Assembly (NCBI RefSeq): GCF_009905215.1 | Contig: NZ_CP047593.1 | Span: 930,001-994,000 of the forward strand | From: Tichowtungia aerotolerans | GTDB lineage: Bacteria; Verrucomicrobiota; Kiritimatiellia; Kiritimatiellales; Tichowtungiaceae | DNA: 64,000 nt | Reading direction: 5' to 3' | Shown here: piece by piece, positions 1 through 64,000 of the stretch | Numbering within the stretch: position 1 is the first letter of the stretch | Layout of the letters: every line of letters begins with the position of its first letter | Position numbers and translations under genes: made by a program | Notes under the pieces: generated by a model | Databases searched by the model: none | What the model saw: only the letters and a program-made list of their open reading frames with translations | Told to the model about the DNA's origin: nothing

Positions 1-1
1 C

Positions 2-1996
2 TGCGGCAAAGAAGAATTCTACATCGCCAAAGACGACCTGAAATGCGCGCTGCACGAAGACCGCGTCTCTATCGAACGACTGCCGGCCAAAAAGCCACCG
101 CGCGGACGCCCCGCTTTCCGCAACCCGGAAGGCCGCGTCGTCAGCGTACTGGAGCGCAAAGCCCAAGAGGTCGTCGGCCTCCTCAAACGAACTCCTTATT
201 ACGCCTACGTCATTCCGGACAACCTTCGCCTCGGCCACGACGTGCGCGTGGCCGACGTTGAAAAAGAGCTCGGAGAAATCCCTGACGACCATAAAGTCGT
301 TATCCGCCTCAACGAATGGGACGATCCTTTTAAACCGCTCAGCGGCACAGTCATCGAGGACATCGGCCACAGCGACGATCCCAACGTCGAAATGCAATGC
401 ATCCTGCGCGCGCACGGATTCCGCCAGAACTTCTCCGAAGAAGTCCTCGCCGAAGCCGAAAAAATGCCGCACGAACTGCGGCCCGAAGATTATGAAGGCC
501 GCACCGACCTGCGTGAGCGCCTCACTTTCACCATCGACCCGGAAACCGCGCGCGATTTCGACGACGCCATCTCGCTCGAAAAAGTTTCCAATGGTTGGAA
601 ACTCTCCGTCCACATCGCCGACGTCGCGCACTTCGTGCCGAAAAACTCAGCCATCGACAAAGAAGCCCTGCACCGGGGAAACAGCATTTACCTCGTCGAC
701 CGCGTCGTCATGATGATCCCACCCGAACTGACGACTAAAATCTGCAGCCTCAACCCCAATGTAGACCGCCTCGCGCATACTGTCGAAATGACCATCACCG
801 AAAACGGACAGATGGTCGCCGCGCAAACCTGCCGCTCCATCATCCACTCCGATGCCCGCCTCAACTACGATCAGGTACAGGCCCTCTTCGACGGAGAAAC
901 CGATGACCAAATTCCCGCATCAGTCGTTGAAGCCCTCAAAGCACTTCGTCCGCTCATACGCACCATCCGCAAACTGCGCACCGACGACGACGGATCGCTC
1001 GAGCTCGACACCCCTCAAATCAAATGCATCCTGGGTAAAGACGGCAAAGTTGCCTCCATCGAAAAAGGCGAAGCCAAAGAGGCCTATCAGCTGATTGAAG
1101 AGTGCATGCTGCTCGCCAACGTCGCCGTCGCCCGAAAACTCAAAGAAGCGCAGTGGCCCGCCATTCACCGCATCCACGAAGAACCCGACGCAGAAATGTG
1201 GGCACAAATGGGCGCGGAACTTCAGGCGCTCGGCATCGACGCCCTGCCCGCCACACGCGCCGATATCAATGCCGTCCTTGAAAAAGTCGCCGGCCATCCG
1301 ATGGAATACTCCGCCAACATGGCCATCCTCACCAACCTCAAGCGCGCCGGCTACTCCGCCGAGCCCGCCGGCCACTTCGGCCTCGCTTTCGACGACTACG
1401 TTCACTTCACCTCGCCCATCCGCCGCTATCCCGACCTCGTCGTCCACCGCCTGCTCACCGCACTCGAACAAAACGGAAAACAGCCGTACCGTAGCAATGA
1501 TATCGAAGCCATCGCCGCGCAGTGTACCCGCACCGAAACCGAAGCCGACGCCGCCGAAAAAGAAAGTATCGCCCTGCGCCGTGCCGAATACTACCGCGAC
1601 CTGCTTTATAAAGGGGAAACCGGTCCCTACACCGCCTGCGTCATCAAAGTGCTTGGAAAAGGTCTGCTCATCGAACTTGAAGACACCCTTCAGCGCGGAC
1701 TCGTCGCCTTCTCATCCATCACCGATGACCGCTACGAACTCAACGCTTCAAAAACCAAAGCCACCGGCACCCGCTGGGGCAAAAGCTTCCAGATCGGCGA
1801 CGAAATTGAAGTGGACCTCGTCAAAGTCGACGTACAGCGCAACTTTGTCGATTTCCACCTCACCGGACAGGAACAGTTCTCTGCCAAGAAAAAAGGCAAA
1901 CCGCAGCGCCGCAAAAAAGGCAAAAAACAAACCGTCGCCTTCAACGGAAACGCCAAATACGGCAAAAAACCGAAAAAGCGCCGTAATCGAAAATAG
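2..1996 (+). CDS. rnr: Ribonuclease R (3'-5' exoribonuclease), 5' end outside window
   Basis: Degrades structured RNA processively from the 3' end in the cytosol. The reading frame is open from base 2, so the N-terminus lies off the window; about 664 residues are present. The start of the visible part (CGKEEFYIAKDDL and a following ALHEDRV stretch) matches the cold-shock region. The RNB catalytic signature DPETARDFDDA (around base 535-570) supplies the metal-binding aspartates. The S1 RNA-binding domain follows around bases 1620-1860, and the tail is very Lys/Arg rich, as is usual for RNase R rather than RNase II. The first in-frame ATG (242) is internal and not the real start. No partner gene is visible downstream, where REP-type hairpins begin. 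Confidence 0.95.
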   Translation, partial: CGKEEFYIAKDDLKCALHEDRVSIERLPAKKPPRGRPAFRNPEGRVVSVLERKAQEVVGLLKRTPYYAYVIPDNLRLGHDVRVADVEKELGEIPDDHKVVIRLNEWDDPFKPLSGTVIEDIGHSDDPNVEMQCILRAHGFRQNFSEEVLAEAEKMPHELRPEDYEGRTDLRERLTFTIDPETARDFDDAISLEKVSNGWKLSVHIADVAHFVPKNSAIDKEALHRGNSIYLVDRVVMMIPPELTTKICSLNPNVDRLAHTVEMTITENGQMVAAQTCRSIIHSDARLNYDQVQALFDGETDDQIPASVVEALKALRPLIRTIRKLRTDDDGSLELDTPQIKCILGKDGKVASIEKGEAKEAYQLIEECMLLANVAVARKLKEAQWPAIHRIHEEPDAEMWAQMGAELQALGIDALPATRADINAVLEKVAGHPMEYSANMAILTNLKRAGYSAEPAGHFGLAFDDYVHFTSPIRRYPDLVVHRLLTALEQNGKQPYRSNDIEAIAAQCTRTETEADAAEKESIALRRAEYYRDLLYKGETGPYTACVIKVLGKGLLIELEDTLQRGLVAFSSITDDRYELNASKTKATGTRWGKSFQIGDEIEVDLVKVDVQRNFVDFHLTGQEQFSAKKKGKPQRRKKGKKQTVAFNGNAKYGKKPKKRRNRK

Positions 1997-2110
1997 CGAA
2001 CCCAATGTTATTCCCTATATTCAATATCCATTCGGAATCGGCTATTTAGTTTGTGGAATATGGTTAATCAAACCGAAAACACAAAAACGCCAACACTAAA
2101 ATTAAGACCA

Positions 2111-2197
2111 TCGCTTTCCTTCGGGTAAGCGATACTACATTCTGCAAAACATTTGATAAAGGTAGCAACGTTTACCCGAGGAACGAGGGAAACGTTC
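2111..2197. repeat. REP hairpin pair upstream of RAYT
   Basis: Two hairpins face each other. Read on the minus strand, 2138-2111 starts with GTAG and folds through TCGCTTACCC and its complement. On the plus strand, 2162-2197 starts GTAG and then forms AACGTTTACCCG ... GGGAAACGTT. The GTAG head followed by a hairpin is the known layout of REP sequences recognised by REP-associated tyrosine transposases. The same units reappear on the other side of the transposase gene. Confidence 0.8.
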
Positions 2198-2243
2198 GAC
2201 GTTTCGCTTCCAAATTCACCGGACTTCGGCAAAAATCATAGCC

Positions 2244-2702
2244 ATGAAACCGCACCCGGACAAACCGCACCGCCTCTCCGAAATCTTTTCCTACTACAAC
2301 CCGCCCGTTTACTTCGTTACATTCTGCACGGCAGACCGGAAACCAATTCTGTCCAACGACAGCGTTCATCAAAAATTCTGTAACTTCTCCGAGAACGCCA
2401 TTCAACACGGCGTAGCGATCGGGCAATACGTCATCATGCCGGATCACATCCACTGCTTCATCCGAATGGCACCCGACCAGACGCTCGGCACAACGATCCG
2501 CCTAATCAAGCGTTCGCTGTCGGCAGCCATCACCGACCCGCTGCCTCACTGGCAGCCGGGCTTCTTCGATCACCTTCTGCGGCACAGCGAAAGCTATTCC
2601 GAAAAATGGAACTACGTAAAAAACAATCCTGTCTGCGACGGGCTCGTTAGAAATCCGGACGACTGGCCGTATCAAGGGCAGATCACAGAAATCCGATATT
2701 AA
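2244..2702 (+). CDS. REP-associated tyrosine transposase (RAYT, Y1/TnpA-REP family)
   Basis: A 152-residue single-domain HUH nuclease thought to cut and join single-stranded REP DNA. The HUH motif is PDHIHCF (about residues 69-75). The catalytic tyrosine is probably in SESYSEKWNYVKNNP (residues 116-130), which is characteristic of the family; WPYQG near the C-terminus is also typical. ATG at 2244 is the only start that keeps the conserved N-terminal R-L-S-E-I-F / Y-F-V-T-F-C block. The gene stands alone, with REP hairpins on both sides, so this is a self-contained REPtron. Length is slightly short for the family (150-200), but nothing essential seems missing. Confidence 0.9.
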   Translation: MKPHPDKPHRLSEIFSYYNPPVYFVTFCTADRKPILSNDSVHQKFCNFSENAIQHGVAIGQYVIMPDHIHCFIRMAPDQTLGTTIRLIKRSLSAAITDPLPHWQPGFFDHLLRHSESYSEKWNYVKNNPVCDGLVRNPDDWPYQGQITEIRY

Positions 2703-2707
2703 TCGAT

Positions 2708-2817
2708 ATCGCTTCCCTTGGGGTAAGCGATACTACATATGTAGCAGCTTACCCGACCGTAGGGAAGAAAACGTTCATTGTTGGCATGTAGCAACGTTTA
2801 CCCGAAGGGAAACGTTC
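2708..2817. repeat. REP hairpin cluster downstream of RAYT (three units)
   Basis: Three units: 2736-2708 (minus-strand sense, GTAGTATCGCTTACCC), 2741-2776 (GTAGCAGCTTACCCG, imperfect) and 2788-2817 (GTAGCAACGTTTACCCGAAG, closing with GGGAAACGTT). The inverted arrangement of the first two mirrors the pair on the 5' side of the transposase. The last unit overlaps the stop codon of the convergent tcdA gene (2816-2818), so it may also act as its transcription stop. Confidence 0.8.
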
Positions 2818-3556
2818 ATTCCATCGCCATTCTCACCACATCCTGCACAACGAGTCCGGCGAGGTGAAAGCCGAAGGTGCCGGTCATGTGGATCATGGAG
2901 CCGTTGGTCTGCGCTTTCGTTTCGCTCCAGGCATCAACATCTTCCTCTTCCGGCTCCGATGCGTCACCAAACAGCGAAAAACGTTCCGGCGAATAGACGC
3001 ACAGACAGTCGCCGTCCGCCCCGCGTTTGCGCAGCCGTTTGCGGACAAACCGCGCCAGTCGGCACCCTTTGCTCTTCCAGATGGAATCCACCTTAATCGT
3101 CGTCGGATCAATCTTGGACGCCGCACCCATTGCGGAAAAAAGGGTCGTACCCGCTTCCATAGCGGACGCGATCAGGTTCACCTTGTGCGACAGAGAATCA
3201 ATCGCATCGATCACGTAGTCGTACTGCGACAGATCAAAGCTCTCACGCGTATCGCGGTTATAAGGAATCGGTTTGGTTTCAATCTGTGCATCGGGATGAA
3301 TCTCCAGCAGCCGTTTCTTCAGCGCCTCCACCTTGAGCTGACCGATCGTTTTCGACGTCGCCTGCATCTGCCGATTAATATTGGTTTCACAAACCACATC
3401 GTTATCAACGATCGTCAGCTTCCCCAGTCCGGATCGGATCAGCGCCTCGGCGCACCAGCTGCCGACGCCGCCAACCCCGAACAGAATCACATGCGTACCC
3501 GTCAGCCGCTCCAGAGCCTCATCACCAATCAGTATTTTTGTGCGATGGAATTTCAT
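2816..3556 (-). CDS. tcdA: tRNA threonylcarbamoyladenosine dehydratase (ThiF/E1-like)
   Basis: ATP-dependent cyclisation of t6A37 to ct6A37 in tRNA. 246 residues, the usual size. The Rossmann ATP site GVGGVGSWCAEAL is at about residues 27-39, the acidic DND follows strand 2, and the N-R-Q-M-Q motif (about 60-64) and D-A-I-D-S (about 116-120) are those of TcdA/CsdL rather than ThiF. A basic insert (KSKGCRLARFVRKRLRKRG) follows. The start overlaps the stop of the upstream gene by four bases, so the two are translationally coupled in a three-gene operon with the WecG-like gene. Confidence 0.9.
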   Translation of the reverse strand: MKFHRTKILIGDEALERLTGTHVILFGVGGVGSWCAEALIRSGLGKLTIVDNDVVCETNINRQMQATSKTIGQLKVEALKKRLLEIHPDAQIETKPIPYNRDTRESFDLSQYDYVIDAIDSLSHKVNLIASAMEAGTTLFSAMGAASKIDPTTIKVDSIWKSKGCRLARFVRKRLRKRGADGDCLCVYSPERFSLFGDASEPEEEDVDAWSETKAQTNGSMIHMTGTFGFHLAGLVVQDVVRMAME

Positions 3557-4482
3557 ACCGTTCCGCCCCGTAATTCTGTCGATGAAATATCCTCGCGAAA
3601 AATATCTTCGGGAATCGCCTCAAATAAATCTTCAAACCCAACAGGCAAGTCCAGCGTTTCCAAACATTGGAATTTTTCTGTGCCGCAACGCAGTTGCCGG
3701 CCAGCGACGAGAAATTTTGTTTCCAGGGTTTGGAAAAGCTCCCACTCGCTTCCGTCGGCGTAGCCAATCAATCGCTCAGCGGTGTCATGCCCCATCACAA
3801 AGGTCGTGTTCGGAAACAGCTGCGCCTTCTGCGTAAAGCGCGGTGCACGCGTCAGCGCAACCGGTATATCGCGAATTGCGGACACGCGACGCAGAATTTC
3901 GTCTTCCGTGACATCCGGTTTATCCACATTGGCGGCAGAGAGCTCAAACACACCACGTAAACCTGTGATTTCTTCGGCAGCCTTGAGCATTCCGAGATGA
4001 CCTTTGTGAACGGGATTAAACGATCCGGGCAGAATCAGGTTCTGCTCCGCACCAACCGCCTGCTCGATCAGAACAATCAGCCAGTCGCTCAATAGCTTTT
4101 CCTGCTCCGCGCGCGGCGCTTCTGAAAAATAGAGTGCGTAGAGTTTTTCGAACTCTTCGGTTTTAATGCAGATAAACGCGCGGTCATCGCCGCGGCGTTT
4201 GCGGTCGGTCTGCAAGGCAGCCGTGCAGCCAACCGACAAATCAAACCTCATTCCGGCCGCAGCCAGTTTCGCGGCCGTATCCAGGGAACAGCTGTGTTCA
4301 ACGGTTTCGCCGAGAAAACCTGCAAGCGCTTGCGGCGAATACGGAATGCGGACATCGGCGACAAAGTGCGACGCGCCCGGCGTTGAAAGCAACGCATGCA
4401 CCGCACCCGAGCCACCGCCCGTTACAGCCAAAGAGGCCTTAAAGCCGGAATTCAGAATTTTTGTTATGCGCTCAATATCCAT
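3553..4482 (-). CDS. CinA/PncC-like domain fused to NMNAT-like nucleotidyltransferase
   Basis: 309 residues with two halves. Residues 1-130 resemble the CinA C-terminal (nicotinamide-nucleotide amidohydrolase) fold, with SLAVTGGGSGA as the candidate nucleophile loop and P-G-A-S-H-F following. Residues 145-309 are a nucleotidyltransferase: GSFNPVHKGHLG carries the (H/T)xGH signature, and ISSTELR near the end is the family's C-terminal phosphate-binding motif. The likely role is pyridine-nucleotide salvage. A comparable CinA plus nucleotidyltransferase arrangement is known in plants. Two copies of the dispersed palindrome lie in the coding region (3657 and 3720) and encode FQCLE and FQTLE. The exact substrate cannot be read from sequence. 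Confidence 0.75.
   Translation of the reverse strand: MDIERITKILNSGFKASLAVTGGGSGAVHALLSTPGASHFVADVRIPYSPQALAGFLGETVEHSCSLDTAAKLAAAGMRFDLSVGCTAALQTDRKRRGDDRAFICIKTEEFEKLYALYFSEAPRAEQEKLLSDWLIVLIEQAVGAEQNLILPGSFNPVHKGHLGMLKAAEEITGLRGVFELSAANVDKPDVTEDEILRRVSAIRDIPVALTRAPRFTQKAQLFPNTTFVMGHDTAERLIGYADGSEWELFQTLETKFLVAGRQLRCGTEKFQCLETLDLPVGFEDLFEAIPEDIFREDISSTELRGGTV
3657..3673. repeat. Dispersed palindrome copy (exact core), inside CDS
   Basis: TTTCCAAACATTGGAAT: an exact TTCCAANNNTTGGAA core, read on the minus strand as the F-Q-C-L-E segment of the CinA-NMNAT fusion. Confidence 0.8.
3720..3737. repeat. Dispersed palindrome copy (one mismatch), inside CDS
   Basis: TTTCCAGGGTTTGGAAAA, 63 bases from the previous copy in the same gene. 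On the minus strand it encodes F-Q-T-L-E. Confidence 0.7.
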
Positions 4483-4503
4483 TGAAGAAAACAGATAAAG
4501 GTT

Positions 4504-5568
4504 CTACCCGAGCAGAGCAAGCGCTTCAGTGCAGTTTGATGCCAGCGGGAGTCCGTCGGAAAGTTTGGAAAACTCCCAGAGCTTCCGAATCCTGGAACCG
4601 GCGTGAAGGAGAACGGTTTTTTCGGACCGCTTGCTCAGCTCAAGCAGCGCGCCGATTTCGTTGGATTCCAGCCATTCCGCATCGCGCAGGTCCACCACGA
4701 CTTTCGCAGCGGAAATCTCCGGCAGTTTTTCCAAAGACTGGAACTCGTGATACTCAACGCCGTGTTCGGCCCAATGCGGCGGTGCGGAGGAATCGACTGC
4801 CGCCGGAATATTGCGCCCCAGTCTGAGCTGCATCGTCAGCCAGACCGCACGCATCAGGAAGGCGATGTTGGAGGCATAGCGCTTTGTCAGCCGTTTCGGG
4901 TTGGTTCCCCAGCGCCACAGCCATTCGCACTGAAGTTTCTGCACCCAGACCGGCGCACGCGTCTGCACGCCGGCAATAAAGTCAAGCGTACCTCCGATGC
5001 CGATGGCGACGGGTACGTTCCATGTTTTCACATGCATGTGGTTAAACTTGTCCTGCTTCGGTGCGCCGAATGCCGTAAACAGAATGTCCGGCTTTGCTTC
5101 GTCGAGCCGGCGCAGAATTTCGGCGTGCTCCATCTGTTCGAGCGGCGCATATGGAGGCGACCACGCCCCGGCGACTTTCAGATTCGGATGACGTTTTTTG
5201 AGCACCTCCATTGCCTTGGCAGCGACGCCTTCGGCCGCGCCGAGGCCGTAGATGCTGATCCCTTCTTTTTCAGCGCGCTCTGCCAGCATCGGCGTAATGT
5301 CGCTTCCGGTGACTCGACCCTTGAGTGGCGGACCGAAAAACGGCGCCAGCTTGACAGGCGGGAAGCCGTCCGCAATCACCAGATCGGCTTCGCGCAGAAC
5401 CGTGCGCAGTTCGGGGTCGGCTTGAGCCAGAACGAGAAAATCCAGATTAACAGTGGCAATGACTCCCGGCCTGCCGGATCGCACACGATCAATCGTCCAC
5501 TGAATCGCCTCCTCAAAAGTGACATTGTGGAACGGAACCCCAAACAAAACAAACGGCGTCTTCTGCAT
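4504..5568 (-). CDS. WecG/TagA/CpsF glycosyltransferase with C-terminal STAS-like domain
   Basis: 354 residues. Residues 5-245 are a complete WecG/TagA/CpsF enzyme, which adds N-acetylmannosamine(-uronate) to lipid-linked sugar. Motifs seen are T-V-N-L-D-F at about 40-45, A-D-G-F-P-P at about 67-72, G-S-D-I-T near 88, and F-G-A-P-K-Q-D at about 167-173. After a basic stretch, residues 270-354 read as a STAS/SpoIIAA fold (V-V-V-D-L-R-D-A-E-W-L-E-S-N-E-I-G-A-L-L). STAS domains bind or sense partners, and a fusion to this transferase is unusual. First gene of the operon with the CinA-NMNAT and tcdA genes (21-base gap). A palindrome copy at 4726 encodes FQSLE at the start of the STAS part. Confidence 0.85.
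   Translation of the reverse strand: MQKTPFVLFGVPFHNVTFEEAIQWTIDRVRSGRPGVIATVNLDFLVLAQADPELRTVLREADLVIADGFPPVKLAPFFGPPLKGRVTGSDITPMLAERAEKEGISIYGLGAAEGVAAKAMEVLKKRHPNLKVAGAWSPPYAPLEQMEHAEILRRLDEAKPDILFTAFGAPKQDKFNHMHVKTWNVPVAIGIGGTLDFIAGVQTRAPVWVQKLQCEWLWRWGTNPKRLTKRYASNIAFLMRAVWLTMQLRLGRNIPAAVDSSAPPHWAEHGVEYHEFQSLEKLPEISAAKVVVDLRDAEWLESNEIGALLELSKRSEKTVLLHAGSRIRKLWEFSKLSDGLPLASNCTEALALLG
4726..4744. repeat. Dispersed palindrome copy (degenerate), inside CDS
   Basis: TTTTTCCAAAGACTGGAAC, read on the minus strand as F-Q-S-L-E-K at the junction of the glycosyltransferase and the STAS-like domain. Confidence 0.65.
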
Positions 5569-5584
5569 TCACCGAGAATAATCA

Positions 5585-5691
5585 TTTTTCCCACCCATTG
5601 GAAAAATATTTTCCAAGGTTTGGAAACTTTATTGCATCGAGACGCACCGTTTTACCAAACGGCTGAAAAACATTTCCCAATGCCTGGAAAG
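5585..5691. repeat. Three palindrome copies in a divergent intergenic region
   Basis: 5585-5607 is degenerate (TTTTTCCCACCCATTGGAAA), 5609-5627 is exact (TTTTCCAAGGTTTGGAAAC), and 5672-5691 is degenerate (ATTTCCCAATGCCTGGAAAG). They fill the 140-base gap between the wecG-like operon and the mntP-ZIP gene, so any promoter there must coexist with them. Confidence 0.75.
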
Positions 5692-5710
5692 CAAGTAGGG
5701 TTTCTGCGTT

Positions 5711-7054
5711 ATGCCGCTTCTTTCCATACTGCTGATTGCGCTGGGCCTGGCGATGGACGCGTTTGCCGTGTCGATCACCAGCGGAATCACGATCAAAAAC
5801 CTGAAGGCACGCCACGCCCTGCTTGTCGGCGCGGCGTTCGGGCTTTTTCAGGCGGGCATGCCGCTGCTGGGCTGGGCCATCGGACGCTGGGCCTATGACC
5901 TGCTCTCAACGGTGGACTACTGGATCGCGTTTGGACTGCTGCTGTTTGTCGGCGGACACATGATTATTCAGGCGCTGCAGCCCGATGACGAAGACGGCCC
6001 GAAAGATCCGCTGCACCTTCCGACGCTGCTGACGCTGGCGGTGGCAACCAGTATTGACGCATTCGCTATCGGGATCAGTTTATCGATGCTGCGTGTGGCC
6101 ATTCTGACGCCGGTGCTGCTGATCGGACTGGTGACTTTTGTGCTGTCATTTGCGGGTGTTTATTTCGGACGTTATTTCGGCCATTTTAATGAGAAAAAGA
6201 TGGAAGTGACCGGCGGGCTGGTTCTGATTGGGCTCGGCACAAAAATGCTGATCGAACGCCTGATTGAAAACCAGGAACTGTTCCAAAGCTCGGAAACCGT
6301 CTGGTTTGCATTCGGACTGACGCTCGCCGCCGGAATGGCAACCGGCATCGGCAGCCTTCTGGCGCTGTTTACCCGGAAAAGCAGCACGCGCCGCGCATCA
6401 CTGCTCTTTGGCCTCTCGACAGGCCTGCTGCTCTGGACGGCCTTCCGCGCACTGCTGCCCATCGCCGAACAGGATCTGGCCAACCCACGGCTGGCAACGG
6501 TGATCTTTTTCGGTGGATTTCTGATCAGCGCGCTGATCGACCGGCTGGTCCCGGACTTTGGCAACCCGCACGAACCCATGCTGATTGAGGAACTGAAAGA
6601 CAACCCCGACTTCCGCCGAACCGGCATGCCCGCCGCACTGGCGATTGCTGCACACAGCTTCCCTGAAGGGCTGGCGGTATTCATCGCCGCGCTGCACGCG
6701 CCCGCGCCGGTGGCCGTCGCAGCGGCAGCCGGACTGGCACTGCACAATATTCCGGAAGGCATTTCGACCGCCCTGCCGATGTTCCACGCAACGGGAAGCC
6801 GCTCCAAAGCCTGCGTATTTTCATCGCTGACCGGCCTGGCCGAGCCGCTGGGCGCACTGCTCGTCTATACCCTGGTCTACCGGTTTCTCGACAAACAGGC
6901 TCTCGGCGTCCTCTCGGCCGCGGGCGCGGGCATCATGGTGTTCATCGCACTCGACGGACTGCTGCCCGCCGCGCACGTTTTCGGAAAATATCATTACGCC
7001 GTACTGGGAACCGTACTCGGCATGCTGATTGCCGCCGCCCTATCGGTGCTTTAA
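5711..7054 (+). CDS. MntP manganese exporter fused to ZIP (ZupT-like) metal transporter
   Basis: 447 residues in one frame. Residues 1-190 are a full MntP: six hydrophobic segments in two repeats, with the metal-site aspartates in A-M-D-A-F-A-V-S (about 15) and [10 protein letters not shown] (about 118). From about residue 198 the protein matches ZupT, including [20 protein letters not shown] and A-L-H-N-I-P-E-G-I. The first ZIP motif has HSFPEG where ZupT normally has HNFPEG. MntP exports Mn2+ and ZupT-type ZIPs import divalent metals, so a single-chain fusion is puzzling; it may be a regulated exchanger or act on different metals. A separate ZupT gene follows 19 bases later. Confidence 0.85.
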
Positions 7055-7073
7055 CAAAAAAAGGAGATTGGAA

Positions 7074-7886
7074 ATGGACAATTCAACCATCTGGTTCGCC
7101 TTCGGGCTGACGTTGTTCGCCGGGCTATGCACAGGAATCGGCAGTGCCCTGGCGTTTTTCAGCAAACGCACCAATAAGAGCTTCCTCTCCATCGCACTCG
7201 GCTTCTCCGCCGGAGTCATGATTTATGTCTCCATGATTGAGATTTTCTTCAAAGCCAAAGATGCTCTCTGCACGGAAATGGGAGAGCGGCCCGGATACTG
7301 GGTCACCGTCATTGCATTTTTCGGCGGCATGGGCGTCAGCGCACTGATCGACAAACTGGTCCCGGATTTTGAAAACCCGCACGAACCTCATGTGGTCGAA
7401 GATATGACGGCGCAGGCCCGACAGGAGCACTCCGGAAAACTCCTGCGCATGGGCGTTTTTTCCGCGCTGGCGATCGCCATTCACAACTTTCCGGAGGGGC
7501 TGGCCACGTTTGTCAGCGCATTGAAAGACCCGGCGCTGGGAATGAGTATTGCGGTGGCGATCGCCATCCACAACATTCCCGAAGGCATTGCTGTCTCCGT
7601 GCCGATTTACTATGCAACCGGAAGCCGCCGCAAAGCATTCGGACTTTCCTTTGTTTCCGGCCTTGCCGAACCGGTCGGGGCACTCGTCGGCTACACCATT
7701 CTCGCGCCGTTCATGACCGACACGATATTCGGCATTCTGTTTGCCGCCGTGGCAGGCATCATGGTTTTCATCTCGCTCGACGAACTGCTGCCGACCGCCC
7801 GCGAATACGGCGAACACCACCTTTCCATCTATGGTCTTGTCGCCGGAATGGCCGTCATGGCGGTAAGCCTGCTGCTGTTCGTTTAA
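7074..7886 (+). CDS. zupT: ZIP family divalent metal transporter (ZupT-like)
   Basis: 270 residues, about eight membrane segments. The metal-binding helices are intact: I-H-N-F-P-E-G-L-A (about residues 140-148) and I-H-N-I-P-E-G-I-A (about 173-181). The conserved loop [13 protein letters not shown] is His/Asp rich. ATG 7074 is chosen because it follows AAGGAG at good spacing; the open frame extends further upstream without support. Its sequence closely tracks the C-terminal half of the preceding fusion (both contain W-F-A-F-G-L-T-L), so one probably arose by duplication of the other. Cotranscribed with it. Confidence 0.92.
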
Positions 7887-7889
7887 ATG

Positions 7890-7929
7890 CTCCAATGATT
7901 GGAAAAACATTTTCCGACCTTTGGGAAAA
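7890..7929. repeat. Tandem pair of degenerate dispersed palindromes
   Basis: 7890-7906 reads CTCCAATGATTGGAAAA and 7909-7929 reads ATTTTCCGACCTTTGGGAAAA, two bases apart, in the 62-base gap after zupT. Paired copies like this recur at 5.6 and 25.1 kb. Confidence 0.65.
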
Positions 7930-7948
7930 TCGCTAGGGTGCATCGATT

Positions 7949-8203
7949 ATGAAACGTGATATTGAATGGAAAGAACGGCTGGATGACGGGGTCAAACGCA
8001 CTGTGCGTGTAAAATTCCCCGGCAAAGGACAGATCAAATGGCAGTTTAAGCGCTCCGACGAAGAATCGTGGGACTACGACACCCCGCCGACCCCGGAAGA
8101 CTGGGCCGCGCTGGAAGAAAAAGTTGACCATCTCTACCACCGCCGCCGCGCAGCGTTCCGCGATCTCGAACTCGTTCAGACCGAAAGGAAAAAACATGGA
8201 TGA
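7949..8203 (+). CDS. Small conserved-looking hypothetical protein
   Basis: 84 residues, charged and soluble, no signal peptide or membrane segment. The N-terminal half alternates charged and beta-prone residues (V-K-R-T-V-R-V-K-F-P-G-K-G-Q-I-K-W-Q-F-K). The C-terminal half is a predicted helix (E-D-W-A-A-L-E-E-K-V-D-H-L-Y). I do not recognise a family. It overlaps the following S4-domain gene by 8 bases, which contains that gene's start, so it is probably translated and coupled to an RNA-binding protein. Confidence 0.65.
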   Translation: MKRDIEWKERLDDGVKRTVRVKFPGKGQIKWQFKRSDEESWDYDTPPTPEDWAALEEKVDHLYHRRRAAFRDLELVQTERKKHG

Positions 8204-8402
8204 ATTCAAACTGTCGGGAGAAACCATTGATCTGGTCCAGCTGTTGAAAGCCGCGCGCCTGTGCGGAACCGGCGGCGAAGCCAAAATCGTCATTGAAGAA
8301 GGGCTGGTTACCGTGGACGGCGAGGTAGAAACCCGCAAGCGCTGCAAAATCCGCCGCGACCAAACTGTCGAATACAACGGCGAGTCGGTCACGGTTGTTT
8401 AA
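8196..8402 (+). CDS. Small S4-domain RNA-binding protein (YbcJ/RqcP type)
   Basis: 68 residues consisting of one S4 domain: I-D-L-V-Q-L-L-K-A, then G-G-E-A-K-I-V-I-E-E-G-L-V-T-V-D-G-E-V-E-T-R-K-R-C-K-I, which is the RNA-binding loop. Proteins of this size act on ribosomal RNA or stalled 50S subunits in other bacteria; the exact role here is inferred. ATG 8196 follows AAAGGAAAAAAC and overlaps the end of the upstream gene. Confidence 0.85.
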   Translation: MDEFKLSGETIDLVQLLKAARLCGTGGEAKIVIEEGLVTVDGEVETRKRCKIRRDQTVEYNGESVTVV

Positions 8403-8512
8403 AGAGACGTGCCGGAGTGAGGGAGCATTGAATGATTGAACAAAACTCCCGTGACGGCAAACCTTCCATCCATCCACCGCTCCACTAATCCATTCCTTCA
8501 AAGGAGTTTCTC

Positions 8513-9856
8513 ATGTTATCGTTTGTCTGTCTGTCCGTGCTGCTCGGGCTCGGTTACTGGTTGCGCCGCAAACTCATCTTTCTCCAGCGGCTCTACCTGC
8601 CCGCATCCGTCATCGCCGGACTGCTCGGACTGATCCTGATCAACACGCTGCCCATTCCGGACATATGGACCGCCGGGTGGAGCAGGCTGCCCGGCATTCT
8701 GATTAATCTGGTGTTTGCCTGTCTGTTTCTCGGCGTCGAGATTCCCGGCGTTTCCAAGGTTTGGAAAAGCGCGGGGCGACAGCTGGCCTACGGCCAGATC
8801 GTCGCATGGGGCCAATACGTTGTCGGCATCGGCATCGCCCTTTTCGCGCTTGCCCCGCTGTTCGGTCTGAATGAGCTCTTCGGCGCGACCCTGCCGGTAG
8901 GGTTTGAAGGCGGCCATGGAACCGCCGGCGGCCTCGGTCCGGTTTTCGACGAACTGGGCTGGGCCGCAGGAAAAGATTTCGCGCTCGCCAGCGCCACCGC
9001 CGGAATTGTCAGCGCAATCATTGTCGGCATGGTGCTGGTCAACTGGGCGGTTCGCAAAGGCTATGTATCCGAAAAAAAGCCGCCGCACGAAAATATTGAG
9101 GAAGAAGACTGGACCGGAAGCATCCCTCACGACCAGCGGCCCAAGGCCGGAAAGCTGACCGTTTCGAGCGATGTCATCGAAGCACTCAGCCTGCATCTGG
9201 TCATCGTCGCCGGTGCAATCCTGATCGGCTACGGACTCAAAGAGCTGCTCCTGCTGATCCAGGGCATTATTCCGTTTGCGGAAAAACACGATCTGCTGGG
9301 AAGCTTCCCGCTGTTCCCCCTCTGTATGCTCGGCGGACTGCTCATCCAGATTTTTGCCAACCGCTTTGATCCCAACGACCACATTGACCACGGTTTGACC
9401 CGCCGCATCCAGAACACATCGCTCGACTTTCTCGTCGTTGCCGCCATCGCCACCATCCGGCTCAACGTTGTTGCACAGGGCTGGCTGCCGCTGCTGATTC
9501 TCGTCACCGCCGGGATTCTCTGGAACGTCGCCTGCGTTCTATTCCTCGCCCGCCGCGTTTTCAAAACCGCATGGTTCGAACGCAGCATTGCTGAAATGGG
9601 CCAGTCGATGGGCGTCACTGCGACCGGACTGCTCCTGCTGCGCGTGGTCGACCCGGACTATAAAACGCCGGCCGCCGAAGCCTTCGCCTGCAAACAGCTG
9701 ATGCACGAACCGATCATGGGCGGCGGACTCTGGACCGGCATGGCCATCCCGCTCATCGCCGCCATCGGCGCCGCCCCCGTCTTCGGAATCGCCTGCGCCG
9801 CTGTCGCGGTTTGGGCGCTCATTCTATTCATCCCAAAAGGTCGTCGCCATGAGTAA
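8513..9856 (+). CDS. gltS: Sodium/glutamate symporter GltS
   Basis: 447 residues, roughly 10-12 membrane segments. Imports glutamate with Na+. The family signature G-F-E-G-G-H-G-T-A-G-G-L-G-P is at about residues 132-145, and the second half contains the matching inverted repeat with M-G-Q-S-M-G-V-T-A-T-G near residue 365. The charged central loop (about 195-220) fits the cytoplasmic loop between the two halves. Strong Shine-Dalgarno AAAGGAG eight bases upstream. An exact palindrome copy at 8751 encodes S-K-V-W-K after the second hydrophobic segment. A small membrane-protein gene overlaps its 3' end by 8 bases. Confidence 0.92.
   Translation: MLSFVCLSVLLGLGYWLRRKLIFLQRLYLPASVIAGLLGLILINTLPIPDIWTAGWSRLPGILINLVFACLFLGVEIPGVSKVWKSAGRQLAYGQIVAWGQYVVGIGIALFALAPLFGLNELFGATLPVGFEGGHGTAGGLGPVFDELGWAAGKDFALASATAGIVSAIIVGMVLVNWAVRKGYVSEKKPPHENIEEEDWTGSIPHDQRPKAGKLTVSSDVIEALSLHLVIVAGAILIGYGLKELLLLIQGIIPFAEKHDLLGSFPLFPLCMLGGLLIQIFANRFDPNDHIDHGLTRRIQNTSLDFLVVAAIATIRLNVVAQGWLPLLILVTAGILWNVACVLFLARRVFKTAWFERSIAEMGQSMGVTATGLLLLRVVDPDYKTPAAEAFACKQLMHEPIMGGGLWTGMAIPLIAAIGAAPVFGIACAAVAVWALILFIPKGRRHE
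8751..8769. repeat. Dispersed palindrome copy (exact core), inside gltS
   Basis: TTTCCAAGGTTTGGAAAAG. On the plus strand it is read in a different frame from the F-Q-x-L-E copies and gives S-K-V-W-K-S. Confidence 0.8.
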
Positions 9857-10043
9857 GAGCTGGTTCAAAATTCGCAAGCTTGGCTGGACACCCTGTTCAT
9901 GGCAGGGATGGGCTACCCTTGTCACATATATGGTCCTGCTGTTTTTTGCACTCGACCTAACTGACACGGCGGCCCGCCGTCTCTGTGGCGCCGCCCTGAC
10001 CATCGGGCTCATCGGCGTTACCTTGTGGAAAACAAAACGGTAA
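9849..10043 (+). CDS. Small two-span membrane protein, unknown
   Basis: 64 residues with a basic N-terminus (KSWFKIRKLGW), two hydrophobic stretches (about 22-37 and 45-57) and a Lys/Arg C-terminus. The W-x-P-x-S-W-Q-G-W start recurs in small uncharacterised membrane proteins, but I cannot assign a function. The start lies inside the end of gltS (8-base overlap), suggesting translational coupling, possibly as an accessory to the symporter. Confidence 0.55.
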   Translation: MSKSWFKIRKLGWTPCSWQGWATLVTYMVLLFFALDLTDTAARRLCGAALTIGLIGVTLWKTKR

Positions 10044-10047
10044 GCGA

Positions 10048-11580
10048 TCAGCGGCGGAACGTGCGGACAAACTCGCGTAGCTCGGGCGCGCGGAAAAGAA
10101 GTGATGCAATCAGATAAGCTGCGCCGCCAATGCCGATGCTGACGGCGACCGCAATGACCTGTCCGATTTTTCCAAGGTTTGGAAAAAGCCCGTATACAAA
10201 CCAGACAGCGACGCCCATCAGCGCAGCGGCACCAAACGAGCGGGCGGCGGTGGCAGCCACAGCTTTCCACCCGATGCCGCCAAGACGGTGCTGGAGGATC
10301 AGTGCAAGACAGCTCATATTGAAGACCGACGAAAGTACGGTGGCGAACGCCAGCCCGGCGTGTTTGACCGCCTGCGGCAGAGTCAGCACAAAGGTGATAT
10401 TCAGAACCAGGTTCAGCACGACGGCGATCATTCCGACCCGCACCGGCGTCCTGGTGTCCTGCATTCCATAGAAGGCTGGAACAAAAACCTTGGCGAGGCT
10501 GAATACGACCAGGCCGGGGGCATAGGCCTGAAGCGCGATGGCGGTCATCCAGGTGGAGGATGTTCCGAAATTTTTCCACTCAAAAATCATCTGCACAACC
10601 GGAGTCGCGAGCACCAGCAGACCGACTGACGCAGGGATCATGACGAACAGCAGATGACGCAGGCTGTCGGAGACCGTTTCGCTCATTTTTTCCGGATCTT
10701 TCGCCTGCCCGGAAAACGTGGGAAGAAGAACCGTTCCGAGCGCGGTGGCGATAATACCCAGCGGAAAATAGATAAGCCGTTCGCTGAAGAAGAGCGCGGA
10801 CGGCGCGCCGCCGCCGACCCACAGTGCGAGAGTGCGGTCGATCACGACATTGAGCTGCAGCACCGCCATGCCGAGTGCGGCGGGTCCCATCAGGCGCAGA
10901 ATTTTTCCAACCTTGGCAGGCTGAGCCTGCACCCTATTCATTCTCCACCCAAGCTTGTACAGCATCGGCCACTGGACGGCCCACTGCAGAAAGCCGGCCA
11001 GCAGAACGGCCCAGGCAACTGCGCGTATTTTTTCTTCGGGCGAGGTTCCAATGTTTGGAACAACGAACAAAACCGTACTGATCCAGAGAATATTAAGAAT
11101 TGCCGGAGCGAAGGCGGACACCGCAAAATGATGGAAACTGTTCAGGATGCCCATGGAGACGGCAGCGAGGCAGATGAAAACCATGTAGGGCATCATGATT
11201 TTGAGCAGACCCAGCACCTGAACTGCTTTTTCGCTCTGAACCGGAACAAGAACCGCGAATAAGATTACGGCAAGCGTAATCAGCGTGAGTACGGCGGCAA
11301 GCAGAACAAGCACACGGTTGACCAGCTTCCATGCGGCGGGATCGCCTTCTTTCTGCCGGGTTTCCACCAGTACCGGAACGAAGGCGGAGGAAAGAGCGCC
11401 TTCCCCAAACAACCGCCGGAAGAGATTGGGAACGGTAAAGGCAACCACAAAGGCATCCATAACCAGAGACGTGCCAAAAAATCCGGCCATGAGCACATCG
11501 CGGGCGAGGCCCAGAAAGCGACTCAAAGCAGTGAAAGAACCGACGGTTCCCACCGATTTTAGAATACGCCCCTTATCCAT
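10048..11580 (-). CDS. murJ: Lipid II flippase MurJ (MviN/MOP family)
   Basis: 510 residues, 13-14 membrane segments; moves lipid II across the inner membrane for peptidoglycan synthesis. The N-terminus (G-S-F-T-A-L-S-R-F-L-G-L-A-R-D) and R-R-L-F-G-E-G-A-L-S-S-A-F-V-P are diagnostic, and arginines needed for activity (R-R-L-F-G-E-G, R-D) are present. Three palindrome copies or partial copies fall in the gene: 10167-10188 (LFPNLGKIGQ), a half copy near 10901 (PAKVGKI) and 11045-11061 (VVPNIGTS). The start abuts the stop of the upstream CPBP gene by one base, so they are cotranscribed. Confidence 0.95.
   Translation of the reverse strand: MDKGRILKSVGTVGSFTALSRFLGLARDVLMAGFFGTSLVMDAFVVAFTVPNLFRRLFGEGALSSAFVPVLVETRQKEGDPAAWKLVNRVLVLLAAVLTLITLAVILFAVLVPVQSEKAVQVLGLLKIMMPYMVFICLAAVSMGILNSFHHFAVSAFAPAILNILWISTVLFVVPNIGTSPEEKIRAVAWAVLLAGFLQWAVQWPMLYKLGWRMNRVQAQPAKVGKILRLMGPAALGMAVLQLNVVIDRTLALWVGGGAPSALFFSERLIYFPLGIIATALGTVLLPTFSGQAKDPEKMSETVSDSLRHLLFVMIPASVGLLVLATPVVQMIFEWKNFGTSSTWMTAIALQAYAPGLVVFSLAKVFVPAFYGMQDTRTPVRVGMIAVVLNLVLNITFVLTLPQAVKHAGLAFATVLSSVFNMSCLALILQHRLGGIGWKAVAATAARSFGAAALMGVAVWFVYGLFPNLGKIGQVIAVAVSIGIGGAAYLIASLLFRAPELREFVRTFRR
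10167..10188. repeat. Dispersed palindrome copy (exact, longest arms), inside murJ
   Basis: Arms run from TTTTTCCAA to TTGGAAAAA around a GGT centre. Read on the minus strand it gives F-P-N-L-G-K-I in a late membrane loop of MurJ. Confidence 0.8.
11045..11061. repeat. Dispersed palindrome copy (exact core), inside murJ
   Basis: GTTCCAATGTTTGGAAC, perfectly symmetric arms of seven bases. The minus strand reads V-P-N-I-G-T. Confidence 0.75.
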
Positions 11581-12540
11581 TTAGTCCTCTGCGCCCAGAG
11601 TCATCCATGTTTTGCGGGTTGCAAAGACCACCGCCCAGATAATCAGCGCCGTAATCGGTCCGATCCATCCTTTGGAGATCCATTCGCCCGGGCCGTAGAG
11701 CCAGATGAGACGGCCCTGATTTTCGGTAAAAAGACGAAAAAGCATCATAACCCAGACCCAGCCGGCGTGCAGGCCGATACAAATGTAGACCGATCGGGTC
11801 CACGTGCTCAGCGTCGCCAGTACGGTGCCCATACAGAACAGTGTACAGACTTCCGGCCAGAATGTACTGCCCGCACCGCTAAAGGGGTGGGAGAAAAGCA
11901 GGAAGCCGGAAAACCAGCGATTCGTAATTTCCGGCTCTGCGGGTTTGATGAAGTGTACGGCGGCAAACAGCGCGCTGCTCAGCAGAACAGCGGCCACCGG
12001 CCCAAAGCTTTTGCGAAATGCCGTCAGAATGAATCCTCGGAACAGAATTTCTTCGATCACACCGATCAGCAGCATCCCGATGATGATCTTCAGCAGTTCC
12101 GAAACAACATCACCGTCCACGTTCACCGGGCCATACACGCCGGCAAAAAGGCCAATGGCATAGACAATCAGCATACTGGCCGCGGCCACGATTAATCCGA
12201 TTCCAAACAGGCGCAGCCAGTCTCTGCGTTTCGGAATTCCGAAATCGGCCCGGCCGCCCATGCCGCTCAGACGATAGGCCGGAGCCAGAAGACCGAGCAC
12301 CAGAATCAGCACGATGCGATCATTGACACGTCGAAACGGCGAGGTGAAAACGGAATCGGCGATATCCGCCCAAAACAGGTTGGTTCCGGCAGCTTCTGAC
12401 TGATGAACCCACTGCATAACCTCTGCCGCACGGGACTGAACCGCCATGTAGATCCATGGAGAAACCAGTGCAGCGAGCAGTGGTGCAGCACAAAAAATGA
12501 GCAATAATGCGAACAGCGGCTTAAAACGATCTCTATTCAT
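11581..12540 (-). CDS. CPBP-family intramembrane metalloprotease
   Basis: 319 residues, about eight hydrophobic segments. The CPBP/Rce1-like core is clear: V-I-E-E-I-L-F-R-G-F (EExxxR motif, about residues 161-170), F-A-A-V-H-F (about 190-195) and a later I-G-L-H-A-G-W carrying the second metal-binding His. Members process membrane-anchored substrates or assist CAAX-like proteolysis; the substrate here is unknown. It directly precedes murJ in the same operon. A palindrome copy lies in the promoter region just upstream (12547). Confidence 0.85.
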   Translation of the reverse strand: MNRDRFKPLFALLLIFCAAPLLAALVSPWIYMAVQSRAAEVMQWVHQSEAAGTNLFWADIADSVFTSPFRRVNDRIVLILVLGLLAPAYRLSGMGGRADFGIPKRRDWLRLFGIGLIVAAASMLIVYAIGLFAGVYGPVNVDGDVVSELLKIIIGMLLIGVIEEILFRGFILTAFRKSFGPVAAVLLSSALFAAVHFIKPAEPEITNRWFSGFLLFSHPFSGAGSTFWPEVCTLFCMGTVLATLSTWTRSVYICIGLHAGWVWVMMLFRLFTENQGRLIWLYGPGEWISKGWIGPITALIIWAVVFATRKTWMTLGAED

Positions 12541-12546
12541 GATACA

Positions 12547-12564
12547 TTTTCCAAGGTTTGGAAC
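12547..12564. repeat. Dispersed palindrome copy (exact core), divergent intergenic
   Basis: TTTTCCAAGGTTTGGAAC, 7 bases upstream of the CPBP gene start, in the 97-base gap shared with the divergent lpxC-like gene. Confidence 0.8.
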
Positions 12565-12637
12565 TCGTCACAATATAGCGGCTTTCGTATTTTAGGCGAC
12601 AGAATTTAGAGATTTAACCCCGACGGATCTGATTCTT

Positions 12638-13675
12638 ATGGAAAATAAAAAAACTCCGGGCCGCCTGCTGGCAGGCGATCCTCACATCGTGGCAGCCTCA
12701 TATGAGGAATTCAACAGCATCCCGGTCAATCTGGATCTGACCGACCGGCCCGGTCTCCCGCCCCGCACAAACCTGCAAACCATCGACAAAGCCGTCCGCG
12801 TGTCCGGCCCGGGAACATTTGCCGGGAAATCGACCACAACGATTACCTTCGAGCCAACCGAGCGCGAAGGCTGGTGGCTCGACCGCACCGACCAGCCGGA
12901 TTCACTCCCGATCCGCATAGCCGTTGACAACGTCTGGACGACCGGATCGATCGTCAGCAACATCGTGCTGCGCGCCGGAAATCCGCACAATTATGTGCGT
13001 ATGGTTGAGCATGTCATTGCGCTCCGCATGGGACTCGACATCGACAACCTGATGATCAAAATCGATTCCGGAGATCCGCCGCTGTTTGAGCGCGGCAGCC
13101 TCGACCTGCTTGAAGCGCTCGACAGCGCCGGCCGGCGCACTCTTCCCGGCACGGTAAAATACGTCACGGTCAAAGAGCCGGTTACGCTGGGGTGGGATCG
13201 CGGACAATTCCTGACTCTCTCACCGCTCAGCGGCACAGAGCCGAAACTGACGGTTGATGCCGCGGTCAACTTCCCAAACGCCATTGGGCAGCAGCGCATT
13301 GTGTTCCCGGTAAATCACGAAACTCTTCAGAGCGGCGCAGAGGCGCGCACCAATACGCCATATGGAAAAATGCTCTACTGCAAAACCATCGGGAAAATCT
13401 TCGCCGATATCCGGAACCTGGGCTATACCGACAAAAATATTCTGATCGCCAAAAAAGGCCGGTACCACAACGAACCGCGCCTGGTTCATGAAGGGAAATC
13501 ACTGGAAGCGGTTTGGCACCGCGGAGTGCTCGATCTGCTGGCGGCAATCGCGCTGGTTCCAGACGCACGTTTTGTTGGAGAAATCACTTCCTACAAAGCC
13601 GGACACCGCCTCGACTGCGACCTCGTCACGCAGCTCTATCTGAACGATCTTCTCACGCCGGTCGGAAACGAATGA
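12638..13675 (+). CDS. LpxC-like protein (UDP-3-O-acyl-GlcNAc deacetylase family), active site altered
   Basis: 345 residues. LpxC carries out the committed step of lipid A synthesis. The N-terminal half has V-E-H-V-I-A-L-R-M-G-L-D-I-D-N, matching the conserved E-H zinc/catalytic pair, and the C-terminal half ends in I-T-S-Y-K-A-G-H-R-L-D, matching the A-Y-K-S-G-H block. The usual H-K-x-L-D-x-x-G-D motif reads W-H-R-G-V-L-D-L-L-A-A: the His is one residue early and the final Asp is Ala. By my manual alignment this could weaken zinc binding, so it may be a diverged paralogue. First of a three-gene overlapping operon with an LpxL-type acyltransferase and an ELM1-like protein. Confidence 0.8.
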   Translation: MENKKTPGRLLAGDPHIVAASYEEFNSIPVNLDLTDRPGLPPRTNLQTIDKAVRVSGPGTFAGKSTTTITFEPTEREGWWLDRTDQPDSLPIRIAVDNVWTTGSIVSNIVLRAGNPHNYVRMVEHVIALRMGLDIDNLMIKIDSGDPPLFERGSLDLLEALDSAGRRTLPGTVKYVTVKEPVTLGWDRGQFLTLSPLSGTEPKLTVDAAVNFPNAIGQQRIVFPVNHETLQSGAEARTNTPYGKMLYCKTIGKIFADIRNLGYTDKNILIAKKGRYHNEPRLVHEGKSLEAVWHRGVLDLLAAIALVPDARFVGEITSYKAGHRLDCDLVTQLYLNDLLTPVGNE

Positions 13676-14568
13676 ATCCATTCCGCGAGAAAACTGAATA
13701 CCGCCTGACAAAAGGCTTCTTCCTGATTCTGCGCCTCTGTCCCGAGCCGGTGATTTACGGTGCGTGCCATATGGTTGCCTCTCTGACCTACCGGCTCGGC
13801 ACCCAGCGCCGGAACCTGACCCTCAGGAATCTGGAGCTGGCCTTCCCGGAGAAAACCGAAAAGGAACGGCTCCGGATCGCCCGGGCGGCATATAAACATT
13901 TTGGACGACTGATTGCAGAATCCGCGATGATTCTGGCAGAAAAGATCCATCGCGAAAAACTGCTGGAAATGGTCGACGGAGAACAGATGCAGAAACTGCT
14001 CGACCTGGAAGCCGGAACCGATAAAGGCATCCTGTTCATCACCGGTCATCTGGGAAACTTTGAGCTGCTTGCGCATTACACCGGCATGCTGTTCAAACGG
14101 CAGGGACACGTCGTGGCCCGACAGGGAAACAACCGGCTGATTGATGAAAAAATCGTCACTCCCATGCGCGAATCGTTCGGCAACAAAGTGGTCCACAAAA
14201 AACGTGCCCTGCCGCGCATTGCCCGGGCCTTGAAAAGCGGCGGACACGCCGGACTGCTGATCGACATCAAAACCAATGCCCGGGAAGGCGTTCCGGTCCG
14301 GTTCTTCGACAAAGAAACCCTTGGCATCAAATCATCAGCGTATCTGCAGCTGAAACTCGATCCACTGGTTGTGCCGATGACCATGGTGCGTGCGGAATCC
14401 GGGCGATACCGTCTGATCGTCAGCGATCCGGTGGTATGGCAGGATAACGGACAACCGGTGGAAGAGCAGATTACCGAACTCACTCAGATTCACCAGACCG
14501 AGCTTGAAAAACTGATCCGCCAATATCCGGAGCAGTGGTTCTGGATGCATAACCGTTGGAAGCTATGA
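13672..14568 (+). CDS. Lipid A acyltransferase (LpxL/HtrB family)
   Basis: 298 residues. Transfers a secondary acyl chain to lipid A or a precursor at the inner membrane. The H-x4-(D/E) catalytic motif is in T-G-H-L-G-N-F-E (about residues 124-131), followed by R-Q-G-N-N-R in the acceptor region. The N-terminus has one hydrophobic stretch, and the C-terminus Q-W-F-W-M-H-N-R-W-K is the classic family ending. ATG 13672 overlaps the lpxC-like stop by four bases, and its own stop overlaps the next start, so the three genes are coupled. Confidence 0.92.
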   Translation: MNPFREKTEYRLTKGFFLILRLCPEPVIYGACHMVASLTYRLGTQRRNLTLRNLELAFPEKTEKERLRIARAAYKHFGRLIAESAMILAEKIHREKLLEMVDGEQMQKLLDLEAGTDKGILFITGHLGNFELLAHYTGMLFKRQGHVVARQGNNRLIDEKIVTPMRESFGNKVVHKKRALPRIARALKSGGHAGLLIDIKTNAREGVPVRFFDKETLGIKSSAYLQLKLDPLVVPMTMVRAESGRYRLIVSDPVVWQDNGQPVEEQITELTQIHQTELEKLIRQYPEQWFWMHNRWKL

Positions 14569-15509
14569 TGAAGGCATTGATTCTCACAGACGGCAAGCCG
14601 GGACATTTCAACCAATCGGTTGCATTCTGCAAAAACACCGGCATCGATTATGAACTCGTTGACGTCAACTACCGCAGCAAAACCGCTAAAGCGCTCTCGT
14701 ATCTTCTCGACCGAATGGGGCTCTACACAAAGAAGCTCTTTCAGGTTTCAGGCCTTGAGTCTCAGACTTCCGGCTTTGACCTGATCATCTCCACAGGATC
14801 AACGAGCTTCTACCCCAACAAAGTCCTCTCAAAAGAACTGGCTCTTCCCAACATTGCGATTCTGAACCCGCAGGGATACCGCCCGGATTTCAACGCCATT
14901 CTCTGCCCGGCCTATGATCATCCGCCCAAACGAAACAACGTCATCGAACTGCCGCTCAACCTCTGTGCGGCAGACCAGACGTTTTTTGAGGAAAAGGCTG
15001 AAGAATTTGAGCAGAAGCATCCAGCGAAAGGCCCGGCGGCCGGATTTATCATCGGCGGTCCCAATGCCGTCTCGGAAATCAACGCCGCCGAACTGAAAGA
15101 ACAATTGGAAAAGGCCTTCGAACTGACCATTGGCTGCGAGCGATGGGTGACCACCTCCCGTCGAACCCCGAAAGAAATCGAGGCTCTGATCGAGTCACTG
15201 CCGTTCGACTACACACTCATCAACTCGCGGGATTCCTACAACCCGGTCCCCGCCTTCATTCAGCTTTGCGATCATCTGTTCGTCACCTCCGATTCCGCGT
15301 CCATGGTCAGCGAAGCCGCCAGCTTCGGTTCCGCACGCGTCGAAATCCTGATGAACCGCCAGCTCAAAACACCCAACAAATTCCAGGAACTTTTCCAAGG
15401 CCTGGAAAAACGCGACGCTGTTCACATTTTCGACGGAACACTCGGCCGCGCCGATCAAAAGGTCGACCTGACCCCGCAGCTGCAGCTGGCACTCAAACGA
15501 GTGTCCTGA
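14565..15509 (+). CDS. ELM1-family protein (glycosyltransferase-like)
   Basis: 314 residues. The N-terminus A-L-I-L-T-D-G-K-P-G-H-F-N-Q-S is the hallmark of the 'mitochondrial fission ELM1' family. In bacteria this family sits near lipid A and LPS genes and resembles GT-B glycosyltransferases. S-T-G-S-T-S-F-Y (about residue 77) and V-T-S-D-S-A-S-M-V-S-E-A (about residues 243-254) fit a sugar-nucleotide pocket. It starts within the acyltransferase stop (14565-14568). A palindrome copy at 15391 encodes L-F-Q-G-L-E-K. Function in lipid A or LPS assembly is inferred from context. Confidence 0.8.
   Translation: MMKALILTDGKPGHFNQSVAFCKNTGIDYELVDVNYRSKTAKALSYLLDRMGLYTKKLFQVSGLESQTSGFDLIISTGSTSFYPNKVLSKELALPNIAILNPQGYRPDFNAILCPAYDHPPKRNNVIELPLNLCAADQTFFEEKAEEFEQKHPAKGPAAGFIIGGPNAVSEINAAELKEQLEKAFELTIGCERWVTTSRRTPKEIEALIESLPFDYTLINSRDSYNPVPAFIQLCDHLFVTSDSASMVSEAASFGSARVEILMNRQLKTPNKFQELFQGLEKRDAVHIFDGTLGRADQKVDLTPQLQLALKRVS
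15391..15410. repeat. Dispersed palindrome copy (one mismatch), inside CDS
   Basis: TTTTCCAAGGCCTGGAAAAA, encoding F-Q-G-L-E-K in the ELM1-like protein. Confidence 0.7.
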
Positions 15510-15543
15510 TCCTGTGAGTAAATATGTCGACGTTGTAAAAACA

Positions 15544-15571
15544 CAAAAAAGCCCCGCCGGAATTGCGGGGC
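15544..15571. terminator. Bidirectional intrinsic terminator
   Basis: GCCCCGC (15551-15557), seven-base loop, GCGGGGC (15565-15571), with a run of A on the left (T on the minus strand) and GTTTG on the right. It lies between the convergent ELM1-like and EF-hand genes and best serves the minus-strand gene. Confidence 0.85.
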
Positions 15572-15591
15572 GTTTGTAAAACCAAAGAGCG

Positions 15592-15879
15592 TCAGTCCTC
15601 GTCGCCGGACTTTTCCTGCGTCTGTTTTTTGCCTTTCAGCTCCTCGCCGGTCAGGAAGCCGTCTTTGTTTTTGTCCTTGGCAGCAAACTGCTTTTCCACG
15701 GCAGTGCGGTTAAACTCCCTGCCCGCGTTCTTCATCATCTTTTCGCGTGCAGAACAGAATTCCTCTTTACTGACTTTGCCGTCGGAATTGCTGTCCATCG
15801 GTGTCTTTTTCTGCTCGGCGAAAGCTCCGCCGGCAACCATCACAGCAGCCATTAATACCGAAACCAATATTCTATTCAT
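15592..15879 (-). CDS. Secreted EF-hand calcium-binding protein
   Basis: 95 residues from ATG 15879, chosen because AAGGGGCGGG precedes it and the protein then begins with a clean signal peptide (M-N-R-I-L-V-S-V-L-M-A-A-V-M-V-A-G-G-A-F-A). Two EF-hand loops follow: DSNSDGKVSKEE and DKNKDGFLTGEE, each with D at 1, 3 and 5 and E at 12. Such small periplasmic EF-hand proteins are common in PVC bacteria; their role is unclear. Monocistronic, ending at the bidirectional terminator. Confidence 0.85.
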   Translation of the reverse strand: MNRILVSVLMAAVMVAGGAFAEQKKTPMDSNSDGKVSKEEFCSAREKMMKNAGREFNRTAVEKQFAAKDKNKDGFLTGEELKGKKQTQEKSGDED

Positions 15880-15987
15880 AGCCCGCCCCTTCTTCTGTGA
15901 CATCACAGCGTCCGGCTCCCTCACGGGAACTCTGATCTGCAAAACGGCGTATATTCCTTTCGGCCGCGGAATTCAACTGCAATATTC

Positions 15988-17469
15988 TCAATGACATTCA
16001 ATTTTAACGCCCTCGATCCGTCGAATAACAGAGCGGATCACCGCGTCATAAAGAGCACCTTTCAGCACCACATCCTCGACACCGGCATCGATGCTGGGAT
16101 TGTCGTTCACTTCGATAACAACCACCCGGCCATCGATCTGTTTCAGGTCAACCCCGTAGAACCCGTCCCCAATCAGGTTGGCGGCTTTGAGGGCCGTCTG
16201 TACCACGTCCGCCGGGGCCTCTTCCACCGGCAGGCAATCGCTTTTTCCGAACCGGCGGCTGTGCGCTCCGCTCCAGTTGTAAATCTGCCAGTGTCCGCGC
16301 GCCATATAATATCGGCAGGCATACAGCGGTTTGCGATCCAGAATGCCGATGCGCCAGTCGAACTCTGACTGCATGAACTCCTGTGCAATAATTAAATCGG
16401 ACTTCTCAAGCAATCCTGTCAGCTTTTCATAAAACTCCGTTTCATTCCCGGCCTTCACAACACCCTGGGAAAAAGCGCTGTCCGGCTGCTTCAACACACA
16501 CGGGAACGAAATTCCCATCTCCGCCGGAGTGTTTTTGGGCGACTCTTTCTGGAGGATTACAGTGCGCGGCGCAGGCAGTCCTGCCTGAGCCAGCCGCTCT
16601 GCCAGATAGACCTTGTTGGCACAGCGCAGAATCGACCAGGGATCATCAATCACCACCAGTCCTTCGGCATGAGCCTTCCGGGAAAAACGGTAGGTATGAT
16701 GATTCACCAACGTCGTCTCGCGAATAAACAACGCATCGAATTCCGAAAGCCGGCTGTAGTCGGCTTTGGTGATGAATTCGGTATACACATTCAGCTTATC
16801 GGCAGCTTCCACAAATTTTTTCAGCGCCTTTCTGCAGGACGGGGGATTGGGCTCATCCGGATTGATCAGAATGGCCAGATCGTAGGCGTATTGCTGAATC
16901 CGGCTTTTCGGAAACCGTTTGCGGGAAAAATAGCTTCGGGCAAAATCGCAAATATGCTCTCGATCCCCGGCGGGAATCTGGGCAATTGAAATCGGCACGA
17001 TCTGCTGAATCAGCCACTTTCCGCTGAACACAAAATTCACCTTGAGCAGCGGCGCCTGAAACAGATTATAAAGCGCCCGCCCAACAAACCGGTCTACCGG
17101 CCGAACCGTCTGGCCAAAATAGACATGCAGCACAAATTCTTTTTGCGGCACGTCTGAAAATGTCTTCTGGACAAGAGCATCGATATCTTCGGCAATCGTG
17201 CGGATGATCGTCTGCGACTTGAAATCCTGCATCGTGGTCACAGTCGGGATGGCCCGGTGATCGCGGGCGGCGGCCAGCAGCGACACATAATAGCCGACCG
17301 ACTGATAGCGGTAGGAACGGCAGAGGTTGAAAACGCGCGCGTTTTTGATCGACGCATACCGGCTGTCACTCAGGTAGTCTCTGGCAGAAACCACCTCCAC
17401 CTCATCAAGATCAAAGGTCCAATGATCCGGATTATTCAGAACAATCAGGTTACGAACGGCCACAGACAC
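15988..17469 (-). CDS. RimK-like ATP-grasp ligase with RLAN N-terminal domain
   Basis: 493 residues. Residues 1-200 match the RimK-like ATP-grasp N-terminal (RLAN) domain, with R-S-Y-R-Y-Q-S-V-G-Y-Y-V-S-L-L (about 51-65). Residues 285-485 form the ATP-grasp: N-K-V-Y-L-A-E-R-L, F-P-C-V-L-K-Q-P with the ATP-binding Lys, and V-I-E-V-N-D-N-P-S-I-D-A-G with the Mg2+-binding E/N. Family members add amino acids to a peptide or protein carboxylate. A GNAT acetyltransferase gene overlaps its start by 20 bases, a pairing known for this family, so the two may modify the same target. Confidence 0.88.
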   Translation of the reverse strand: MSVAVRNLIVLNNPDHWTFDLDEVEVVSARDYLSDSRYASIKNARVFNLCRSYRYQSVGYYVSLLAAARDHRAIPTVTTMQDFKSQTIIRTIAEDIDALVQKTFSDVPQKEFVLHVYFGQTVRPVDRFVGRALYNLFQAPLLKVNFVFSGKWLIQQIVPISIAQIPAGDREHICDFARSYFSRKRFPKSRIQQYAYDLAILINPDEPNPPSCRKALKKFVEAADKLNVYTEFITKADYSRLSEFDALFIRETTLVNHHTYRFSRKAHAEGLVVIDDPWSILRCANKVYLAERLAQAGLPAPRTVILQKESPKNTPAEMGISFPCVLKQPDSAFSQGVVKAGNETEFYEKLTGLLEKSDLIIAQEFMQSEFDWRIGILDRKPLYACRYYMARGHWQIYNWSGAHSRRFGKSDCLPVEEAPADVVQTALKAANLIGDGFYGVDLKQIDGRVVVIEVNDNPSIDAGVEDVVLKGALYDAVIRSVIRRIEGVKIECH

Positions 17470-17947
17470 TCTCGCTTTTCTGGTCCTGCTTCAGGACCCT
17501 GTGCATCCGGACCGCGTGGCGCCCCGGAGAATAATAATCCTTCAAAACACGAACGATCTCAAACCCGAGCCGTTCATACCAGCCGGTCAAAACCCGGTTT
17601 CGGCGATCCGCCTCGAGCGTCACTGCCCGGCAGCCGTTCCTGCGGGCCACCAGAACCGCGCGCCGCACCAGGCGACGTCCCGCACCGCTGCCGCGAAATG
17701 CCGGCAGAACCGCCAGCGAATAAATACGAATGGAGCGGGCGTGATGATGCAGGATCATCGCACCCGCAACCAGCCGCCGTCCTTCGTGCGACACAACCGC
17801 CAACCAAACACTTTGTGCAGGACTGACCAGGCTGCGCCTCAGCGACCTCCGGGAAGCCCGGCGGCTGCCTCGGAAACAGCGGATTTCAATCAGCTCAAGT
17901 GCCGGCAAATCCGCCGGCACCGCCAAACGTACGCTCAATGAATTCAT
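17450..17947 (-). CDS. GNAT-family N-acetyltransferase
   Basis: 165 residues. The acetyl-CoA-binding motif A is V-L-P-A-F-R-G-S-G-A-G-R-R-L-V (Q/RxxGxG/A), at about residues 81-95, and the C-terminal N-R-V-L-T-G-W-Y-E-R-L-G-F is the conserved motif B. The protein is very Arg rich. It lies upstream of the RimK-like ligase on the same strand with a 20-base overlap, implying coexpression and a linked role in modifying amino groups. Substrate not determinable. Confidence 0.87.
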   Translation of the reverse strand: MNSLSVRLAVPADLPALELIEIRCFRGSRRASRRSLRRSLVSPAQSVWLAVVSHEGRRLVAGAMILHHHARSIRIYSLAVLPAFRGSGAGRRLVRRAVLVARRNGCRAVTLEADRRNRVLTGWYERLGFEIVRVLKDYYSPGRHAVRMHRVLKQDQKSESVCGRS

Positions 17948-18172
17948 GCGCCTCGATTCAATTTTAAAGCGCCTAATACTCCTGTTTCACGTCCCTGCCA
18001 ATCTGAAAATCATGTAAAGAAAAAAACCGTTCGAAGTGTGCCGGACGGCCGCCCGGAATTCTCCAGCCATTGGAAAAATACGGCGCAGAAACCCCCATGT
18101 CTGGAACCCGAAAAATCGGTTTTTTCTATATTTTTCCGACAACATTCCCGCCGGATTGGTTCGGACCTTCCC

Positions 18173-18200
18173 TTGACATGACCTCTTCGTTTGTTAGGTT
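18173..18200 (+). promoter_or_regulatory. Candidate sigma70-type promoter for the kamA operon
   Basis: TTGACA (18173-18178), 16-base spacer, TAGGTT (18195-18200), about 145 bases before kamA. The -35 is a consensus match and the -10 is weak. The rest of the 17948-18344 gap shows no gene; it holds a half palindrome copy near 18064 and a T-rich stretch before the kamA ribosome binding site. Confidence 0.4.
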
Positions 18201-18344
18201 GAAAAGGATTGATGTCTGTGTGCGGAGTTTTTTTTCAGGCATTACACAATATAAAAAAGGAAAACTCACAACACGATCCGCACATCTGTTTTTTTTCGGG
18301 GCCGCGCCTCATTTTCCTCAGTTCACAGGAACCCAAGGAGACAT

Positions 18345-19685
18345 ATGAGCCCGAGCCCCATCTATAGCGAACAACAGCAGGAACTGGCCGAACAGATCGA
18401 CGAAAACACAACCCTCGGCAACTGGAAAGACTGGAAGTGGCAGCTCCAGCACTCGATCCGGGACATCGCCACGTTCGAAAAACTGCTGGATGTTGAATTC
18501 ACCCCTGAAGAGCGCAAATCGCTCGAAGAAACCGTCGATAAATTTCCGCTGAGCGTCACGCCCTATTACCTCTCTCTGATCGACCGCGAAGACTTCCGCA
18601 ACGATCCGGTCTTCAAACAGAGCATCCCGTGCCCGAGCGAACTGATCATCGGCGAACACGACATGGCCGACCCGCTGCACGAAGATGCCGACAGCCCGGC
18701 ACCGGGCATCACCCACCGCTATCCCGACCGCGTGCTGTTTCACATCAGCAACGTCTGTTCGATGTACTGCCGCCACTGCACCCGCAAGCGCAAAGTCGGC
18801 GATCAGGATTTCATCCCCAACAAGGAAACCATCGAAGCCGGACTCGAGTATATCCGCAACACGCCGCAGGTTCGCGACGTCCTGCTTTCCGGCGGCGACC
18901 CGCTGATGCTCTCCGATGATTATCTGGACTGGATTCTCACCGAAGTCGGAAAAATCAAGCATGTCGAGGTCATCCGCATCGGAACCCGCATGCCGGTGGT
19001 CCTGCCCTACCGCATCACACACGATCTGGTTCAAATGCTCAAAAAGCATCAGCCGCTCTGGATCAATACGCACTTCAACCATCCGCGCGAAATCACCACG
19101 TCATCCCGCTCCGCGCTGCAGATGCTGGCCGACGGAGGCTTCCCGCTCGGCAACCAGACTGTACTGCTCGCCGGCGTCAACGATTGTCCGCGCATTATCA
19201 AAACACTGGTTCATAAACTGGTGCAGAATCGGGTGCGGCCTTATTACATCTACCAGTGCGACCTTTCCGAAGGCCTCACTCATTTCCGCACCCCGGTCAG
19301 CAAAGGTATCGAAATCATCGAAAGCCTCATCGGCCACACCAGCGGCTTTTCCGTCCCGACCTATGTGGTCGACGCACCCGGCGGCGGCGGAAAAATTCCG
19401 GTCATGCCCAACTACCTCATTTCGTGGAGCACACACAAAGTGATTCTGCGCAACTACGAAGGCGTCATCACCAGCTATCAGGAACCCGATTCCTACGAAC
19501 CGATTTTCTGCGACCGCAAATGTGACAACTGCCAGCTGACCCTCAAGCTCGACGATGCCGATGAATACCAGTCCATCGGCATCGAAAAACTGCTCAGCTA
19601 TGATGACAAAGCCATCTCTCTGGTTCCATCCGGCAACGAACGGTATAACCGCCGCGACGAAGCCCCTGACTCCGTCCACGCATGA
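18345..19685 (+). CDS. kamA: Lysine 2,3-aminomutase family radical SAM/PLP enzyme
   Basis: 446 residues, full length for KamA. The radical SAM cluster is C-S-M-Y-C-R-H-C (CxxxCxxC, about residues 139-146), followed by [12 protein letters not shown] at about 346-353 precedes the PLP region, and a C-terminal C-D-R-K-C-D-N-C supplies extra cysteines. The enzyme interconverts alpha- and beta-lysine; beta-lysine derivatives serve as osmolytes or, with EpmA, in EF-P modification. Shine-Dalgarno AAGGAGA lies just before ATG 18345. The operon continues with an MscS channel and a sodium symporter, which suggests an osmotic-stress role, although no acetyltransferase (AblB) is adjacent. Confidence 0.9.
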
Positions 19686-20551
19686 ACCTGACACACCTCT
19701 ACATTCTGCTCGTCGGGCTGATCACGCTCTTTGCAGCGTGGCCCGCCCTTCGGCGTCTGCGAATTCTTCAGGATCAGCGGCGGGAGTCCATTAAACGCCA
19801 TCCCGAACCGGGCGCGGTCCCGGCACGCACCCGCAAAAAAGCAGTCCGGGAACAGCAAATCCGTCGGATGGAATCCCGCATCAGCATCACCCGCCGGACG
19901 CTGATCGCTCTGTTTCTGCTCTCGGGCATCTCAATCAGCGCCATCCCTTATCTGGCGCAGCTTGCGCCGGCCGTTCTGCCGATCATCATCGCCGCCGTTT
20001 CCGTCGTCATCGGAGTCGCCGCGAAGCCGATCATTGAAAACATCACCTGCGGGCTGGTGCTCTGTTTCGGCAAACTCGCCCGCATCGGCGACACCGTTGT
20101 TATCGACGACGTCTACGGCACCATCGAGGACTTCACCCTCACACACAGCGTTGTTAAACGCTGGGACTCCCTGCGCTACGTCGTCCCCAACAGTTCCATG
20201 ATGACCAAGGAATTCGTCAACTATTCACTGTACGACAACAACCGCTGGGTCTATGTCGAATTCTGGATCGACTATCAGGCCGACATGGAACTGGTCGAAC
20301 GCCTCGCCAAAGAATCCCCGCTCGGAAGCCAGTACTATTCAGATCGTGAACCGCCGCGATTCTGGGTGGCCGAAACCGGCCGCGAAGGCGTCAAATGCAT
20401 GGTTGTGGCCTGGGCCGTGACCCCCGCCGACGGCTGGATGCTCAGTCACGACATCCGAAAAGCACTCGTGTTCAAACTCAAGCAGCACGACATTATCACA
20501 CACACGCATCACATCCATATGGATCGGCCTATGGAACCCATCACATCATGA
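19682..20551 (+). CDS. MscS-family mechanosensitive channel
   Basis: 289 residues. One N-terminal membrane span, a basic linker, then two hydrophobic segments leading into the pore-proximal region and the beta domain: [18 protein letters not shown] is the MscS signature, and Y-V-V-P-N-S-S-M follows it. These channels release solutes on hypo-osmotic shock. The ATGA overlap with kamA (19682-19685) and with the next gene (20548-20551) shows a tight operon. Confidence 0.88.
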
Positions 20552-21960
20552 CCTGGATTGATTACATCATTTTCGCGTTCTATATGGCCGCCATCATTGG
20601 AATCGGCTTCTACTTCTTCAAAAAGAACAAAGATCACGAAGACTACTACGTCGGCGGACGCGATATTTCGCCCTCGCACGTCGGACTCTCCATTGCCGCC
20701 ACGGACGTCGGCGGCGGCTTTTCCATCGGACTCGGCGGACTCGGGTACGCCATTGGACTTTCCGGCAGCTGGCTGCTCTTCACCGGACTGATCGGCGCGT
20801 GGCTTTCGGCCGTCTTCATCATTCCGCGCGTCAAAAAAGTAGACCGGGCACACGGCATGCTCACCTACCCCGACTTCCTGGCCCATCGCTACGGCCGAGG
20901 CGTCGCCCTGCTCGCCGCGCTCATCTCCGGCATCGGTTACCTCGGCTTCACCGGCGCACAGGTGCTCGCCGGAGCCAAACTCATGGCAGGGACCGTCCTG
21001 CCGGATGCAGTCTTCGGCATTGATCCACTTAAGTTCGCCCTCGTCGTCATGGGTGCTGTGATTGTGCTCTACACCGTCCTCGGTGGAATCAAAGCGGTCA
21101 TCTACACCGACACCGTCCAGTGGATTGTGCTCTTTAGCGGACTGCTCTTTTTCGCGCTGCCCGCCGCCCTCTGGAAAATCGGAGGCGTCGCCGCGCTGTG
21201 CGAGGCGCTGCCTGCCGGGCACCTCAGCCTGATGAAGGTCGAACCCATCACATTCATCAACTGGATGATCACGATCATTCCAATCTGGCTCATTGGCATG
21301 ACCCTCTACCAGCGCATGTTCGCCTGCCGCGATGAACGCGCCGCAAAGAAAGCGTGGTACCTTGCCGGACTGTTTGAGTACCCGGCCATGGCCTTTATCG
21401 GAGTCGCGCTCGGAGCCTGCGGCCGCGCACTGTTCAGCGGCATCGAATCGGAAATGGCCGTGCCGATGCTCATCAAAACCGTCCTGCCGGTCGGACTGAC
21501 CGGCATCGTTGTCGCGGCCTACTTTTCCGCCGTCATGTCCACCGCCGACAGCTGCCTCATGGCCGCCTCCGGAAACTTTGTGAACGATCTGCTCGAGAAG
21601 ATGAGTTCCAAACCCTGGAAAAGCAGAACACACGTACTCATTTCACAGGTCGCCACGCTCGTCATCGGCGTTGCCGCCATCATCCTGGCTCTGTCTTTCA
21701 AGACCGTGCTCGACGGCATTCTGCACGCCTACGCCTTTATGGTTTCCGGCCTGACCGTTCCGACGCTCGGCGCCTTTTTCTGGAAACGCAGCACATCTGC
21801 AGGAGCACTGGCGGCCATGCTCGCCGGCGGCGGTCTCTCATTGACGATTCTGCTCATCGGCACCGACCCGCCTCTCGGCCTCGCGCCCAGCTTTTACGGA
21901 ATCCTGCTTTCCGCAATTGTGTTCATCTCGGTTTCGCTGTTCACGTCCGCCAAGAGCTAA
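20548..21960 (+). CDS. Sodium:solute symporter (SSS family)
   Basis: 470 residues, about 13 membrane segments. Y-Y-V-G-G-R-D at about 33-39 and G-G-G-F-S-I-G near 57 are typical of the SSS family (PutP/proline and sodium:pantothenate relatives), and S-T-A-D-S-C-L-M at about 331-338 matches the conserved Na2-site region. The substrate is not readable from sequence. Coexpression with kamA and MscS points to an amino acid or compatible-solute substrate. The degenerate palindrome at 21605 encodes S-K-P-W-K in a cytoplasmic loop. Confidence 0.85.
21605..21623. repeat. Dispersed palindrome copy (one mismatch), inside symporter gene
   Basis: TTCCAAACCCTGGAA core, translated as S-K-P-W-K, the same frame usage as the copy in gltS. 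Confidence 0.65.
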
Positions 21961-22047
21961 GCGCGGCCGCAGCCATTCATGGCAATCAGACGTTGTGCGC
22001 TGCCCAGGATTTCGTTAGCGTCTTCTGCAGACAGAAAGGGACAGTAT

Positions 22048-22611
22048 ATGAAATCGACTCTGATTCTCACGATTCTTACCGCCGGATTAATGCTCAACAC
22101 AGGCTGCGAAAAACAAGAGGATAAATCGGTGATGACCTCGCCGGCCGAATCGTCGAACAAACTGTCTGGCGCCAAAACCGAAATTCAGAAAACCGCACAG
22201 GCCGTTGTTGAAGACGCAAAGGAAACGGTTTCATCATATACCGCCAAAGCGGAGGACGTGGCGAAGGAAACCGTTCAGTCGTATACCGTCAAAGCAGAAG
22301 AGATCCTGAGTGAGATCACCGAACCGGTCACTGCGGTTAAAGAAAAAGTTGCGACATACAGCCAGCCCGAGCTGATGGCCCGCGTTGAACAATACAAACA
22401 GAGCATTCTGGAGAAAAAAGAACAGCTTTCCGGGCTGACCAGTCAACTGAAAGACCTGTCGATGATGGAGCTCCTCAGTGAAAAAGGAGCCGCTCTGAAA
22501 GAGCAGGCCTCCCGGTATACCGAACAGCTGAGTGCGCTCAAAGAACGCTACGGCATCTATATCGACAAGCTCAAAACCCTGGGAGTCAACCTCCCCGACC
22601 TCCCGCTTTAG
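22048..22611 (+). CDS. Lipoprotein with long amphipathic helices
   Basis: 187 residues from ATG 22048. Signal peptide with lipobox M-L-N-T-G-C, Cys at residue 20. The mature part is almost entirely charged helix, with an internal repeat: [19 protein letters not shown], then [15 protein letters not shown]. It could be a coiled-coil periplasmic spacer or stress protein (YtxH/apolipoprotein-like); no specific family is recognised. Upstream AAAGGGACAG provides a ribosome site. Convergent with msrB, with the stops overlapping. Confidence 0.75.
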
Positions 22612-23120
22612 TCTTCGGTTTTCTTTTGCTCAAACCTGAGCGCAAGGGAGTTGATGCAGTAGCGCAGGCCGGTCGTCGCGGCCGGACCGTCATTGAACAC
22701 GTGCCCGAGATGACTGCCGCAATTGGCGCAAAGCACTTCGGTGCGGATCATGCCGTGGCTGAGATCCCGCCGTTCGATGACACTTCCGTCTGAAACCGCC
22801 TGATCAAATGCAGGCCAGCCGCAGCCGGAGTGAAATTTGGATTCAGACGTGAACAGTTTGGCTCCGCAAGCGGCGCAGCGGTAAACGCCCGACTTGTCGA
22901 GATCCGTGTACTCGCCGGTAAACGGACGCTCTGTCCCCGCTTCGCGCAGAATGCGATACTGCTCCGGCGTCAGTTCTTTTCGCCACTCAGCATCCGTTTT
23001 GTGAACGGGAAATTGATCGCTCATAACCGCCTCCTCTGATTTTGCACAGGAACAAAACAGGAACATAAGACACAGGCCTGTGGAGGGAATACATTTCACC
23101 GCATTAATCACTGCCTGCAT
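22608..23120 (-). CDS. msrB: Peptide-methionine (R)-S-oxide reductase, possibly dual-localised
   Basis: Reduces the R-epimer of methionine sulfoxide in proteins. The MsrB domain has two zinc CxxC pairs (C-A-A-C and C-A-N-C), [17 protein letters not shown] and the catalytic Cys in R-Y-C-I-N-S. Two starts each have their own Shine-Dalgarno: ATG 23120 after GGAGGTGGAT gives a hydrophobic leader ending L-F-C-S-C (a lipobox-like site), and ATG 23024 after GGAGGCGGTT gives the bare cytosolic enzyme. The similar flanks (CAGAGGAGGYGG) suggest a duplicated start region. Both an exported and a cytosolic form may be made. Confidence 0.93.
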
Positions 23121-23142
23121 ATCCACCTCCTCTGTTTTTTCA

Positions 23143-23817
23143 TCATCCCAAGTCTGTTAGGATAGACATCAGCCGCTCCGCATCCGTTAGATCTTCAAAT
23201 ACGTAATCTGCCCCCGCCTTTTCCAGGGTCTGGACATCAAAAATCCCGGTGGCAACGGCAATAGAAATCATTCCATTGGCCGTGGCAGCCTCGACGTCGC
23301 GAGGCGTGTCGCCGACCAGAACAGCATTCGCAGGATTCCCCGCCCGCTCCAGCGCCAGTCGCGCAATCTCAACACGATCGGGATGATCGCACCCGCAGCC
23401 GAATCCGTCCGGCTCAAAATAATCCAGCAGCCCGGCATACTTCAACTTGGCTTTCGCGGTCGCCTCGATATTGCCGGTCACCACGCCCAGCTTCCAATGC
23501 CTGCAAAGCTCTGGAACTATTCGGGCGATATTTGGAAAAAGTTCGGGCGGGGTTTGTGCCAAATGCTCGTCCAGCCGAACGCCGAGCCGTTCAAAAAATG
23601 TTTTTTCCATCTCCGGCGTGGAGCTCTCGCCGCGCTCGGCACAGATGCGGCGGAAAACGTCGAGATCGGTCGCGCCGTAAAAATTAATGTGCTCTACGCC
23701 CTGATCCCAACCGAGCGCTTCTTCGAACGCCTGACGGAATGCTTTGCGCCCGGCGCCGCGCGCGTAGAGCAGCGTGCCGTCAATATCAAAAAAAATCCAC
23801 CCCTGTTCTTTTTCCAT
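23143..23817 (-). CDS. HAD-superfamily phosphatase (phosphoglycolate phosphatase-like)
   Basis: 224 residues. Motif [10 protein letters not shown] (about residues 9-17), motif II V-V-T-G-N (about 115-119), a later Lys, and motif [13 protein letters not shown] (about 166-176) are all present, with a helical cap between I and II. This is the Gph/PgpP type, hydrolysing small phosphomonoesters; the substrate is uncertain. It sits 22 bases downstream of msrB's start region on the same strand. A degenerate palindrome half lies at 23218. Confidence 0.85.
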
Positions 23818-23896
23818 AATCCCCTTCTCTCGCCTTTACAAAACTGGTAAAAACCTCCGCTCAGATTTCGACTTTAAAGAAAGAAGGAATAGAATC

Positions 23897-24970
23897 ATGT
23901 CTAAAACCTATAAAATTACACTTCTGCCCGGCGATGGAATCGGGCCGGAAGTGGTTGCTGAAAGTGTCAAACTGCTCGATGTCATTGCCGAGAAGTCTGA
24001 CTTTTCGTTTGAGTACACCGAAGCCCTCGCCGGCGGCGCAGCCATTGACGCCAGGAACGATCCGATGCCGCAGGAAACCATTGACGCCTGCAAAGCGTCC
24101 GACGCCGTCCTGCTCGGAGCAGTCGGCGGACCGAAATGGGACGATCTCACCGGCGCCATGCGTCCGGAGTCCGGCCTGCTGAAAATCCGCAAGGAACTGG
24201 CCGTGTTTGCCAATCTGCGTCCGGTGGCCGTTCCGCCGTCGCTGGCAGAGTCCTCTCCGCTGCGCCCGGCCGCCGTCATCGGCGTCGACCTGCTGACCGT
24301 CCGCGAACTCACCGGCGGCATCTACTTCGGCCAGCCGGTCGGCAACGACGGCAACGAAGCCTTCAACACCATGCGCTACAGCGTCGAAGAAATCGAACGC
24401 GTGGCCCGCGTGGCGTTCGAATGGGCACGCAAACGCCGCAACAAAGTGACATCCGTTGATAAAGCCAACGTACTGGAAGTCTCCCGTCTCTGGCGTGATA
24501 CAGTAAAGGCCCTGCACAAAAAGGAATTCTCGGATGTCGAGCTCGACCACATGTATATCGATAACGCAACCATGCAGATGGTGATTAATCCGCGTCAGTT
24601 CGACGTCATCCTGACCGGCAATATTTTCGGCGATATTCTTTCCGACACCTCCGCCACACTCGGCGGATCGCTCGGGCTGCTGCCTTCCGCCAGCCTCGGA
24701 AAAGGCACCGGACTGTTTGAGCCGGTTCACGGATCGGCTCCCGACATTGCAGGACAGGGCAAAGCCAATCCGATCGCGATGATTCTTTCCACCGCGATGA
24801 TGCTCGACGATCTGGGCGAAGGAAAAGCCGCGACCGCTGTCCGACAGGGGCTCGAAGCCGCGCTCGGCCACAACCTTCGTACCGCCGATCTCTGCCACGA
24901 AGGATATACCCCGGCATCCACCTCAGAAATGGGAGAACTGATCCGCACCGAAACACTGCGGCATCTTTAA
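23897..24970 (+). CDS. leuB: 3-isopropylmalate dehydrogenase
   Basis: 357 residues, full length. Oxidative decarboxylation of 3-isopropylmalate in leucine synthesis, NAD+ and Mg2+ dependent. L-L-P-G-D-G-I-G-P-E-V opens the protein. E-S-G-L-L-K-I-R-K-E-L and D-K-A-N-V-L-E-V-S-R-L-W hold substrate-binding residues. N-I-F-G-D-I-L-S-D carries the metal aspartates, and the NAD site is H-G-S-A-P-D-I-A-G-Q-G-K-A-N-P. ATG 23897 follows AGAAGGAAT. No other leu gene is nearby. A terminator follows directly. Confidence 0.95.
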   Translation: MSKTYKITLLPGDGIGPEVVAESVKLLDVIAEKSDFSFEYTEALAGGAAIDARNDPMPQETIDACKASDAVLLGAVGGPKWDDLTGAMRPESGLLKIRKELAVFANLRPVAVPPSLAESSPLRPAAVIGVDLLTVRELTGGIYFGQPVGNDGNEAFNTMRYSVEEIERVARVAFEWARKRRNKVTSVDKANVLEVSRLWRDTVKALHKKEFSDVELDHMYIDNATMQMVINPRQFDVILTGNIFGDILSDTSATLGGSLGLLPSASLGKGTGLFEPVHGSAPDIAGQGKANPIAMILSTAMMLDDLGEGKAATAVRQGLEAALGHNLRTADLCHEGYTPASTSEMGELIRTETLRHL

Positions 24971-24983
24971 TCGACCAGCCCTC

Positions 24984-25021
24984 ACACCCCGCATTTCTGT
25001 CTCAGAATGCGGGGTGTTTTG
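24984..25021 (+). terminator. Intrinsic terminator after leuB
   Basis: Twelve-base stem ACACCCCGCATT / AATGCGGGGTGT with a ten-base loop, followed by TTTTG. Starts 13 bases after the leuB stop. Confidence 0.9.
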
Positions 25022-25081
25022 TATCTACGCAAAAAGTCGGGATCTCTACTACGCCCCCGCATCAAACGACGTTTTGCGATA

Positions 25082-25101
25082 TTTTCCCAAGGCTTGGAAA
25101 A
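25082..25101. repeat. Dispersed palindrome copy (expanded left arm)
   Basis: TTTTCCCAAGGCTTGGAAAA, intergenic, 84 bases from the next copy. Confidence 0.7.
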
Positions 25102-25165
25102 AATTCCAGACATGGAGGGACCGCATCCTCGCGGGCCGGGCTCTGGGGACCTCGCCCGTCCCCCA

Positions 25166-25184
25166 ATTCCAAACCTTGGAAAAG
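25166..25184. repeat. Dispersed palindrome copy (exact core)
   Basis: ATTCCAAACCTTGGAAAAG. The ACC centre makes it the reverse orientation of the common GGT form. Confidence 0.75.
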
Positions 25185-25358
25185 GCCTCCTGCGAATCAG
25201 AAAAGTCCAGCCTGAGCAGGCGGTTCGTTCACTGCAGGCAAACGGCAGCAGGCTTCTAAAAACAGAATCGGACTGCGGCCTATTTTCACAAAATCATGGG
25301 TGGAAAAATCATATGTACCCCGCATTGCGGCAATGCTCGAACAACCCAAAACATTAAT

Positions 25359-25700
25359 TCAATAGGACCGATGCCTTCGCCACCGGATGTGTCGGCTCCA
25401 GAGCGCGGCATCCGCCCAACCCAGATTAACCACATCAACCAGCAGAATTTTTAATGCGCTGACCATCTGAATCATCTGCCAGTCCTGCAGAGAGTCATTG
25501 CGGCCTAACACATTCAGGTACTGATCGAGATAGGCCGCATCGACTTCGCATAATTTGCGCCCTTCAAGACCATACACAACCTGCTGAGCACGGCGCGCCG
25601 TCCATTCCGCCGCATATCCGGAAAGGCCGTGTTTATTCACTGAATCAGCATAACGACCCCAAAACACAGACTCTTTACCGGTCATTTTTCTTTCAACCAA
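25359..25700 (-). pseudogene. Truncated integron integrase (N-terminal core-binding domain only)
   Basis: 113 residues resembling the SAM-like core-binding domain of tyrosine recombinases: F-W-G-R-Y-A-D-S-V, W-T-A-R-R-A-Q-Q-V-V, then D-Q-Y-L-N-V-L-G and Q-M-V-S-A-L-K-I-L-L. It stops at R-R-H-R-S-Y, before any catalytic R, HxxR or Y, and no continuation is visible downstream on this strand. Orientation and position fit intI exactly: it diverges from the cassette array and its 5' end is 87 bases from the first cassette junction. The family call rests on a weak domain resemblance plus this context; it could be a remnant of another tyrosine recombinase. Confidence 0.55.
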
Positions 25701-25793
25701 CCTTTCAAAAAGGTAAGCTACCTATCACATAAACAACACTGGCTTAAAGAAAGAAATAGGTCGCAAACAATGCGACCTAATCCACTGTTCGAG
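25701..25793 (+). other. Probable attI site with a 9-bp hairpin
   Basis: The first cassette junction is GTTCGAG (25787-25793), whose complement CTCGAAC is the R'' box of the first cassette's attC. Upstream, TAGGTCGCA (25757-25765) and TGCGACCTA (25771-25779) form a perfect hairpin. The interval between the integrase 5' end and this junction is where attI and the cassette promoter are expected; I cannot define promoter boxes with confidence. Confidence 0.55.
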
Positions 25794-25801
25794 AACAAAA
25801 T

Positions 25802-26098
25802 ATGAAACAGGATCAAAACAAATTAAGTCTGAGCGCGAAACTGGCCAAAGGTTTTTTGTCCGGAGGAGAAAACTCCAAGATATTCTCCGTACTGTTCATG
25901 ATTATTGCACTTGCATGGTTCATCCTTGGCATCAAATACGATCAACCTAAGAATCTTATCTTCGCTACTGCTTTTGGAATGATTGCTCTCATTTGGTTTT
26001 TGAAAGCGGGCTGTACAGAACTGCTTGAGAAGTTATACACAAAAAAGGACTCGAACCAGAAAGTTGAACTTACGGAAAACCCCGGTGGTGATTTTTAG
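25802..26098 (+). CDS. Cassette 1: small membrane protein
   Basis: 98 residues. Basic N-terminal region, two hydrophobic segments (about residues 31-45 and 56-70) and a polar tail. The final residues N-Q-K-V-E-L-T-E-N-P-G-G-D-F are encoded by the attC site itself, and the same tail ends the protein of cassette 6. Starts nine bases after the attI junction without a strong ribosome site, as is common for first cassettes. No family recognised. Confidence 0.65.
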   Translation: MKQDQNKLSLSAKLAKGFLSGGENSKIFSVLFMIIALAWFILGIKYDQPKNLIFATAFGMIALIWFLKAGCTELLEKLYTKKDSNQKVELTENPGGDF

Positions 26099-26164
26099 AA
26101 TCACAAGTTCGCACCAAACGGAAGTCGGCACGGCCTTTTCCGAAGCTCACTTTTGACGTTCGCT
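26050..26164 (+). repeat. attC site 1 (115 bp)
   Basis: R'' CTCGAAC (26050), nine-base spacer, L'' GAACTTACGG, apical stem, L' CCGAAGCTC, R' GTTCGCT (26158). L'' has an extra A relative to L', the extrahelical base expected of attC. Nearly identical to the sites at 28380 and 31250. Confidence 0.85.
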
Positions 26165-26170
26165 AGCAAT

Positions 26171-26587
26171 ATGAGTATAAAACTAAAAATAGGAATTGGC
26201 CTCCTTGGTGCGGCGATAATCGTTCTGCTGATAGTTTTGTGCACACCTATACAGGGAACATCTAAGCAGTATGCTAGGCGTGTACTTTTCCCTCGCGCAA
26301 CAAAAGCTGATATTGTGGCAATCAATACAAGCCTAGATCAGTACCGAATTGATACAGGCGCATACCCTGACCAGTTGTTGAACCTATCTCAAAACTCTGG
26401 CGCTAAAAATTGGAATGGGCCATATATACGTGAAAACAAACTGTCCGACCCGTGGGGACAACCGTTCCATTATGAAATAATCAATAACATACCAATTGTA
26501 GTATCGCGAGGACCTGATGGGGAACTATGGTCACCTGATGATATTGAAACAGCATTAAGACAAAAACTAAGCGAACCAATCAAGTGA
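26171..26587 (+). CDS. Cassette 2: membrane-anchored GspG-like (pseudopilin-type) protein
   Basis: 138 residues from ATG 26171 (the frame is open further upstream but runs into the attC). An N-terminal hydrophobic helix (about residues 6-22) is followed by A-T-K-A-D-I-V-A-I-N-T-S-L-D-Q-Y-R-I-D-T-G-A-Y-P. Then come G-P-Y-I, D-P-W-G-Q-P-F-H-Y and S-R-G-P-D-G-E, the C-terminal fold of type II secretion major pseudopilins. The usual prepilin peptidase motif (G-F-T-L-I-E) is absent, so it is probably a stand-alone membrane-anchored relative rather than a secretion component. Confidence 0.8.
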   Translation: MSIKLKIGIGLLGAAIIVLLIVLCTPIQGTSKQYARRVLFPRATKADIVAINTSLDQYRIDTGAYPDQLLNLSQNSGAKNWNGPYIRENKLSDPWGQPFHYEIINNIPIVVSRGPDGELWSPDDIETALRQKLSEPIK

Positions 26588-26654
26588 CCCTACGTGATGA
26601 CCCGGTCGGTCAAAATTGAACCACAAGACACGAGGGTCCTCTCAGACGTTCGCT
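26570..26654 (+). repeat. attC site 2 (85 bp)
   Basis: R'' AGCGAAC matches the cassette's own start GTTCGCT (26158); nine-base spacer; L'' GACCCTACGTGA pairs with L' ACGAGGGTC with one extra A; R' GTTCGCT at 26648. Overlaps the last codons of the GspG-like gene. Confidence 0.85.
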
Positions 26655-26662
26655 GAAATAAA

Positions 26663-27013
26663 ATGAAAACAAAAAATATAGCATGGGTTCTCCTGAGTAT
26701 TCTGGCATTAGCGGTTGTATGTGGCATCACTCTTTCAGCCCTGAAAAAAAGAAAAGTCAACAAAGAGTTTGAGCGACAGGTGATTCAATCATTTGAGAAT
26801 GACATCGAGCTTCAACGACAATTGGCCATGCAAAGCATCACGAATAACACTGAGTGTTCTTATTACACCCATGCCGTCTTCCCAGAAGAGACGATCTGCG
26901 ATATTGCAAACATGTATGGTGTGTCACAAAAAGAAATCATGAGCATTAATAAGATCACCGATGGGGCGCATCTTAAACCAGGAACAGTTCTAATGATTCC
27001 AATTAAAAATTGA
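26663..27013 (+). CDS. Cassette 3: membrane-anchored LysM-domain protein
   Basis: 116 residues. N-terminal hydrophobic anchor (about 8-25), a charged helix, then one LysM module: Y-T-H-A-V-F-P-E-E-T-I-C-D-I-A-N-M-Y-G-V, I-M-S-I-N-K-I, and L-K-P-G-T-V-L-M-I-P. LysM binds N-acetylglucosamine-containing glycans such as peptidoglycan, so the product is probably a periplasmic wall-binding protein. Low GC compared with the backbone. Confidence 0.82.
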   Translation: MKTKNIAWVLLSILALAVVCGITLSALKKRKVNKEFERQVIQSFENDIELQRQLAMQSITNNTECSYYTHAVFPEETICDIANMYGVSQKEIMSINKITDGAHLKPGTVLMIPIKN

Positions 27014-27025
27014 GAATATAACCAC

Positions 27026-27109
27026 AGCGAACAAATCAAGTGAGCCTACGTGATAACGCCCGTCGCCCAGATGAAGCACACTTCACGAGGCTCCTTTCAA
27101 ACGTTAGAA
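27026..27109 (+). repeat. attC site 3 (84 bp)
   Basis: R'' AGCGAAC complements this cassette's first bases (GTTCGCT at 26648). L'' GAGCCTACGTGA pairs with L' TCACGAGGCTC, one extrahelical A. R' is GTTAGAA at 27103. Confidence 0.87.
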
Positions 27110-27460
27110 GGACCGACGGGGTTAAACCTCTGGTGGGGAACCGGTAATGATTGTTAAGGGGCGCACAAGTTGAGTAAAAGTTGTTTGAGTGGTAATCTTA
27201 AAATCCCGGCGGCATAACGGAGTTGATGGCGACCGGGATTTTAAGATTACCGCAACGTTGAAAGGTACTAATTGAATTTTTTTGTGCGGGGCGACTGGAA
27301 CAGCGTCACGTAGAAACTGTGCGATGCGGGGAAGCACACAATGGAGTCGAACTTGAAGCGCCCCCGTCGCTCCAAGTTCTAACAATGGCATGCAGCTGAC
27401 CGGGTTGACATTGGATTGATTCAGGCGAAGCTGGCCGCCCGGCAGCTGATGCCTGTTACG
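27104..27460. other. Cassette 4: no recognisable gene, large inverted repeat
   Basis: No plausible plus-strand gene. The dominant element is a perfect 19-base inverted repeat, GGTAATCTTAAAATCCCGG at 27191-27209 and its complement at 27233-27251, around a 23-base loop. An outer arm CGCACAA (27162) / TTGTGCG (27282) brackets it, spanning 127 bases. It may be a structured RNA, a small non-autonomous element, or a terminator. The cassette ends with its own correct attC. Confidence 0.6.
27191..27251. repeat. Perfect 19-bp inverted repeat in cassette 4
   Basis: Stem of 19 pairs and a 23-base loop containing GGCATAACGGAGTTGATGG. No T-run follows, so a simple terminator is less likely. Confidence 0.85.
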
Positions 27461-27466
27461 TTGGCA
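27377..27466 (+). repeat. attC site 4 (90 bp)
   Basis: R'' TTCTAAC complements GTTAGAA at the start of this cassette. CAGCTGACCGGG pairs with CCCGGCAGCTG, leaving an extra A. R' is GTTGGCA (27460). Different in sequence from the other sites but with the same architecture. Confidence 0.82.
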
Positions 27467-27475
27467 GCAAAAAAT

Positions 27476-27946
27476 ATGAAAAATTTAATTCCAGTAATAA
27501 CACTGATCGTTGGAGTCGGAATCGGATGGGGAATTGCGACCTACCAATCCCGTTGCGCATTCCAAGAAATACAGAAAACGTGGACTCCTGAGTTTCGGGA
27601 ACTGGTGACGCAAAGCGTCTCCATTGGAAAAACAATGACGAAAGACGAACTGCAGGAACTGCGCAAGTTCGCAATCAAAACGGGAAGCAAAAAGGTCACT
27701 GACCTGAACTCTCAAGCTTATGCAGAAGCAAAGCACGCCTTGCTGATGAAGAAATTGATCGAGAATGGGGAGGTGGATGAGGCCCTTTCGTATTCCTTGT
27801 CCTGCCTAGGACGTTTTATAGAGCAATACGACCGAGGTGATTTCGAAAATGACATTAACGAAGAACTGGCAGACAAGCTGGCAGATCACATAAAATCTGC
27901 CAACCAGTGCCCACACTCTATCACCGCCTCCGGCGGTTCAGAGTGA
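27476..27946 (+). CDS. Cassette 5: single-span membrane/periplasmic protein, unknown
   Basis: 156 residues from ATG 27476, ten bases after the cassette junction. One N-terminal hydrophobic segment (L-I-P-V-I-T-L-I-V-G-V-G-I-G-W-G-I-A) followed by an all-helical charged domain. The middle (A-Y-A-E-A-K-H-A-L-L-M-K-K-L-I-E-N-G-E-V-D-E-A) is suggestive of a helical repeat. The coding end runs into the attC (S-A-N-Q-C-P-H). No family recognised. Confidence 0.6.
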   Translation: MKNLIPVITLIVGVGIGWGIATYQSRCAFQEIQKTWTPEFRELVTQSVSIGKTMTKDELQELRKFAIKTGSKKVTDLNSQAYAEAKHALLMKKLIENGEVDEALSYSLSCLGRFIEQYDRGDFENDINEELADKLADHIKSANQCPHSITASGGSE

Positions 27947-27961
27947 TGCTGATCGTTGGAA
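27898..27961 (+). repeat. attC site 5 (64 bp, short type)
   Basis: R'' TGCCAAC complements GTTGGCA at this cassette's start. Inner stem CACTCT / AGAGTG and apical ACCGCC / GGCGGT. R' is GTTGGAA (27955). Confidence 0.8.
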
Positions 27962-27969
27962 TCACATAG

Positions 27970-28428
27970 ATGAAAATTTATTTAAAAACATTACGATGGT
28001 GTATCGGGGCGGCTGTTCTTCTGCCACTAATTCTCGCTGTTCCCAAAATCTATCCTCAGCTATACCTGCTCATGAACCCGCTGGTTTATTTTTGCGCCTA
28101 TATCGCACTTTTCATCTGGGCAGGAGCAAAAGCATCGCAGGCAAATTATTCAATAATTCATTCTGCATTTGCTGGCACAGCAGTCTTGTTGGTCTCCCAG
28201 ATAGTAAACACACCACTACGATTTATTTTTTCGGCTACAGCAGCAACAGAAACCAGACCCCCATGGGGCATCGCAATCCATGCCAGCCTTCAGTCTATCC
28301 TTGTTTTTTGTTTCTGCTTCCCGATTGCTCTAGGATTTTCAGCATTAGGTGCATATTTAAACTCCGGTAAAACAAAAAATTCCAACCAGAAAGTTGAACT
28401 TACGGAAAACCCCGGTGGTGATTTTTAA
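27970..28428 (+). CDS. Cassette 6: four-span membrane protein
   Basis: 152 residues with about four hydrophobic segments (roughly 13-28, 40-55, 66-85 and 108-130). The C-terminus N-Q-K-V-E-L-T-E-N-P-G-G-D-F is encoded by the attC and is identical to that of cassette 1. No known family; the layout suggests a small inner-membrane protein. Confidence 0.6.
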   Translation: MKIYLKTLRWCIGAAVLLPLILAVPKIYPQLYLLMNPLVYFCAYIALFIWAGAKASQANYSIIHSAFAGTAVLLVSQIVNTPLRFIFSATAATETRPPWGIAIHASLQSILVFCFCFPIALGFSALGAYLNSGKTKNSNQKVELTENPGGDF

Positions 28429-28494
28429 AATCAAAAGTTCGCACAGAGCGAAAGTCGGCACGGCCTTTTCCGAAGCTCACTTTTGACGTTGGAA
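28380..28494 (+). repeat. attC site 6 (115 bp)
   Basis: R'' TTCCAAC complements this cassette's start GTTGGAA. L'' GAACTTACGG and L' CCGAAGCTC as in sites 1 and 9. R' GTTGGAA at 28488. Confidence 0.85.
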
Positions 28495-28501
28495 TTGAAA
28501 A

Positions 28502-29041
28502 ATGATCTATCAACCAATTATAGCTAATGCAGGCGTTCCAATGATCGCCTTAGAAATGCCGTTGATGCTCATAGCGCTCATTCCGGTTATTGTCGTAGAA
28601 TTATTCGTAGCAAAACGACTCTGTGGGCTAAGCTGGAAAAGGATCACTCTAGGCGTTTCAGCCGCAAACATCGTTTCAACGCTCATAGGGGTTCCTTTGT
28701 CGTGGGGCCTCATGCTTGGATTACAATTGCTCACCACAGGAGGTGGCGGGTACAGCGGCCCTCTTGCGATGCTCGTAGCTGTTACCGTACAAGCGGCATG
28801 GTTACTTCCGTATGAAGAGCATTTAAACTGGATGGTTCCGACAGCAATGATGGTGCTATTTATTCCCGCCTTTCTTATTTCGGTTTGGTCAGAACGCCTT
28901 TTATGTCAGCTCTTTTGGAAGGACACCGAGCGAACAGTCATCAAAAGGGCTGTTTGGATTTTCAATTTGGTTTCATACGGGATATTAACGGCAGGGGTAT
29001 TTATTTGGCTGATGATTTCTATCACCTCAAAAACAAACTAA
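28502..29041 (+). CDS. Cassette 7: multi-span membrane protein
   Basis: 179 residues with about five hydrophobic segments. An amino-terminal L-M-L-I-A-L-I-P-V-I-V-V-E segment precedes a basic stretch (A-K-R-L-C-G-L-S-W-K-R), then spans with a Gly-rich loop (T-T-G-G-G-G-Y-S-G). The E-x-x-x-A-K-R-x-x-G-x-x-W layout recurs in uncharacterised membrane proteins. I cannot name a function. Its attC is interrupted immediately after the stop codon by an IS110-family element. Confidence 0.6.
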   Translation: MIYQPIIANAGVPMIALEMPLMLIALIPVIVVELFVAKRLCGLSWKRITLGVSAANIVSTLIGVPLSWGLMLGLQLLTTGGGGYSGPLAMLVAVTVQAAWLLPYEEHLNWMVPTAMMVLFIPAFLISVWSERLLCQLFWKDTERTVIKRAVWIFNLVSYGILTAGVFIWLMISITSKTN

Positions 29042-29058
29042 TTCCAACCAGCCATCTG
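29042..29058 (+). repeat. attC site 7, left part (split by IS110 element)
   Basis: R'' TTCCAAC (29042) complements the cassette's start GTTGGAA, followed by CAGCCATCTGA. The sequence then enters the IS element. The partner half, carrying ATGGCTGG and an R'-like GTT, is on the far side (30466-30527). Confidence 0.7.
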
Positions 29059-29059
29059 A

Positions 29060-30465
29060 GGATGTCCGTCAACATAAAAACTGACTTTCAATCGGCCCGT
29101 TGAGCCTTATAGCATCGGGGTGTTCTGCAATAATCTTCCATAAATTCGACCCGCGTTTTTTAAGGACGCTGAGGTAATGCAGTTCGTCGTACGGAACCCG
29201 CTCTTTCCAGCATTTATAGAGGATGCGTATCCACTTGTATGCCAAGGCGCGAACTGCCTGATGATGTCCCATTCCCCTTTCGCGCGCCTGGATATAAAAC
29301 GCACGTGCCCAGATGGAATGCTTTGTGGTTTCGCCAGCCCATTCATGAAAACTCTGACGAATAAAGTTCGAACACTTCCATCGCCGGTGTATCCATTCGC
29401 TCTTTCCACTGCGCTCGGTGACCGGCGCCATGCCGGAGTAGTTCTCCAGATCCAGAGCAGAACCAAACCGCTCCCGGTCGGTTCCCAGTGCCGCAATCAG
29501 TCGAGGTACAAACACCCGACCCGTGGCCGGGAAGCTGGAAATAATCTGTGCATCCTCATGATCGGTATAAACCTGATAGATGTGTTTGTCGTAGTCCCGA
29601 ATGCTTTTAAGCAGATCCCGCAGCTGAACGACTATGCTCAAAGCTTGTCGGCTGTAACAGTCGATGATCACCTCATCGGTCGTAACCGGCACGGCCTGTT
29701 TAATCTGCTCCAGACGCTTTTCAATGGTCTGCATATAGCGACTGCTGTGGCGGGTGTAGAAGCTCTTTACACTTGAGCGTTGCGCTCGTTTTAATGACTC
29801 GAGAGTTGGCCAACGTTCAATAAAATCGAGAGCCAGCTTTTCATTAAGCTTATCCCCGGCCACCTTGCAGGCCAATGGATAGTAGGTTTTCAGACAGGAT
29901 CGCAGTTCATTGGTCAGCTTTACGCGCAGGTCAACCAACTTGCGCCGATGTTCGCACAGCAGCATCAATCGGCGGGTTTCCGGTGTATCCGGTTTCCACG
30001 CCGTCAGCTTATAGTTTGAGTCGCGAACGATCTCCATAATCAGTTCGGCATCATCCGGGTCATCTTTGGCCCCGCTCGGGCTCCATGCATCACGCATCTT
30101 TGCCACGGTGGATGGATGAACAACAAATACGGTTATGAATCCGCAGTTCATTAACTGATAGGCAAGGGCTCCTTTTTTCTGCTCAAGACCAATCGCAATC
30201 TGCCGGTTAGGATAACGCTCGCGTAAAGTAATCAGCCACTGCTCAATCACCTCCGGTCGATGTTCAACCTGAGAAAACTCTGTCGATTCGGAATCGGCAT
30301 CCCACAGACAGAGGTCATGCTTCAGATCCGCCCAGTCAAACCCGATGACCGCCGCAAAACGCTTTGCTTGATTTTTCATCCTGCACTCCTTTCATTTTTA
30401 CTGGCGGAACACGCTGGCTTCGAACCTGCGAAAGACTTATAGTCGGTCATGATCTGACGACATCC
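29060..30465 (-). mobile_element. IS110-family element (IS1111-like), inserted in an attC site
   Basis: About 1.4 kb with one transposase gene. Subterminal inverted repeats: GGATGTCCGTC at the left (29060-29070) and GACGACATCC at the right (30456-30465). No target duplication is expected for this family. IS1111-group elements that target attC sites are known, and the placement between the two halves of an attC fits that habit. Exact ends are inferred from the repeats. Confidence 0.75.
29069..30379 (-). CDS. IS110-family transposase (DEDD)
   Basis: 436 residues, full length. The N-terminal RuvC-like catalytic part has G-F-D-W-A-D-L-K-H-D (first Asp), I-G-L-E-Q-K-K-G (Glu) and A-K-D-D-P-D-D-A-E-L (final Asp pair). 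The C-terminal transposase_20 part contains I-S-S-F-P-A-T-G-R-V and G-M-A-P-V-T-E-R-S-G-K-S, with the family's conserved Ser. Shine-Dalgarno AAAGGAG precedes the start. Appears intact. Confidence 0.92.
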   Translation of the reverse strand: MKNQAKRFAAVIGFDWADLKHDLCLWDADSESTEFSQVEHRPEVIEQWLITLRERYPNRQIAIGLEQKKGALAYQLMNCGFITVFVVHPSTVAKMRDAWSPSGAKDDPDDAELIMEIVRDSNYKLTAWKPDTPETRRLMLLCEHRRKLVDLRVKLTNELRSCLKTYYPLACKVAGDKLNEKLALDFIERWPTLESLKRAQRSSVKSFYTRHSSRYMQTIEKRLEQIKQAVPVTTDEVIIDCYSRQALSIVVQLRDLLKSIRDYDKHIYQVYTDHEDAQIISSFPATGRVFVPRLIAALGTDRERFGSALDLENYSGMAPVTERSGKSEWIHRRWKCSNFIRQSFHEWAGETTKHSIWARAFYIQARERGMGHHQAVRALAYKWIRILYKCWKERVPYDELHYLSVLKKRGSNLWKIIAEHPDAIRLNGPIESQFLC

Positions 30466-30675
30466 GAGTATTCGTTGTCGGTCGAAGCACACCGGCGAGG
30501 TCGAATGGCTGGTTTCAAGCGTTGCTGCGCTGATCAAGTCAGGTTCGTACCAAGCCGGTGCGTGCCCCTCGGGGCAAAACTAACATGAAAAAGGAACAAA
30601 AATTGAACTCAGGCAGCCTCCACTCAGAGCGTTCGCTTCGCTCTCCGCTCCGGCTGCCGGAATTACAAGTGGAAT
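30466..30675. other. attC 7 right part and a gene-less cassette 8
   Basis: 30466-30527 holds ATGGCTGG (pairing with the left part), GGTCGAAGCACA as in other attC sites, and GTTGCTG (30521) as a poor R' box. The following 150 bases contain no plausible gene. A GGCAGCC / GGCTGCC inverted repeat lies at about 30612-30660. Either a non-coding cassette or one damaged by the IS insertion. Confidence 0.5.
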
Positions 30676-30759
30676 ACCTATAAGTCAAGTGAGCTTACGT
30701 GACACTCCGGGTCGATCCGGTCGAAGCACAAGGCACGAGGGTCCTTTTAGGCGTTAGAT
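30676..30759 (+). repeat. attC site 8 (R'' degenerate)
   Basis: L'' GAGCTTACGTG (30691) and L' CACGAGGGTC with GGTCGAAGCACA between, closely matching sites 2 and 3. R' GTTAGAT at 30753 is a consensus GTTRRRY. The R'' box is not conserved, consistent with loss of the parent cassette's end. Confidence 0.78.
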
Positions 30760-30778
30760 GTAGTAAGAAAGGAGAAAT

Positions 30779-31255
30779 ATGGGCACATCCGACTTAGCAA
30801 AAGAAGCACTGAGAATCGCAGGTACAGCAGGCCTAAGCAAAGATGTCATTGATTTGCTCAAAGAAAAAATCAACCTGCTAGACGAAAAAGTTGATGATCT
30901 AACCAGTGAAAATTCCTCATTAAAATCAGAGAACTATGACTTACGAAAACAATTAGAGTCTCTTCTGGAATCGCAGTCTGATGGCACCTCTAAACCTGAA
31001 GGTTTTGACGATACGACCGACGCTATTCTAAAATTATTCTTTGACGTCCATGATTCGATTCCTGCCGAACTAATTGCTCGTGAACTAAACATTCAAACAT
31101 CAATTGTGAGGTATCACTTTGACCTGCTTTCTGAACACGACATGATTAGACGAATGCAGGGAGGAACGCGAGGGTTTGTCTCCGGAGTTGCATCTCCAGC
31201 TAAATACGGATTGTGTAAGGCAGGGCGAGAGTATGTGGTAAAAAATCTCATCTAA
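30779..31255 (+). CDS. Cassette 9: coiled-coil plus winged-helix protein
   Basis: 158 residues. Residues 22-66 form a strong coiled coil (L-K-E-K-I-N-L-L-D-E-K-V-D-D-L repeating). Residues 78-140 read as a winged helix: I-P-A-E-L-I-A-R-E-L-N-I-Q-T-S-I-V-R-Y-H-F-D-L-L then G-F-V-S as the wing. A DNA-binding regulator or antitoxin-like protein is plausible. It has its own Shine-Dalgarno (AAGGAGA), unlike most cassette genes. No partner gene in the cassette. Confidence 0.75.
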   Translation: MGTSDLAKEALRIAGTAGLSKDVIDLLKEKINLLDEKVDDLTSENSSLKSENYDLRKQLESLLESQSDGTSKPEGFDDTTDAILKLFFDVHDSIPAELIARELNIQTSIVRYHFDLLSEHDMIRRMQGGTRGFVSGVASPAKYGLCKAGREYVVKNLI

Positions 31256-31364
31256 CCAGAAAGTGGAACTTACGGAAAACCCCGGTGGTGATTTTTAAAA
31301 TCAAAAGTTCGCGCAGAGTGGAAGTCGGCACGGCCTTTTCCGAAGCTCACTTTTGACGTTCATA
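31250..31364 (+). repeat. attC site 9 (115 bp)
   Basis: R'' ATCTAAC complements this cassette's start GTTAGAT (30753). L'' GGAACTTACGG, L' CCGAAGCTC, R' GTTCATA at 31358. Third near-identical copy of the 115-bp type. The stop codon of the cassette gene lies within R''. Confidence 0.87.
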
Positions 31365-31680
31365 TGGCTGAAGCTTTGTCAACAAGGCAAAAAAAGTTCA
31401 GACCCACATTTCCCAATGTTTGGGAAAGGGTCTTCCGATCGTTCCCGGGGGCCGGAAGAGCGCACGCAGGGTGAGCGGTTGTTTCCGCATGCAGGGTATG
31501 CTCATATCCGTGGACTGGGTACCACATTTTCTTTGATCACCGCGGCCTTGTTCTTTGTCTGGGTGGCGAGCACTCACCGTTGCCCCGTCAGGCATTCATG
31601 GCTTAGCTCATAACGTTCATCAAGTACCGGCCTCTGCAACTCTCGTTTCCGTACCCCCGGGTTCGATTCTGGAAAAAGTT
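31365..31680. other. Distal end of the cassette array, no clear gene
   Basis: A 36-codon frame starts at ATG 31366 and a longer TTG-initiated frame ends at 31613; neither is convincing. Contains a palindrome copy (31408-31428) and an R'-like GTTCATC at 31615 preceded by GGCTTA, as in classical attC L' boxes, but no L'' or R'' partner. It may be a decayed last cassette. Confidence 0.4.
31408..31428. repeat. Dispersed palindrome copy (expanded symmetric arms)
   Basis: TTTCCCAATGTTTGGGAAA: arms carry an extra C/G but remain perfectly symmetric, a compensatory change that supports selection or copying of the fold. Confidence 0.75.
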
Positions 31681-32685
31681 TTATCCGACGATCTTCGCCA
31701 GATCCCAAATATATGAGGAGAGTTCACGGGCAACGGCAACCCGGATTTTGTTCGGGTGCATTCCCCGGAAGATCAGTTTATTCCAGCGTTTGTTTAATCG
31801 ATTCTGGGCATGCCAGCTGATGATTTTCACCTCCCGAGAAAGCCCTTCCTGACGCACGGAGAGTCCTTTGGCTATTTTGGGCGGCTTTCGATAATGCTCG
31901 GCTGATTCAACCAGCATCCAACGCGCGTGAGAGTTGCCGCACTTGGTAATGGAGCCCTGTCGTCTTCGGCCACCGGAGGAGTCCTCCGATGGAACCAGCC
32001 CGAGATAGGCCATTAGCTGTTTGGGATGTTCGAATCGACCAAAGTGTCCGATTTCGCTGACGATCACCATCGCCGCTGTTCGTTTAAAACCCTTGAACCC
32101 CATTAGAGCTTCGACCAGTGGCTTGCGAGACCAGGTCTGTAAAAGGGCTTCCATCTGCCCGTCAATGCGTTCGACCTGTTTGACTGCAAAATCGATCCGT
32201 TGAAGATACTCTTCCAGAACCACTTTTTGCGCTGGATCGGCCAGTACAAGTTCCCGCAGGTAACGCATGTGCGGCTCGCCCCAATGAGCTTTCCCTTTGT
32301 AGCGGTATCCATTCCGAAGCAAAAAGGAGAGCAGCTGTTTCTTCGTCCGGGCCATGGAGTTGACCGCATCGGTTCGTCCCCGGCATACATCGCGGATCAC
32401 CTCGTCTTCGACGGAAAGAATATGAATGCCTTCCAACTCGCCGGCACGATAGGGCCGTGCGAGCTTGCGGGCGTCGCGTCGGTCCGTCTTGACCCGATCG
32501 CCGGACTGCGTCGGGATCTTCGACGGCGCAACCACAATGCACTCAAACCCCAGTTTAATAAGACGTCTTGCCAGTACGAACCCTGTCGGTCCCGCCTCGT
32601 AGCACAGCGCCATATCCTCCTTCGCCAGCTCATACTTTTTCATGATCCGCCGCAGCACTGCCTCAAACGCTTTCAAAACACCCAT
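31681..32685 (-). pseudogene. IS110-family transposase, N-terminally truncated
   Basis: 334 residues beginning G-V-L-K-A-F-E-A-V-L, then C-Y-E-A-G-P-T-G-F (Glu motif), V-A-P-S-K-I-P and D-R-V-K-T-D-R-R-D-A-R-K (Asp motif). The C-terminal half (A-L-M-G-F-K-G-F-K-R-T-A, Y-L-G-L-V-P-S-E-D-S-S-G) is complete. The first catalytic Asp (normally within the first ~20 residues of a ~380-400 residue protein) is missing, and a stop codon directly precedes the first Met in frame. Distinct subgroup from the other IS110 copy. Probably inactive. Confidence 0.78.
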
Positions 32686-32815
32686 TTAAGAGATGGGGGT
32701 CCCACCTTATGGCCTTTGCCGCCGAAGTTTGTTGCCGCGCTCGCTGGTGTGAGCGCTCCGCCATTGCATGGGCAGGATCCAGCAGGAAACGATGAAGCGG
32801 TTCAAAACGCTCCTG

Positions 32816-33466
32816 CTAAGGCGTGCCGCCGGAGGCTTTATGCGCCGTGAAATAGATCATCGCCGCGACAGCCGCCAGAATCAGCAGCAGACACACCATA
32901 AAAACAGAAAACACCTCAAGCTTCTGGATCCGCTCACGCTTCCAGCAAGCCAGCTTTTCGCGCCAGCCGATTTTCACCGGCACCGGCCTGGGAACATCCA
33001 GATGTACAAGTTCGGCACGCCCGAAGGATGCATCGCGCCACCGGCCTGAAATATTCAGCACAGCAAAAGATGCAAACTTCAGCTTGTAGACATCCGCATT
33101 CACAAGGTGATGCAGCATGGAACTCATGGCGGGATCGTGCCCAACCAGCATGACCGTATCCAGTTTGTCATCCAGGAGATGGACAACCCGCAGGATTTCC
33201 CGTTTCTCCGCTTCGAACAGGTCTTCATTCACCTGCATCTGATCGCGCGAAAGCCCCACCTTTCTGCCGAAAATCTCAGCGGTTTCACCGGTCCGGCGGG
33301 CCGGGCTGGTGACAATCAGGTCCGGCACAATATTCAGTTCGGCAAACCGGGCGGCCACGGCCTGCAGGTCACGACGGCCTTTGCGCGTCATCGGACGGCC
33401 GATATCGGGCACAAAAGGATCTTTGTGCATAAACTCGCCATGTCGAACCAGAATCAGTGTTTTCAT
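32816..33466 (-). CDS. SixA-type histidine phosphatase with C-terminal membrane anchor
   Basis: 216 residues from ATG 33466, chosen because the family's L-I-L-V-R-H-G-E opening then lies at the N-terminus. The RHG motif gives the catalytic His, and V-G-H-D-P at about residues 112-116 gives the second. R-K-G-R-R-D-L-Q and S-P-A-R-R-T fit SixA. After about residue 165 comes a basic linker and a single hydrophobic span (V-F-M-V-C-L-L-L-I-L-A-A-V-A-A-M-I-Y-F), unusual for SixA, implying tethering to the membrane. It ends next to the truncated IS110 copy. Confidence 0.85.
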   Translation of the reverse strand: MKTLILVRHGEFMHKDPFVPDIGRPMTRKGRRDLQAVAARFAELNIVPDLIVTSPARRTGETAEIFGRKVGLSRDQMQVNEDLFEAEKREILRVVHLLDDKLDTVMLVGHDPAMSSMLHHLVNADVYKLKFASFAVLNISGRWRDASFGRAELVHLDVPRPVPVKIGWREKLACWKRERIQKLEVFSVFMVCLLLILAAVAAMIYFTAHKASGGTP

Positions 33467-33504
33467 AGCGTGCCTTGCTACAATAAAGCGTTCTTCAATG
33501 CACG

Positions 33505-33537
33505 AAAAAACGCTTCGAAGAACCCCCTCGAAGCGTT
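33505..33537 (-). terminator. Intrinsic terminator after the glycine betaine operon
   Basis: Ten-base stem AACGCTTCGA / TCGAAGCGTT, nine-base loop, and an A-run on the left that becomes a U-run on the minus strand. Located 24 bases beyond the substrate-binding-protein stop. Confidence 0.88.
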
Positions 33538-33560
33538 TTCCAGATGCCAACCTGGCGAGT

Positions 33561-34430
33561 TTATGACTGAGGGATCCAGTCGCTGATTACCTCTTCGTTT
33601 TCCTGCATCCATTTTTTGGCAACTGTAGAGACATCCTCATCAGAGTCATTCACCTTAACCATCAGGTCCGAAAGTTCGGCATCGGTCAGGTACATGTTTT
33701 TCAGGAACTGTGCCAGCTCAGGCTTATCTTCTTCGAGATCCGCACGGCCAATGAGTTCGATATTACCTTTTCCCCATATGACCTGGTCATCATCCTGTTC
33801 GAGGAATTTCATATCCCAGCGCCCGAACATCCAATGCGGCTTCCAGGCGGTAACCACGATCCACTCTTTGTTTTTCACCGCGTCGGCAAGCGCGGCAGTC
33901 ATTGCCGGACCACTGGATGCCATCAGTTTGATGCTTTTGAGCCCATATGCCGGGATCAGTTCATCTTCTGTTTTTTTCATCACACCGGCACCGGCATCGA
34001 TGCCGGTGATGTGTCCGCCGAACTTGTCCGCGTTTTCTTCGAGTTCAGAAATTTTATCGATGGTGACGTAGGCGGGAACCGCAAGGCCGGTTTCTGTTCC
34101 CTCATAGATCGTCCCGAGACTGACCAGATCATCGCTGTACCGGTCGAGGTAGTCCTGATGCAGCTCGCGCCAGCACTCCATGAAAGCATCATGGCTGCCC
34201 TGAGCAACGGCGGTATAACCCGGCGCAACATCCGCGGCGGTCAGCTTGACATCATAGCCCATTTTTTCTGTAAGAACGGCTTCGGCCAAATGGGTGTAAG
34301 CCACTCCTTCGGCCCAGTTCACATAAACCAGCTCCGCTGTTTTTCCCGAAACGGTCTGCGGGTTGCAGCCGCTGAGCATCAATGCACCCAGTCCAAGGCC
34401 GGTCGCGAGAATCAAAAGTTGTTTTTTCAT
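33561..34430 (-). CDS. opuAC: Glycine betaine ABC transporter, substrate-binding lipoprotein
   Basis: 289 residues. Signal peptide with lipobox L-M-L-S-G-C (Cys at 22), so membrane-tethered in the periplasm. OpuAC/ProX-type fold: Y-V-N-W-A-E-G-V-A-Y near 36-45, W-R-E-L-H at about 86-90 and T-A-W-K-P-H-W-M-F at about 192-200, with tryptophans that form the aromatic cage for quaternary ammonium. Shine-Dalgarno AGGAGATACACAGC before ATG. Last gene of the operon. Confidence 0.92.
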   Translation of the reverse strand: MKKQLLILATGLGLGALMLSGCNPQTVSGKTAELVYVNWAEGVAYTHLAEAVLTEKMGYDVKLTAADVAPGYTAVAQGSHDAFMECWRELHQDYLDRYSDDLVSLGTIYEGTETGLAVPAYVTIDKISELEENADKFGGHITGIDAGAGVMKKTEDELIPAYGLKSIKLMASSGPAMTAALADAVKNKEWIVVTAWKPHWMFGRWDMKFLEQDDDQVIWGKGNIELIGRADLEEDKPELAQFLKNMYLTDAELSDLMVKVNDSDEDVSTVAKKWMQENEEVISDWIPQS

Positions 34431-34468
34431 GCTGTGTATCTCCTGTAGTTTTGTGGTCGATATTTATT

Positions 34469-35299
34469 TTATTGGTCAGAATGCGTCAGGCTCTGGGTGA
34501 CACGGTCCAGAAAGATCGCCAGAATGACGATTGAAATCCCGGCTTCGAACCCGATATCAATTTTAAGCTGCGTAATTCCTTTGAGCACTTCGTTTCCCAG
34601 ACCTCCGGCACCGATCATTCCGGAAATCACCACCATGGACAACGCCAGCATAATGGTCTGGTTGACTCCGGCCATGATCGTCGGCAGCGCCACCGGCAGT
34701 TCCGCTTTAAACAGCAACTGCCGCGGGTTGGAGCCAAACGAAATGGCGGCTTCATGAATTTCCGATGGAACCTGCCGGATTCCAAGACTGGTCAGCCGAA
34801 CCGCGGGCGGCAGCGAGAAAATCAGCGTGGCAATCACGCCGGGGACCTCGCCGAGTTTGAAAAACAAAACCGCCGGAATCAGGTACACAAAGGCGGGAAG
34901 CGTCTGCATAAAGTCAAGAACCGGACGGACAATGCGTTCGACCACATCACTTTTAGCGGACCAGATACCGAGCGGGACGCCGATGAACAGCGCAATCAGC
35001 ACCGAGGCAAGCACCAGAGAGAGTGTCTCCATCGTGGCGGTCCAGTAGCCCATGTTGTAAATCAGCAGCATGCCCAGCACTGTAAAGATTGCAACGCCAC
35101 GCTTCGCGGTCCACCAGGCCAATGCCGTCAGAAGCACAATCATCAGAAGCGGATGGGGTAGAAGAAGCAGGAACTTCAACCCGGCCAGGATTGCCGTGAC
35201 CGTGTTCCCGATGCTGTCGAACACCATTTCGAGGTTGTCTGTAAACCAATTGATCAACGACTCAAACATTTCTCCAACAGGAATTTTTGGAATCGTCAT
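34469..35299 (-). CDS. opuAB: Glycine betaine ABC transporter, permease
   Basis: 276 residues, about seven membrane spans, binding-protein-dependent permease fold. The EAA loop is H-E-A-A-I-S-F-G-S-N-P-R-Q-L-L-F-K-A-E-L-P (about residues 181-201), contacting the ATPase. G-V-N-Q-T-I-M-L-A-L-S-M-V-V near the end is typical of ProW/OpuAB. The start overlaps the ATPase gene's stop by four bases. Confidence 0.93.
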   Translation of the reverse strand: MTIPKIPVGEMFESLINWFTDNLEMVFDSIGNTVTAILAGLKFLLLLPHPLLMIVLLTALAWWTAKRGVAIFTVLGMLLIYNMGYWTATMETLSLVLASVLIALFIGVPLGIWSAKSDVVERIVRPVLDFMQTLPAFVYLIPAVLFFKLGEVPGVIATLIFSLPPAVRLTSLGIRQVPSEIHEAAISFGSNPRQLLFKAELPVALPTIMAGVNQTIMLALSMVVISGMIGAGGLGNEVLKGITQLKIDIGFEAGISIVILAIFLDRVTQSLTHSDQ

Positions 35300-36549
35300 G
35301 CGTCACCGTCCTTGGCCTCTTCGGCCTCTGCAAGCACCTCTTCAAGCGGGGTCACGGCTTGCTCTTCACCGCTGTCTTCATACATTTCCGCCAGAATGGC
35401 CGCGCGATCGAGCAGTCCGAGAAGCCGGCCGTCATCGTCCTGAATGGCGATGGGATAACGGGTGTTCATTGCGGTGGTCAGCAGGTCGGCAATCGGCGTG
35501 TCCGGACCGGCCACAAAGAGATCGGTCTGAAGTGCTTCCGTTACATCCTGTTTTTTCGCCCGTTCGAGTTTGACGGCATCATCCACCGTGAGCAGCCCCT
35601 GCAACCGACGATCCGCATCGACTGCAAAGATGGAAGAGATCCCCTGCTTTTCCATTGCGCGAACAGCAACGTGCGACCCATCTTTCGGAACCGTAATCGT
35701 GCGGGCCTTGCGCATCAGCGACGAAGCGGCAATCACCTTACTGCGGTCCACATTTTCGACAAAACGTTCCACATACTCATCGGCCGGGTTCGTCAGAATC
35801 TCTTCCGGGGTTCCGATCTGCACAATGGAACCGTCCTTCATGATCCCGATACGATCGCCGAGCTTGAGTGCTTCATCCAGATCGTGCGTGATAAAAACAA
35901 TGGTTTTATGCATACGCGACTGCAGTTCGAGCAGTTCGTCCTGCATTTGCGTTCGGATCAGCGGATCGAGCGCACTGAAGGCTTCGTCCATCAGCAGCAC
36001 TTCCGGATTACTGGCCAGCGCGCGGGCGAGGCCTACGCGCTGCTGCATTCCACCACTCAACTCGTCGGGCATGCTGTCTTCATAGCCTTTGAGACCGACC
36101 AGCTCCAGAGCCTCCTCGGCACTTTTGCGAGCTTCGGCAGCCGGCGTACCGGCCACTTCCAATCCGTATTCCACATTGCGAATCACGGAGCGGTGCGGCA
36201 GAAGACCAAAGTGCTGAAACACCATTGAGAGTTTGGAGCGCCGCACCTGCAGCAGCTCCTCCTTGCTCATTTTCATGATGTCCTGACCGTCAATCAGAAT
36301 TTCGCCGCGCGTCGGATCGATCAGGCGGTTCAGGCAGCGGATTACCGTAGATTTTCCGCTGCCGGACAGCCCCATCAGAACGAAGATTTCTTTTTTGCGA
36401 ATCTCGAACGAAGCGTTGTTAATCCCGATACCGCATCCGGTCTTGTCCAGAATCTTGTTTTTTGTCAGGCCCTTTTCAATCATCGGAAAAACCCGTTGCG
36501 GGTCGGGTCCGAAAATCTTAAACAGGCCATTGACCTTTATAATACTCAT
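35296..36549 (-). CDS. opuAA: Glycine betaine ABC transporter, ATP-binding protein with CBS domains
   Basis: 417 residues. Walker A G-L-S-G-S-G-K-S-T (about 59-67), ABC signature L-S-G-G-M-Q-Q-R (about 164-171), Walker B V-L-L-M-D-E-A-F-S-A-L-D-P. Residues 275-400 form two CBS domains, which in OpuA sense ionic strength or cyclic di-AMP, ending in an acidic tail (D-S-G-E-E-Q). This gives uptake that responds to osmotic stress. Coupled to the permease; a porin gene lies 20 bases upstream. Confidence 0.93.
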   Translation of the reverse strand: MSIIKVNGLFKIFGPDPQRVFPMIEKGLTKNKILDKTGCGIGINNASFEIRKKEIFVLMGLSGSGKSTVIRCLNRLIDPTRGEILIDGQDIMKMSKEELLQVRRSKLSMVFQHFGLLPHRSVIRNVEYGLEVAGTPAAEARKSAEEALELVGLKGYEDSMPDELSGGMQQRVGLARALASNPEVLLMDEAFSALDPLIRTQMQDELLELQSRMHKTIVFITHDLDEALKLGDRIGIMKDGSIVQIGTPEEILTNPADEYVERFVENVDRSKVIAASSLMRKARTITVPKDGSHVAVRAMEKQGISSIFAVDADRRLQGLLTVDDAVKLERAKKQDVTEALQTDLFVAGPDTPIADLLTTAMNTRYPIAIQDDDGRLLGLLDRAAILAEMYEDSGEEQAVTPLEEVLAEAEEAKDGDA

Positions 36550-36569
36550 GAGCTCTCCCCGGTCTGAGA

Positions 36570-37748
36570 TTAAAAATAGAAGCCGATATTGACATTAAAG
36601 CGGGTCGACCAGCCGTCATCACCGCCCTGGCCCAGACCATCAGTCCAGTTCGGCCCCAGCCACGGCTGGTTTTTTCCCGAAGCGATGTCGATATACGTAA
36701 AGAAGCGCCCCGCGGAAACAGAACAGCCCAGAATGTTCTGCATACTGTCTGAAAACGCATCATCATCTTTCTGCAGGATGCTGAAATCATTGTAGAACGT
36801 AAGCTTTGTGATCGGCCCCCACTCGACCGGAAGGCCATATGCCACACCTGCACTGTAGATGTTACCGGCGGCAGCCACATTATATGAATAATCATAGGAC
36901 CCCATCGTAATGGTTCTTCCGCCGCCGGGATCACCGCTCAGCGCGGAATATTCATAACGAAGGGCTTCCAGCATCAGGTTCCATCGGCCGCAGGTTTCAT
37001 TCAAATGCAGCGCAGCAGCATAGTGCGTTCCGTCATCACCGCTGTTTTCGTTGTGAAGTCCGCCCACCTGAAGCGAGGCTCCGAACTCACTGGTGTGGGT
37101 TTCGCTGTGCTCAACCGTATATGCAACGCGAATGTTTCCCTGATGCTGTTCTTCCGTACCGGCACCGCCTTCATCCACCGGATCGATTGAATAACGGGCG
37201 CTGTCGTCGCTGTCGCCGCCCCAGCTGCCTTCGTCTTCCACATAGTAGGCCAGCTGAACATTCCACGGACCGCTGTCGCGAATATATTTCACACCGAAAT
37301 CATAGTCATCCTCGAGGCCGACATAGTAGGCCATCTGGAAAAAGTAGTTATGCGATGCCCAAGGAAGGATCCCGAAAGGAACCTGATGCACCCCGACCTG
37401 CACCTGCCAGTCCTTTTCCTCCCAGCCCAACCAGCCGTGATGGAGCATATGGTAGTCATGCCCGTCGGCATGCTTGTCCCGGTAATAACGGTATTCGAGA
37501 GAACCGATCAGGTTATTGGTCTTCAGGTCGAGATTGATTCGCAGAGTATCCAGACCGAACTCGCCCTGCTCCTTGTAGTCTTCATCCCAATCCCGATAGG
37601 AATAGTTGACACGGGCAGCACCACCGATACGTACCGGCCCGGCATAAAGCCCGTCTGTCGCAAACGACGACGACGACAAACAAAGTAAAAATGAAACAAT
37701 AAAATAATACGTGCTTTTTTGTGTGTTCCGGTTTTGTTTAAACAGCAA
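36570..37748 (-). CDS. Outer-membrane porin (phosphate-selective porin-like beta barrel)
   Basis: About 392 residues. No ATG is well placed; a TTG at 37748 follows AAGGAG at proper spacing and leads to a signal sequence (Y-Y-F-I-V-S-F-L-L-C-L-S-S-S-S-F-A), while the open frame reaches 37811. The mature part alternates aromatic and polar residues (L-I-G-S-L-E-Y-R-Y-Y, W-N-V-Q-L-A-Y-Y) and ends in N-I-G-F-Y-F with terminal Phe, as beta barrels do. Immediately upstream of the betaine transporter on the same strand, so probably its outer-membrane entry route. Confidence 0.75.
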   Translation of the reverse strand: MLFKQNRNTQKSTYYFIVSFLLCLSSSSFATDGLYAGPVRIGGAARVNYSYRDWDEDYKEQGEFGLDTLRINLDLKTNNLIGSLEYRYYRDKHADGHDYHMLHHGWLGWEEKDWQVQVGVHQVPFGILPWASHNYFFQMAYYVGLEDDYDFGVKYIRDSGPWNVQLAYYVEDEGSWGGDSDDSARYSIDPVDEGGAGTEEQHQGNIRVAYTVEHSETHTSEFGASLQVGGLHNENSGDDGTHYAAALHLNETCGRWNLMLEALRYEYSALSGDPGGGRTITMGSYDYSYNVAAAGNIYSAGVAYGLPVEWGPITKLTFYNDFSILQKDDDAFSDSMQNILGCSVSAGRFFTYIDIASGKNQPWLGPNWTDGLGQGGDDGWSTRFNVNIGFYF

Positions 37749-37920
37749 ACCAACTCTCCTTTTGTGTGTTTTTTCTCCGCTATTTTCTGAATCAGAAACA
37801 GAATATCCCAACAGAATCAGTTCTGCCGGAACCCTCTGTTATACGGATGAGCGAAACACACGCAAGGGTTTATCCAGTTTTTCTGCAACGGAAAACCCTA
37901 AAAAACATTAATAAAAACCG

Positions 37921-39852
37921 CTATTTTACAGCCGCGCCGCTGGCCGGAAGTTCGCCATCAACGGTGATCAGACGAAGCTCTTTGCCGACCGACGCACACA
38001 GCAGCATGCCCTGGGATTCAACGCCGCGGATTTTGGCCGGCTTCAGGTTGGCGACAATCACAATTGTTTTTCCGACCACCTCTTCCGCGCTGTAGTGCTG
38101 GGCAATACCGGCGATCAGCTGGCGTTTTTCTTCGCCGACCTCCACCTGCAGCTTGAGCAGCTTGTCCGCACCTTCCACTTTTTCAGCTTCCAGAATTTTG
38201 GCTGTGCGCAGTTTCACGTTCATGACATCGTCGTAGGTGATAACGCCTTCGGGCTTTTCCTGTTTCTCAGTCACTGCATTTTCCTTTTCAGATGGTTTCG
38301 GCGGCTTCTCTTCTTTCGGCAGCTCCACCCTCGGGAACAGGGGATCCGTTTTCGGGACCTCGCTCCCGGCTTTAATGACCCCAAACACGCGGAGGTGTTC
38401 CATATCGGGCATGCCAAGACCAAACAGCGTACGCAGTTCTCCCATGCGCTCAGGCATGACGGGATACAGCAGCGCAGAACTGACACGCAGCGCCTCAGCC
38501 GCCACTGCCAGAGTTGTTTCCACCTCTTCCGTCCTGCCCTCTTTCGCGAGGGTCCACGGCTGTTTGATTTCGAAATACTGGTTCACCTTGCGGACGGCGG
38601 CGAGCACCGAAGCAATGCCGCCGTTCAGGTGCATGGAGCCGATACTCGCTTCCATGTCCGTCACCGCCTGCTGCACGGCATCCCACAGTTCTTTTTCAGG
38701 ACCGTCGGCAACAGCATCGTTTCCAATGGCTGGAAATTTCCCGTCACAATAGCGTCCCAGCATGTTGGAGGTGCGGCTGAGCAGGTTCCCGAGGTCGTTG
38801 GCGAGATCTGAGTTGTAACGACGCACAAAGGCTTCCTCCGTGAAAGAGGCATCCTGTCCGAGCGTCATTTCCGCAATCAGGAAATAGCGGAAGGCATCGA
38901 CGCCGTAGCGGTCAATCATTTCCATGGGGTTGACCACATTGCCGAGACTCTTGCTCATTTTGGTGCGACCGGTCAGCCACCATCCGTGAGCGAAAACCGT
39001 TTTGGGCAGCTCAACCCCCATGGCCTTGAGCATGGTCGGCCAATAGACAGTATGCGTGGTGAGAATATCCTTCCCGATCAGCTGATGATTAACCGGCCAC
39101 CATTTTTTGAACATGTCGTCATCGGATTTATAGCCAATGGCGGTGATGTAGTTCAGAAGCGCATCGAACCAGACGTAGGTGACAAAATCGCTGTCAAACG
39201 GAAGCTCAATGCCCCACGCCAGACGGCTTTTCGGACGGGAAATACAGAGATCCTGAAGCTCATTGTTTTTCAGGAACCCGAGCGTCTCGTTGGCACGGAA
39301 ATCGGGCTGAATGAATTCAGGATGGGTTTCGATGTATTCGATGAGCCACTGCTGATAGTGGCTCATCCGGAAAAAATAATTGGTTTCGACGATGGCATCG
39401 ACTTTTCGCCCGCACTCGGGGCAATTGCCCTCAACGAGATCTTTTTCCGTAAAGAAGCGTTCGCAGCCGACGCAGTACCACCCCTCGTACTCTGCGCGAT
39501 AAATTTCATCACGATCATAGAGATCCTGAAGAACCTCCTGCACAATCTTTTTGTGGCGATATTCGGTGGTACGAATGAAATCGTCGTTGGAGATTTCGAG
39601 CCGTTTCCAGAGTTCCTGGAAGCGCACCACCGTCTGGTCGCACTGCTCCTGAGCACTGATTCCGTTTTTCTCCGCCGCCTGCTGCACTTTCTGCCCATGC
39701 TCATCCGTGCCGGTCAGAAAATAGGTCGGCGTTCCAAGCAGGCGGTGGTAGTTAGCCAGCACGTCCGCAAGAATCGTAGTGTACGCATGGCCGATATGCG
39801 GCTTGTCGTTCACATAATAAATCGGGGTGGTAACGTAATATTTGGTATCCAT
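37921..39852 (-). CDS. metG: Methionyl-tRNA synthetase
   Basis: About 643 residues from ATG 39852 (a GTG three codons upstream is also possible). H-I-G-H at about residues 17-20 and K-M-S-K-S-L-G-N near 297 are the class I signatures. The zinc insert shows C-V-G-C and C-P-E-C. The C-terminal ~105 residues are an EMAP/Arc1p-like tRNA-binding domain (V-M-N-V-K-L-R-T-A-K-I-L-E-A-E) joined through an acidic-basic linker. A palindrome copy at 38720 encodes K-F-P-A-I-G-N. Confidence 0.96.
   Translation of the reverse strand: MDTKYYVTTPIYYVNDKPHIGHAYTTILADVLANYHRLLGTPTYFLTGTDEHGQKVQQAAEKNGISAQEQCDQTVVRFQELWKRLEISNDDFIRTTEYRHKKIVQEVLQDLYDRDEIYRAEYEGWYCVGCERFFTEKDLVEGNCPECGRKVDAIVETNYFFRMSHYQQWLIEYIETHPEFIQPDFRANETLGFLKNNELQDLCISRPKSRLAWGIELPFDSDFVTYVWFDALLNYITAIGYKSDDDMFKKWWPVNHQLIGKDILTTHTVYWPTMLKAMGVELPKTVFAHGWWLTGRTKMSKSLGNVVNPMEMIDRYGVDAFRYFLIAEMTLGQDASFTEEAFVRRYNSDLANDLGNLLSRTSNMLGRYCDGKFPAIGNDAVADGPEKELWDAVQQAVTDMEASIGSMHLNGGIASVLAAVRKVNQYFEIKQPWTLAKEGRTEEVETTLAVAAEALRVSSALLYPVMPERMGELRTLFGLGMPDMEHLRVFGVIKAGSEVPKTDPLFPRVELPKEEKPPKPSEKENAVTEKQEKPEGVITYDDVMNVKLRTAKILEAEKVEGADKLLKLQVEVGEEKRQLIAGIAQHYSAEEVVGKTIVIVANLKPAKIRGVESQGMLLCASVGKELRLITVDGELPASGAAVK
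38720..38737. repeat. Dispersed palindrome copy (one mismatch), inside metG
   Basis: TTTCCAATGGCTGGAAAT, read on the minus strand as F-P-A-I-G-N, the F-P-x-(L/I)-G frame also used in murJ. Confidence 0.65.
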
Positions 39853-39971
39853 ATCCCGCACAGAATATAGATTCCTGAAAAACTTTCCAGACTTAGCAGA
39901 CAGTTTCTCTCCGGTCGGTCATCAGGCAGAACCGCTCGGATCGACCGCCACAGAACGGCTGATCAACCGGA

Positions 39972-41444
39972 TCAGACCGGCTGAATCGCAGGCTTCCGTT
40001 TGTGCCAGTCGGTGGTCTGCTCGTAGGCGTGGCCGACTTTGAGAATATTCTCCTCTTTGAACGAGTCACCGAGAATCTGCAGGCCGATCGGCAGGCCGCC
40101 GGATGAAAACCCGCACGGAATGCTCATGCCGCAAATGCCCGCCAGATTGACCGGCGTCGTCAGAATATCGTCGAGGTACATCTTGAGCGGGTCCGCGCTC
40201 TTCTCACCGATCTTATAAGCAGGGGTCGGCGTAACCGGAGCAATAATGGCGTCGCACTGTCTGAAAGCTTCGATGAAGTCGTTGCGAATGAGTGTCCGCA
40301 CCTTCTGGGCGCGCAGGTAATAGGCATCGTAGTAACCGCTGCTCAGAACGTAGGTGCCGAGAATAATGCGGCGTTTCACTTCAGAGCCGAATCCGGCGGC
40401 GCGGGTTTTGCCGTAAAGCTCAATCGGATCTTTTCCGTCGAGGCGCATGCCGTAGCGGATGCCGTCGAAGCGCGCGAGGTTGGCGGAGGCTTCGGCGGTG
40501 GCAATAATGTAGTACACAGCAATTGCATATTTCGCATTCGGCAGGCTGACATCGACGATTTCTGCGCCGAGGTTTTTACAATGCTCGACGGCATCGCGCA
40601 CCGCTTGCTCCACTTCCGGATCCATGCCTTCCACAAAATATTCTTTCGGCAGGCCGAGCTTCATGCCGGCGAGACTGTGGTCGTCTGTCAGTTTTTTTCC
40701 AAACATTGGAACGTCCACATCGACCGATGTGGAATCTTTTTGGTCGTGCCCGGCAATCGCTTCGAGAAGCAGCGCGGCATCTTTAACCGTCTTGGTAACC
40801 GGACCGATCTGATCGAGCGAAGAGGCGAATGCGGTCAGGCCGTAACGCGACACCATCCCGTAGGTCGGTTTGAGGCCGACGCAGCCGCAGAAGGCGGCGG
40901 GCTGGCGGATGGATCCGCCGGTGTCTGAACCGAGCGACGCAATGGCTTCGTCCGCTGCAACGCTGGCGGCGGACCCGCCGGAGGATCCGCCGGGCACGTG
41001 ATCGAAATTCCAGGGATTGCAGGTTTTTCCGAGCGCCGAATTTTCTGTGCTCGACCCCATTGCAAACTCATCCATATTGACGCGCCCCAGCAGAATGGCG
41101 CCGGCTTCGCGCAGCCTGGCGATGACCGTGGCGTCATACGGAGCGGTGTAGCCCTCCAGCATTTTAGAAGCACAGGTACAGGGCTGCCCTTTCACGTTCA
41201 GGAGGTCCTTAATCGCCAGCGGAATGCCCAGCAAAGCTCCGGTTTGTCCACCGGCGCGCGCCTCGTCAGCGGCCTCGGCCTGCTCCAGCGCAGCTTCACG
41301 ATCAAGGGTCAGATAAGCACCAACCCGGCCATCGCGTTCATCGATAGCGGACAGCACATCATTGACGATGTCGACGGAGGTACACTCCCCGGCGGCCAGC
41401 AGTTCGCTCAATTCAGAAATTGTTTTTGTGTTCAGGTCTGTCAT
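39972..41444 (-). CDS. gatA: Aspartyl/glutamyl-tRNA amidotransferase subunit A
   Basis: 490 residues, amidase-signature family. Hydrolyses glutamine to feed ammonia for Gln-tRNA or Asn-tRNA formation. Catalytic Lys in L-A-I-K-D-L-L (about 76-82), the cis-Ser / Ser pair in G-G-S-S-G-G-S-A-A and G-S-D-T-G-G-S-I-R-Q-P. Follows gatC with a 15-base gap; gatB is not in the window. An exact palindrome at 40692-40712 encodes V-P-M-F-G-K-K. Confidence 0.95.
   Translation of the reverse strand: MTDLNTKTISELSELLAAGECTSVDIVNDVLSAIDERDGRVGAYLTLDREAALEQAEAADEARAGGQTGALLGIPLAIKDLLNVKGQPCTCASKMLEGYTAPYDATVIARLREAGAILLGRVNMDEFAMGSSTENSALGKTCNPWNFDHVPGGSSGGSAASVAADEAIASLGSDTGGSIRQPAAFCGCVGLKPTYGMVSRYGLTAFASSLDQIGPVTKTVKDAALLLEAIAGHDQKDSTSVDVDVPMFGKKLTDDHSLAGMKLGLPKEYFVEGMDPEVEQAVRDAVEHCKNLGAEIVDVSLPNAKYAIAVYYIIATAEASANLARFDGIRYGMRLDGKDPIELYGKTRAAGFGSEVKRRIILGTYVLSSGYYDAYYLRAQKVRTLIRNDFIEAFRQCDAIIAPVTPTPAYKIGEKSADPLKMYLDDILTTPVNLAGICGMSIPCGFSSGGLPIGLQILGDSFKEENILKVGHAYEQTTDWHKRKPAIQPV
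40692..40712. repeat. Dispersed palindrome copy (exact core), inside gatA
   Basis: TTTTTTCCAAACATTGGAAC, read on the minus strand as V-P-M-F-G-K-K in a surface segment between conserved amidase motifs. Confidence 0.8.
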
Positions 41445-41459
41445 TTTTAACCACTGATT

Positions 41460-41756
41460 TTAAAACTGCTCGTTGATTTTAGGGACAAGGATCTGACCGT
41501 CGCGCGCGGCAGGAGCGTTGGCCGTAACCGTATCGTTATCGAGAGAGACGCCCGGTTCGTCGGCACGCAGGACGTTGACCAGCGGCACGGCGTGCGCGGT
41601 CGGCTGCACGTCCGATACGTCCAGCTCGTTGAGCTGCTCAACGTATTCAAGCACCTGATCAAGCTGCCCCTGAAAGAGCACTGCCTCCTCGTCGGTCAGC
41701 TCAATCCGCGCGAGATTGGCGACGTACGAAACATCCATATGATTTGCGTCTGACAT
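41460..41756 (-). CDS. gatC: Aspartyl/glutamyl-tRNA amidotransferase subunit C
   Basis: 98 residues from ATG 41756; the open frame extends upstream but the family starts at V-S-Y-V-A-N-L-A-R-I-E-L. Small helical protein that stabilises GatA-GatB, with the conserved L-D-Q-V-L-E-Y-V-E-Q-L-N and the belt region V-L-R-A-D-E-P. Start follows a GGGGGAAATC context. Cotranscribed with gatA. Confidence 0.93.
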   Translation of the reverse strand: MSDANHMDVSYVANLARIELTDEEAVLFQGQLDQVLEYVEQLNELDVSDVQPTAHAVPLVNVLRADEPGVSLDNDTVTANAPAARDGQILVPKINEQF

Positions 41757-41947
41757 GATTTCCCCCAACCGCCACTCCGACGGCGTTAGCTGTTCACAGC
41801 ACTGCAGAATCACTGCATGTCCGATTCCAGATAACCAATAACCTGCATTAAAACCCCGCACTATAGAGAGGCGGTTCGGCTGGAGCAAGCGGACACTTTT
41901 TCAAATCCAGCCTCCGGAACTGTGCGCACCAAACCAAATTGATTGTT

Positions 41948-41984
41948 TTTTATCGATTGACTTTTATCGATATGTGAATATCCT
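41948..41984 (+). promoter_or_regulatory. Promoter with a direct-repeat operator candidate upstream of the ferredoxin/rex pair
   Basis: TTGACT (41957-41962), 16-base spacer, TATCCT (41979-41984). Two direct copies of TTTTATCGAT (41948 and 41962), 14 bases apart, flank and overlap the -35. They could bind a regulator, conceivably Rex itself, although they do not match the usual TTGTGAAnnnnTTCACAA site well. Confidence 0.45.
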
Positions 41985-42015
41985 ATCCTCAACTTCAACC
42001 ACGGGAGGACGGAAG

Positions 42016-42273
42016 ATGAAAAAGATACATGTTGATATCTGCAGCGACCCCACCTGCTATCGGGAAGCCGTTTTGCTGTTTAAAGAGCTGAACGCTGTGC
42101 TCGGAGCGGCACTGAAAGAGCAAATTGTTCTGACCGGGATTCCCCATCCGCACAACGGCCGTCTGGCTCCTCCCTGCGTTCAGGTCAACAACCGACTGAT
42201 CGCCCGGGCTACTGCTGGAGAAGTAAAAGAAGCCATTCAGGAGGCCCTCGAACCGCATCGGATGGTCGCCTGA
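42016..42273 (+). CDS. Thioredoxin-like [2Fe-2S] ferredoxin-type small protein
   Basis: 85 residues. V-D-I-C-S-D-P-T-C-Y near the start and P-P-C-V-Q-V-N-N-R-L-I later give cysteines in the pattern of thioredoxin-like ferredoxins (NuoE-related), though one ligand is not obvious. Strong Shine-Dalgarno (GGGAGGA). It precedes rex by 42 bases on the same strand. Such small ferredoxins accompany rex and NADH-linked hydrogenase genes in anaerobes, suggesting a redox role; no hydrogenase gene is in the window. Confidence 0.7.
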   Translation: MKKIHVDICSDPTCYREAVLLFKELNAVLGAALKEQIVLTGIPHPHNGRLAPPCVQVNNRLIARATAGEVKEAIQEALEPHRMVA

Positions 42274-42315
42274 CGCAATTGACACCGGAAAGCCGCACCT
42301 GCTAGATTGGAGCCT

Positions 42316-42969
42316 ATGAGTCAAATCGAACGAAAAACTGCCGGAGTGCCAACCCTGAAGCGCTTACCACTGTATCTGCGTCTGCTGCGACAGATGCAGG
42401 CCGCGGGCGATGAATATGCCTCCGGCGCAGTGGTCGCCAAGGAACTCGGACTCGACCCGATTGTCGTTCGAAAAGATCTGGCGATTACCGGCGCAGTCGG
42501 ACGGCCGCGCCTGGGTTTTCAGATGGACGAAATTATCACGGCGATTGAAGATTTTCTCGGATGGTCCAACACCACCGATGCTTTTCTGGCCGGGATCGGA
42601 AACCTTGGAACCGCTCTGCTCGGGTACCAAGGGTTTGAACAGCACGGCATGCGCATTGTGGCCGTGTTTGATGCCAACCCAGACCTGATTGGCCAGACCA
42701 TACACGGCAAGACCATACTCGATATTAAAAAGCTGCCGACCCTCGCCAAGCGGATGCACGTGCAGATCGGCATTATCACCGCAACCGCATCCGTCGCTCA
42801 GGGAATTGCCGACTCGATGATCGAAGGCGGAATCCGTGGAATCTGGAATTTCACGCCCACCAAGCTCAGCGTCCCGGACCATGTCACCCTGCAACGCGAA
42901 GATCTCGCCTCCAGCCTCGCCGTGCTCTCACACCGCCTGCTCATCGGCCACCGCTCAATAAAGTCGTAA
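42316..42969 (+). CDS. rex: Redox-sensing transcriptional repressor Rex
   Basis: 217 residues. N-terminal winged helix (L-P-L-Y-L-R-L-L, V-R-K-D-L-A-I-T-G-A-V-G-R-P-R-L-G-F) and a C-terminal Rossmann domain (G-I-G-N-L-G-T-A-L-L-G-Y) that binds NADH and releases DNA when the NADH/NAD+ ratio rises. The family motif R-G-I-W-N-F-T-P-T-K-L is present near the end. ATG 42316 preferred over an in-frame TTG. An AraC fragment begins directly at its stop. Confidence 0.95.
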   Translation: MSQIERKTAGVPTLKRLPLYLRLLRQMQAAGDEYASGAVVAKELGLDPIVVRKDLAITGAVGRPRLGFQMDEIITAIEDFLGWSNTTDAFLAGIGNLGTALLGYQGFEQHGMRIVAVFDANPDLIGQTIHGKTILDIKKLPTLAKRMHVQIGIITATASVAQGIADSMIEGGIRGIWNFTPTKLSVPDHVTLQREDLASSLAVLSHRLLIGHRSIKS

Positions 42970-43233
42970 TCGCAGTCATGTGTCCGTCTTTCGGGACTGC
43001 CGCAGCACATCAATTATCTCTTCAAACAGGAACTCGGCATCAGCCCAACCGCCCTGCTGCATCTCGAACACTGCAAGCGCGCCTTCCTGCTGATCCGGAA
43101 CGACCGCCTCAGCGTCAAGGAAGCGGCCGAACGAACCGGCTTCTGCGATGCCTATCATTTTTCCAAGGTGTTTAAAAAAACCTACGGCTTCCCGCCCGGC
43201 CTGATCACCCGTTTTTTCAAGCCGCAAAGTTAA
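42970..43233 (+). pseudogene. AraC-family regulator fragment (C-terminal helix-turn-helix only)
   Basis: An open frame with no start codon, beginning immediately after the rex stop in the same frame. It reads L-P-Q-H-I-N-Y-L-F-K-Q-E-L-G-I-S-P, then L-S-V-K-E-A-A-E-R-T-G-F-C-D-A-Y-H-F and F-K-K-T-Y-G-F-P-P, the two helix-turn-helix units of AraC proteins, with the first helix cut. The sensor domain is missing. Probably debris of a regulator at the edge of the accessory block. Confidence 0.8.
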
Positions 43234-46200
43234 TCCTGAAAAACAACCCAACCGGCGGTTTCTGTTGGCAAAATGGTTTGCTCTGCATCATACGAGGTCT
43301 CTTCCTGTCCGCGCAGATGAACACCGTAGGATCCAAGGTTTTCGTGCCGCAGAACTGTCGGATCCTCGTTGTTGAAGGTATTCAGCGAAGCGAAAATGCG
43401 TGGATTGGTGAGCGGAGCGGCGCTGTAACTGATCCATTTGTCTCCACTGTAGATTCCGGTTGCAGTTCCGACCTCAAACGCTGAACTGTCCGACTGCCCC
43501 GGCTCCATGAGTACAAAGCCGGTGATCTCGCCCGAGTGAACCTGATAGGCATCGGATGCGAACAGAGTATTTGTTTCCTGCGACTGCAGATGAACGAGGA
43601 AGCCGTTAGTGGAGACACTGCACACCCGGGGAGCAACTGCATTGGTGTTGTAATCGGTCTCCACCTGCGCCAAAACAACCGGAGAGGAAGAAAATGCCTC
43701 CGTCGGCACAAATGTAAACTGATTTTCATCATACAGCTTGAGGCTGTAAAAACAACCGTCTTTCACGCTGCCGGAGCTGTATGTTCCCAATGTAATGTAA
43801 TTGCTGCTCAGCCCGTCCTGTGTATGAACCAACCCGGCAGCAGTCCCGTTCAAATCAATCGGCATGCCGTTAACCGTCAGCCGGATCGTTGCCGTTCCGC
43901 TGCCGTCAAACGCAGACGGTGTATCGACCTGCAGTGCAACCTGATATTGGGCAGCGGTCAGGTTGGTGGCAGCGGCGGTCAGTTCCTGCCCCTCGGCCCA
44001 GCACCGGATATCGCCGTTGCTGTAAATGCGCAGGGCAAAACCGCCGGACGGGTTCGCGTCATTTGAATTCTGAGCTCCGAAAGAAATGACATTGTATTCG
44101 GCCGACCCGACTTTGGTTTCGGTTTCGATCCGGAAGCGCCCGGTGTCCGAGAAACTGACATCCGGCGAAACACTGGCGAGATTATTGTTTGCGTACAGGC
44201 GAAAATATGAACTTCCGTTCGGCATCTGCTGCTGCCAGTCACTTCCGTTCGGTCCGCAGACATAGTCGATCACCTGCTCATACGCCGAAAAACCTTTCTG
44301 TCGCAACTTATCCGAATCCACATCGATGTTATAGTTTACGTCCTGCGTATTCGGGTTGTCCGTTGCATAGAATTCGTCTTCAAAGAGGCGCAGGTCGTCC
44401 GTGACCCAGGCTTTGGCTGCAACCACCTTTTGTCCGTCAATCGTGTAGGTTCCCGGCGGGATGGCCAGCCAGTGGACCGTTTCGTTCATATGCGATCCGT
44501 CGTCGCACTCCCACTCCTGCACCTTCGCCTGGAAATTGGTGCGGGTTACATTGCGAATCCTTGTCGATACCGGAGAGGTTCCACTGTAAGAAGGCGGACC
44601 CAGGATCACGACGGGCGGGTAATCATAAACATTCGTGAAGCTGATTGTCGTCCAGCTGTCATTCAGCGTTGCGGCTCCAAGCTCAAAGGCCGCATTCACA
44701 CCGTCCGCCCCGGTTGCCGTCGCAAAGGCATTAATCCGGTCAACCCCTTTAAACAATGACGGAACAATCCGGGCGCCTTCCGAACAGTCATTCCATCCAA
44801 ATGAATGAACCAGCGGAACTTCCGCGGACAGCGGGAAGTCATTCACCCAGTTACGGGCATCCTGAAGCATTTCGACAATCCGGTCCGGCGCAGCTTCTGT
44901 TTTCCACGGCCCCCTGGGATAACCGTCATTCCACGCCGCGCAGTTTTCCTGCCGGGGGAACGGATCCCAGCCGGTCGAAGCCTGCGGCAGGTATCGGTGG
45001 GAAGCTTCGTCGCGGTATGCGTTCCATGAAGAATATCCGGTGACTCCGCCGGCATAGCGGGAATAGGAATCTATCGTTTCCCCGAAATGCGCCACGGCAT
45101 TAGTGATTTCATTATAGGTCCAGCAGGTTCCCACAATGTAAGGATCTCCGGTCCCCTGAGCGATGGATGCGGCGCTCAGATCTTCCAGCATGTAGGCCAC
45201 GTTGCTGTAGGATCCGGCACTGATGTAGGACGGCAGGTTGAAAACATAAATCAGCGGCCGACCGTCCAGCACCTTGAAGTAAGCGGAATTCGTCATCAGG
45301 TTCAGGAACCAGTCTTTCATTCCGTATTCCCAATAAGAAAACCCGGAGCCCATCATGTCTACGCAGAATGAAACCTGCGACCGGCGACTGCTTGCAAGAT
45401 ACATCTGCAGCCCATAATCATTCAGGTTGTTTTCTCCGACATACCTCGGCGGATAGGTATCCCAAACGATATAGTCGATTCCCGCAGCAATCGCATAATC
45501 CAGCTGCTGGTCCATTTCAGCCTGCGTATCCGACCCGAACACGCTGCTGTCTTTACCGGTAATCTCCCCGTAGTAGGGAATCCGTTCCTGGAAATAAGCC
45601 GGACTCAGCTCCTCGATTCCCTGCAGGCCGACGGCATCGTTTGTTCCTGTGTATCCATGCCACCATCCGACACCATGCAGCGGAGTCCGGTCATAAAGGG
45701 ACAGCTCCCGAATCCACGCCTGCTGGTAAGAAGAAGCATATGCGCCGAATGTGATAAAGTTGTCGGCAAATCCATCGGTTTCATGGGCATACCCGGCAGC
45801 GGTTCCGTTCATATCCCAGATCTCGCCGTTAACGCGCGCATGGACCCGGGCGGTGCCCCCGCCGTCAAACCCCGGCGGCGTACTGATGTAGACATCCACG
45901 GCAAAAACAGATGTTCCGGAAAGGGAAGCGGCAGCCGCAGTCACCTCGCTTCCTCCTGAAAAAAGCTTCAGGTCCCCGTTGGAATAGAAACGAAGCGAAA
46001 TTCCGGCAGAGGGAAGATGAACGCCCTGAATGCCTCCCAGATTGACAAAGCAGTACGATGATGTATACGGCTCAACCGTCATGTGCAGATGGAACTCGCC
46101 GGTTTCTGAAAAATCATGATTGAGCGAAACACGCGGCGCCGTGTTGCCCGCCGTCGGGTAAATGCGCACAGCGGCAACTTCATCATTCATCTGAATCTGC

Positions 46201-46385
46201 CAGTCATCGCAACCGGCTTTCGCATAGGTCTGCGTGGCAAGCGTACCGCTCTGCCGGGCATCCAGCTGAAGATTGAGATCCCACGTGTCGGCTGTCACCA
46301 TAAAGCTGTCCGTGAACTGAACCTGAGAACCGGCAGCGACCGAAGCAACCGCAAGACTTGATGCGGCAAAAAGCTGAAACAGCAT
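43230..46385 (-). CDS. Secreted multidomain GH99-like protein with duplicated lectin modules
   Basis: 1051 residues. Signal peptide, then residues 25-235 a concanavalin-like module (L-N-L-Q-L-D-A-R-Q-S-G-T). Residues ~236-575 form a GH99/WbsX-like barrel (G-W-W-H-G-Y-T-G at the start, I-D-Y-I-V-W-D-T-Y, D-G-R-P-L-I-Y-V-F, H-S-F-G-W-N-D-C-S-E-G at the end). Residues ~580-670 resemble an H-type lectin fold (P-P-V-V-I-L-G-P, E-T-V-H-W-L-A-I). Residues ~690-890 are a second concanavalin-like module resembling the first, and the last ~150 residues repeat the lectin-like fold. Probably degrades a (sulfated) glycan outside or in the periplasm. A terminator separates it from the sulfatase gene upstream. 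Confidence 0.75.
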   Translation of the reverse strand: MLFQLFAASSLAVASVAAGSQVQFTDSFMVTADTWDLNLQLDARQSGTLATQTYAKAGCDDWQIQMNDEVAAVRIYPTAGNTAPRVSLNHDFSETGEFHLHMTVEPYTSSYCFVNLGGIQGVHLPSAGISLRFYSNGDLKLFSGGSEVTAAAASLSGTSVFAVDVYISTPPGFDGGGTARVHARVNGEIWDMNGTAAGYAHETDGFADNFITFGAYASSYQQAWIRELSLYDRTPLHGVGWWHGYTGTNDAVGLQGIEELSPAYFQERIPYYGEITGKDSSVFGSDTQAEMDQQLDYAIAAGIDYIVWDTYPPRYVGENNLNDYGLQMYLASSRRSQVSFCVDMMGSGFSYWEYGMKDWFLNLMTNSAYFKVLDGRPLIYVFNLPSYISAGSYSNVAYMLEDLSAASIAQGTGDPYIVGTCWTYNEITNAVAHFGETIDSYSRYAGGVTGYSSWNAYRDEASHRYLPQASTGWDPFPRQENCAAWNDGYPRGPWKTEAAPDRIVEMLQDARNWVNDFPLSAEVPLVHSFGWNDCSEGARIVPSLFKGVDRINAFATATGADGVNAAFELGAATLNDSWTTISFTNVYDYPPVVILGPPSYSGTSPVSTRIRNVTRTNFQAKVQEWECDDGSHMNETVHWLAIPPGTYTIDGQKVVAAKAWVTDDLRLFEDEFYATDNPNTQDVNYNIDVDSDKLRQKGFSAYEQVIDYVCGPNGSDWQQQMPNGSSYFRLYANNNLASVSPDVSFSDTGRFRIETETKVGSAEYNVISFGAQNSNDANPSGGFALRIYSNGDIRCWAEGQELTAAATNLTAAQYQVALQVDTPSAFDGSGTATIRLTVNGMPIDLNGTAAGLVHTQDGLSSNYITLGTYSSGSVKDGCFYSLKLYDENQFTFVPTEAFSSSPVVLAQVETDYNTNAVAPRVCSVSTNGFLVHLQSQETNTLFASDAYQVHSGEITGFVLMEPGQSDSSAFEVGTATGIYSGDKWISYSAAPLTNPRIFASLNTFNNEDPTVLRHENLGSYGVHLRGQEETSYDAEQTILPTETAGWVVFQD

Positions 46386-46484
46386 AGAACACCTCCTTTG
46401 GAATAGACCTCATTCTATCTCCAGAGAAGAAGTGCTTCTCGCACTCACAGGCCAATTCACCGCACATCCGTGCCACTCAACAAC

Positions 46485-46519
46485 AAAAAACAGGCGGGTG
46501 GCAACAAGCACACCCCGCC
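46485..46519 (-). terminator. Intrinsic terminator downstream of the sulfatase
   Basis: GGCGGGTG (46493-46500) and CACCCCGCC (46511-46519) with an A-run at 46485-46490, a U-run on the minus strand. Separates the sulfatase operon from the 1051-residue gene, which therefore probably has its own promoter in the 46386-46484 gap. Confidence 0.75.
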
Positions 46520-46537
46520 GGTTTCCGCATCTGCCTT

Positions 46538-47980
46538 CTAAAGATAATCAGGCTGATATAGTTGAACCGGCTTGTTCCACGAACGAAACTTCTGCCAGGC
46601 GGCTTTGGTTTCAGGATCGTTATAGTCCGGCCCCGGAAGATCCTTCAGAATCGCTTCAAATCTTTTGCGGGCAGCGACTACTTCGGGATCATACGATTCC
46701 GTTACATCCTGATAGCCGATATCCGGGTCCTTGGGACCATTGGCGCCGAGCGGTTCGCACTGGGACAGCGCACCGTACCCGGTCGATTCATCCCGCTCGT
46801 CACCACAGTCATAGAACCGGCCATAACCGTCCAGCAGCCAGCGATCATTTCTCAGCCAGCGCGCATTGTTAAACTGCATAAACACCCACTCGCGCGGCTC
46901 AAAAGGTTTCCCCAAAAGATACGGCGCGAAACTTTTTCCGTTGATATCGTCTGGGATCTCTGCTCCGCACAGCTCCGCGAGGGTCGGCATAATATCCGAA
47001 AAATCGACCATCACCGGACTGGCGCCCCGGGACTTGACGTTCCCCGGCCCCCAGACAACAAACGGGACGTGCGGAGCCACCTCGGACTCGAACTTCCCTT
47101 TCCCGTAACCCGGCGTTCCATTGTCGCCCGCCAGAAAAATGATGGTATTGTCCAGAATGCCGAGGTCATCAAGCCGACCGACAATCAGCTCCAACTTGCG
47201 ATCGAGGAACTGCATGTTGGAAGCAAGGGTTCCCTTCTCTTTCTTCCCGGTCGGTTTTCCGGAAGCATCGCAGACCGGCACGTCAGGATAAAACCAATTA
47301 CCGTTCATCGGCGTTCCACCCTGATGCGCCATATGCGGCAGATTGGACGGCCAGTACACAAAAAACGGCCTGTCTTTATGGCGGGTGATGAAATCGAGAA
47401 TTCGCTCGCTTTCGATCTGCGGGCCGAAATCCTCCGAACCGGTTTGCAGTCCTTTGCCGTTCTCGAGCAGCCCCGGATGCCAGTACCAGGAAACAGAATA
47501 CATTCCGGCGGTTGTCTTTTTCGGACTCTGAAACGGCCCGTCGTAGCCGTCCCACCACTGCGTCGTGCAGTATTCATCAAACCCGTAATTGACCGGCGTT
47601 CCGCCGAAATGAATCTTTCCGTACCATGCGTTTACGTAACCGGCCTTTTTCAACACCTGCCCAACCAGCTGATGACGGGGATTACGCCACAGCCGGATAT
47701 TCGGCTCCACATGGTTTTCAAAGTAACCCTGCTTAAACGGATATTTCCCGGTCTGCAGAATCGCCCGCGACGGCCCGCAGACCGGCGCCGCCCAGGCCGT
47801 TTGAAACATCACGCCCTCTTCCGCCATTTTCTCGATGGTCGGCAGTTTAATCCCATGCTCGTTGTAACAGCGTAAATCCTTCGCCGACACATCGTCGGCC
47901 AGCACAAAAACAATGTTCGGCTTGGTTGCACCCAGTGCGACAGCACTGGAAAAAAGAAACAGCAGCAGCTTGCTCTTCAT
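46538..47980 (-). CDS. Type I formylglycine sulfatase
   Basis: 480 residues from ATG 47980. Signal peptide, then P-N-I-V-F-V-L-A-D-D (metal-binding Asp pair) and the activation motif V-C-G-P-S-R-A-I-L-Q-T-G-K-Y (C-x-P-S-R, Cys converted to formylglycine). L-A-G-D-N-G-T-P provides the remaining metal ligands. Removes sulfate esters from a glycan in the periplasm or outside. Its start overlaps the stop of the preceding GH99-like gene by four bases, so they act together. An activating anSME enzyme is not in the window. Confidence 0.9.
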   Translation of the reverse strand: MKSKLLLFLFSSAVALGATKPNIVFVLADDVSAKDLRCYNEHGIKLPTIEKMAEEGVMFQTAWAAPVCGPSRAILQTGKYPFKQGYFENHVEPNIRLWRNPRHQLVGQVLKKAGYVNAWYGKIHFGGTPVNYGFDEYCTTQWWDGYDGPFQSPKKTTAGMYSVSWYWHPGLLENGKGLQTGSEDFGPQIESERILDFITRHKDRPFFVYWPSNLPHMAHQGGTPMNGNWFYPDVPVCDASGKPTGKKEKGTLASNMQFLDRKLELIVGRLDDLGILDNTIIFLAGDNGTPGYGKGKFESEVAPHVPFVVWGPGNVKSRGASPVMVDFSDIMPTLAELCGAEIPDDINGKSFAPYLLGKPFEPREWVFMQFNNARWLRNDRWLLDGYGRFYDCGDERDESTGYGALSQCEPLGANGPKDPDIGYQDVTESYDPEVVAARKRFEAILKDLPGPDYNDPETKAAWQKFRSWNKPVQLYQPDYL

Positions 47981-49062
47981 GGCTTCAAAACCTTCCTGAT
48001 TGCGTCCAGCCGGGCAGTTCCTTTTTCCAATGTGGGACACAGCCAGCCGCCTTCATCAAATTCATTCCAGGCATAGAGCAAAACGGTATTGGCCGGAACC
48101 TGCTTTGGGTGGCGCTTTACATATTCCAAAGAAGATTTCAGATGGACCGCAAATTCCTCCGGCGTCGGCTGATCATGATACATTCGCATGTCATACGTTT
48201 GGGCCGATGGATCCCACGGCACGCCGGTCTGAATACGCGGACGCATATCAAACCCATTGGCCGCCAGCGGAACAAACTCCGGCCCGGCCTCCTGATATGA
48301 AGGCCAAAAGGTATGCTCCACATAGTTCCTGTATTTCGCGTATGTGCAATCGTGCCATCCGGTATTGGCCGCATAGGCACCAATGGCGTCCGCCCCGTAT
48401 TTTTTACGATATTGCTCAACATCTCTGGCATTAAAATCCTGAAACACAATATAAGGATTCTTCAACCCGGCGGCCTGCGCCTGATCGCGAAGAGCCCGAA
48501 TCAGCTGCGCTGCCTTTGACTCGCTTTGCAGAGCAAACGGCTGGGTTAAATTTGCGGGAAAGAGCAGATAAACCAGCGGACGGCCACCGAGAACAGTCTG
48601 GTATTCCGGGCGCTGCATATAGTCAACATAAAGCGGAACCCGCGCCATTGCCTTTTCCAGCCCGCCGCTGCCGAAATGGCCGCCCTGCAGGTTCATGCAG
48701 AAATTGATTCGGCTGCGGTTCGGAGCATCCAGATACAACTGCAGGGCTCGGCTTAGATTATCGTTTTTTTCATAAATGCAAAATGCCCAGTAGTCCAGAC
48801 CGGCATCCGCAGCAAAATCAATTTCTTTGCGGATTTCATCCGCGCCGCCGCGAATGCGAATCTGGTTCGTAGAAATCACTTCCGCAAAGAAAGGTGCGCG
48901 CCACTGCCAGCGCTGCGGGGAAAGCGTTGCCTCCACGGCACCGTTCACATCACTGCCATTCCCATACCACGCATCCCATCGGATCGCACCAACCAGCGGG
49001 CGTTCCGCAAAACATCCGCAGCAGCATAAAAGCCCTAGAACCCAATAAAACAAACGCGTCAT
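47977..49062 (-). CDS. Secreted GH99/WbsX-like protein
   Basis: 361 residues from ATG 49062, chosen because it gives a signal peptide ending G-C-F-A (a C-C-C-G-C cluster makes lipidation possible). The fold matches GH99-like proteins: G-A-I-R-W-D-A-W-Y-G at the start, A-A-D-A-G-L-D-Y-W-A-F-C-I-Y, and L-L-Y-A-W-N-E-F-D-E-G-G-W near the end, the W-N-E motif holding acidic residues. Substrate unknown; location between a WbsX enzyme and a sulfatase suggests a sulfated glycan. Confidence 0.75.
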   Translation of the reverse strand: MTRLFYWVLGLLCCCGCFAERPLVGAIRWDAWYGNGSDVNGAVEATLSPQRWQWRAPFFAEVISTNQIRIRGGADEIRKEIDFAADAGLDYWAFCIYEKNDNLSRALQLYLDAPNRSRINFCMNLQGGHFGSGGLEKAMARVPLYVDYMQRPEYQTVLGGRPLVYLLFPANLTQPFALQSESKAAQLIRALRDQAQAAGLKNPYIVFQDFNARDVEQYRKKYGADAIGAYAANTGWHDCTYAKYRNYVEHTFWPSYQEAGPEFVPLAANGFDMRPRIQTGVPWDPSAQTYDMRMYHDQPTPEEFAVHLKSSLEYVKRHPKQVPANTVLLYAWNEFDEGGWLCPTLEKGTARLDAIRKVLKP

Positions 49063-49063
49063 A

Positions 49064-50221
49064 TTAACAATCCCCGGCGACCACAGATCGCATAACATTT
49101 CGAATGGCCTCCAGATATCCCATTCCATTTTCCAGATCCGGCTCCAGATAGCTGCCTTCCGTCCATTCGTTCCACGCATTGACGGTTATAAACGGATGCG
49201 GCACGCCGCTGTTTTCCACTCGCTCCTTTGCCATCTGCAGCGCATGCTGGAAATTCACCGGCGTGTTATTCGCAATCGTATACATAAACGGATAGCCCCG
49301 CTCATCAAAGACATCGGACTGTACCGTACGCGGCGAAGAATCCCAACCCATGGTTATATTGGGATAATAGGGCTGATCAAATTCGCAGTCCGCTTTATCC
49401 CAATACCTGAAATAGGCATCACGTATTGTATTATATTCCACCTGGGGAAACTTTTTGGAGGGATAATGATGTATCCACACATAAGACGTAACACTGTCGA
49501 ATCCGAGTGCATCCACAACGGCTTTTGCGTCCGCCGGAGCGGTTTCCCCGGGAAGAATCGGATTATCCCACACAACGGCATTGAGATGCAGTCCGTTGAA
49601 CCCGGCGGCCTGAACCTTTGCGCGGAAGAGATCGAGCAGCTGCCGGGTTTCCTCCAGGCTGCCGAAGCCTTCCATCAGCTTGGTCAGCTCATAAAATGAA
49701 AAATAAGGACACCCATCGAGCCGCCAGTAGGACGGATGGCGAAAATAGTTTTTAATGCAGTGATCGATCACATTTTCAAAGGTTTCCGGAGTCACCGCGC
49801 CGGGATAAAGAACCTTCGCGTCCTCAAACGGTCGCTCAGAACGCTTGAGAGGATGAATATCAAGCCAGTCGTGATTGGCCCACATCAGGGCGAATTTTAA
49901 GCGGTCGTTGTTGGGAGCACTCAGGAATCCTTCGTCAAGTCCGCGCTGGAGGAAAGGTCCGTCGTTGTACCAGTACCAATCAAAAATAAAGGTATCGATT
50001 CCATGATCGGCGGCGGCATCAATCTTCTGCGCCATCACACGCGGATCCGCTTCATCGGTTTCCCCCCACGCCGGGAGGTTCGGCTGCCGGTGCCCGGGGA
50101 AGCGCGGCTCCGCTCTTCGAACCAGCTCCCACTCGGTCCAGTCCGGCCCGTGTACAGTTTCATTTCTTACATCCCGATGATAGTTCGGAAAATAATAGAC
50201 AGCGATCTCGGCAGGTTTCAT
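49064..50221 (-). CDS. WbsX/GH99-like family protein (no signal peptide)
   Basis: 385 residues from ATG 50221, which follows GAAGGAGAT. I-A-V-Y-Y-F-P-N-Y-H opens the protein; G-P-D-W-T-E-W-E-L-V, F-I-F-D-W-Y-W-Y and V-N-A-W-N-E-W-T-E-G-S-Y-L-E-P are the WbsX/GH99-like hallmarks. First described next to O-antigen genes as glycosyltransferase WbsX, but the fold is that of a glycosidase. Lacking a signal, it probably acts on oligosaccharides inside the cell. One base separates it from the next gene. Confidence 0.85.
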   Translation of the reverse strand: MKPAEIAVYYFPNYHRDVRNETVHGPDWTEWELVRRAEPRFPGHRQPNLPAWGETDEADPRVMAQKIDAAADHGIDTFIFDWYWYNDGPFLQRGLDEGFLSAPNNDRLKFALMWANHDWLDIHPLKRSERPFEDAKVLYPGAVTPETFENVIDHCIKNYFRHPSYWRLDGCPYFSFYELTKLMEGFGSLEETRQLLDLFRAKVQAAGFNGLHLNAVVWDNPILPGETAPADAKAVVDALGFDSVTSYVWIHHYPSKKFPQVEYNTIRDAYFRYWDKADCEFDQPYYPNITMGWDSSPRTVQSDVFDERGYPFMYTIANNTPVNFQHALQMAKERVENSGVPHPFITVNAWNEWTEGSYLEPDLENGMGYLEAIRNVMRSVVAGDC

Positions 50222-50276
50222 AAATCTCCTTCTAATTCCTGCATTGTTTATACGACACGACGTTTGTGCCACTCAG

Positions 50277-50301
50277 GAAGCCCCGGTTTCCCCGGGGCTT
50301 C
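50277..50301. other. Strong stem-loop between operon genes
   Basis: GAAGCCCCGG (50277-50286), five-base loop, CCGGGGCTTC (50292-50301). No T-run follows on the minus strand, so it may be an mRNA processing or attenuation element after the lectin/dockerin-like gene rather than a classic terminator. Confidence 0.65.
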
Positions 50302-50318
50302 TCACCCTTCTTTATAAA

Positions 50319-52715
50319 TTATCGCGGCTCCGTACGCGTGACTGCGCCGATGTTGTCCAGCCACGGCTTCCCGCTCACAGTGGTAAACTCGACACTCAGA
50401 CTGCCGGAATTGGAAACTGTCACCGTATTGGTATAGGTCTGCCATGTATCCGGATCGAGACCCGTCGTATCGACCGCCATCGTGTACGGGGTTGTTCCAA
50501 CTCTGAAGACCGCATTAAAAACCCCGCCGCCGGTCGTACTTGACTCGCTTTTTGCATTTCCACCGGAGAATGTCACCGTAAGCGTATCCCCTGCATTCAC
50601 AGTTGTGGCCAGATCCTGGCTGATCGTCCCGATATTATTCATCAGAGCCATCCAGCTGCCATCCGGCGACGTTGTAAAGTGAGTTGTTCCCATATTCAGC
50701 TGGTAAAGGCTGCTGCCGGTCGGATTCCAAACAGGATGAACAACGCTCCATGATCCCGACGCTCCCGGAGGATCTTCGAAACTGCCGGATTCGACACTGA
50801 TGAACGACGTCGGGCCCGCCTCTTCAACGACACGGAAAAACCGCATGGAATCATCCGGCAAAACGGCGCTGAGCGTGTTCGTACCGGTGCCGGACGCCAG
50901 AATATTTTCATACGTCGCAACTCCATCATTGTATTTTGTCCAGACCGGGTTTTCGAGGGACGTACAGGTTTCGACATCGTACTGCTTCAACTCCGTACTC
51001 TCCCATTCAAAACCGATCATGGCGCCGTTCAAGGCCATTTTGAGCTTCCAGGGAGTCAAAGCCCGGACAGCGGTCACATCACCCGCAGTAAACGAACCAT
51101 CGCCATCGATATCAAAATCGGACAGATTCAGGGCCGCCAGTGCCTCGGCCGCCGTCATGCCGTCACCAATCAGAGCCGCCTGACGGTCGGCCGCACTCAG
51201 GCCGCCGTTGCCATCCAGATAATTCTGAGCCAGATCCGCATCATCCTGATCCACAACCCCGTCTTTATTCAGGTCTCCCTCCTGCGCTTCAATCACAGCA
51301 TGAAGAGAAACCGAATCGAGCTGCACCTGTGAAACCAGCGCAATGTTCTTCACGTCATTCGAAGCGACACCGCCCGGAAACCCGGGAATCTCGGCATCAC
51401 ACACATGGTTAAAGATTACATTCACCGGGCCGCTTCCCTGAACGGCCAGCAGATCCGCACCACTGATTGACACTGCTGCAGGAGAGCCAAACGAAGACGG
51501 CAGAGCCGTTGAGACAAGCTGCTGAAGAGTTCCGGCAACGGCATTGGCGGTGTTGGTTACATCCGATCCGGACCCGGTCGTTAACGCAACCGTAAACGCC
51601 GACTCAGAACTGTTCCAGGATGGATCCAGCAAGTCTGTCACAAACTGATACGTCGCATCGGAATCAATGGCAACCCCGTTCAGAATATCTTCCTGTTTCA
51701 ATCCGTTGCGATAATCCATGGATGAGTTCAGCACAACCGTATCGCCGTTTAAATGGGTATCCAGATAGAATGTCCCGTCGAGTTCCCCGTCCCCATCATT
51801 GACATGCGGGGTACCGACCGCCGGAATCAAACGGTTGGGATCCTCATAATAATGCGACCAGCTCTCAAGGTCTGCAGTGGCATTGGCTGTCGCGGAAAAA
51901 TCGCCAAACGTCCCGGTCATATTCCATTGCGAGGCGTCTGAAGGAACCTTATTGGCCAGTGCACTGAAGTCGCCGTTAGGAATCAGGTTTGGACCGGTGA
52001 TATCCGCAAAAGCGGGAAACGCGGGAATACTCTCTGCCGTTACGGACACATTATCAAACTTGACGGAGGAGGTTGACGGATCGCCATCACTGTACCATCC
52101 AAGCATGATACGGTTTTCCGCCTCCACGGTTCCGGCATAATTGGTGTTTCCGGAAGAAAATACATATTGCCAGCCATTGAATGTGGCAGAAACAGCGTTC
52201 CCGCCTTGATAATGAACCACCAGCGTATTGATGTTGGTAACATACGCCGTTACATTGGACTGCCCGCGGAATGCACCGTTATCATAAAAACCGAGCAGGT
52301 AATCCCCGGTTCGGTTATCCACCCTAAAACTGTAGCCGGCATTCGCACTGAACCCGTCCGTATCCGCCAGCCCGAAATTGACCATCGCAAAACCGGCCTC
52401 GCCGTTGGGAAACTGCATATCGACTGAAATCTCAATATCATCAGCAATTGGAGCAAAATCTGCATCGAGTGACGCAAAGACCGACCCGGCCGTTCCGGCT
52501 TTGTAGAGCCGCATCGTGCCGCCTTCAATCTGCGACTGCCAGTTGTTACCGACATTGTCGTTCCATTCTGCCGGCGCCTGTGTCCCGGACTGCCGCAGTT
52601 CCAAATCGGCATTAATATCCTGACCATTGGACGTATTAAACGTATCGTTGAACAAAAGCAGCTCAGCCTGAACAAAGCCGGCCAGAAAAATTACTGCACT
52701 CAACAATCTTTTCAT
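50319..52715 (-). CDS. Secreted protein with lectin-like and dockerin-like modules
   Basis: 798 residues. Signal peptide (A-V-I-F-L-A-G-F-V-Q-A), a concanavalin-like module (residues ~20-235, with L-E-L-R-Q-S-G-T as in two other proteins here), and a beta-rich region with N-L-I-P-N-G-D-F-S at about 246. A dockerin-like calcium segment follows (G-D-L-N-K-D-G-V-V-D-Q-D-D, and later D-F-D-I-D-G-D-G-S-F-T-A-G-D-V). The C-terminal ~160 residues are a second beta-sandwich (S-V-E-S-G-S-F-E-D-P-P) like carbohydrate-binding modules. Likely a glycan-binding scaffold. First gene of the minus-strand locus, divergent from the AraC regulator. Confidence 0.72.
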   Translation of the reverse strand: MKRLLSAVIFLAGFVQAELLLFNDTFNTSNGQDINADLELRQSGTQAPAEWNDNVGNNWQSQIEGGTMRLYKAGTAGSVFASLDADFAPIADDIEISVDMQFPNGEAGFAMVNFGLADTDGFSANAGYSFRVDNRTGDYLLGFYDNGAFRGQSNVTAYVTNINTLVVHYQGGNAVSATFNGWQYVFSSGNTNYAGTVEAENRIMLGWYSDGDPSTSSVKFDNVSVTAESIPAFPAFADITGPNLIPNGDFSALANKVPSDASQWNMTGTFGDFSATANATADLESWSHYYEDPNRLIPAVGTPHVNDGDGELDGTFYLDTHLNGDTVVLNSSMDYRNGLKQEDILNGVAIDSDATYQFVTDLLDPSWNSSESAFTVALTTGSGSDVTNTANAVAGTLQQLVSTALPSSFGSPAAVSISGADLLAVQGSGPVNVIFNHVCDAEIPGFPGGVASNDVKNIALVSQVQLDSVSLHAVIEAQEGDLNKDGVVDQDDADLAQNYLDGNGGLSAADRQAALIGDGMTAAEALAALNLSDFDIDGDGSFTAGDVTAVRALTPWKLKMALNGAMIGFEWESTELKQYDVETCTSLENPVWTKYNDGVATYENILASGTGTNTLSAVLPDDSMRFFRVVEEAGPTSFISVESGSFEDPPGASGSWSVVHPVWNPTGSSLYQLNMGTTHFTTSPDGSWMALMNNIGTISQDLATTVNAGDTLTVTFSGGNAKSESSTTGGGVFNAVFRVGTTPYTMAVDTTGLDPDTWQTYTNTVTVSNSGSLSVEFTTVSGKPWLDNIGAVTRTEPR

Positions 52716-52762
52716 CGTCTTCCTTTCGTTTATTGATCCGTTATTTCACTCAGATTGGATTC

Positions 52763-53752
52763 ATGATAGCAAAACCGTCAAAAGCAAACTTAACCGCCGC
52801 GCCAAAAACCCGCACAATAATGCCAAACATCAAACCTTGCCCGGTCCGCCCGAATCCGGCACTTTCTGTCCTGATGAGTGAACTGGTTACAGTGGATTGC
52901 AAACACGTCTTCGGAGACACCGGATTCCCGCTGGATGTCTCATCATGGATCGATCACGGCGACTACCCCCGCCACATCCACGACTTTTCAGAAATCGCCA
53001 TCATCATGGAAGGCAGCGGAACAACGGAAGTCGACGGACAGCTCTTTCACTGCCATACCGGCGATGTCTTTGTCCTGCACGGGAACCGTCCACATGCCTA
53101 CCTGGATACCGACCACCTGGGAATCATCAACATCACCTACAATCCCCAAATCATCGGGCTCGACCAGTTCGACTCCGGCCTCCTGCCGGGCTATCAGGCC
53201 CTCTTCGTGGTCGAACCCGCACTGCGCAGCCGCAGCCCCTACAACCGGCACCTTACACTCTCTCTGGATCAGCTCATCAAAGTCAAAGCCCTGACCGACC
53301 TGATGGAAAAGGAACTCCACGCCCGGCAGCCGGGCTGCCAGCTCATGGCCGTCGGCCACTTCATGATCCTCGTCACCCTGCTCTCCCGCTACTACTCCGA
53401 AAGCGAAGCTCCCGACACCCGCAAAGCCCTTCAGCTCGGCAAAGCTCTCAGCTATCTGGAAAAGCACTTCATGGAAGAAGTCCAGATTGAAAACCTGGCA
53501 AAAATTTCCGGCATGTCGCGCCGCTCCTTCTTCAGGGCGTTCTCAGAAGTCACCGGACAAACCCCGCTGGCCTACCTGATGCGCCTGCGCATCATGAAAG
53601 CCGTCGAAATGCTCGAAATGACCGACAAAAACATCACCGAAACCGCCTTCGACTGCGGCTTCCAGGACAGCAACTATTTTTCCCGCCAGTTCAAAAAAAT
53701 CATGGGCCACACCCCCAGCGACTTTCAGAAAAAATACAGCCGGATCAAATAG
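52763..53752 (+). CDS. AraC-family regulator with N-terminal cupin sensor
   Basis: About 329 residues from ATG 52763; starts at 52820 or 52874 are equally possible, as none has a good ribosome site. Cupin part: G-D-Y-P-R-H-I-H-D-F-S-E-I-A-I-I-M-E-G-S-G, then G-D-V-F-V-L-H-G-N-R-P-H, a sugar-binding pocket like RhaS/RhaR. The C-terminal ~100 residues are two helix-turn-helix units (I-E-N-L-A-K-I-S-G-M-S-R-R-S-F-F-R-A-F and T-E-T-A-F-D-C-G-F-Q-D-S-N-Y-F). Divergent from the polysaccharide locus, so probably its sugar-responsive activator. Confidence 0.9.
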   Translation: MIAKPSKANLTAAPKTRTIMPNIKPCPVRPNPALSVLMSELVTVDCKHVFGDTGFPLDVSSWIDHGDYPRHIHDFSEIAIIMEGSGTTEVDGQLFHCHTGDVFVLHGNRPHAYLDTDHLGIINITYNPQIIGLDQFDSGLLPGYQALFVVEPALRSRSPYNRHLTLSLDQLIKVKALTDLMEKELHARQPGCQLMAVGHFMILVTLLSRYYSESEAPDTRKALQLGKALSYLEKHFMEEVQIENLAKISGMSRRSFFRAFSEVTGQTPLAYLMRLRIMKAVEMLEMTDKNITETAFDCGFQDSNYFSRQFKKIMGHTPSDFQKKYSRIK

Positions 53753-53996
53753 AGTTCCAACCACAGGAACGCTTCAAATGCAAACCGCCTGATGGCAGGA
53801 CTACATGCCCATTCAACCGAACAGCTACAACTCGTAGTCCCGCCTTTATGGCCCGATCTCTATGCTCTTGATTGGTTCCGCCGTCTCCGGTTTTTAGAAC
53901 CTGATTTGAATAAGAAGCCGCTCCTGCTGCAGGCCCAACACCAACTGGAATTCGTCTTTAAGACGGACAGCCGGCGCCCGCTGCCAAGCGGGTTCT

Positions 53997-54176
53997 CCGT
54001 ACGGGTTTCCGGGCGTCGGACGGATTCTGGCCCTGAGCATCCTTTTTGAAATTGATACCATCGAACGGTTCCCGTCCGTAAAAAACTTCGCCAGCTACTG
54101 TCGTCTGGTGAAGGGCTCCGTGGCATCCGCCGGAAAACTCAAAGGTCTGTGCGGTGGCAAAATGGGCAACCCGTAG
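53997..54176 (+). pseudogene. IS110-family transposase remnant
   Basis: A 59-codon fragment with no start: F-P-G-V-G-R-I-L-A-L-S-I-L-F-E-I-D-T-I-E-R-F, then F-A-S-Y-C-R-L-V-K-G and S-A-G-K-L-K-G, ending M-G-N-P. This is the conserved helix-hairpin-helix and Ser region of IS110 transposases. Nothing else of the element is recognisable in 53760-53996. A different subgroup from the two other IS110 copies. Confidence 0.8.
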
Positions 54177-54197
54177 GCATATTTTAATGGCTAGTTG

Positions 54198-54713
54198 TCA
54201 TTTGCCATATTTCATCTCAACAAGATTATCTCTATAAACTCTATCCAGATATAATTCTGGCGTAACAACAAAAGCCCTAACATCATTTGCGTGCTCATCA
54301 CTGGACTCTAACCGAAACTTGGGATACCAAATAGGTTTAGAATACATGCCGCACCTTTCACTAGAAGTAACATCAAGTATTAAGAATGGAATATCTGCAC
54401 CATGCCGATTGTACAGATTTATTTTTTTTACAATGCTGTAAGGGGTAATGTTGTTCTCTCGAACTTTGAGCTCATGACCAAACAGGTCTCCCACTGTTTT
54501 GGGGAATTGAGGGAAGATATTGCCAATCCGAACGCGAGCTTCCATGCATCTTTCGCTCCAATTGTTCCCCTTTATCAGTGCATAATTAATAGTAGGTTCA
54601 GGGATTGACTGCATAGGTCCCCTGTCTAAACTCATCTCGAGATTAAGGCGTCCACTATTTGCACCACATTCCATTTGCCATTCAGAAGTGGACTCGGGTC
54701 TTAAACCACTCAA
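54198..54713 (-). pseudogene. C-terminal part of a gene interrupted by IS3
   Basis: Frame of 171 codons opening only at a TTG that abuts the IS3 left end; AT-rich compared with neighbours. No family recognised (W-Y-P-K-F-R-L-E, V-V-T-P-E-L-Y-L-D-R-V-Y). Immediately on the other side of the IS, a membrane-anchored N-terminal fragment stops inside the element. I infer the two are halves of one membrane protein of about 270 residues, but could not reconstruct the joint exactly. Confidence 0.5.
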
Positions 54714-54788
54714 TGCTTTGTTTTAGTTATGCCGCATAGCTCCGGGTTTGTTTTGTTTCCTCCCTCCTCCGGAGGAGGGAGGAAAAAA

Positions 54789-55667
54789 TCACGCCGCCAG
54801 TTTGACGACTCCTTCATAAACTTCTTCCGGTGTTGCGCCTTCAAGTGACTGGTGAGGCCGCTGAAGGTTGTAACGCATGATATACGCTTCAATGCCTCGT
54901 TCAAGCACCCATCCGTTTTCATACGATCTGAGATAGATATCTTCATATTTCAGACTGCGCCAGAACCGCTCGATCACTACGTTGTCGAGCCAGCGGCCTT
55001 TGCCATCCATGCTGATGATTACGTCCAACTCTTTAAGCCGCCTGATCCATTCATCGGATGTGAACTGGCAGCCCTGATCGGTATTGAAGATCTCCGGCGG
55101 AGTCCCCGTACGTTCAACGGCCCGATTCAATGTCCGCACGCAAAAGGCCGTATCCAATGTGTTCGACAGCTCCCAGGCAAGAACCTTTCGGGAGTGCCAG
55201 TCGATAATCGCAAACAGATACATGAAGCCCCGGGCCATCGGTATATAGGTGATGTCTGCGCTCCAGACCTGGTTCGGCCGGTCGATTTTCAGCCCCTGAA
55301 GCCGATACGGATAAATGCCCGTCGGCCCGCCGGGGATGGTGGTGCGCTTGCGCGGATACACCGCCTCAATGCCCATCAACATCATCAGGCGTTTTACGCG
55401 GCCACGGCTGATTTTCGGCCAACCTCGCCGACGAAGGTAGTCCCGTATTCTCCGCGCACCGGCGGAGGCATCTTCCATATGCAGCTCGTCGATCTCTTTC
55501 ATGATGCGCAAGTTTTCTTCCGATTCGCCCATCGGCAGGTAGTAGATTAATGAACGGGGGATCCCCAGCAGCTTACATTGCCGGCGAATACTGATTTTTG
55601 ATTCCTTACTCACGAGCTGCGCCCTCTGCCGGGAATCCCCAGCTGTACGCACTTTTTTTCGAGCCAA
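54789..55667 (-). CDS. IS3 transposase OrfB (DDE integrase core)
   Basis: About 290 residues. D-D-E catalytic residues are in W-S-A-D-I-T-Y-I-P, F-N-T-D-Q-G-C-Q-F and E-R-F-W-R-S-L-K-Y-E, with the HTH_21 region (R-R-I-R-D-Y-L-R-R-R-G-W) before them. In this family it is made as an OrfAB fusion by -1 frameshifting; the overlap with orfA contains a run of seven A on the coding strand (55653-55659), the expected slippery site. Confidence 0.93.
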   Translation of the reverse strand: MARKKVRTAGDSRQRAQLVSKESKISIRRQCKLLGIPRSLIYYLPMGESEENLRIMKEIDELHMEDASAGARRIRDYLRRRGWPKISRGRVKRLMMLMGIEAVYPRKRTTIPGGPTGIYPYRLQGLKIDRPNQVWSADITYIPMARGFMYLFAIIDWHSRKVLAWELSNTLDTAFCVRTLNRAVERTGTPPEIFNTDQGCQFTSDEWIRRLKELDVIISMDGKGRWLDNVVIERFWRSLKYEDIYLRSYENGWVLERGIEAYIMRYNLQRPHQSLEGATPEEVYEGVVKLAA

Positions 55668-55924
55668 TCCACCTCCATGGACAACTGGCCCACTTTGCGC
55701 TCCAATCGGGCTTTCTCTTGCTCGACCTCTTTGTCGGGCGCGGCGTTCTTCCGCTCAAAGACTTCAGGAACCCGTTCTAAAAGTTCCTTCTTCCAGTTAC
55801 CGACCTGTACCGGGTGCAATTCGTATTTCGCCGCGATCTCGTTAATCGTCTCCAGCCCTTTGACCGCCTCGAGTGCGACACGGGCCTTGAACTCCGCCGT
55901 GTGTTTCCTTCTTTGTTTCTTCAT
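55610..55924 (-). CDS. IS3 OrfA (helix-turn-helix protein)
   Basis: 104 residues. R-R-K-H-T-A-E-F-K-A-R-V-A-L-E-A-V-K-G and I-A-A-K-Y-E-L-H-P-V-Q-V-G-N-W-K-K form the DNA-binding helix-turn-helix; a leucine-rich helix (residues ~62-88) serves for dimerisation. Shine-Dalgarno GGATAGGAGCT before the ATG. The seven-A slippery run near its 3' end allows fusion with OrfB. Confidence 0.93.
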   Translation of the reverse strand: MKKQRRKHTAEFKARVALEAVKGLETINEIAAKYELHPVQVGNWKKELLERVPEVFERKNAAPDKEVEQEKARLERKVGQLSMEVDWLEKKCVQLGIPGRGRSS

Positions 55925-55967
55925 AGCTCCTATCCTTTCATGTTCGGGAGCTATGCGCCAAAACTAA

Positions 55968-56275
55968 CTTAACCGGTGGTTCGAATCCTCAAGTCCGCCT
56001 CTTTCAATCGTTTCTCGATCAAGAAGAACTCCAATGGTTAAATCCGTGATCGGTAGTTGCTTCCAATCATTTATATTATTTGACCGAAGTTCTTCACGTG
56101 AATTTATTAGAATCGCCCCAATTCCCAAAAGGCATAGGGAGATATGGCCGATTATGATTAGCCACCCAGTTTTAGTTGGCCTTTTGCTGTTTTTTTGAAG
56201 CAACTTATTTATATGACCAAGAATTGCAACTGTTGCAGTGACAATAGTTATTGCGATTACAACTGTAAGATACAA
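55968..56275 (-). pseudogene. N-terminal part of a gene interrupted by IS3
   Basis: Begins with a membrane anchor (V-V-I-A-I-T-I-V-T-A-T-V-A-I-L), a short basic loop, a second span (W-L-I-I-I-G-H-I-S-L-C-L-L-G-I-G-A-I-L-I) and a soluble part, and stops inside the IS. Low GC. See the matching C-terminal piece at 54198-54713. Function unknown. Confidence 0.5.
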
Positions 56276-56745
56276 CTTATCTCCTCCTAAAAAAGCGGCT
56301 TAGTTCAACAGTTGGTTAGATGGAAAGGTTTCCATATATGACCCTTATGGGATGGACGCATTCTCCATCTATTATGATATTAAACAGGTAAAAGTGGGAA
56401 ATCGGCCCCTTTGTTTTCCACATATGACTTGCTTTAAAGATTTTTTCCATATATGCGCATATTGAAGGGGCTTTTATGGAAAACAAGAAAAATTCCGCCC
56501 GAAACAAGACCTTAGATTAAGCGTACCGATTTTAACGCAAAGCCGCTGAGTCCATTGAGATTCGCAAAGGATCTGCGATCCACTGCTTCTTTGCGCCTTT
56601 GCGTTGAATGGTTCCACCCGCGACGCAATCAATTACGTTGACGCCGCGTTCTGTGGACGCGGACAGTCTGTTCTGCTCAAAAAATCTTTGGTTCACAGAA
56701 GAAACGCTCAAAACAGCAATAACTGCGCGCCGCTATACAATCGTG
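56276..56745. other. AT-rich intergenic stretch with repeats
   Basis: No supportable gene. Contains three copies of TTTCCAYATATG (near 56329, 56414 and 56445), and a long inverted repeat AACGCAAAG (about 56535) / CTTTGCGTT (about 56598) of a kind I recall between genes in PVC genomes. May hold the terminator of the sulfatase operon that ends at 56746. Confidence 0.5.
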
Positions 56746-58173
56746 TTATTCGCCGTAGAGTTTATCGATCCACTTGGGGCGCGGCGGCAAGGTCTGCATC
56801 CATGAAAACAGATCCTTTTGGAGACGGTCGGCGACTTCCGGATAGTCTTTGATCAGGTTGTTCCGCTCTCCCAGATCGTCCGAGAGGCGATACAGCTGGG
56901 CGTCGCCTTTGTGCGTGTAATACTTCCACTCCCCGTCGCGAATAGCAGTCTGCGTTGCCCACTGCGTCAGATAGCGCCAGCGCAGGATATGCTTCGGACC
57001 GGCGTCCGTAACCGTCGGCAACAGCGTCGGCAGCAGATTAACGCCGTCTTTTTCTGCCGGAGTCTCCGCGCCGGCCAGCGCGAGAAATGTCGGCAGCAGA
57101 TCCAGGCTGATCACCGGCCAGTCCGCCGTCTGGCCACCGGCCAGATGTCCGGGCCAGTTGAAGATCATCGGAACCCGCACGCCGCCTTCCTGAAGGCTTC
57201 CTTTGAATCCGTTCAGCGGCCCGTTCGATCCGGCGTTGTAGCCGTGCGACCAGCTGCCGGGAGCGCCGTTGTCGCTCAGAAAAACAACCAGCGTATTTTT
57301 TCGAAGCTTCAGATCGTTCAGCGTTTCGACCAGACGACCAATATTTGAATCCATGCTTTTCAGCATGGCTGCATAAATCCGGCGGACCGGATCTTCTATA
57401 TGCTTGAACTGATCAATCAGTTCCGGCGGAGCTTCCATCGGCCAGTGCGGCGCGTTGTACGCCAGATAGAGAAAGAACGGACGGCCATCCTTTTGAGCCG
57501 CCGAGACGAAATCAATCGCATAATCTGTAAAGACATCCGTAACGTATCCCTCTTCCCACGGAAGGACGATATCGTTTTCATCACGGAACCGATCCCCCCA
57601 CCAACCGCTGGGCGGATTTTCCTGATTCCAGTCTTTCTGGCATCCACGGTTCGCCGGCCAGAAATAGCCCATGCCGCCGCGCATATAGCGGCACCATTCA
57701 AACCCGTTGCGGAACGGCTGGGAATCGAGCGTTTCGCCGATGTGCCACTTGCCGATCATTCCCGTGCGATAGCCGGCATCCTTCAGCAGATCGGCCATCG
57801 TGCTTGTTTTTCCGTCCTGGAAACCGAACAGGTGCAGATAATGATCATCCGGGTTTGCTTCGAGACCCAGCCGCTGCTGGTGCACTCCGGTAATCAGCCC
57901 GCAGCGCGAAGGCGTGCACTGCGGTGCCGTTACATGCGCATCGGTGAACCGGACCCCTTCCGCCGCCAACCGATCGAGCACCGGGGTGCTCAGATCCGTT
58001 GCTCCGTAACAGCCGAGATCGCCGTACCCATGGTCATCGGACAGAATCAGAATAATGTTTGGGGAGGTCCGAGCCGGACTGGCAACATTTGCTCCATCCA
58101 CAGGAGACTTTGCCACGGCAGCCACACCGGTAACAACAGAAAGCAATACTAACAAAAAATGTTTTTTCATCAT
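56746..58173 (-). CDS. Type I formylglycine sulfatase (arylsulfatase A-like)
   Basis: 475 residues. Signal peptide, I-I-L-I-L-S-D-D-H-G-Y-G-D-L-G-C-Y-G, activation motif Q-C-T-P-S-R-C-G-L-I-T-G (C-x-P-S-R), G-K-W-H-I-G and F-L-S-D-N-G-A-P with the second metal pair. Periplasmic or secreted. Overlaps the preceding fusion sulfatase gene by four bases, so it is the last of a four-gene minus-strand operon. Specificity cannot be set from motifs alone. Confidence 0.92.
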   Translation of the reverse strand: MMKKHFLLVLLSVVTGVAAVAKSPVDGANVASPARTSPNIILILSDDHGYGDLGCYGATDLSTPVLDRLAAEGVRFTDAHVTAPQCTPSRCGLITGVHQQRLGLEANPDDHYLHLFGFQDGKTSTMADLLKDAGYRTGMIGKWHIGETLDSQPFRNGFEWCRYMRGGMGYFWPANRGCQKDWNQENPPSGWWGDRFRDENDIVLPWEEGYVTDVFTDYAIDFVSAAQKDGRPFFLYLAYNAPHWPMEAPPELIDQFKHIEDPVRRIYAAMLKSMDSNIGRLVETLNDLKLRKNTLVVFLSDNGAPGSWSHGYNAGSNGPLNGFKGSLQEGGVRVPMIFNWPGHLAGGQTADWPVISLDLLPTFLALAGAETPAEKDGVNLLPTLLPTVTDAGPKHILRWRYLTQWATQTAIRDGEWKYYTHKGDAQLYRLSDDLGERNNLIKDYPEVADRLQKDLFSWMQTLPPRPKWIDKLYGE

Positions 58174-60779
58174 TCCACCGACTCCACTTTAAGCTTTCGA
58201 AACTGACTGTTTACCGGTTCGGGGCCGGGCCTCGGCTCACTGTACATTCCCAGCGAAATATAGTTGCTGTTCATCCCGTAAATTACATGATCCGAAAGAA
58301 CATTTTCTCCGTTGGCCCGGACCGTAATTTTGGACTCACCCTGCGTGTTGAAAGATCCGTCAGTTTCTATTTCGGCCTCGATCAGATACTGCTTCCACTG
58401 ATTCATGACCACCGGAAGACGAACCAACTGAGTTTCTCCCTGCATCACCCGAACCGTTCCGTCCGAATAACACCCCACCCAGAACCCAGCCGGATTCTTC
58501 ACGTCACAGGGCTCATGTCCACCCAGGGCAACAAAGGCAAAATCTGAGTTCTGCGGACGGACCGAAACGCTCAGCTTCAAATGACCTGCTTCGATAAAAT
58601 TATGGTTCAGCCCCACCTTCACAGACCCCGTCCGGCCGGCGTGACGGGCCAGCTGCAGATAACTCGAACCATGACGGGTCGGCACAGACGTATACCACGA
58701 ATCTGTATAAGCCTCCCCTTGCAGATAGGGAACGGTCCCGTACTGCTTCACCAGCGTACCCGATTGCCGTAGATCCAGTTTTTGGTTCAGCCCAACCGTC
58801 TCTCCCGGGGTAATCCGGGCATCAAACGAATCTTCAAACAGTACCGCCGCATTCACCGCGGAGCTGACCGCCAGCGCGGCGAGACCTGAAATTGTTTTCT
58901 TCATATCACTCTCCTTTGTCTTAGCACCACTGGACCAATCAACCGCATTTCGCGGCGCTTGCACTTCCACCTGAAAATCAGACTTCTGCTGCGGGACAAT
59001 GCCCCGAAAAACCGCAAACGACTTTTTCTCCATTAACGGAAAATTGCATTTGTCGTTAAATTTACCGATCGGCTCATACGCAAGCGTTTCGGCCTGCGCA
59101 TACGGCTTGTTCATCCAGATTCTTTCGCCGCCGCAAAACGCTGCCATCGGAATATGCGTTCGTCCCCACTGACGAAACCCGCCCGACTCGAAGAATTCGA
59201 ACGTCACATAAGGATCGTACTCTGTCCGCCGCGCCACGGGAACAACCAGATAATACGCATCGCCCGGAGATAGGGGCATCCCGGACAAATCAAAAGGCTG
59301 CACAAGCCGTTTCGTATTGGAAGGGAAATCGCCGGAAGCCAATTGCTGTCGAAGGGACTCCTCACCACCACCGGCTGCAGGAATTACATAACAGGATTCC
59401 AGCAGGCTGGATTCACGCGGAGTATACCCGGTTTCTTTCTTGGATTCCTCAAGCCGGATCTCCATTTCCCGCCGCACGTTTGAAAATTCCGGATGGTTGT
59501 ACAGGTTTCGTTTCTCATGCGGATCTGCGGCAAGATCGTAAAGCTCCTTCACCGGCTTTTCCTGATAGTCAATCAGCTTGTATCGGTCCGTCCGAACCGC
59601 CTGCATCGGAGGCAGCGCCCCGCCCCATTCATTGTAAAAATCGAAAAAGAAACTGTCGCGCCACTCCAGATCGTTTTCGGTAAACAGCGCCGCCCAGCTT
59701 CTGCCGTCCATTCCGGACAGCGGCTTCGCCCCGCACAAATCCAGAATGGTCGGCGTGATATCAAGGTTGAGCACCATCTGTTCGCGCTGCGATCCCGGTG
59801 GCACCATTTTCGGGTAGCGAACAATCATCGGGACCCGCATCACCTGCTCATAGGCATAATGCTTTTCAGAAAGCCCAAATTCACCAAGCGAATATCCCTG
59901 GTCGCTGGTGTAGATCAACAGCGTGTTATCCAACTCGCCGGACGTTTCCAAGGTTTGGAAAATTGTGCCGACCGATTCGTCAATCGTCAGCGCCAGCCGA
60001 CTGTAGCTGCGCACCCACTCCTCAAAAGTTCCATAGCTTGGGATCGCAGGCTGGAACTGCATCGCAGGCAGGCAGTTTCCAGCCAGTCCCGGCTTTTGCA
60101 AATCCCAGGTCTCCGGCTTTTCAAACACGGTATCCCCCAACCGGCCTTTCATCCGCTGCGGATATTCAAATGGAATATGCGGAGACTTCAGCCCGACCAC
60201 TAAACAGAACGGCTGCCCGCCGCCGCTCCAGTCGCGAATGCGCTGAGCCGCCAGCTCCGCCAGCCGGTCGTCCGTAAAGCCGGAACCGGCGCTTTCCTTT
60301 CCGTTCACCCACAACGGCTGATCATGGAACTTTCCAACGAATGGAAATCCGATCCACTCATCAAAACCCGGCTTCGGTTTTTCATCGTCCCCCAGATGCA
60401 GCTTGCCGATGTAGGCCGTGCGATAACCGACCGCTTTCAACTGCTCGGCAAATGTGTGCTGTGTCCGCAAAAAGGAATTGTTCTTCCAGATAATTTCCGG
60501 TGCCGATGCGCGGTGCGCATAGCGGCCGGTCAGAATCGACGCACGCGACGGCGAACAGACGCCGGAACAGGCAAATGCGTTCTCAAATGAAATCCCTTCC
60601 CGCGCCATCCGGTCGAGATTCGGGGTTTCCATAAATGGATTTCCTTTGTGCCCCATCCAGTCCGCACGATGATCATCGGCAATAATCAAAACCACATTCG
60701 GTTTGGACGCAGTTTCTGCCCGAGAGGCTCCCGTCGCCAGCAAGGCCATTGAACCGGCAATTTTCAGATAATGATTCAC
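58170..60779 (-). CDS. Sulfatase fused in frame to a second secreted lectin-like protein
   Basis: 869 residues. Residues 1-620 are a full sulfatase: signal peptide, L-I-I-A-D-D-H-R-A-D, V-C-S-P-S-R-A-S-I-L-T-G, Y-T-S-D-Q-G-Y. After a linker the frame runs straight into what looks like a separate gene: Shine-Dalgarno AAAGGAG (58911-58917), ATG 58904, and a second signal peptide (K-K-T-I-S-G-L-A-A-L-A-V-S-S-A-V-N-A-A) before a concanavalin-like module with L-D-L-R-Q-S-G-T. The module resembles those at 43.2 and 50.3 kb. Either a stop codon was lost or both a fusion and a separate 244-residue protein are made. An exact palindrome at 59945 encodes F-Q-T-L-E. Confidence 0.85.
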   Translation of the reverse strand: MNHYLKIAGSMALLATGASRAETASKPNVVLIIADDHRADWMGHKGNPFMETPNLDRMAREGISFENAFACSGVCSPSRASILTGRYAHRASAPEIIWKNNSFLRTQHTFAEQLKAVGYRTAYIGKLHLGDDEKPKPGFDEWIGFPFVGKFHDQPLWVNGKESAGSGFTDDRLAELAAQRIRDWSGGGQPFCLVVGLKSPHIPFEYPQRMKGRLGDTVFEKPETWDLQKPGLAGNCLPAMQFQPAIPSYGTFEEWVRSYSRLALTIDESVGTIFQTLETSGELDNTLLIYTSDQGYSLGEFGLSEKHYAYEQVMRVPMIVRYPKMVPPGSQREQMVLNLDITPTILDLCGAKPLSGMDGRSWAALFTENDLEWRDSFFFDFYNEWGGALPPMQAVRTDRYKLIDYQEKPVKELYDLAADPHEKRNLYNHPEFSNVRREMEIRLEESKKETGYTPRESSLLESCYVIPAAGGGEESLRQQLASGDFPSNTKRLVQPFDLSGMPLSPGDAYYLVVPVARRTEYDPYVTFEFFESGGFRQWGRTHIPMAAFCGGERIWMNKPYAQAETLAYEPIGKFNDKCNFPLMEKKSFAVFRGIVPQQKSDFQVEVQAPRNAVDWSSGAKTKESDMKKTISGLAALAVSSAVNAAVLFEDSFDARITPGETVGLNQKLDLRQSGTLVKQYGTVPYLQGEAYTDSWYTSVPTRHGSSYLQLARHAGRTGSVKVGLNHNFIEAGHLKLSVSVRPQNSDFAFVALGGHEPCDVKNPAGFWVGCYSDGTVRVMQGETQLVRLPVVMNQWKQYLIEAEIETDGSFNTQGESKITVRANGENVLSDHVIYGMNSNYISLGMYSEPRPGPEPVNSQFRKLKVESVE
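59945..59963. repeat. Dispersed palindrome copy (exact core), inside sulfatase gene
   Basis: TTTCCAAGGTTTGGAAAAT, read on the minus strand as F-Q-T-L-E-T. The only exact copy in the accessory region. Confidence 0.8.
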
Positions 60780-62857
60780 TGCACTTTCTCCACGCTTCTT
60801 TGAATAGAACCTGCCACCTGAGAAGCAAGCTTTCGGATTCCGGCATCCGCATAATGCACGTCGCCGGGAGCCATAAAATAATCAGCGGGGAATGACGCGC
60901 TCAACGAATACAGGTCATCTGTTTCCACGCCATGTTTTCTCATAATTTCTGCAGCAGCCCGGTTGTACTTCTGCTCATCTCCAACAAATCGTCCGGGTTC
61001 GTTTTCCGGCACTACCGTGATCGGCGCCCAGATCAGTTTTGCTCCGGTCTGTTTCAGTCGAACGACCAGTTTTTCAAGATTGGCTATATAGTGAACCAGC
61101 GGCACCGACTGGGCACCGTTTACCTTGTCACGGTTCCCGTACAGATGAGTCGCCTTCGGATTTCGATAACAGAGATCATGCAGTCCCCAGTTGAAATGAA
61201 TGATGTCCCAGCGGTTCGTTCCCAGCCATTGATCAAGGCCTTTCAACCCGACCTCGGTCGACCCGCAATTGACCGGTTTCTTCCGTTTTGGGTCAAACGG
61301 ACGGACAACATTGGCAATTCCCCGGAGTTGTTTCCGAACATCAGACGTATACTGAATCGAAATGGAATCGCCGATCAGCAGGACATTCGGCAATTTCCAG
61401 GATGCGCCAGAATCACGGTTCGGATCCGTGACAATCCGACGCATATCTTCTGCCTGCCTGAATTCCAAAGAGTCATACTCTCCGTTATGACTGTCCGTGC
61501 GCCAGTGAACCGACGCATCATAACCGGGATTTTCTGTCGGCATCTGTGCGCCAATGCTGAGCAAATGGTTATGCAGCATTTTCTTCATCCGCGCAGCCAC
61601 TTCCGGATGCGTTGATATCAGGTTGCGACTTTCGCTGATGTCCCCCGCCAAATTAAACAGTTCCAGCTTTCCGTCTTCGTAATGCTCAATCAGTTTCCAG
61701 TCTCCGCAACGCACAGCACCATGCGGCGGCATCGACTGATAATGAGGATAATGCCAGTAAAGACAATTGCGATCTAATGTATCGCCTTGCAGCAAAGGCA
61801 GCAGTCCCTGCCCATCCAAATGCTGTTCCGGCTTCAATGACAGCCCGGCCATTTGTAAAAAGGTTGGATAAAGGTCATTGCTGATCACCGGGGTCCTACA
61901 CACTGTCCCGGCCAGCGTCACGCCCGGCCAGCGGATCAGCAGCGGCACCCGGATTCCGCCTTCATATAAAATGGATTTCCCGCCGCGATAGGGCCGGTTG
62001 CTCGTGGCGGTAATGCTTTTTTTAAGCTCCTTGTCGTACACCTGACTCAACCCGCCGTTATCCGAGAAAAAAACTACCGCCGTGTTCTGTTCCAATCCAA
62101 GCTCTTTGAGCTTTAAGAGAACGCGCCCGACGCTCCAGTCCATTCGCTCCACCATCGCGGCATAAACCGGATTGTTCTGGCCGTTAGAGCCCGGAGTCTT
62201 TTTCCGATACTTCGCAATCAGATCTTCTTTTTCATGCAGCGGCACATGAACCGTTCCGTGCGAAAGGGTCAACAGAAACGGTTCGTTCCGGCGCTCTTCC
62301 ATAAACCGTTCGGCGGCGTCCGTGTAATATCGGACAAACCACGGGTCCTCCAGATCCGGATTGGACCATGCATCACGCGCGACTGTCACCGTTTCAAAAC
62401 CATGTTCGGAAGGCTCGCGACTTCCGACATGCCATTTGCCGATATGACAGGTTGCAAATCCTGCCGCACGAAATGCCTCGGCGTAAGTAACCTCATTGTC
62501 ACGCATGTACTTGATCCAGTCCTGCGGATGGCTCAGTTTTGCCTTTGGGCACTCCTGGCCCGGAATGTAGGCTGTCAAATGAAGGCGGGCCGGATAACGC
62601 CCAGTGAGGATACTCGCCCGCGTCGGCGAACAGACCGGATGCGCTGAATAGGCATTTTCAAACCGAACCCCTTCCGTCGCAAACCGGTCGAGATTCGGCG
62701 TTTCATAATACTCGCTGCCGTAACAACCGAGATCTTTAATTCCCAAGTCATCGGCCAGAATAAAAACAATATTGCGAACCGTCGGCACCTGTTCTGCAAA
62801 CGCCCGGCTTAACAACGTCAGACCGGCCGCAAAAAACCATTTCGACCCGCATTTCAT
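60776..62857 (-). CDS. Sulfatase fused to an SGNH-type hydrolase
   Basis: 693 residues. Residues 1-460 are a type I sulfatase (L-A-D-D-L-G-I-K-D-L-G-C-Y-G, V-C-S-P-T-R-A-S-I-L-T-G with C-x-P-T-R, F-S-D-N-G-G-L). Residues ~490-690 are an SGNH/GDSL hydrolase: L-I-G-D-S-I-S (Ser), F-N-W-G-L-H-D-L (where N is expected) and P-G-D-V-H-Y-A-D-A-G (Asp/His). This would remove sulfate and acetyl or other acyl esters from the same glycan. Overlaps the next gene and lies two bases downstream of the symporter. Confidence 0.9.
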   Translation of the reverse strand: MKCGSKWFFAAGLTLLSRAFAEQVPTVRNIVFILADDLGIKDLGCYGSEYYETPNLDRFATEGVRFENAYSAHPVCSPTRASILTGRYPARLHLTAYIPGQECPKAKLSHPQDWIKYMRDNEVTYAEAFRAAGFATCHIGKWHVGSREPSEHGFETVTVARDAWSNPDLEDPWFVRYYTDAAERFMEERRNEPFLLTLSHGTVHVPLHEKEDLIAKYRKKTPGSNGQNNPVYAAMVERMDWSVGRVLLKLKELGLEQNTAVVFFSDNGGLSQVYDKELKKSITATSNRPYRGGKSILYEGGIRVPLLIRWPGVTLAGTVCRTPVISNDLYPTFLQMAGLSLKPEQHLDGQGLLPLLQGDTLDRNCLYWHYPHYQSMPPHGAVRCGDWKLIEHYEDGKLELFNLAGDISESRNLISTHPEVAARMKKMLHNHLLSIGAQMPTENPGYDASVHWRTDSHNGEYDSLEFRQAEDMRRIVTDPNRDSGASWKLPNVLLIGDSISIQYTSDVRKQLRGIANVVRPFDPKRKKPVNCGSTEVGLKGLDQWLGTNRWDIIHFNWGLHDLCYRNPKATHLYGNRDKVNGAQSVPLVHYIANLEKLVVRLKQTGAKLIWAPITVVPENEPGRFVGDEQKYNRAAAEIMRKHGVETDDLYSLSASFPADYFMAPGDVHYADAGIRKLASQVAGSIQRSVEKVQ

Positions 62858-62858
62858 G

Positions 62859-64000
62859 CTATCTTCCCTGTTTCAATTTCTCTCGAATTTCATGAACCCG
62901 CTGCTCACTCAATGGATAACGCAGCGCAACAAAAATCGCCGCGGCAACCGCCAGTGCCGGCAGACCAGCCTCCAGCACACGCATCAACAATACAGTGGAA
63001 GCAACCTGTTCTCCGCCAAGCGACTGATCAAAGCCAGTCAACACCAGAAGCCCGCCGCCAACCAGCAGTGCCACGGACATCCCGGTCTTCAGAATCCATC
63101 CAAAAACAGCCTGATAACTCCCCTCGCGACGAGCCCCGGTGTGCAGCTCATCCAAATCACAGATATCGGCAATCATGGATGCCCCGAGCGTCCAGAGCGC
63201 CACAAAACCGGCGGCAATCAACACCGGAGGAATCACTACCAGCCAGGGATGGCTCGGATTATAACACCAGATTTTTGACACATGCCCCAAAAGGTTAATG
63301 CCGAGAAAACTGATAAAAGTTTTCTTTTTACCGATGTGTGTAGCCAGCCATGTCACCGGCGCAACAAACAAAATACTGCTGAGCACCCAGGCCGTACCGC
63401 CCCAGCCGACATACACCGACGCCGCTTTTGTATCACCGCCCATCACATAATAAATCGTAATGTACGGAGACAGCGTCGAGATCGTAAAAAAGCCGCTTGC
63501 CGCCAGAAACACCGCCAGCATCAGCTGCATAAAAACCCTGTTCGTACAGGTGGTTTTCAACCCGACCCACAAAGAAATCTTTTCCTGCCCGGCTACTTCC
63601 TCAAAATGTTCCTCCTTACAGAACAAAGCAGGAATGAATCCGGTCAGCATCAGCACCACTCCGACTCCGGCCCCAACCACCTGCGCGCCCTGCAGTCCGT
63701 CACGAAAAATATCCAGCTGGGTCAACGCAAACAGCCAGGGCATAAGAATAGCGCCGATGTTGGCAAACAGGTTGGAAAACGCCTGGATCCGGGTGCGCTC
63801 ATGATAGTCCCGCGTCATCTCCAGCCCCAGCGCACCCCATGGAACCATAAACACGGTCAGGGCGGTATAGAACAAAAGTGACAACCCCAGGAACCATGAA
63901 AAATAGGCGTATTCGCTCCACCCTTTCGGCAGGCACCAGATCGCGGAAAACAAGAGTCCCATCAACACCGCTCCGATCAGCATAAACGGTCGGCGGCGTC
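62859..64000 (-). CDS. GPH-family sugar:cation symporter (MFS), 5' end outside window
   Basis: About 380 residues visible. The frame is open to the right edge and reads R-R-R-P-F-M-L-I-G there, the family's loop 2-3 motif, so roughly 70-90 N-terminal residues are missing. About ten membrane spans. A-L-G-L-E-M-T-R-D-Y-H-E-R-T-R-I-Q is the diagnostic GPH segment. Takes up a glycoside or oligosaccharide with Na+ or H+. First visible gene of the operon with three sulfatases, so it probably imports the desulfated product. Confidence 0.92.
   Translation of the reverse strand, partial: RRRPFMLIGAVLMGLLFSAIWCLPKGWSEYAYFSWFLGLSLLFYTALTVFMVPWGALGLEMTRDYHERTRIQAFSNLFANIGAILMPWLFALTQLDIFRDGLQGAQVVGAGVGVVLMLTGFIPALFCKEEHFEEVAGQEKISLWVGLKTTCTNRVFMQLMLAVFLAASGFFTISTLSPYITIYYVMGGDTKAASVYVGWGGTAWVLSSILFVAPVTWLATHIGKKKTFISFLGINLLGHVSKIWCYNPSHPWLVVIPPVLIAAGFVALWTLGASMIADICDLDELHTGARREGSYQAVFGWILKTGMSVALLVGGGLLVLTGFDQSLGGEQVASTVLLMRVLEAGLPALAVAAAIFVALRYPLSEQRVHEIREKLKQGR

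Follow-up and report, generated by a model that had tools for sequence, protein, structure and literature searches.

The open reading frame (ORF) at positions 25359-25700 of the window (the whole stretch of 64,000 nucleotides analysed here) is, as its homology shows, what remains at the 5' end of a gene for an integron integrase (intI), and the array of cassettes next to it is most likely still shuffled in trans, because intact integrases are encoded on the same chromosome and one cassette of the array (C4) is nearly unchanged at two other loci. The explanation that we regard as probable in its entirety (an inserted integron, a truncated intI, and service in trans by paralogous integrases) runs as follows. 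The insertion of a chromosomal integron of the type with an N-terminally extended IntI separated leuB from the gene after it; the intI of this integron lost, or arrived without, everything past codon ~120 and is left as a pseudogene incapable of recombining DNA; the attI and attC sites have remained intact; and recombination at the array would be carried out by two near-identical IntI proteins encoded next to the same attI core, together with a third IntI. The evidence comes from the sequence of a single genome, the host of the window (one contig, C1, of 3.88 Mb, 98.4% complete), with related genomes for comparison. It directly shows the truncation, the intact paralogues, the conserved attI, the matched R boxes, an insertion where relatives have none, and near-identical C4 copies at three loci that are bounded by core sites; that the integrases are expressed, act on the attI and attC sites of the window and moved C4 after the loss of intI, we infer from it. 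The parts of the locus to the left of the array, and the extent of the whole, are:

24970-32816, no strand assigned: the whole insertion, between leuB (which ends at 24970) and a phosphohistidine-phosphatase-like gene (32816-33550; named by reading)
25384-25700, minus strand: the 5' intI remnant, with codons ~1-100 in frame, a net deletion of ~31 bp at ~25411, codons ~112-120 out of frame, and then the break
25701-25789, plus strand: attI, with the crossover G^TT at 25787 and a 9-bp palindrome at 25757-25779

The 113-codon ORF reported in the first-pass annotation exists on the minus strand of 25359-25700, with a TTG start. Its length alone is not significant, an equally long open run being found in 167 of 2000 single-base shuffles of the 25.0-25.8 kb region; its homology is. 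The search against its own genome returned four matches, namely the ORF itself, two at 79% identity within complete 459-aa frames (E-values 1.9e-52 and 1.8e-51, aligned to residues 2-105) and a weak one (E-value 0.12). At the DNA level, the remnant together with attI is 88% identical to the intact copies over 381-396 bp. The intI homology occupies 25384-25700, to which the coordinates of the gene are trimmed here, and extends through attI to about 25790; the in-frame part (codons ~1-100) corresponds to 25412-25700, positions 25384-25410 add 27 bp of intI that are 96% identical but no longer in frame, 25359-25383 lies outside intI, and left of 25383 there is unrelated DNA as far as the leuB terminator (24984-25017). 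Codons ~121-459 are gone, including the canonical core-binding (Pfam, 148-228) and catalytic (246-445) domains, in agreement with the earlier statement that no catalytic domain is visible. The assignment to the start of a tyrosine recombinase, in the place and orientation of intI, was likewise borne out by the full-length IntI homologues, and with attI directly upstream the fragment has the features of an intI pseudogene.

The profile searches with the ORF itself gave no family in Pfam and none in NCBIfam at an E-value of 1 or less, the TIGR02249 profile of integron integrases included, and nothing of note among PDB sequences. The first-pass annotation had named a profile search without any relation to tyrosine recombinases as grounds for abandoning its reading; literally, this is the outcome for Pfam and NCBIfam, yet the full-length homologues establish the relation, and both libraries are blank because they do not model the N-terminal extension to which the fragment belongs.

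The genome search for a complete IntI and the comparison of N-termini, which had also been proposed, revealed the two 459-aa proteins mentioned above. Their genes form two intact intI-attI units (L005 6338-7807 and L007 13156-14625) that are 99.86% identical over 1470 bp. They are alike from the attI core to ~14 bp after the intI stop codon and have different sequences to either side, which looks like the copying of a module. The intact IntI matches TIGR02249 over residues 148-459 (E-value 6e-127; 423 bits, with a cut-off of 265), comprises the Phage_int_SAM_4 (148-228) and Phage_integrase (246-445) domains, and matches IntI4 (2a3v) from residue 150, while no family was matched by residues 1-147. 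Since the family matches start only at residue 148, the window fragment corresponds to an N-terminal extension and not to the usual N-terminal domain. What had been called the N-terminal domain of the integrase is thus the start of intI, as claimed, but an extra domain ahead of the standard core-binding one. The third IntI of the chromosome (~327 aa, 50% identity) is devoid of the extension. In a whole-genome search with the 459-aa IntI, the remnant was the sole match inside the window. Elsewhere, a 101-bp C-terminal intI remnant at C1:2892473-2892572 (L028 7473-7572), 90% identical to the intact copies, adjoins an IS3-like transposase gene and a purN-like gene (names by reading). We considered it as the lost 3' part of the window intI, which is possible, but nothing ties it to the window locus, and the candidate was dropped.

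The extension is widespread: among the best 80 of at least 569 relatives obtained from the genome-contig search, 29 align with the query from its residue 23 or earlier, mainly those from Gammaproteobacteria and Desulfobulbales. Modelled with the help of 17 extension-bearing relatives, the window fragment is all-helical (pLDDT 83), and in structure it comes closest to the core-binding domains of IntI4, XerA and Cre (VIA-align: IntI4 (2a3v) residues 1-101, Z 10.1; XerA, Z 9.9; values of Z below about 13 are common for helical bundles). All of the first 26 rows of the VIA-align result are tyrosine recombinases or their N-terminal domains, the next row having a Z of 5.3; the Foldseek E-values are weak (0.12). 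When the extension was compared by hhalign with the canonical core-binding domain that follows it in these proteins, the probability was 69% (E-value 4.4e-5, 87 columns, 13% identity), and in the model of a full-length relative the two form separate helical blocks joined by a low-confidence linker at residues 110-136. The likeliest reading of these models is a tandem arrangement of two core-binding domains, and the likeness of the extension to such a domain may also be a general helical resemblance. The literature searched for the fold of the long-IntI extension (PMC3414803 and PMC2426708 were returned) yielded no discussion of it in the parts covered.

Analysis of the genomic neighborhood in related genomes shows that the integron at leuB is an insertion, because leuB directly adjoins the far-side gene in six of the ten relatives. 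In the genus search leuB was found in 12 of 14 genomes (own included), and its region was read in ten relatives, an eleventh (G001) being left out. In the six, leuB is followed by the homologue of the 32816-33550 gene within 24-327 bp; in the other four this gene was not found next to leuB, which is followed in G005 by a homologue of the window gene 37921-39861, in G008 by only ~460 bp of sequence, and in G009 and G012 by none of the window's next genes. An integron at leuB is absent from all ten of these regions. Up to the crossover, the 36 bp of the attI core do not differ between the window and the two intact integrons of type A, and the core is recognisable and partly conserved in relatives; the 9-bp palindrome of attI (25757-25779) seems in some of them to persist with changed letters (attI of G009 compared with that of G006). 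Of the 394 bp on the left side of the break, only a 39-bp stretch recurs in the genome, and they are unlike the sequence that flanks the intact intI genes on the 3' side. The truncation may have happened during the insertion or after it, and the break may mark either a deletion that came later or the place where the inserted DNA ended from the start. A promoter scan gave no excess over shuffled sequences (7 vs 7.9), and Rfam returned nothing relevant.

The array comprises eight cassettes with matched R boxes, listed here with the z-scores of bottom-strand attC folding:

25787-26158, plus strand: C1, 98-aa ORF at 25802-26098; attC at 26050-26163; R box of 7 nt; z -2.5
26158-26648, plus strand: C2, T2SS G-like pseudopilin at 26153-26587 (Pfam T2SSG, E-value 1.4e-14); attC at 26570-26653; R box of 7 nt; z -3.6
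26648-27103, plus strand: C3, LysM protein at 26663-27013 (Pfam LysM, E-value 3.6e-9); attC at 27026-27108; R box of 8 nt; z -0.9
27103-27463, plus strand: C4, no plus-strand ORF of at least 60 aa; R box of 7 nt; attC fold z -2.4; RNA fold z -5.3
27460-27955, plus strand: C5, ORF at 27416-27946 without a family; R box of 8 nt; z -3.1
27955-28488, plus strand: C6, 152-aa ORF at 27970-28428; R box of 8 nt; z -4.3
28488-29048, plus strand: C7, 179-aa ORF at 28502-29041; R box of 9 nt; attC split by an IS110-family element immediately past its R'' box
30680-31361, plus strand: attC of an interrupted cassette (30680-30757, by attC similarity), followed by C8
C8 itself, plus strand: 158-aa ORF at 30779-31255; attC at 31250-31363; R box of 8 nt; z -0.9

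In all eight cassettes the R'' box is the exact complement of the cassette's own start over 7-9 nt, while only 4 of 56 mismatched pairings reach 7, so that the earlier description of an orderly array with well-preserved boxes holds. Bottom-strand folding of attC has a z-score of -2.3 or lower in five of seven sites and lies near -0.9, little better than shuffles, in the other two (C3 and C8). The attC sites of the window array are 91-99% identical to those of other arrays, and those of C1, C6 and C8 are 92-96% identical to attC sites in the arrays of the intact integrons.

Two transposase-bearing elements lie in or at attC sites of the array:

29046-30500 (right end approximate), minus strand: IS110-family element in the attC of C7, transposase at 29069-30379 (NCBIfam NF033542, E-value 5.4e-45)
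31356-32683, minus strand: second element, abutting the last attC, ORF at 31681-32685, IS110/IS1111-like by reading of the ORF

The first of them starts right after the R'' box, like the attC-targeting IS110/IS1111 members known as the IS1111-attC group (described in a part of PMC11187229), although it is assigned here by the match of its transposase family only. Its sole other copy in the genome, at C1:1035280-1035801, is partial and 100% identical, and both share the left end directly after an attC R'' box. The second element recurs at C1:12258-13585 and C1:1042220-1043547 (99.5% and 96%), there also starting at an attC core site, and is either another attC-targeting IS with a long non-coding part or an IS-carrying cassette. 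A further cassette at 31361-31630, common to two other loci, was considered and dropped, as this segment may equally be the non-coding part of the adjoining element. Altogether, the two IS-like elements suggest some decay of the array.

The cassette C4 provides the principal sign of movement. Its copies at C1:1059288-1059645 and C1:1392016-1392375 have one mismatch each to the window copy in ~360 bp, and the similarity stops exactly at the core sites, with unrelated flanks. The former copy stands first, at the attI end, in the array of the third integrase; near the latter, no IntI was found in the 16-kb stretch that was read. C4 is absent from all 13 other genomes of the genus. In Vibrio, some cassettes that lack a gene have promoter activity (according to a part of PMC11014356), and the scan found no promoter-like site in C4. 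Other arrays of the chromosome share sequence as well: an array at C1:~873 kb, for which no IntI was found, has 593 bp in common (96%) with that of the third integron. The latter array also contains two copies, 100% identical, of a 299-bp stretch (L029 3355-3653 and 4673-4971), another sign of recent cassette movement. Regardless of the direction in which C4 moved, these arrays took part in at least one recent exchange.

The remnant itself offers a rough clock. Its Ka/Ks against the intact copy (0.27 over 92 codons) is comparable with the values for the remaining pairwise comparisons within the set of these sequences and the two nearest relatives (0.19-0.31), and most of its divergence therefore arose under constraint. 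The ratio on its own branch is 0.55 (95% interval 0.19-1.50), compared with 0.14 (0.03-0.32) for the intact copy, with a codon-bootstrap P of 0.98 that the former is higher, which suggests that a substantial share of the branch passed without constraint; the polarised Fisher test of relaxed selection was not significant (synonymous/non-synonymous changes: remnant 1/8, intact copy 3/4, ambiguous 9/3; p 0.26). In the tree, the long branch of the window remnant (row W) is inflated by the inclusion of about eight out-of-frame residues. The earlier suggestion that the loss may be recent is thus loosely supported, by the overall Ka/Ks, and countered by the relaxed appearance of the branch. The exchange of C4 looks younger than the loss of intI, because the copies differ by ~0.3% while the own branch of the remnant carries ~15 changes in 276 nt (~5%). 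The loss probably predates the exchange, and we infer with moderate confidence that cassettes moved after it, bearing in mind that 92 codons give a rough clock with wide intervals.

The alternatives for the array had been stated at the outset as frozen or served in trans by another integrase, and the near-identical C4 copies favour the latter, which we prefer by a clear though not overwhelming margin. A frozen array, in which nothing has moved since the loss of intI, the boxes have had no time to decay and the other C4 copies come from elsewhere, is the less probable but still appreciable alternative. It agrees with the presence of the IS-like insertions, with truncated intI accompanied by stable arrays in Xanthomonas (reported in a part of PMC12444791) and with the fact that, among the array stretches compared, C4 is the only window cassette found nearly unchanged elsewhere; in that case, the two further copies of C4 could have been acquired from another strain. 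Two intact integrases with the same attI core on the same chromosome, and C4 copies only one mismatch away, argue against it and for the service in trans.

Could the remnant be a working small protein, whose core-binding-like domain would still attach to att sites or to partner integrases and reduce recombination? Its ~100 codons in frame, the model (pLDDT 83), whose fold recalls that of the IntI4 and XerA core-binding domains, and the overall Ka/Ks would fit, but the purifying signal can date from before the truncation, the branch estimate is relaxed, the tail is frameshifted and the search of the own genome revealed no free-standing homologue, so that we regard this as very improbable. Still more improbable, to the point of being negligible, is an assembly artefact at 25.36-25.38 kb, where the near-identical intI copies of the genome could have confused the assembler: the remnant differs by 12% from both copies up to the break, which makes a misassembly from them unlikely, and has an internal deletion of its own, while the genome is a single contig in which the left flank occurs once.

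Compared with known systems, the locus resembles CALIN (clusters of attC sites lacking an integron-integrase), which have been proposed to be degraded integrons (in a part of PMC9024848) and can be mobilised in trans (parts of PMC12444791 and PMC11389934). It shares with them several attC sites and cassettes without a functional integrase in cis: its eight cassettes exceed the two or more clustered attC sites by which CALIN are recognised, and the only neighbouring integrase gene in the window is the remnant. It differs in that an intact attI and the 5' part of intI are still in place, and for this reason it is better described as a pseudo-integron than as a bare attC cluster. Truncated or frameshifted intI genes have been described by Nemergut et al. 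2008 (PMC2426708, in the part available), with nearly one third of intI being pseudogenes, more than one intI in a fifth of bacteria, and many pseudo-integrons read as intragenomic duplicates of a functional copy; in contrast to nearly identical duplicates, the window remnant is ~12% diverged in DNA from the intact paralogues. The same part of this source describes long IntI proteins of clade 15, ~120 aa longer through gene fusion. The intact IntI studied here (459 aa, with ~145 aa ahead of the IntI1-like part and relatives in Desulfobulbales and Gammaproteobacteria) would belong with them by length and taxa rather than by sequence comparison. Truncated intI and integrase-less arrays mobilised in trans are therefore already known, and the window locus is ordinary in kind; a literature search combining Kiritimatiellae, integron and attC found no paper.

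We tentatively speculate that the chromosome may harbour a distributed integron, in which the two 1470-bp intI-attI modules and the third integrase act in trans on several arrays, three or more of which have no integrase themselves, a cassette that has no gene but folds strongly moves from one array to another, and the second core-binding-like domain could bear on att recognition. The likeness of the extension to a further core-binding domain leads to a testable hypothesis about how long IntI recognise their sites. The locus represents a natural case for testing whether paralogous integrases keep integrase-less arrays alive, as both are found on the same chromosome with the same attI core, and the almost unchanged cassette in three places provides a handle for dating it.

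Follow-up and report, generated by a model that had tools for sequence, protein, structure and literature searches.

A sulfatase frame with internal start signals

Towards the end of the window (the whole stretch of DNA that was analysed, 64,000 nucleotides) lies a minus-strand open frame in which a sulfatase runs on into a second secreted protein. The frame, its internal signals and the neighbouring genes are listed here.

56746..58173, minus strand: downstream sulfatase; its start overlaps the module stop (ATGA)
58170..60779, minus strand: single open frame, sulfatase plus secreted beta-sandwich module; 869 codons, GTG start, TGA end
58173..58904, minus strand: secreted module, predicted concanavalin-like beta-sandwich, 244 codons (from relatives and an AlphaFold2 model)
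58848..58904, minus strand: internal ATG and signal peptide MKKTISGLAALAVSSAVNA (from sequence, a heuristic signal-peptide screen and a hydrophobicity scan)
58911..58917, minus strand: Shine-Dalgarno sequence AAAGGAG, six bases 5' of the internal ATG (from sequence)
58920..58922, minus strand: codon 620, AAG, aligned with the TAG of the ortholog (global alignment)
58921..58923, minus strand: out-of-frame TAA just 5' of the Shine-Dalgarno sequence (from sequence)
58921..60779, minus strand: S1-type (formylglycine) sulfatase with signal peptide, CSPSR and a C-terminal extension of about 160 residues (Pfam and ortholog)
60776..62857, minus strand: upstream sulfatase with C-terminal SGNH/GDSL domain (Pfam); an apparent ortholog lies directly upstream in L028, the syntenic locus described below
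62859..63998 and beyond the window end, minus strand: MFS-type sugar transporter of the same operon (named by reading the sequence)

The original prediction had described a sulfatase frame running into a second secreted protein with an AAAGGAG, an ATG at 58904 and a signal peptide. All of these were indeed found, on the minus strand. The GTG start at 60779 shares a GTGA with the TGA of the upstream gene. The internal ATG (58904-58902) is codon 626 and is in frame with this GTG, and the signal peptide that follows from it reads MKKTISGLAALAVSSAVNA-AV. Codon reassignment was set aside, since the 869 codons contain no internal stop codon at all. Both the frame and its intact internal start signals are real, and the locus carries a warning for annotation: an 869-aa 'sulfatase' conceals a second secreted protein.

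We compared these internal signals with a sample of 603 ORFs of the same genome, drawn from about 864 kb, namely the window together with forty samples of 20 kb each. In-frame internal ATGs lying at least 100 codons into an ORF (n=4555) were screened for a Shine-Dalgarno match of at least 6 bases and a passable hydrophobic start, a simple heuristic other than SignalP. Two of the 4555 passed, namely ATG 58904 and one at another locus (L089), whose candidate start (MSWDPDRKEIAYLL...) was by eye unconvincing as a signal peptide. At no other internal in-frame ATG in the 603 ORFs did we find a strong Shine-Dalgarno sequence together with a convincing signal peptide.

By domain and motif, the first part of the frame is predicted to be a type I (formylglycine) sulfatase of family S1. 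Pfam Sulfatase matched residues 27-350 (9e-58, 196.3 bits against a cut-off of 25) and SGSH_C residues 299-448 (1e-38). The sulfatase part has an N-terminal signal peptide, and the maturation motif C/S-x-P-S-R is present as CSPSR at residues 75-79, as it is in the ortholog. The approximately 160 residues after SGSH_C had no match in Pfam, and a specific sulfatase name above the NCBIfam cut-offs was not obtained.

The frame is best read as part of a sulfated-polysaccharide operon. The transporter stop TAG is followed by a single C and then the ATG of the next gene, and the other operon junctions are one-base gaps or four-base overlaps. Relatives of the source organism are very rich in genes for S1 sulfatases and break down sulfated polysaccharides of algae (PMC10880615), and the content of the operon fits this background. 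Just downstream of the sulfatase operon an IS3-type transposase pair is found, consisting of two overlapping ORFs (54789-55924, minus strand).

The syntenic ortholog and the stop codon

A close ortholog of the window sulfatase was found in a Kiritimatiellales MAG (JAIPJC010000003.1, locus L028; the same place as G033 contig 124), with 73% identity over residues 13-618. It came from both the scan of the genome collection and the search of relatives and was the sole close one found; searching 388 genomes of the phylum with the C-terminal extension of the sulfatase gave no second ortholog, G033 being unreported in that draw. The operon context is conserved. The gene order in L028 is a sulfatase with SGNH domain, the ortholog, another gene, and an apparent ortholog of the sulfatase that comes next in the window, with which it has the C-terminus WIDKL(Y/H)GE in common.

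Comparison with orthologous loci had been proposed as a check, and in L028 the sulfatase is a separate gene with its own stop. It ends ...QTDQSK-TAG; AAAGGAG comes directly afterwards, and then the ATG with which a separate gene begins (GAAAGGAGCCCCGATG). The idea that loss of a stop codon fused two genes gains support from this arrangement, as the ortholog's TAG aligns with window codon 620. The gene that starts right after the TAG is a different sulfatase rather than the module. This unrelated S1 sulfatase (7.85-9.35 kb of L028) occupies the slot of the window's module gene, so that one locus or the other must have acquired or exchanged a gene precisely where the fusion lies. Since the next genes differ (module versus sulfatase), the junction DNA of the window and L028 is non-homologous, and with a single close ortholog found the ancestral state is unpolarised.

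Global alignment of the two sulfatases runs without a gap from about residue 479 to the end and places the TAG on codon 620, which is AAG in the window. Residues 607-619 have diverged and are poorly conserved, and a second alignment positions the tail differently, so that the reading of the ortholog's TAG as the exact counterpart of this AAG is suggestive. Synonymous difference between the two genes is about 0.7 throughout, and nonsynonymous difference stays at 0.04-0.27 as far as residue 606, beyond which the tail is unconserved. The sulfatase thus appears to be under purifying selection to about residue 606. This pattern and the ungapped alignment argue that the C-terminal extension is a true part of the sulfatase and that the sulfatase ends near codon 620.

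One base change, TAG to AAG, is enough to open the frame. As a substitution is by itself sufficient to account for the missing stop codon, the suggested resequencing of 58.9-59.0 kb for an indel is not the sole check called for. A frameshift was considered as the cause in place of a substitution. The out-of-frame TAA at 58921-58923 lends it little weight, since the odds of meeting a stop in one of the other two frames over a dozen codons are about even by chance, and this TAA is likely a chance occurrence.

The main rival to a stop-loss fusion is an assembly or sequencing error, in which a miscalled or dropped base around 58.92 kb masks the true stop and the two genes are ordinary neighbours. 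We consider such an error unlikely. It would take a single base, either a substitution at codon 620 or a one-base deletion upstream, hiding a stop at what now reads as the out-of-frame TAA, and the stop is present in the sole close ortholog. On the other hand, the genome is one contig, homopolymers at the junction are never longer than three, and no second junction of this type was seen among the 603 sampled ORFs, so that such errors seem infrequent. The TAA argues little for an error either, given its chance expectation.

The beta-sandwich module

The module proper consists of the 225 residues after MKKTISGLAALAVSSAVNA. Pfam gave no match in residues 626-869 and NCBIfam no name for the module; the family is uncatalogued and concanavalin-like. 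A search with the single sequence through genomes of the family (n=14), the order (n=43) and the phylum (n=388) returned the window's own copies only, and a profile from seven sequences was required to reach further relatives. This profile reached nine further genomes among the 388 of the phylum; no close ortholog of the module itself was found.

Within the window, two relatives lie in the protein at 43230-46385 and one at the start of the protein at 50319-52715. The former (minus strand, 1051 aa, secreted) has its two modules flanking a region that by eye resembles glycosyl hydrolase family 99-like proteins, and also contains two H-type lectin stretches. The latter (minus strand, 798 aa, secreted) carries the module N-terminally and gave a weak match of dockerin type. 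Module relatives are also found in the syntenic MAG locus, where a two-module protein related to the 50319-52715 protein lies near 13.8-15.2 kb. A truncated copy of 100 aa with a signal peptide is located outside the window (L047:9174-9476; G000:C1:999185-999457). It adjoins RHS/YD-repeat-like genes and seems to be a gene that was broken or cut short; as a sign of widespread errors it was rejected, since it is isolated and lies beside these RHS-like genes.

The module had been described as one that is found elsewhere as an N-terminal domain. In several relatives it does directly follow the signal peptide, and so far the description holds, but it is incomplete. The module is internal in other relatives, is carried C-terminally by a GH29 fucosidase (L056) and by a GH78 rhamnosidase (L051), and forms free-standing, single-module secreted proteins, each with a PEP-CTERM tail (L049, L052, L053). 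These free modules and the ortholog's TAG show that the two parts exist as separate genes in relatives. Given its position on the GH29 and GH78 enzymes, a C-terminal fusion of the module is unremarkable.

The AlphaFold2 model of the module is a beta-sandwich of moderate confidence (mean pLDDT 66.8, pTM 0.70). Its nearest solved fold neighbours are CBM66, the C-terminal beta-sandwich domains of GH32 and L-type lectins such as LMAN1 and VIP36 (Z about 11-13). The likeness is in the fold, whereas sequence similarity is insignificant, with 7-16% identity in the structure alignments. A profile sequence search found no solved structure, and two nanobody matches at E of about 0.5 were taken as noise. 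The model points to a concanavalin-like beta-sandwich fold, and from it the module may fairly be expected to bind carbohydrate.

Origin and predicted products of the fused frame

We consider it probable, though well short of certain, that tandem genes for the sulfatase and the module were joined by stop loss, that the fusion is tolerated, and that fusion and free module are both made. We infer that the change ran from stop to sense codon: the sulfatase stop just before the module's Shine-Dalgarno sequence would have been lost, most simply by TAG to AAG at codon 620. With the next gene in the same frame, the whole module protein, signal peptide included, would then have been appended to the sulfatase. 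In an operon packed this tightly, with genes that overlap or lie one base apart, it is to be expected that a single stop separates a gene from a neighbour in the same frame. Ribosomes from GTG 60779 would read through and yield an exported sulfatase-module fusion, and ribosomes from ATG 58904 would produce the free module. The strength and intactness of the internal start signals make it probable that the module continues to be translated from its own ATG, together with some of the fusion, and the earlier suggestion that fusion and free lectin are both made is plausible.

The original prediction had further held that an internal signal peptide in an exported chain should be deleterious unless cleaved. 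This argument is weak. The best 19-residue stretch of the internal segment comes to about +2.5 kcal/mol on the Hessa scale, so that the segment is a poor candidate for a membrane anchor and may serve as a linker. The fusion is probably tolerated, given that the sulfatase reaches its normal end ahead of the junction and that the hydrophobicity of the internal signal segment is weak, and it might pass the Sec channel whole.

The proposed stop-loss fusion would be a fresh example of an already known kind of event. Conversion of an upstream stop codon into a sense codon has been described as the commonest way in which overlapping unidirectional genes arise (PMC10666635). As in those cases, the upstream stop is absent beside a downstream start that has been kept. 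Such overlaps are usually out of frame and end early in the next gene, whereas here the frame is the same and a whole protein is appended. If real, the locus would offer a clean snapshot of how a multidomain secreted enzyme can originate, with the start signals of the second gene undecayed, and a natural test of how an internal signal peptide is dealt with in an exported chain.

We give little credence to a stable, selected bifunctional protein, in which the module would tether the sulfatase to polysaccharide and the internal signal peptide would be a relic or be cleaved, releasing the module. Its C-terminal place on the GH29 and GH78 enzymes, the CBM66-like and L-type lectin fold neighbours and the poor quality of the internal segment as a membrane anchor are all consistent with such a protein. 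CAZymes and sulfatases with an appended carbohydrate-binding module likewise combine a catalytic domain with a beta-sandwich, but in this frame the two are separated by a signal peptide. An old fusion would be expected to lose the internal Shine-Dalgarno sequence, ATG and signal peptide, which look unspoiled here, and no further fusion of the module to a sulfatase was found in the 388 genomes of the phylum.

That selection has shaped one frame to give two exported products, fusion and free lectin, the fusion perhaps being cut in two by signal peptidase as well, is in our judgement highly improbable. We see next to no likelihood for a programmed gene of which both products are required and whose arrangement is kept by selection. 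Strong start signals within an open frame are what such a gene would display, but the arrangement is absent from the relatives examined and one recent event, the loss of the stop, accounts for everything. Internal in-frame initiation yields a long and a short product in CheA, IF2 and ClpB. As in these proteins, a single frame here has two possible products; the difference is that the short product would be a complete, untruncated secreted protein with its own signal peptide.
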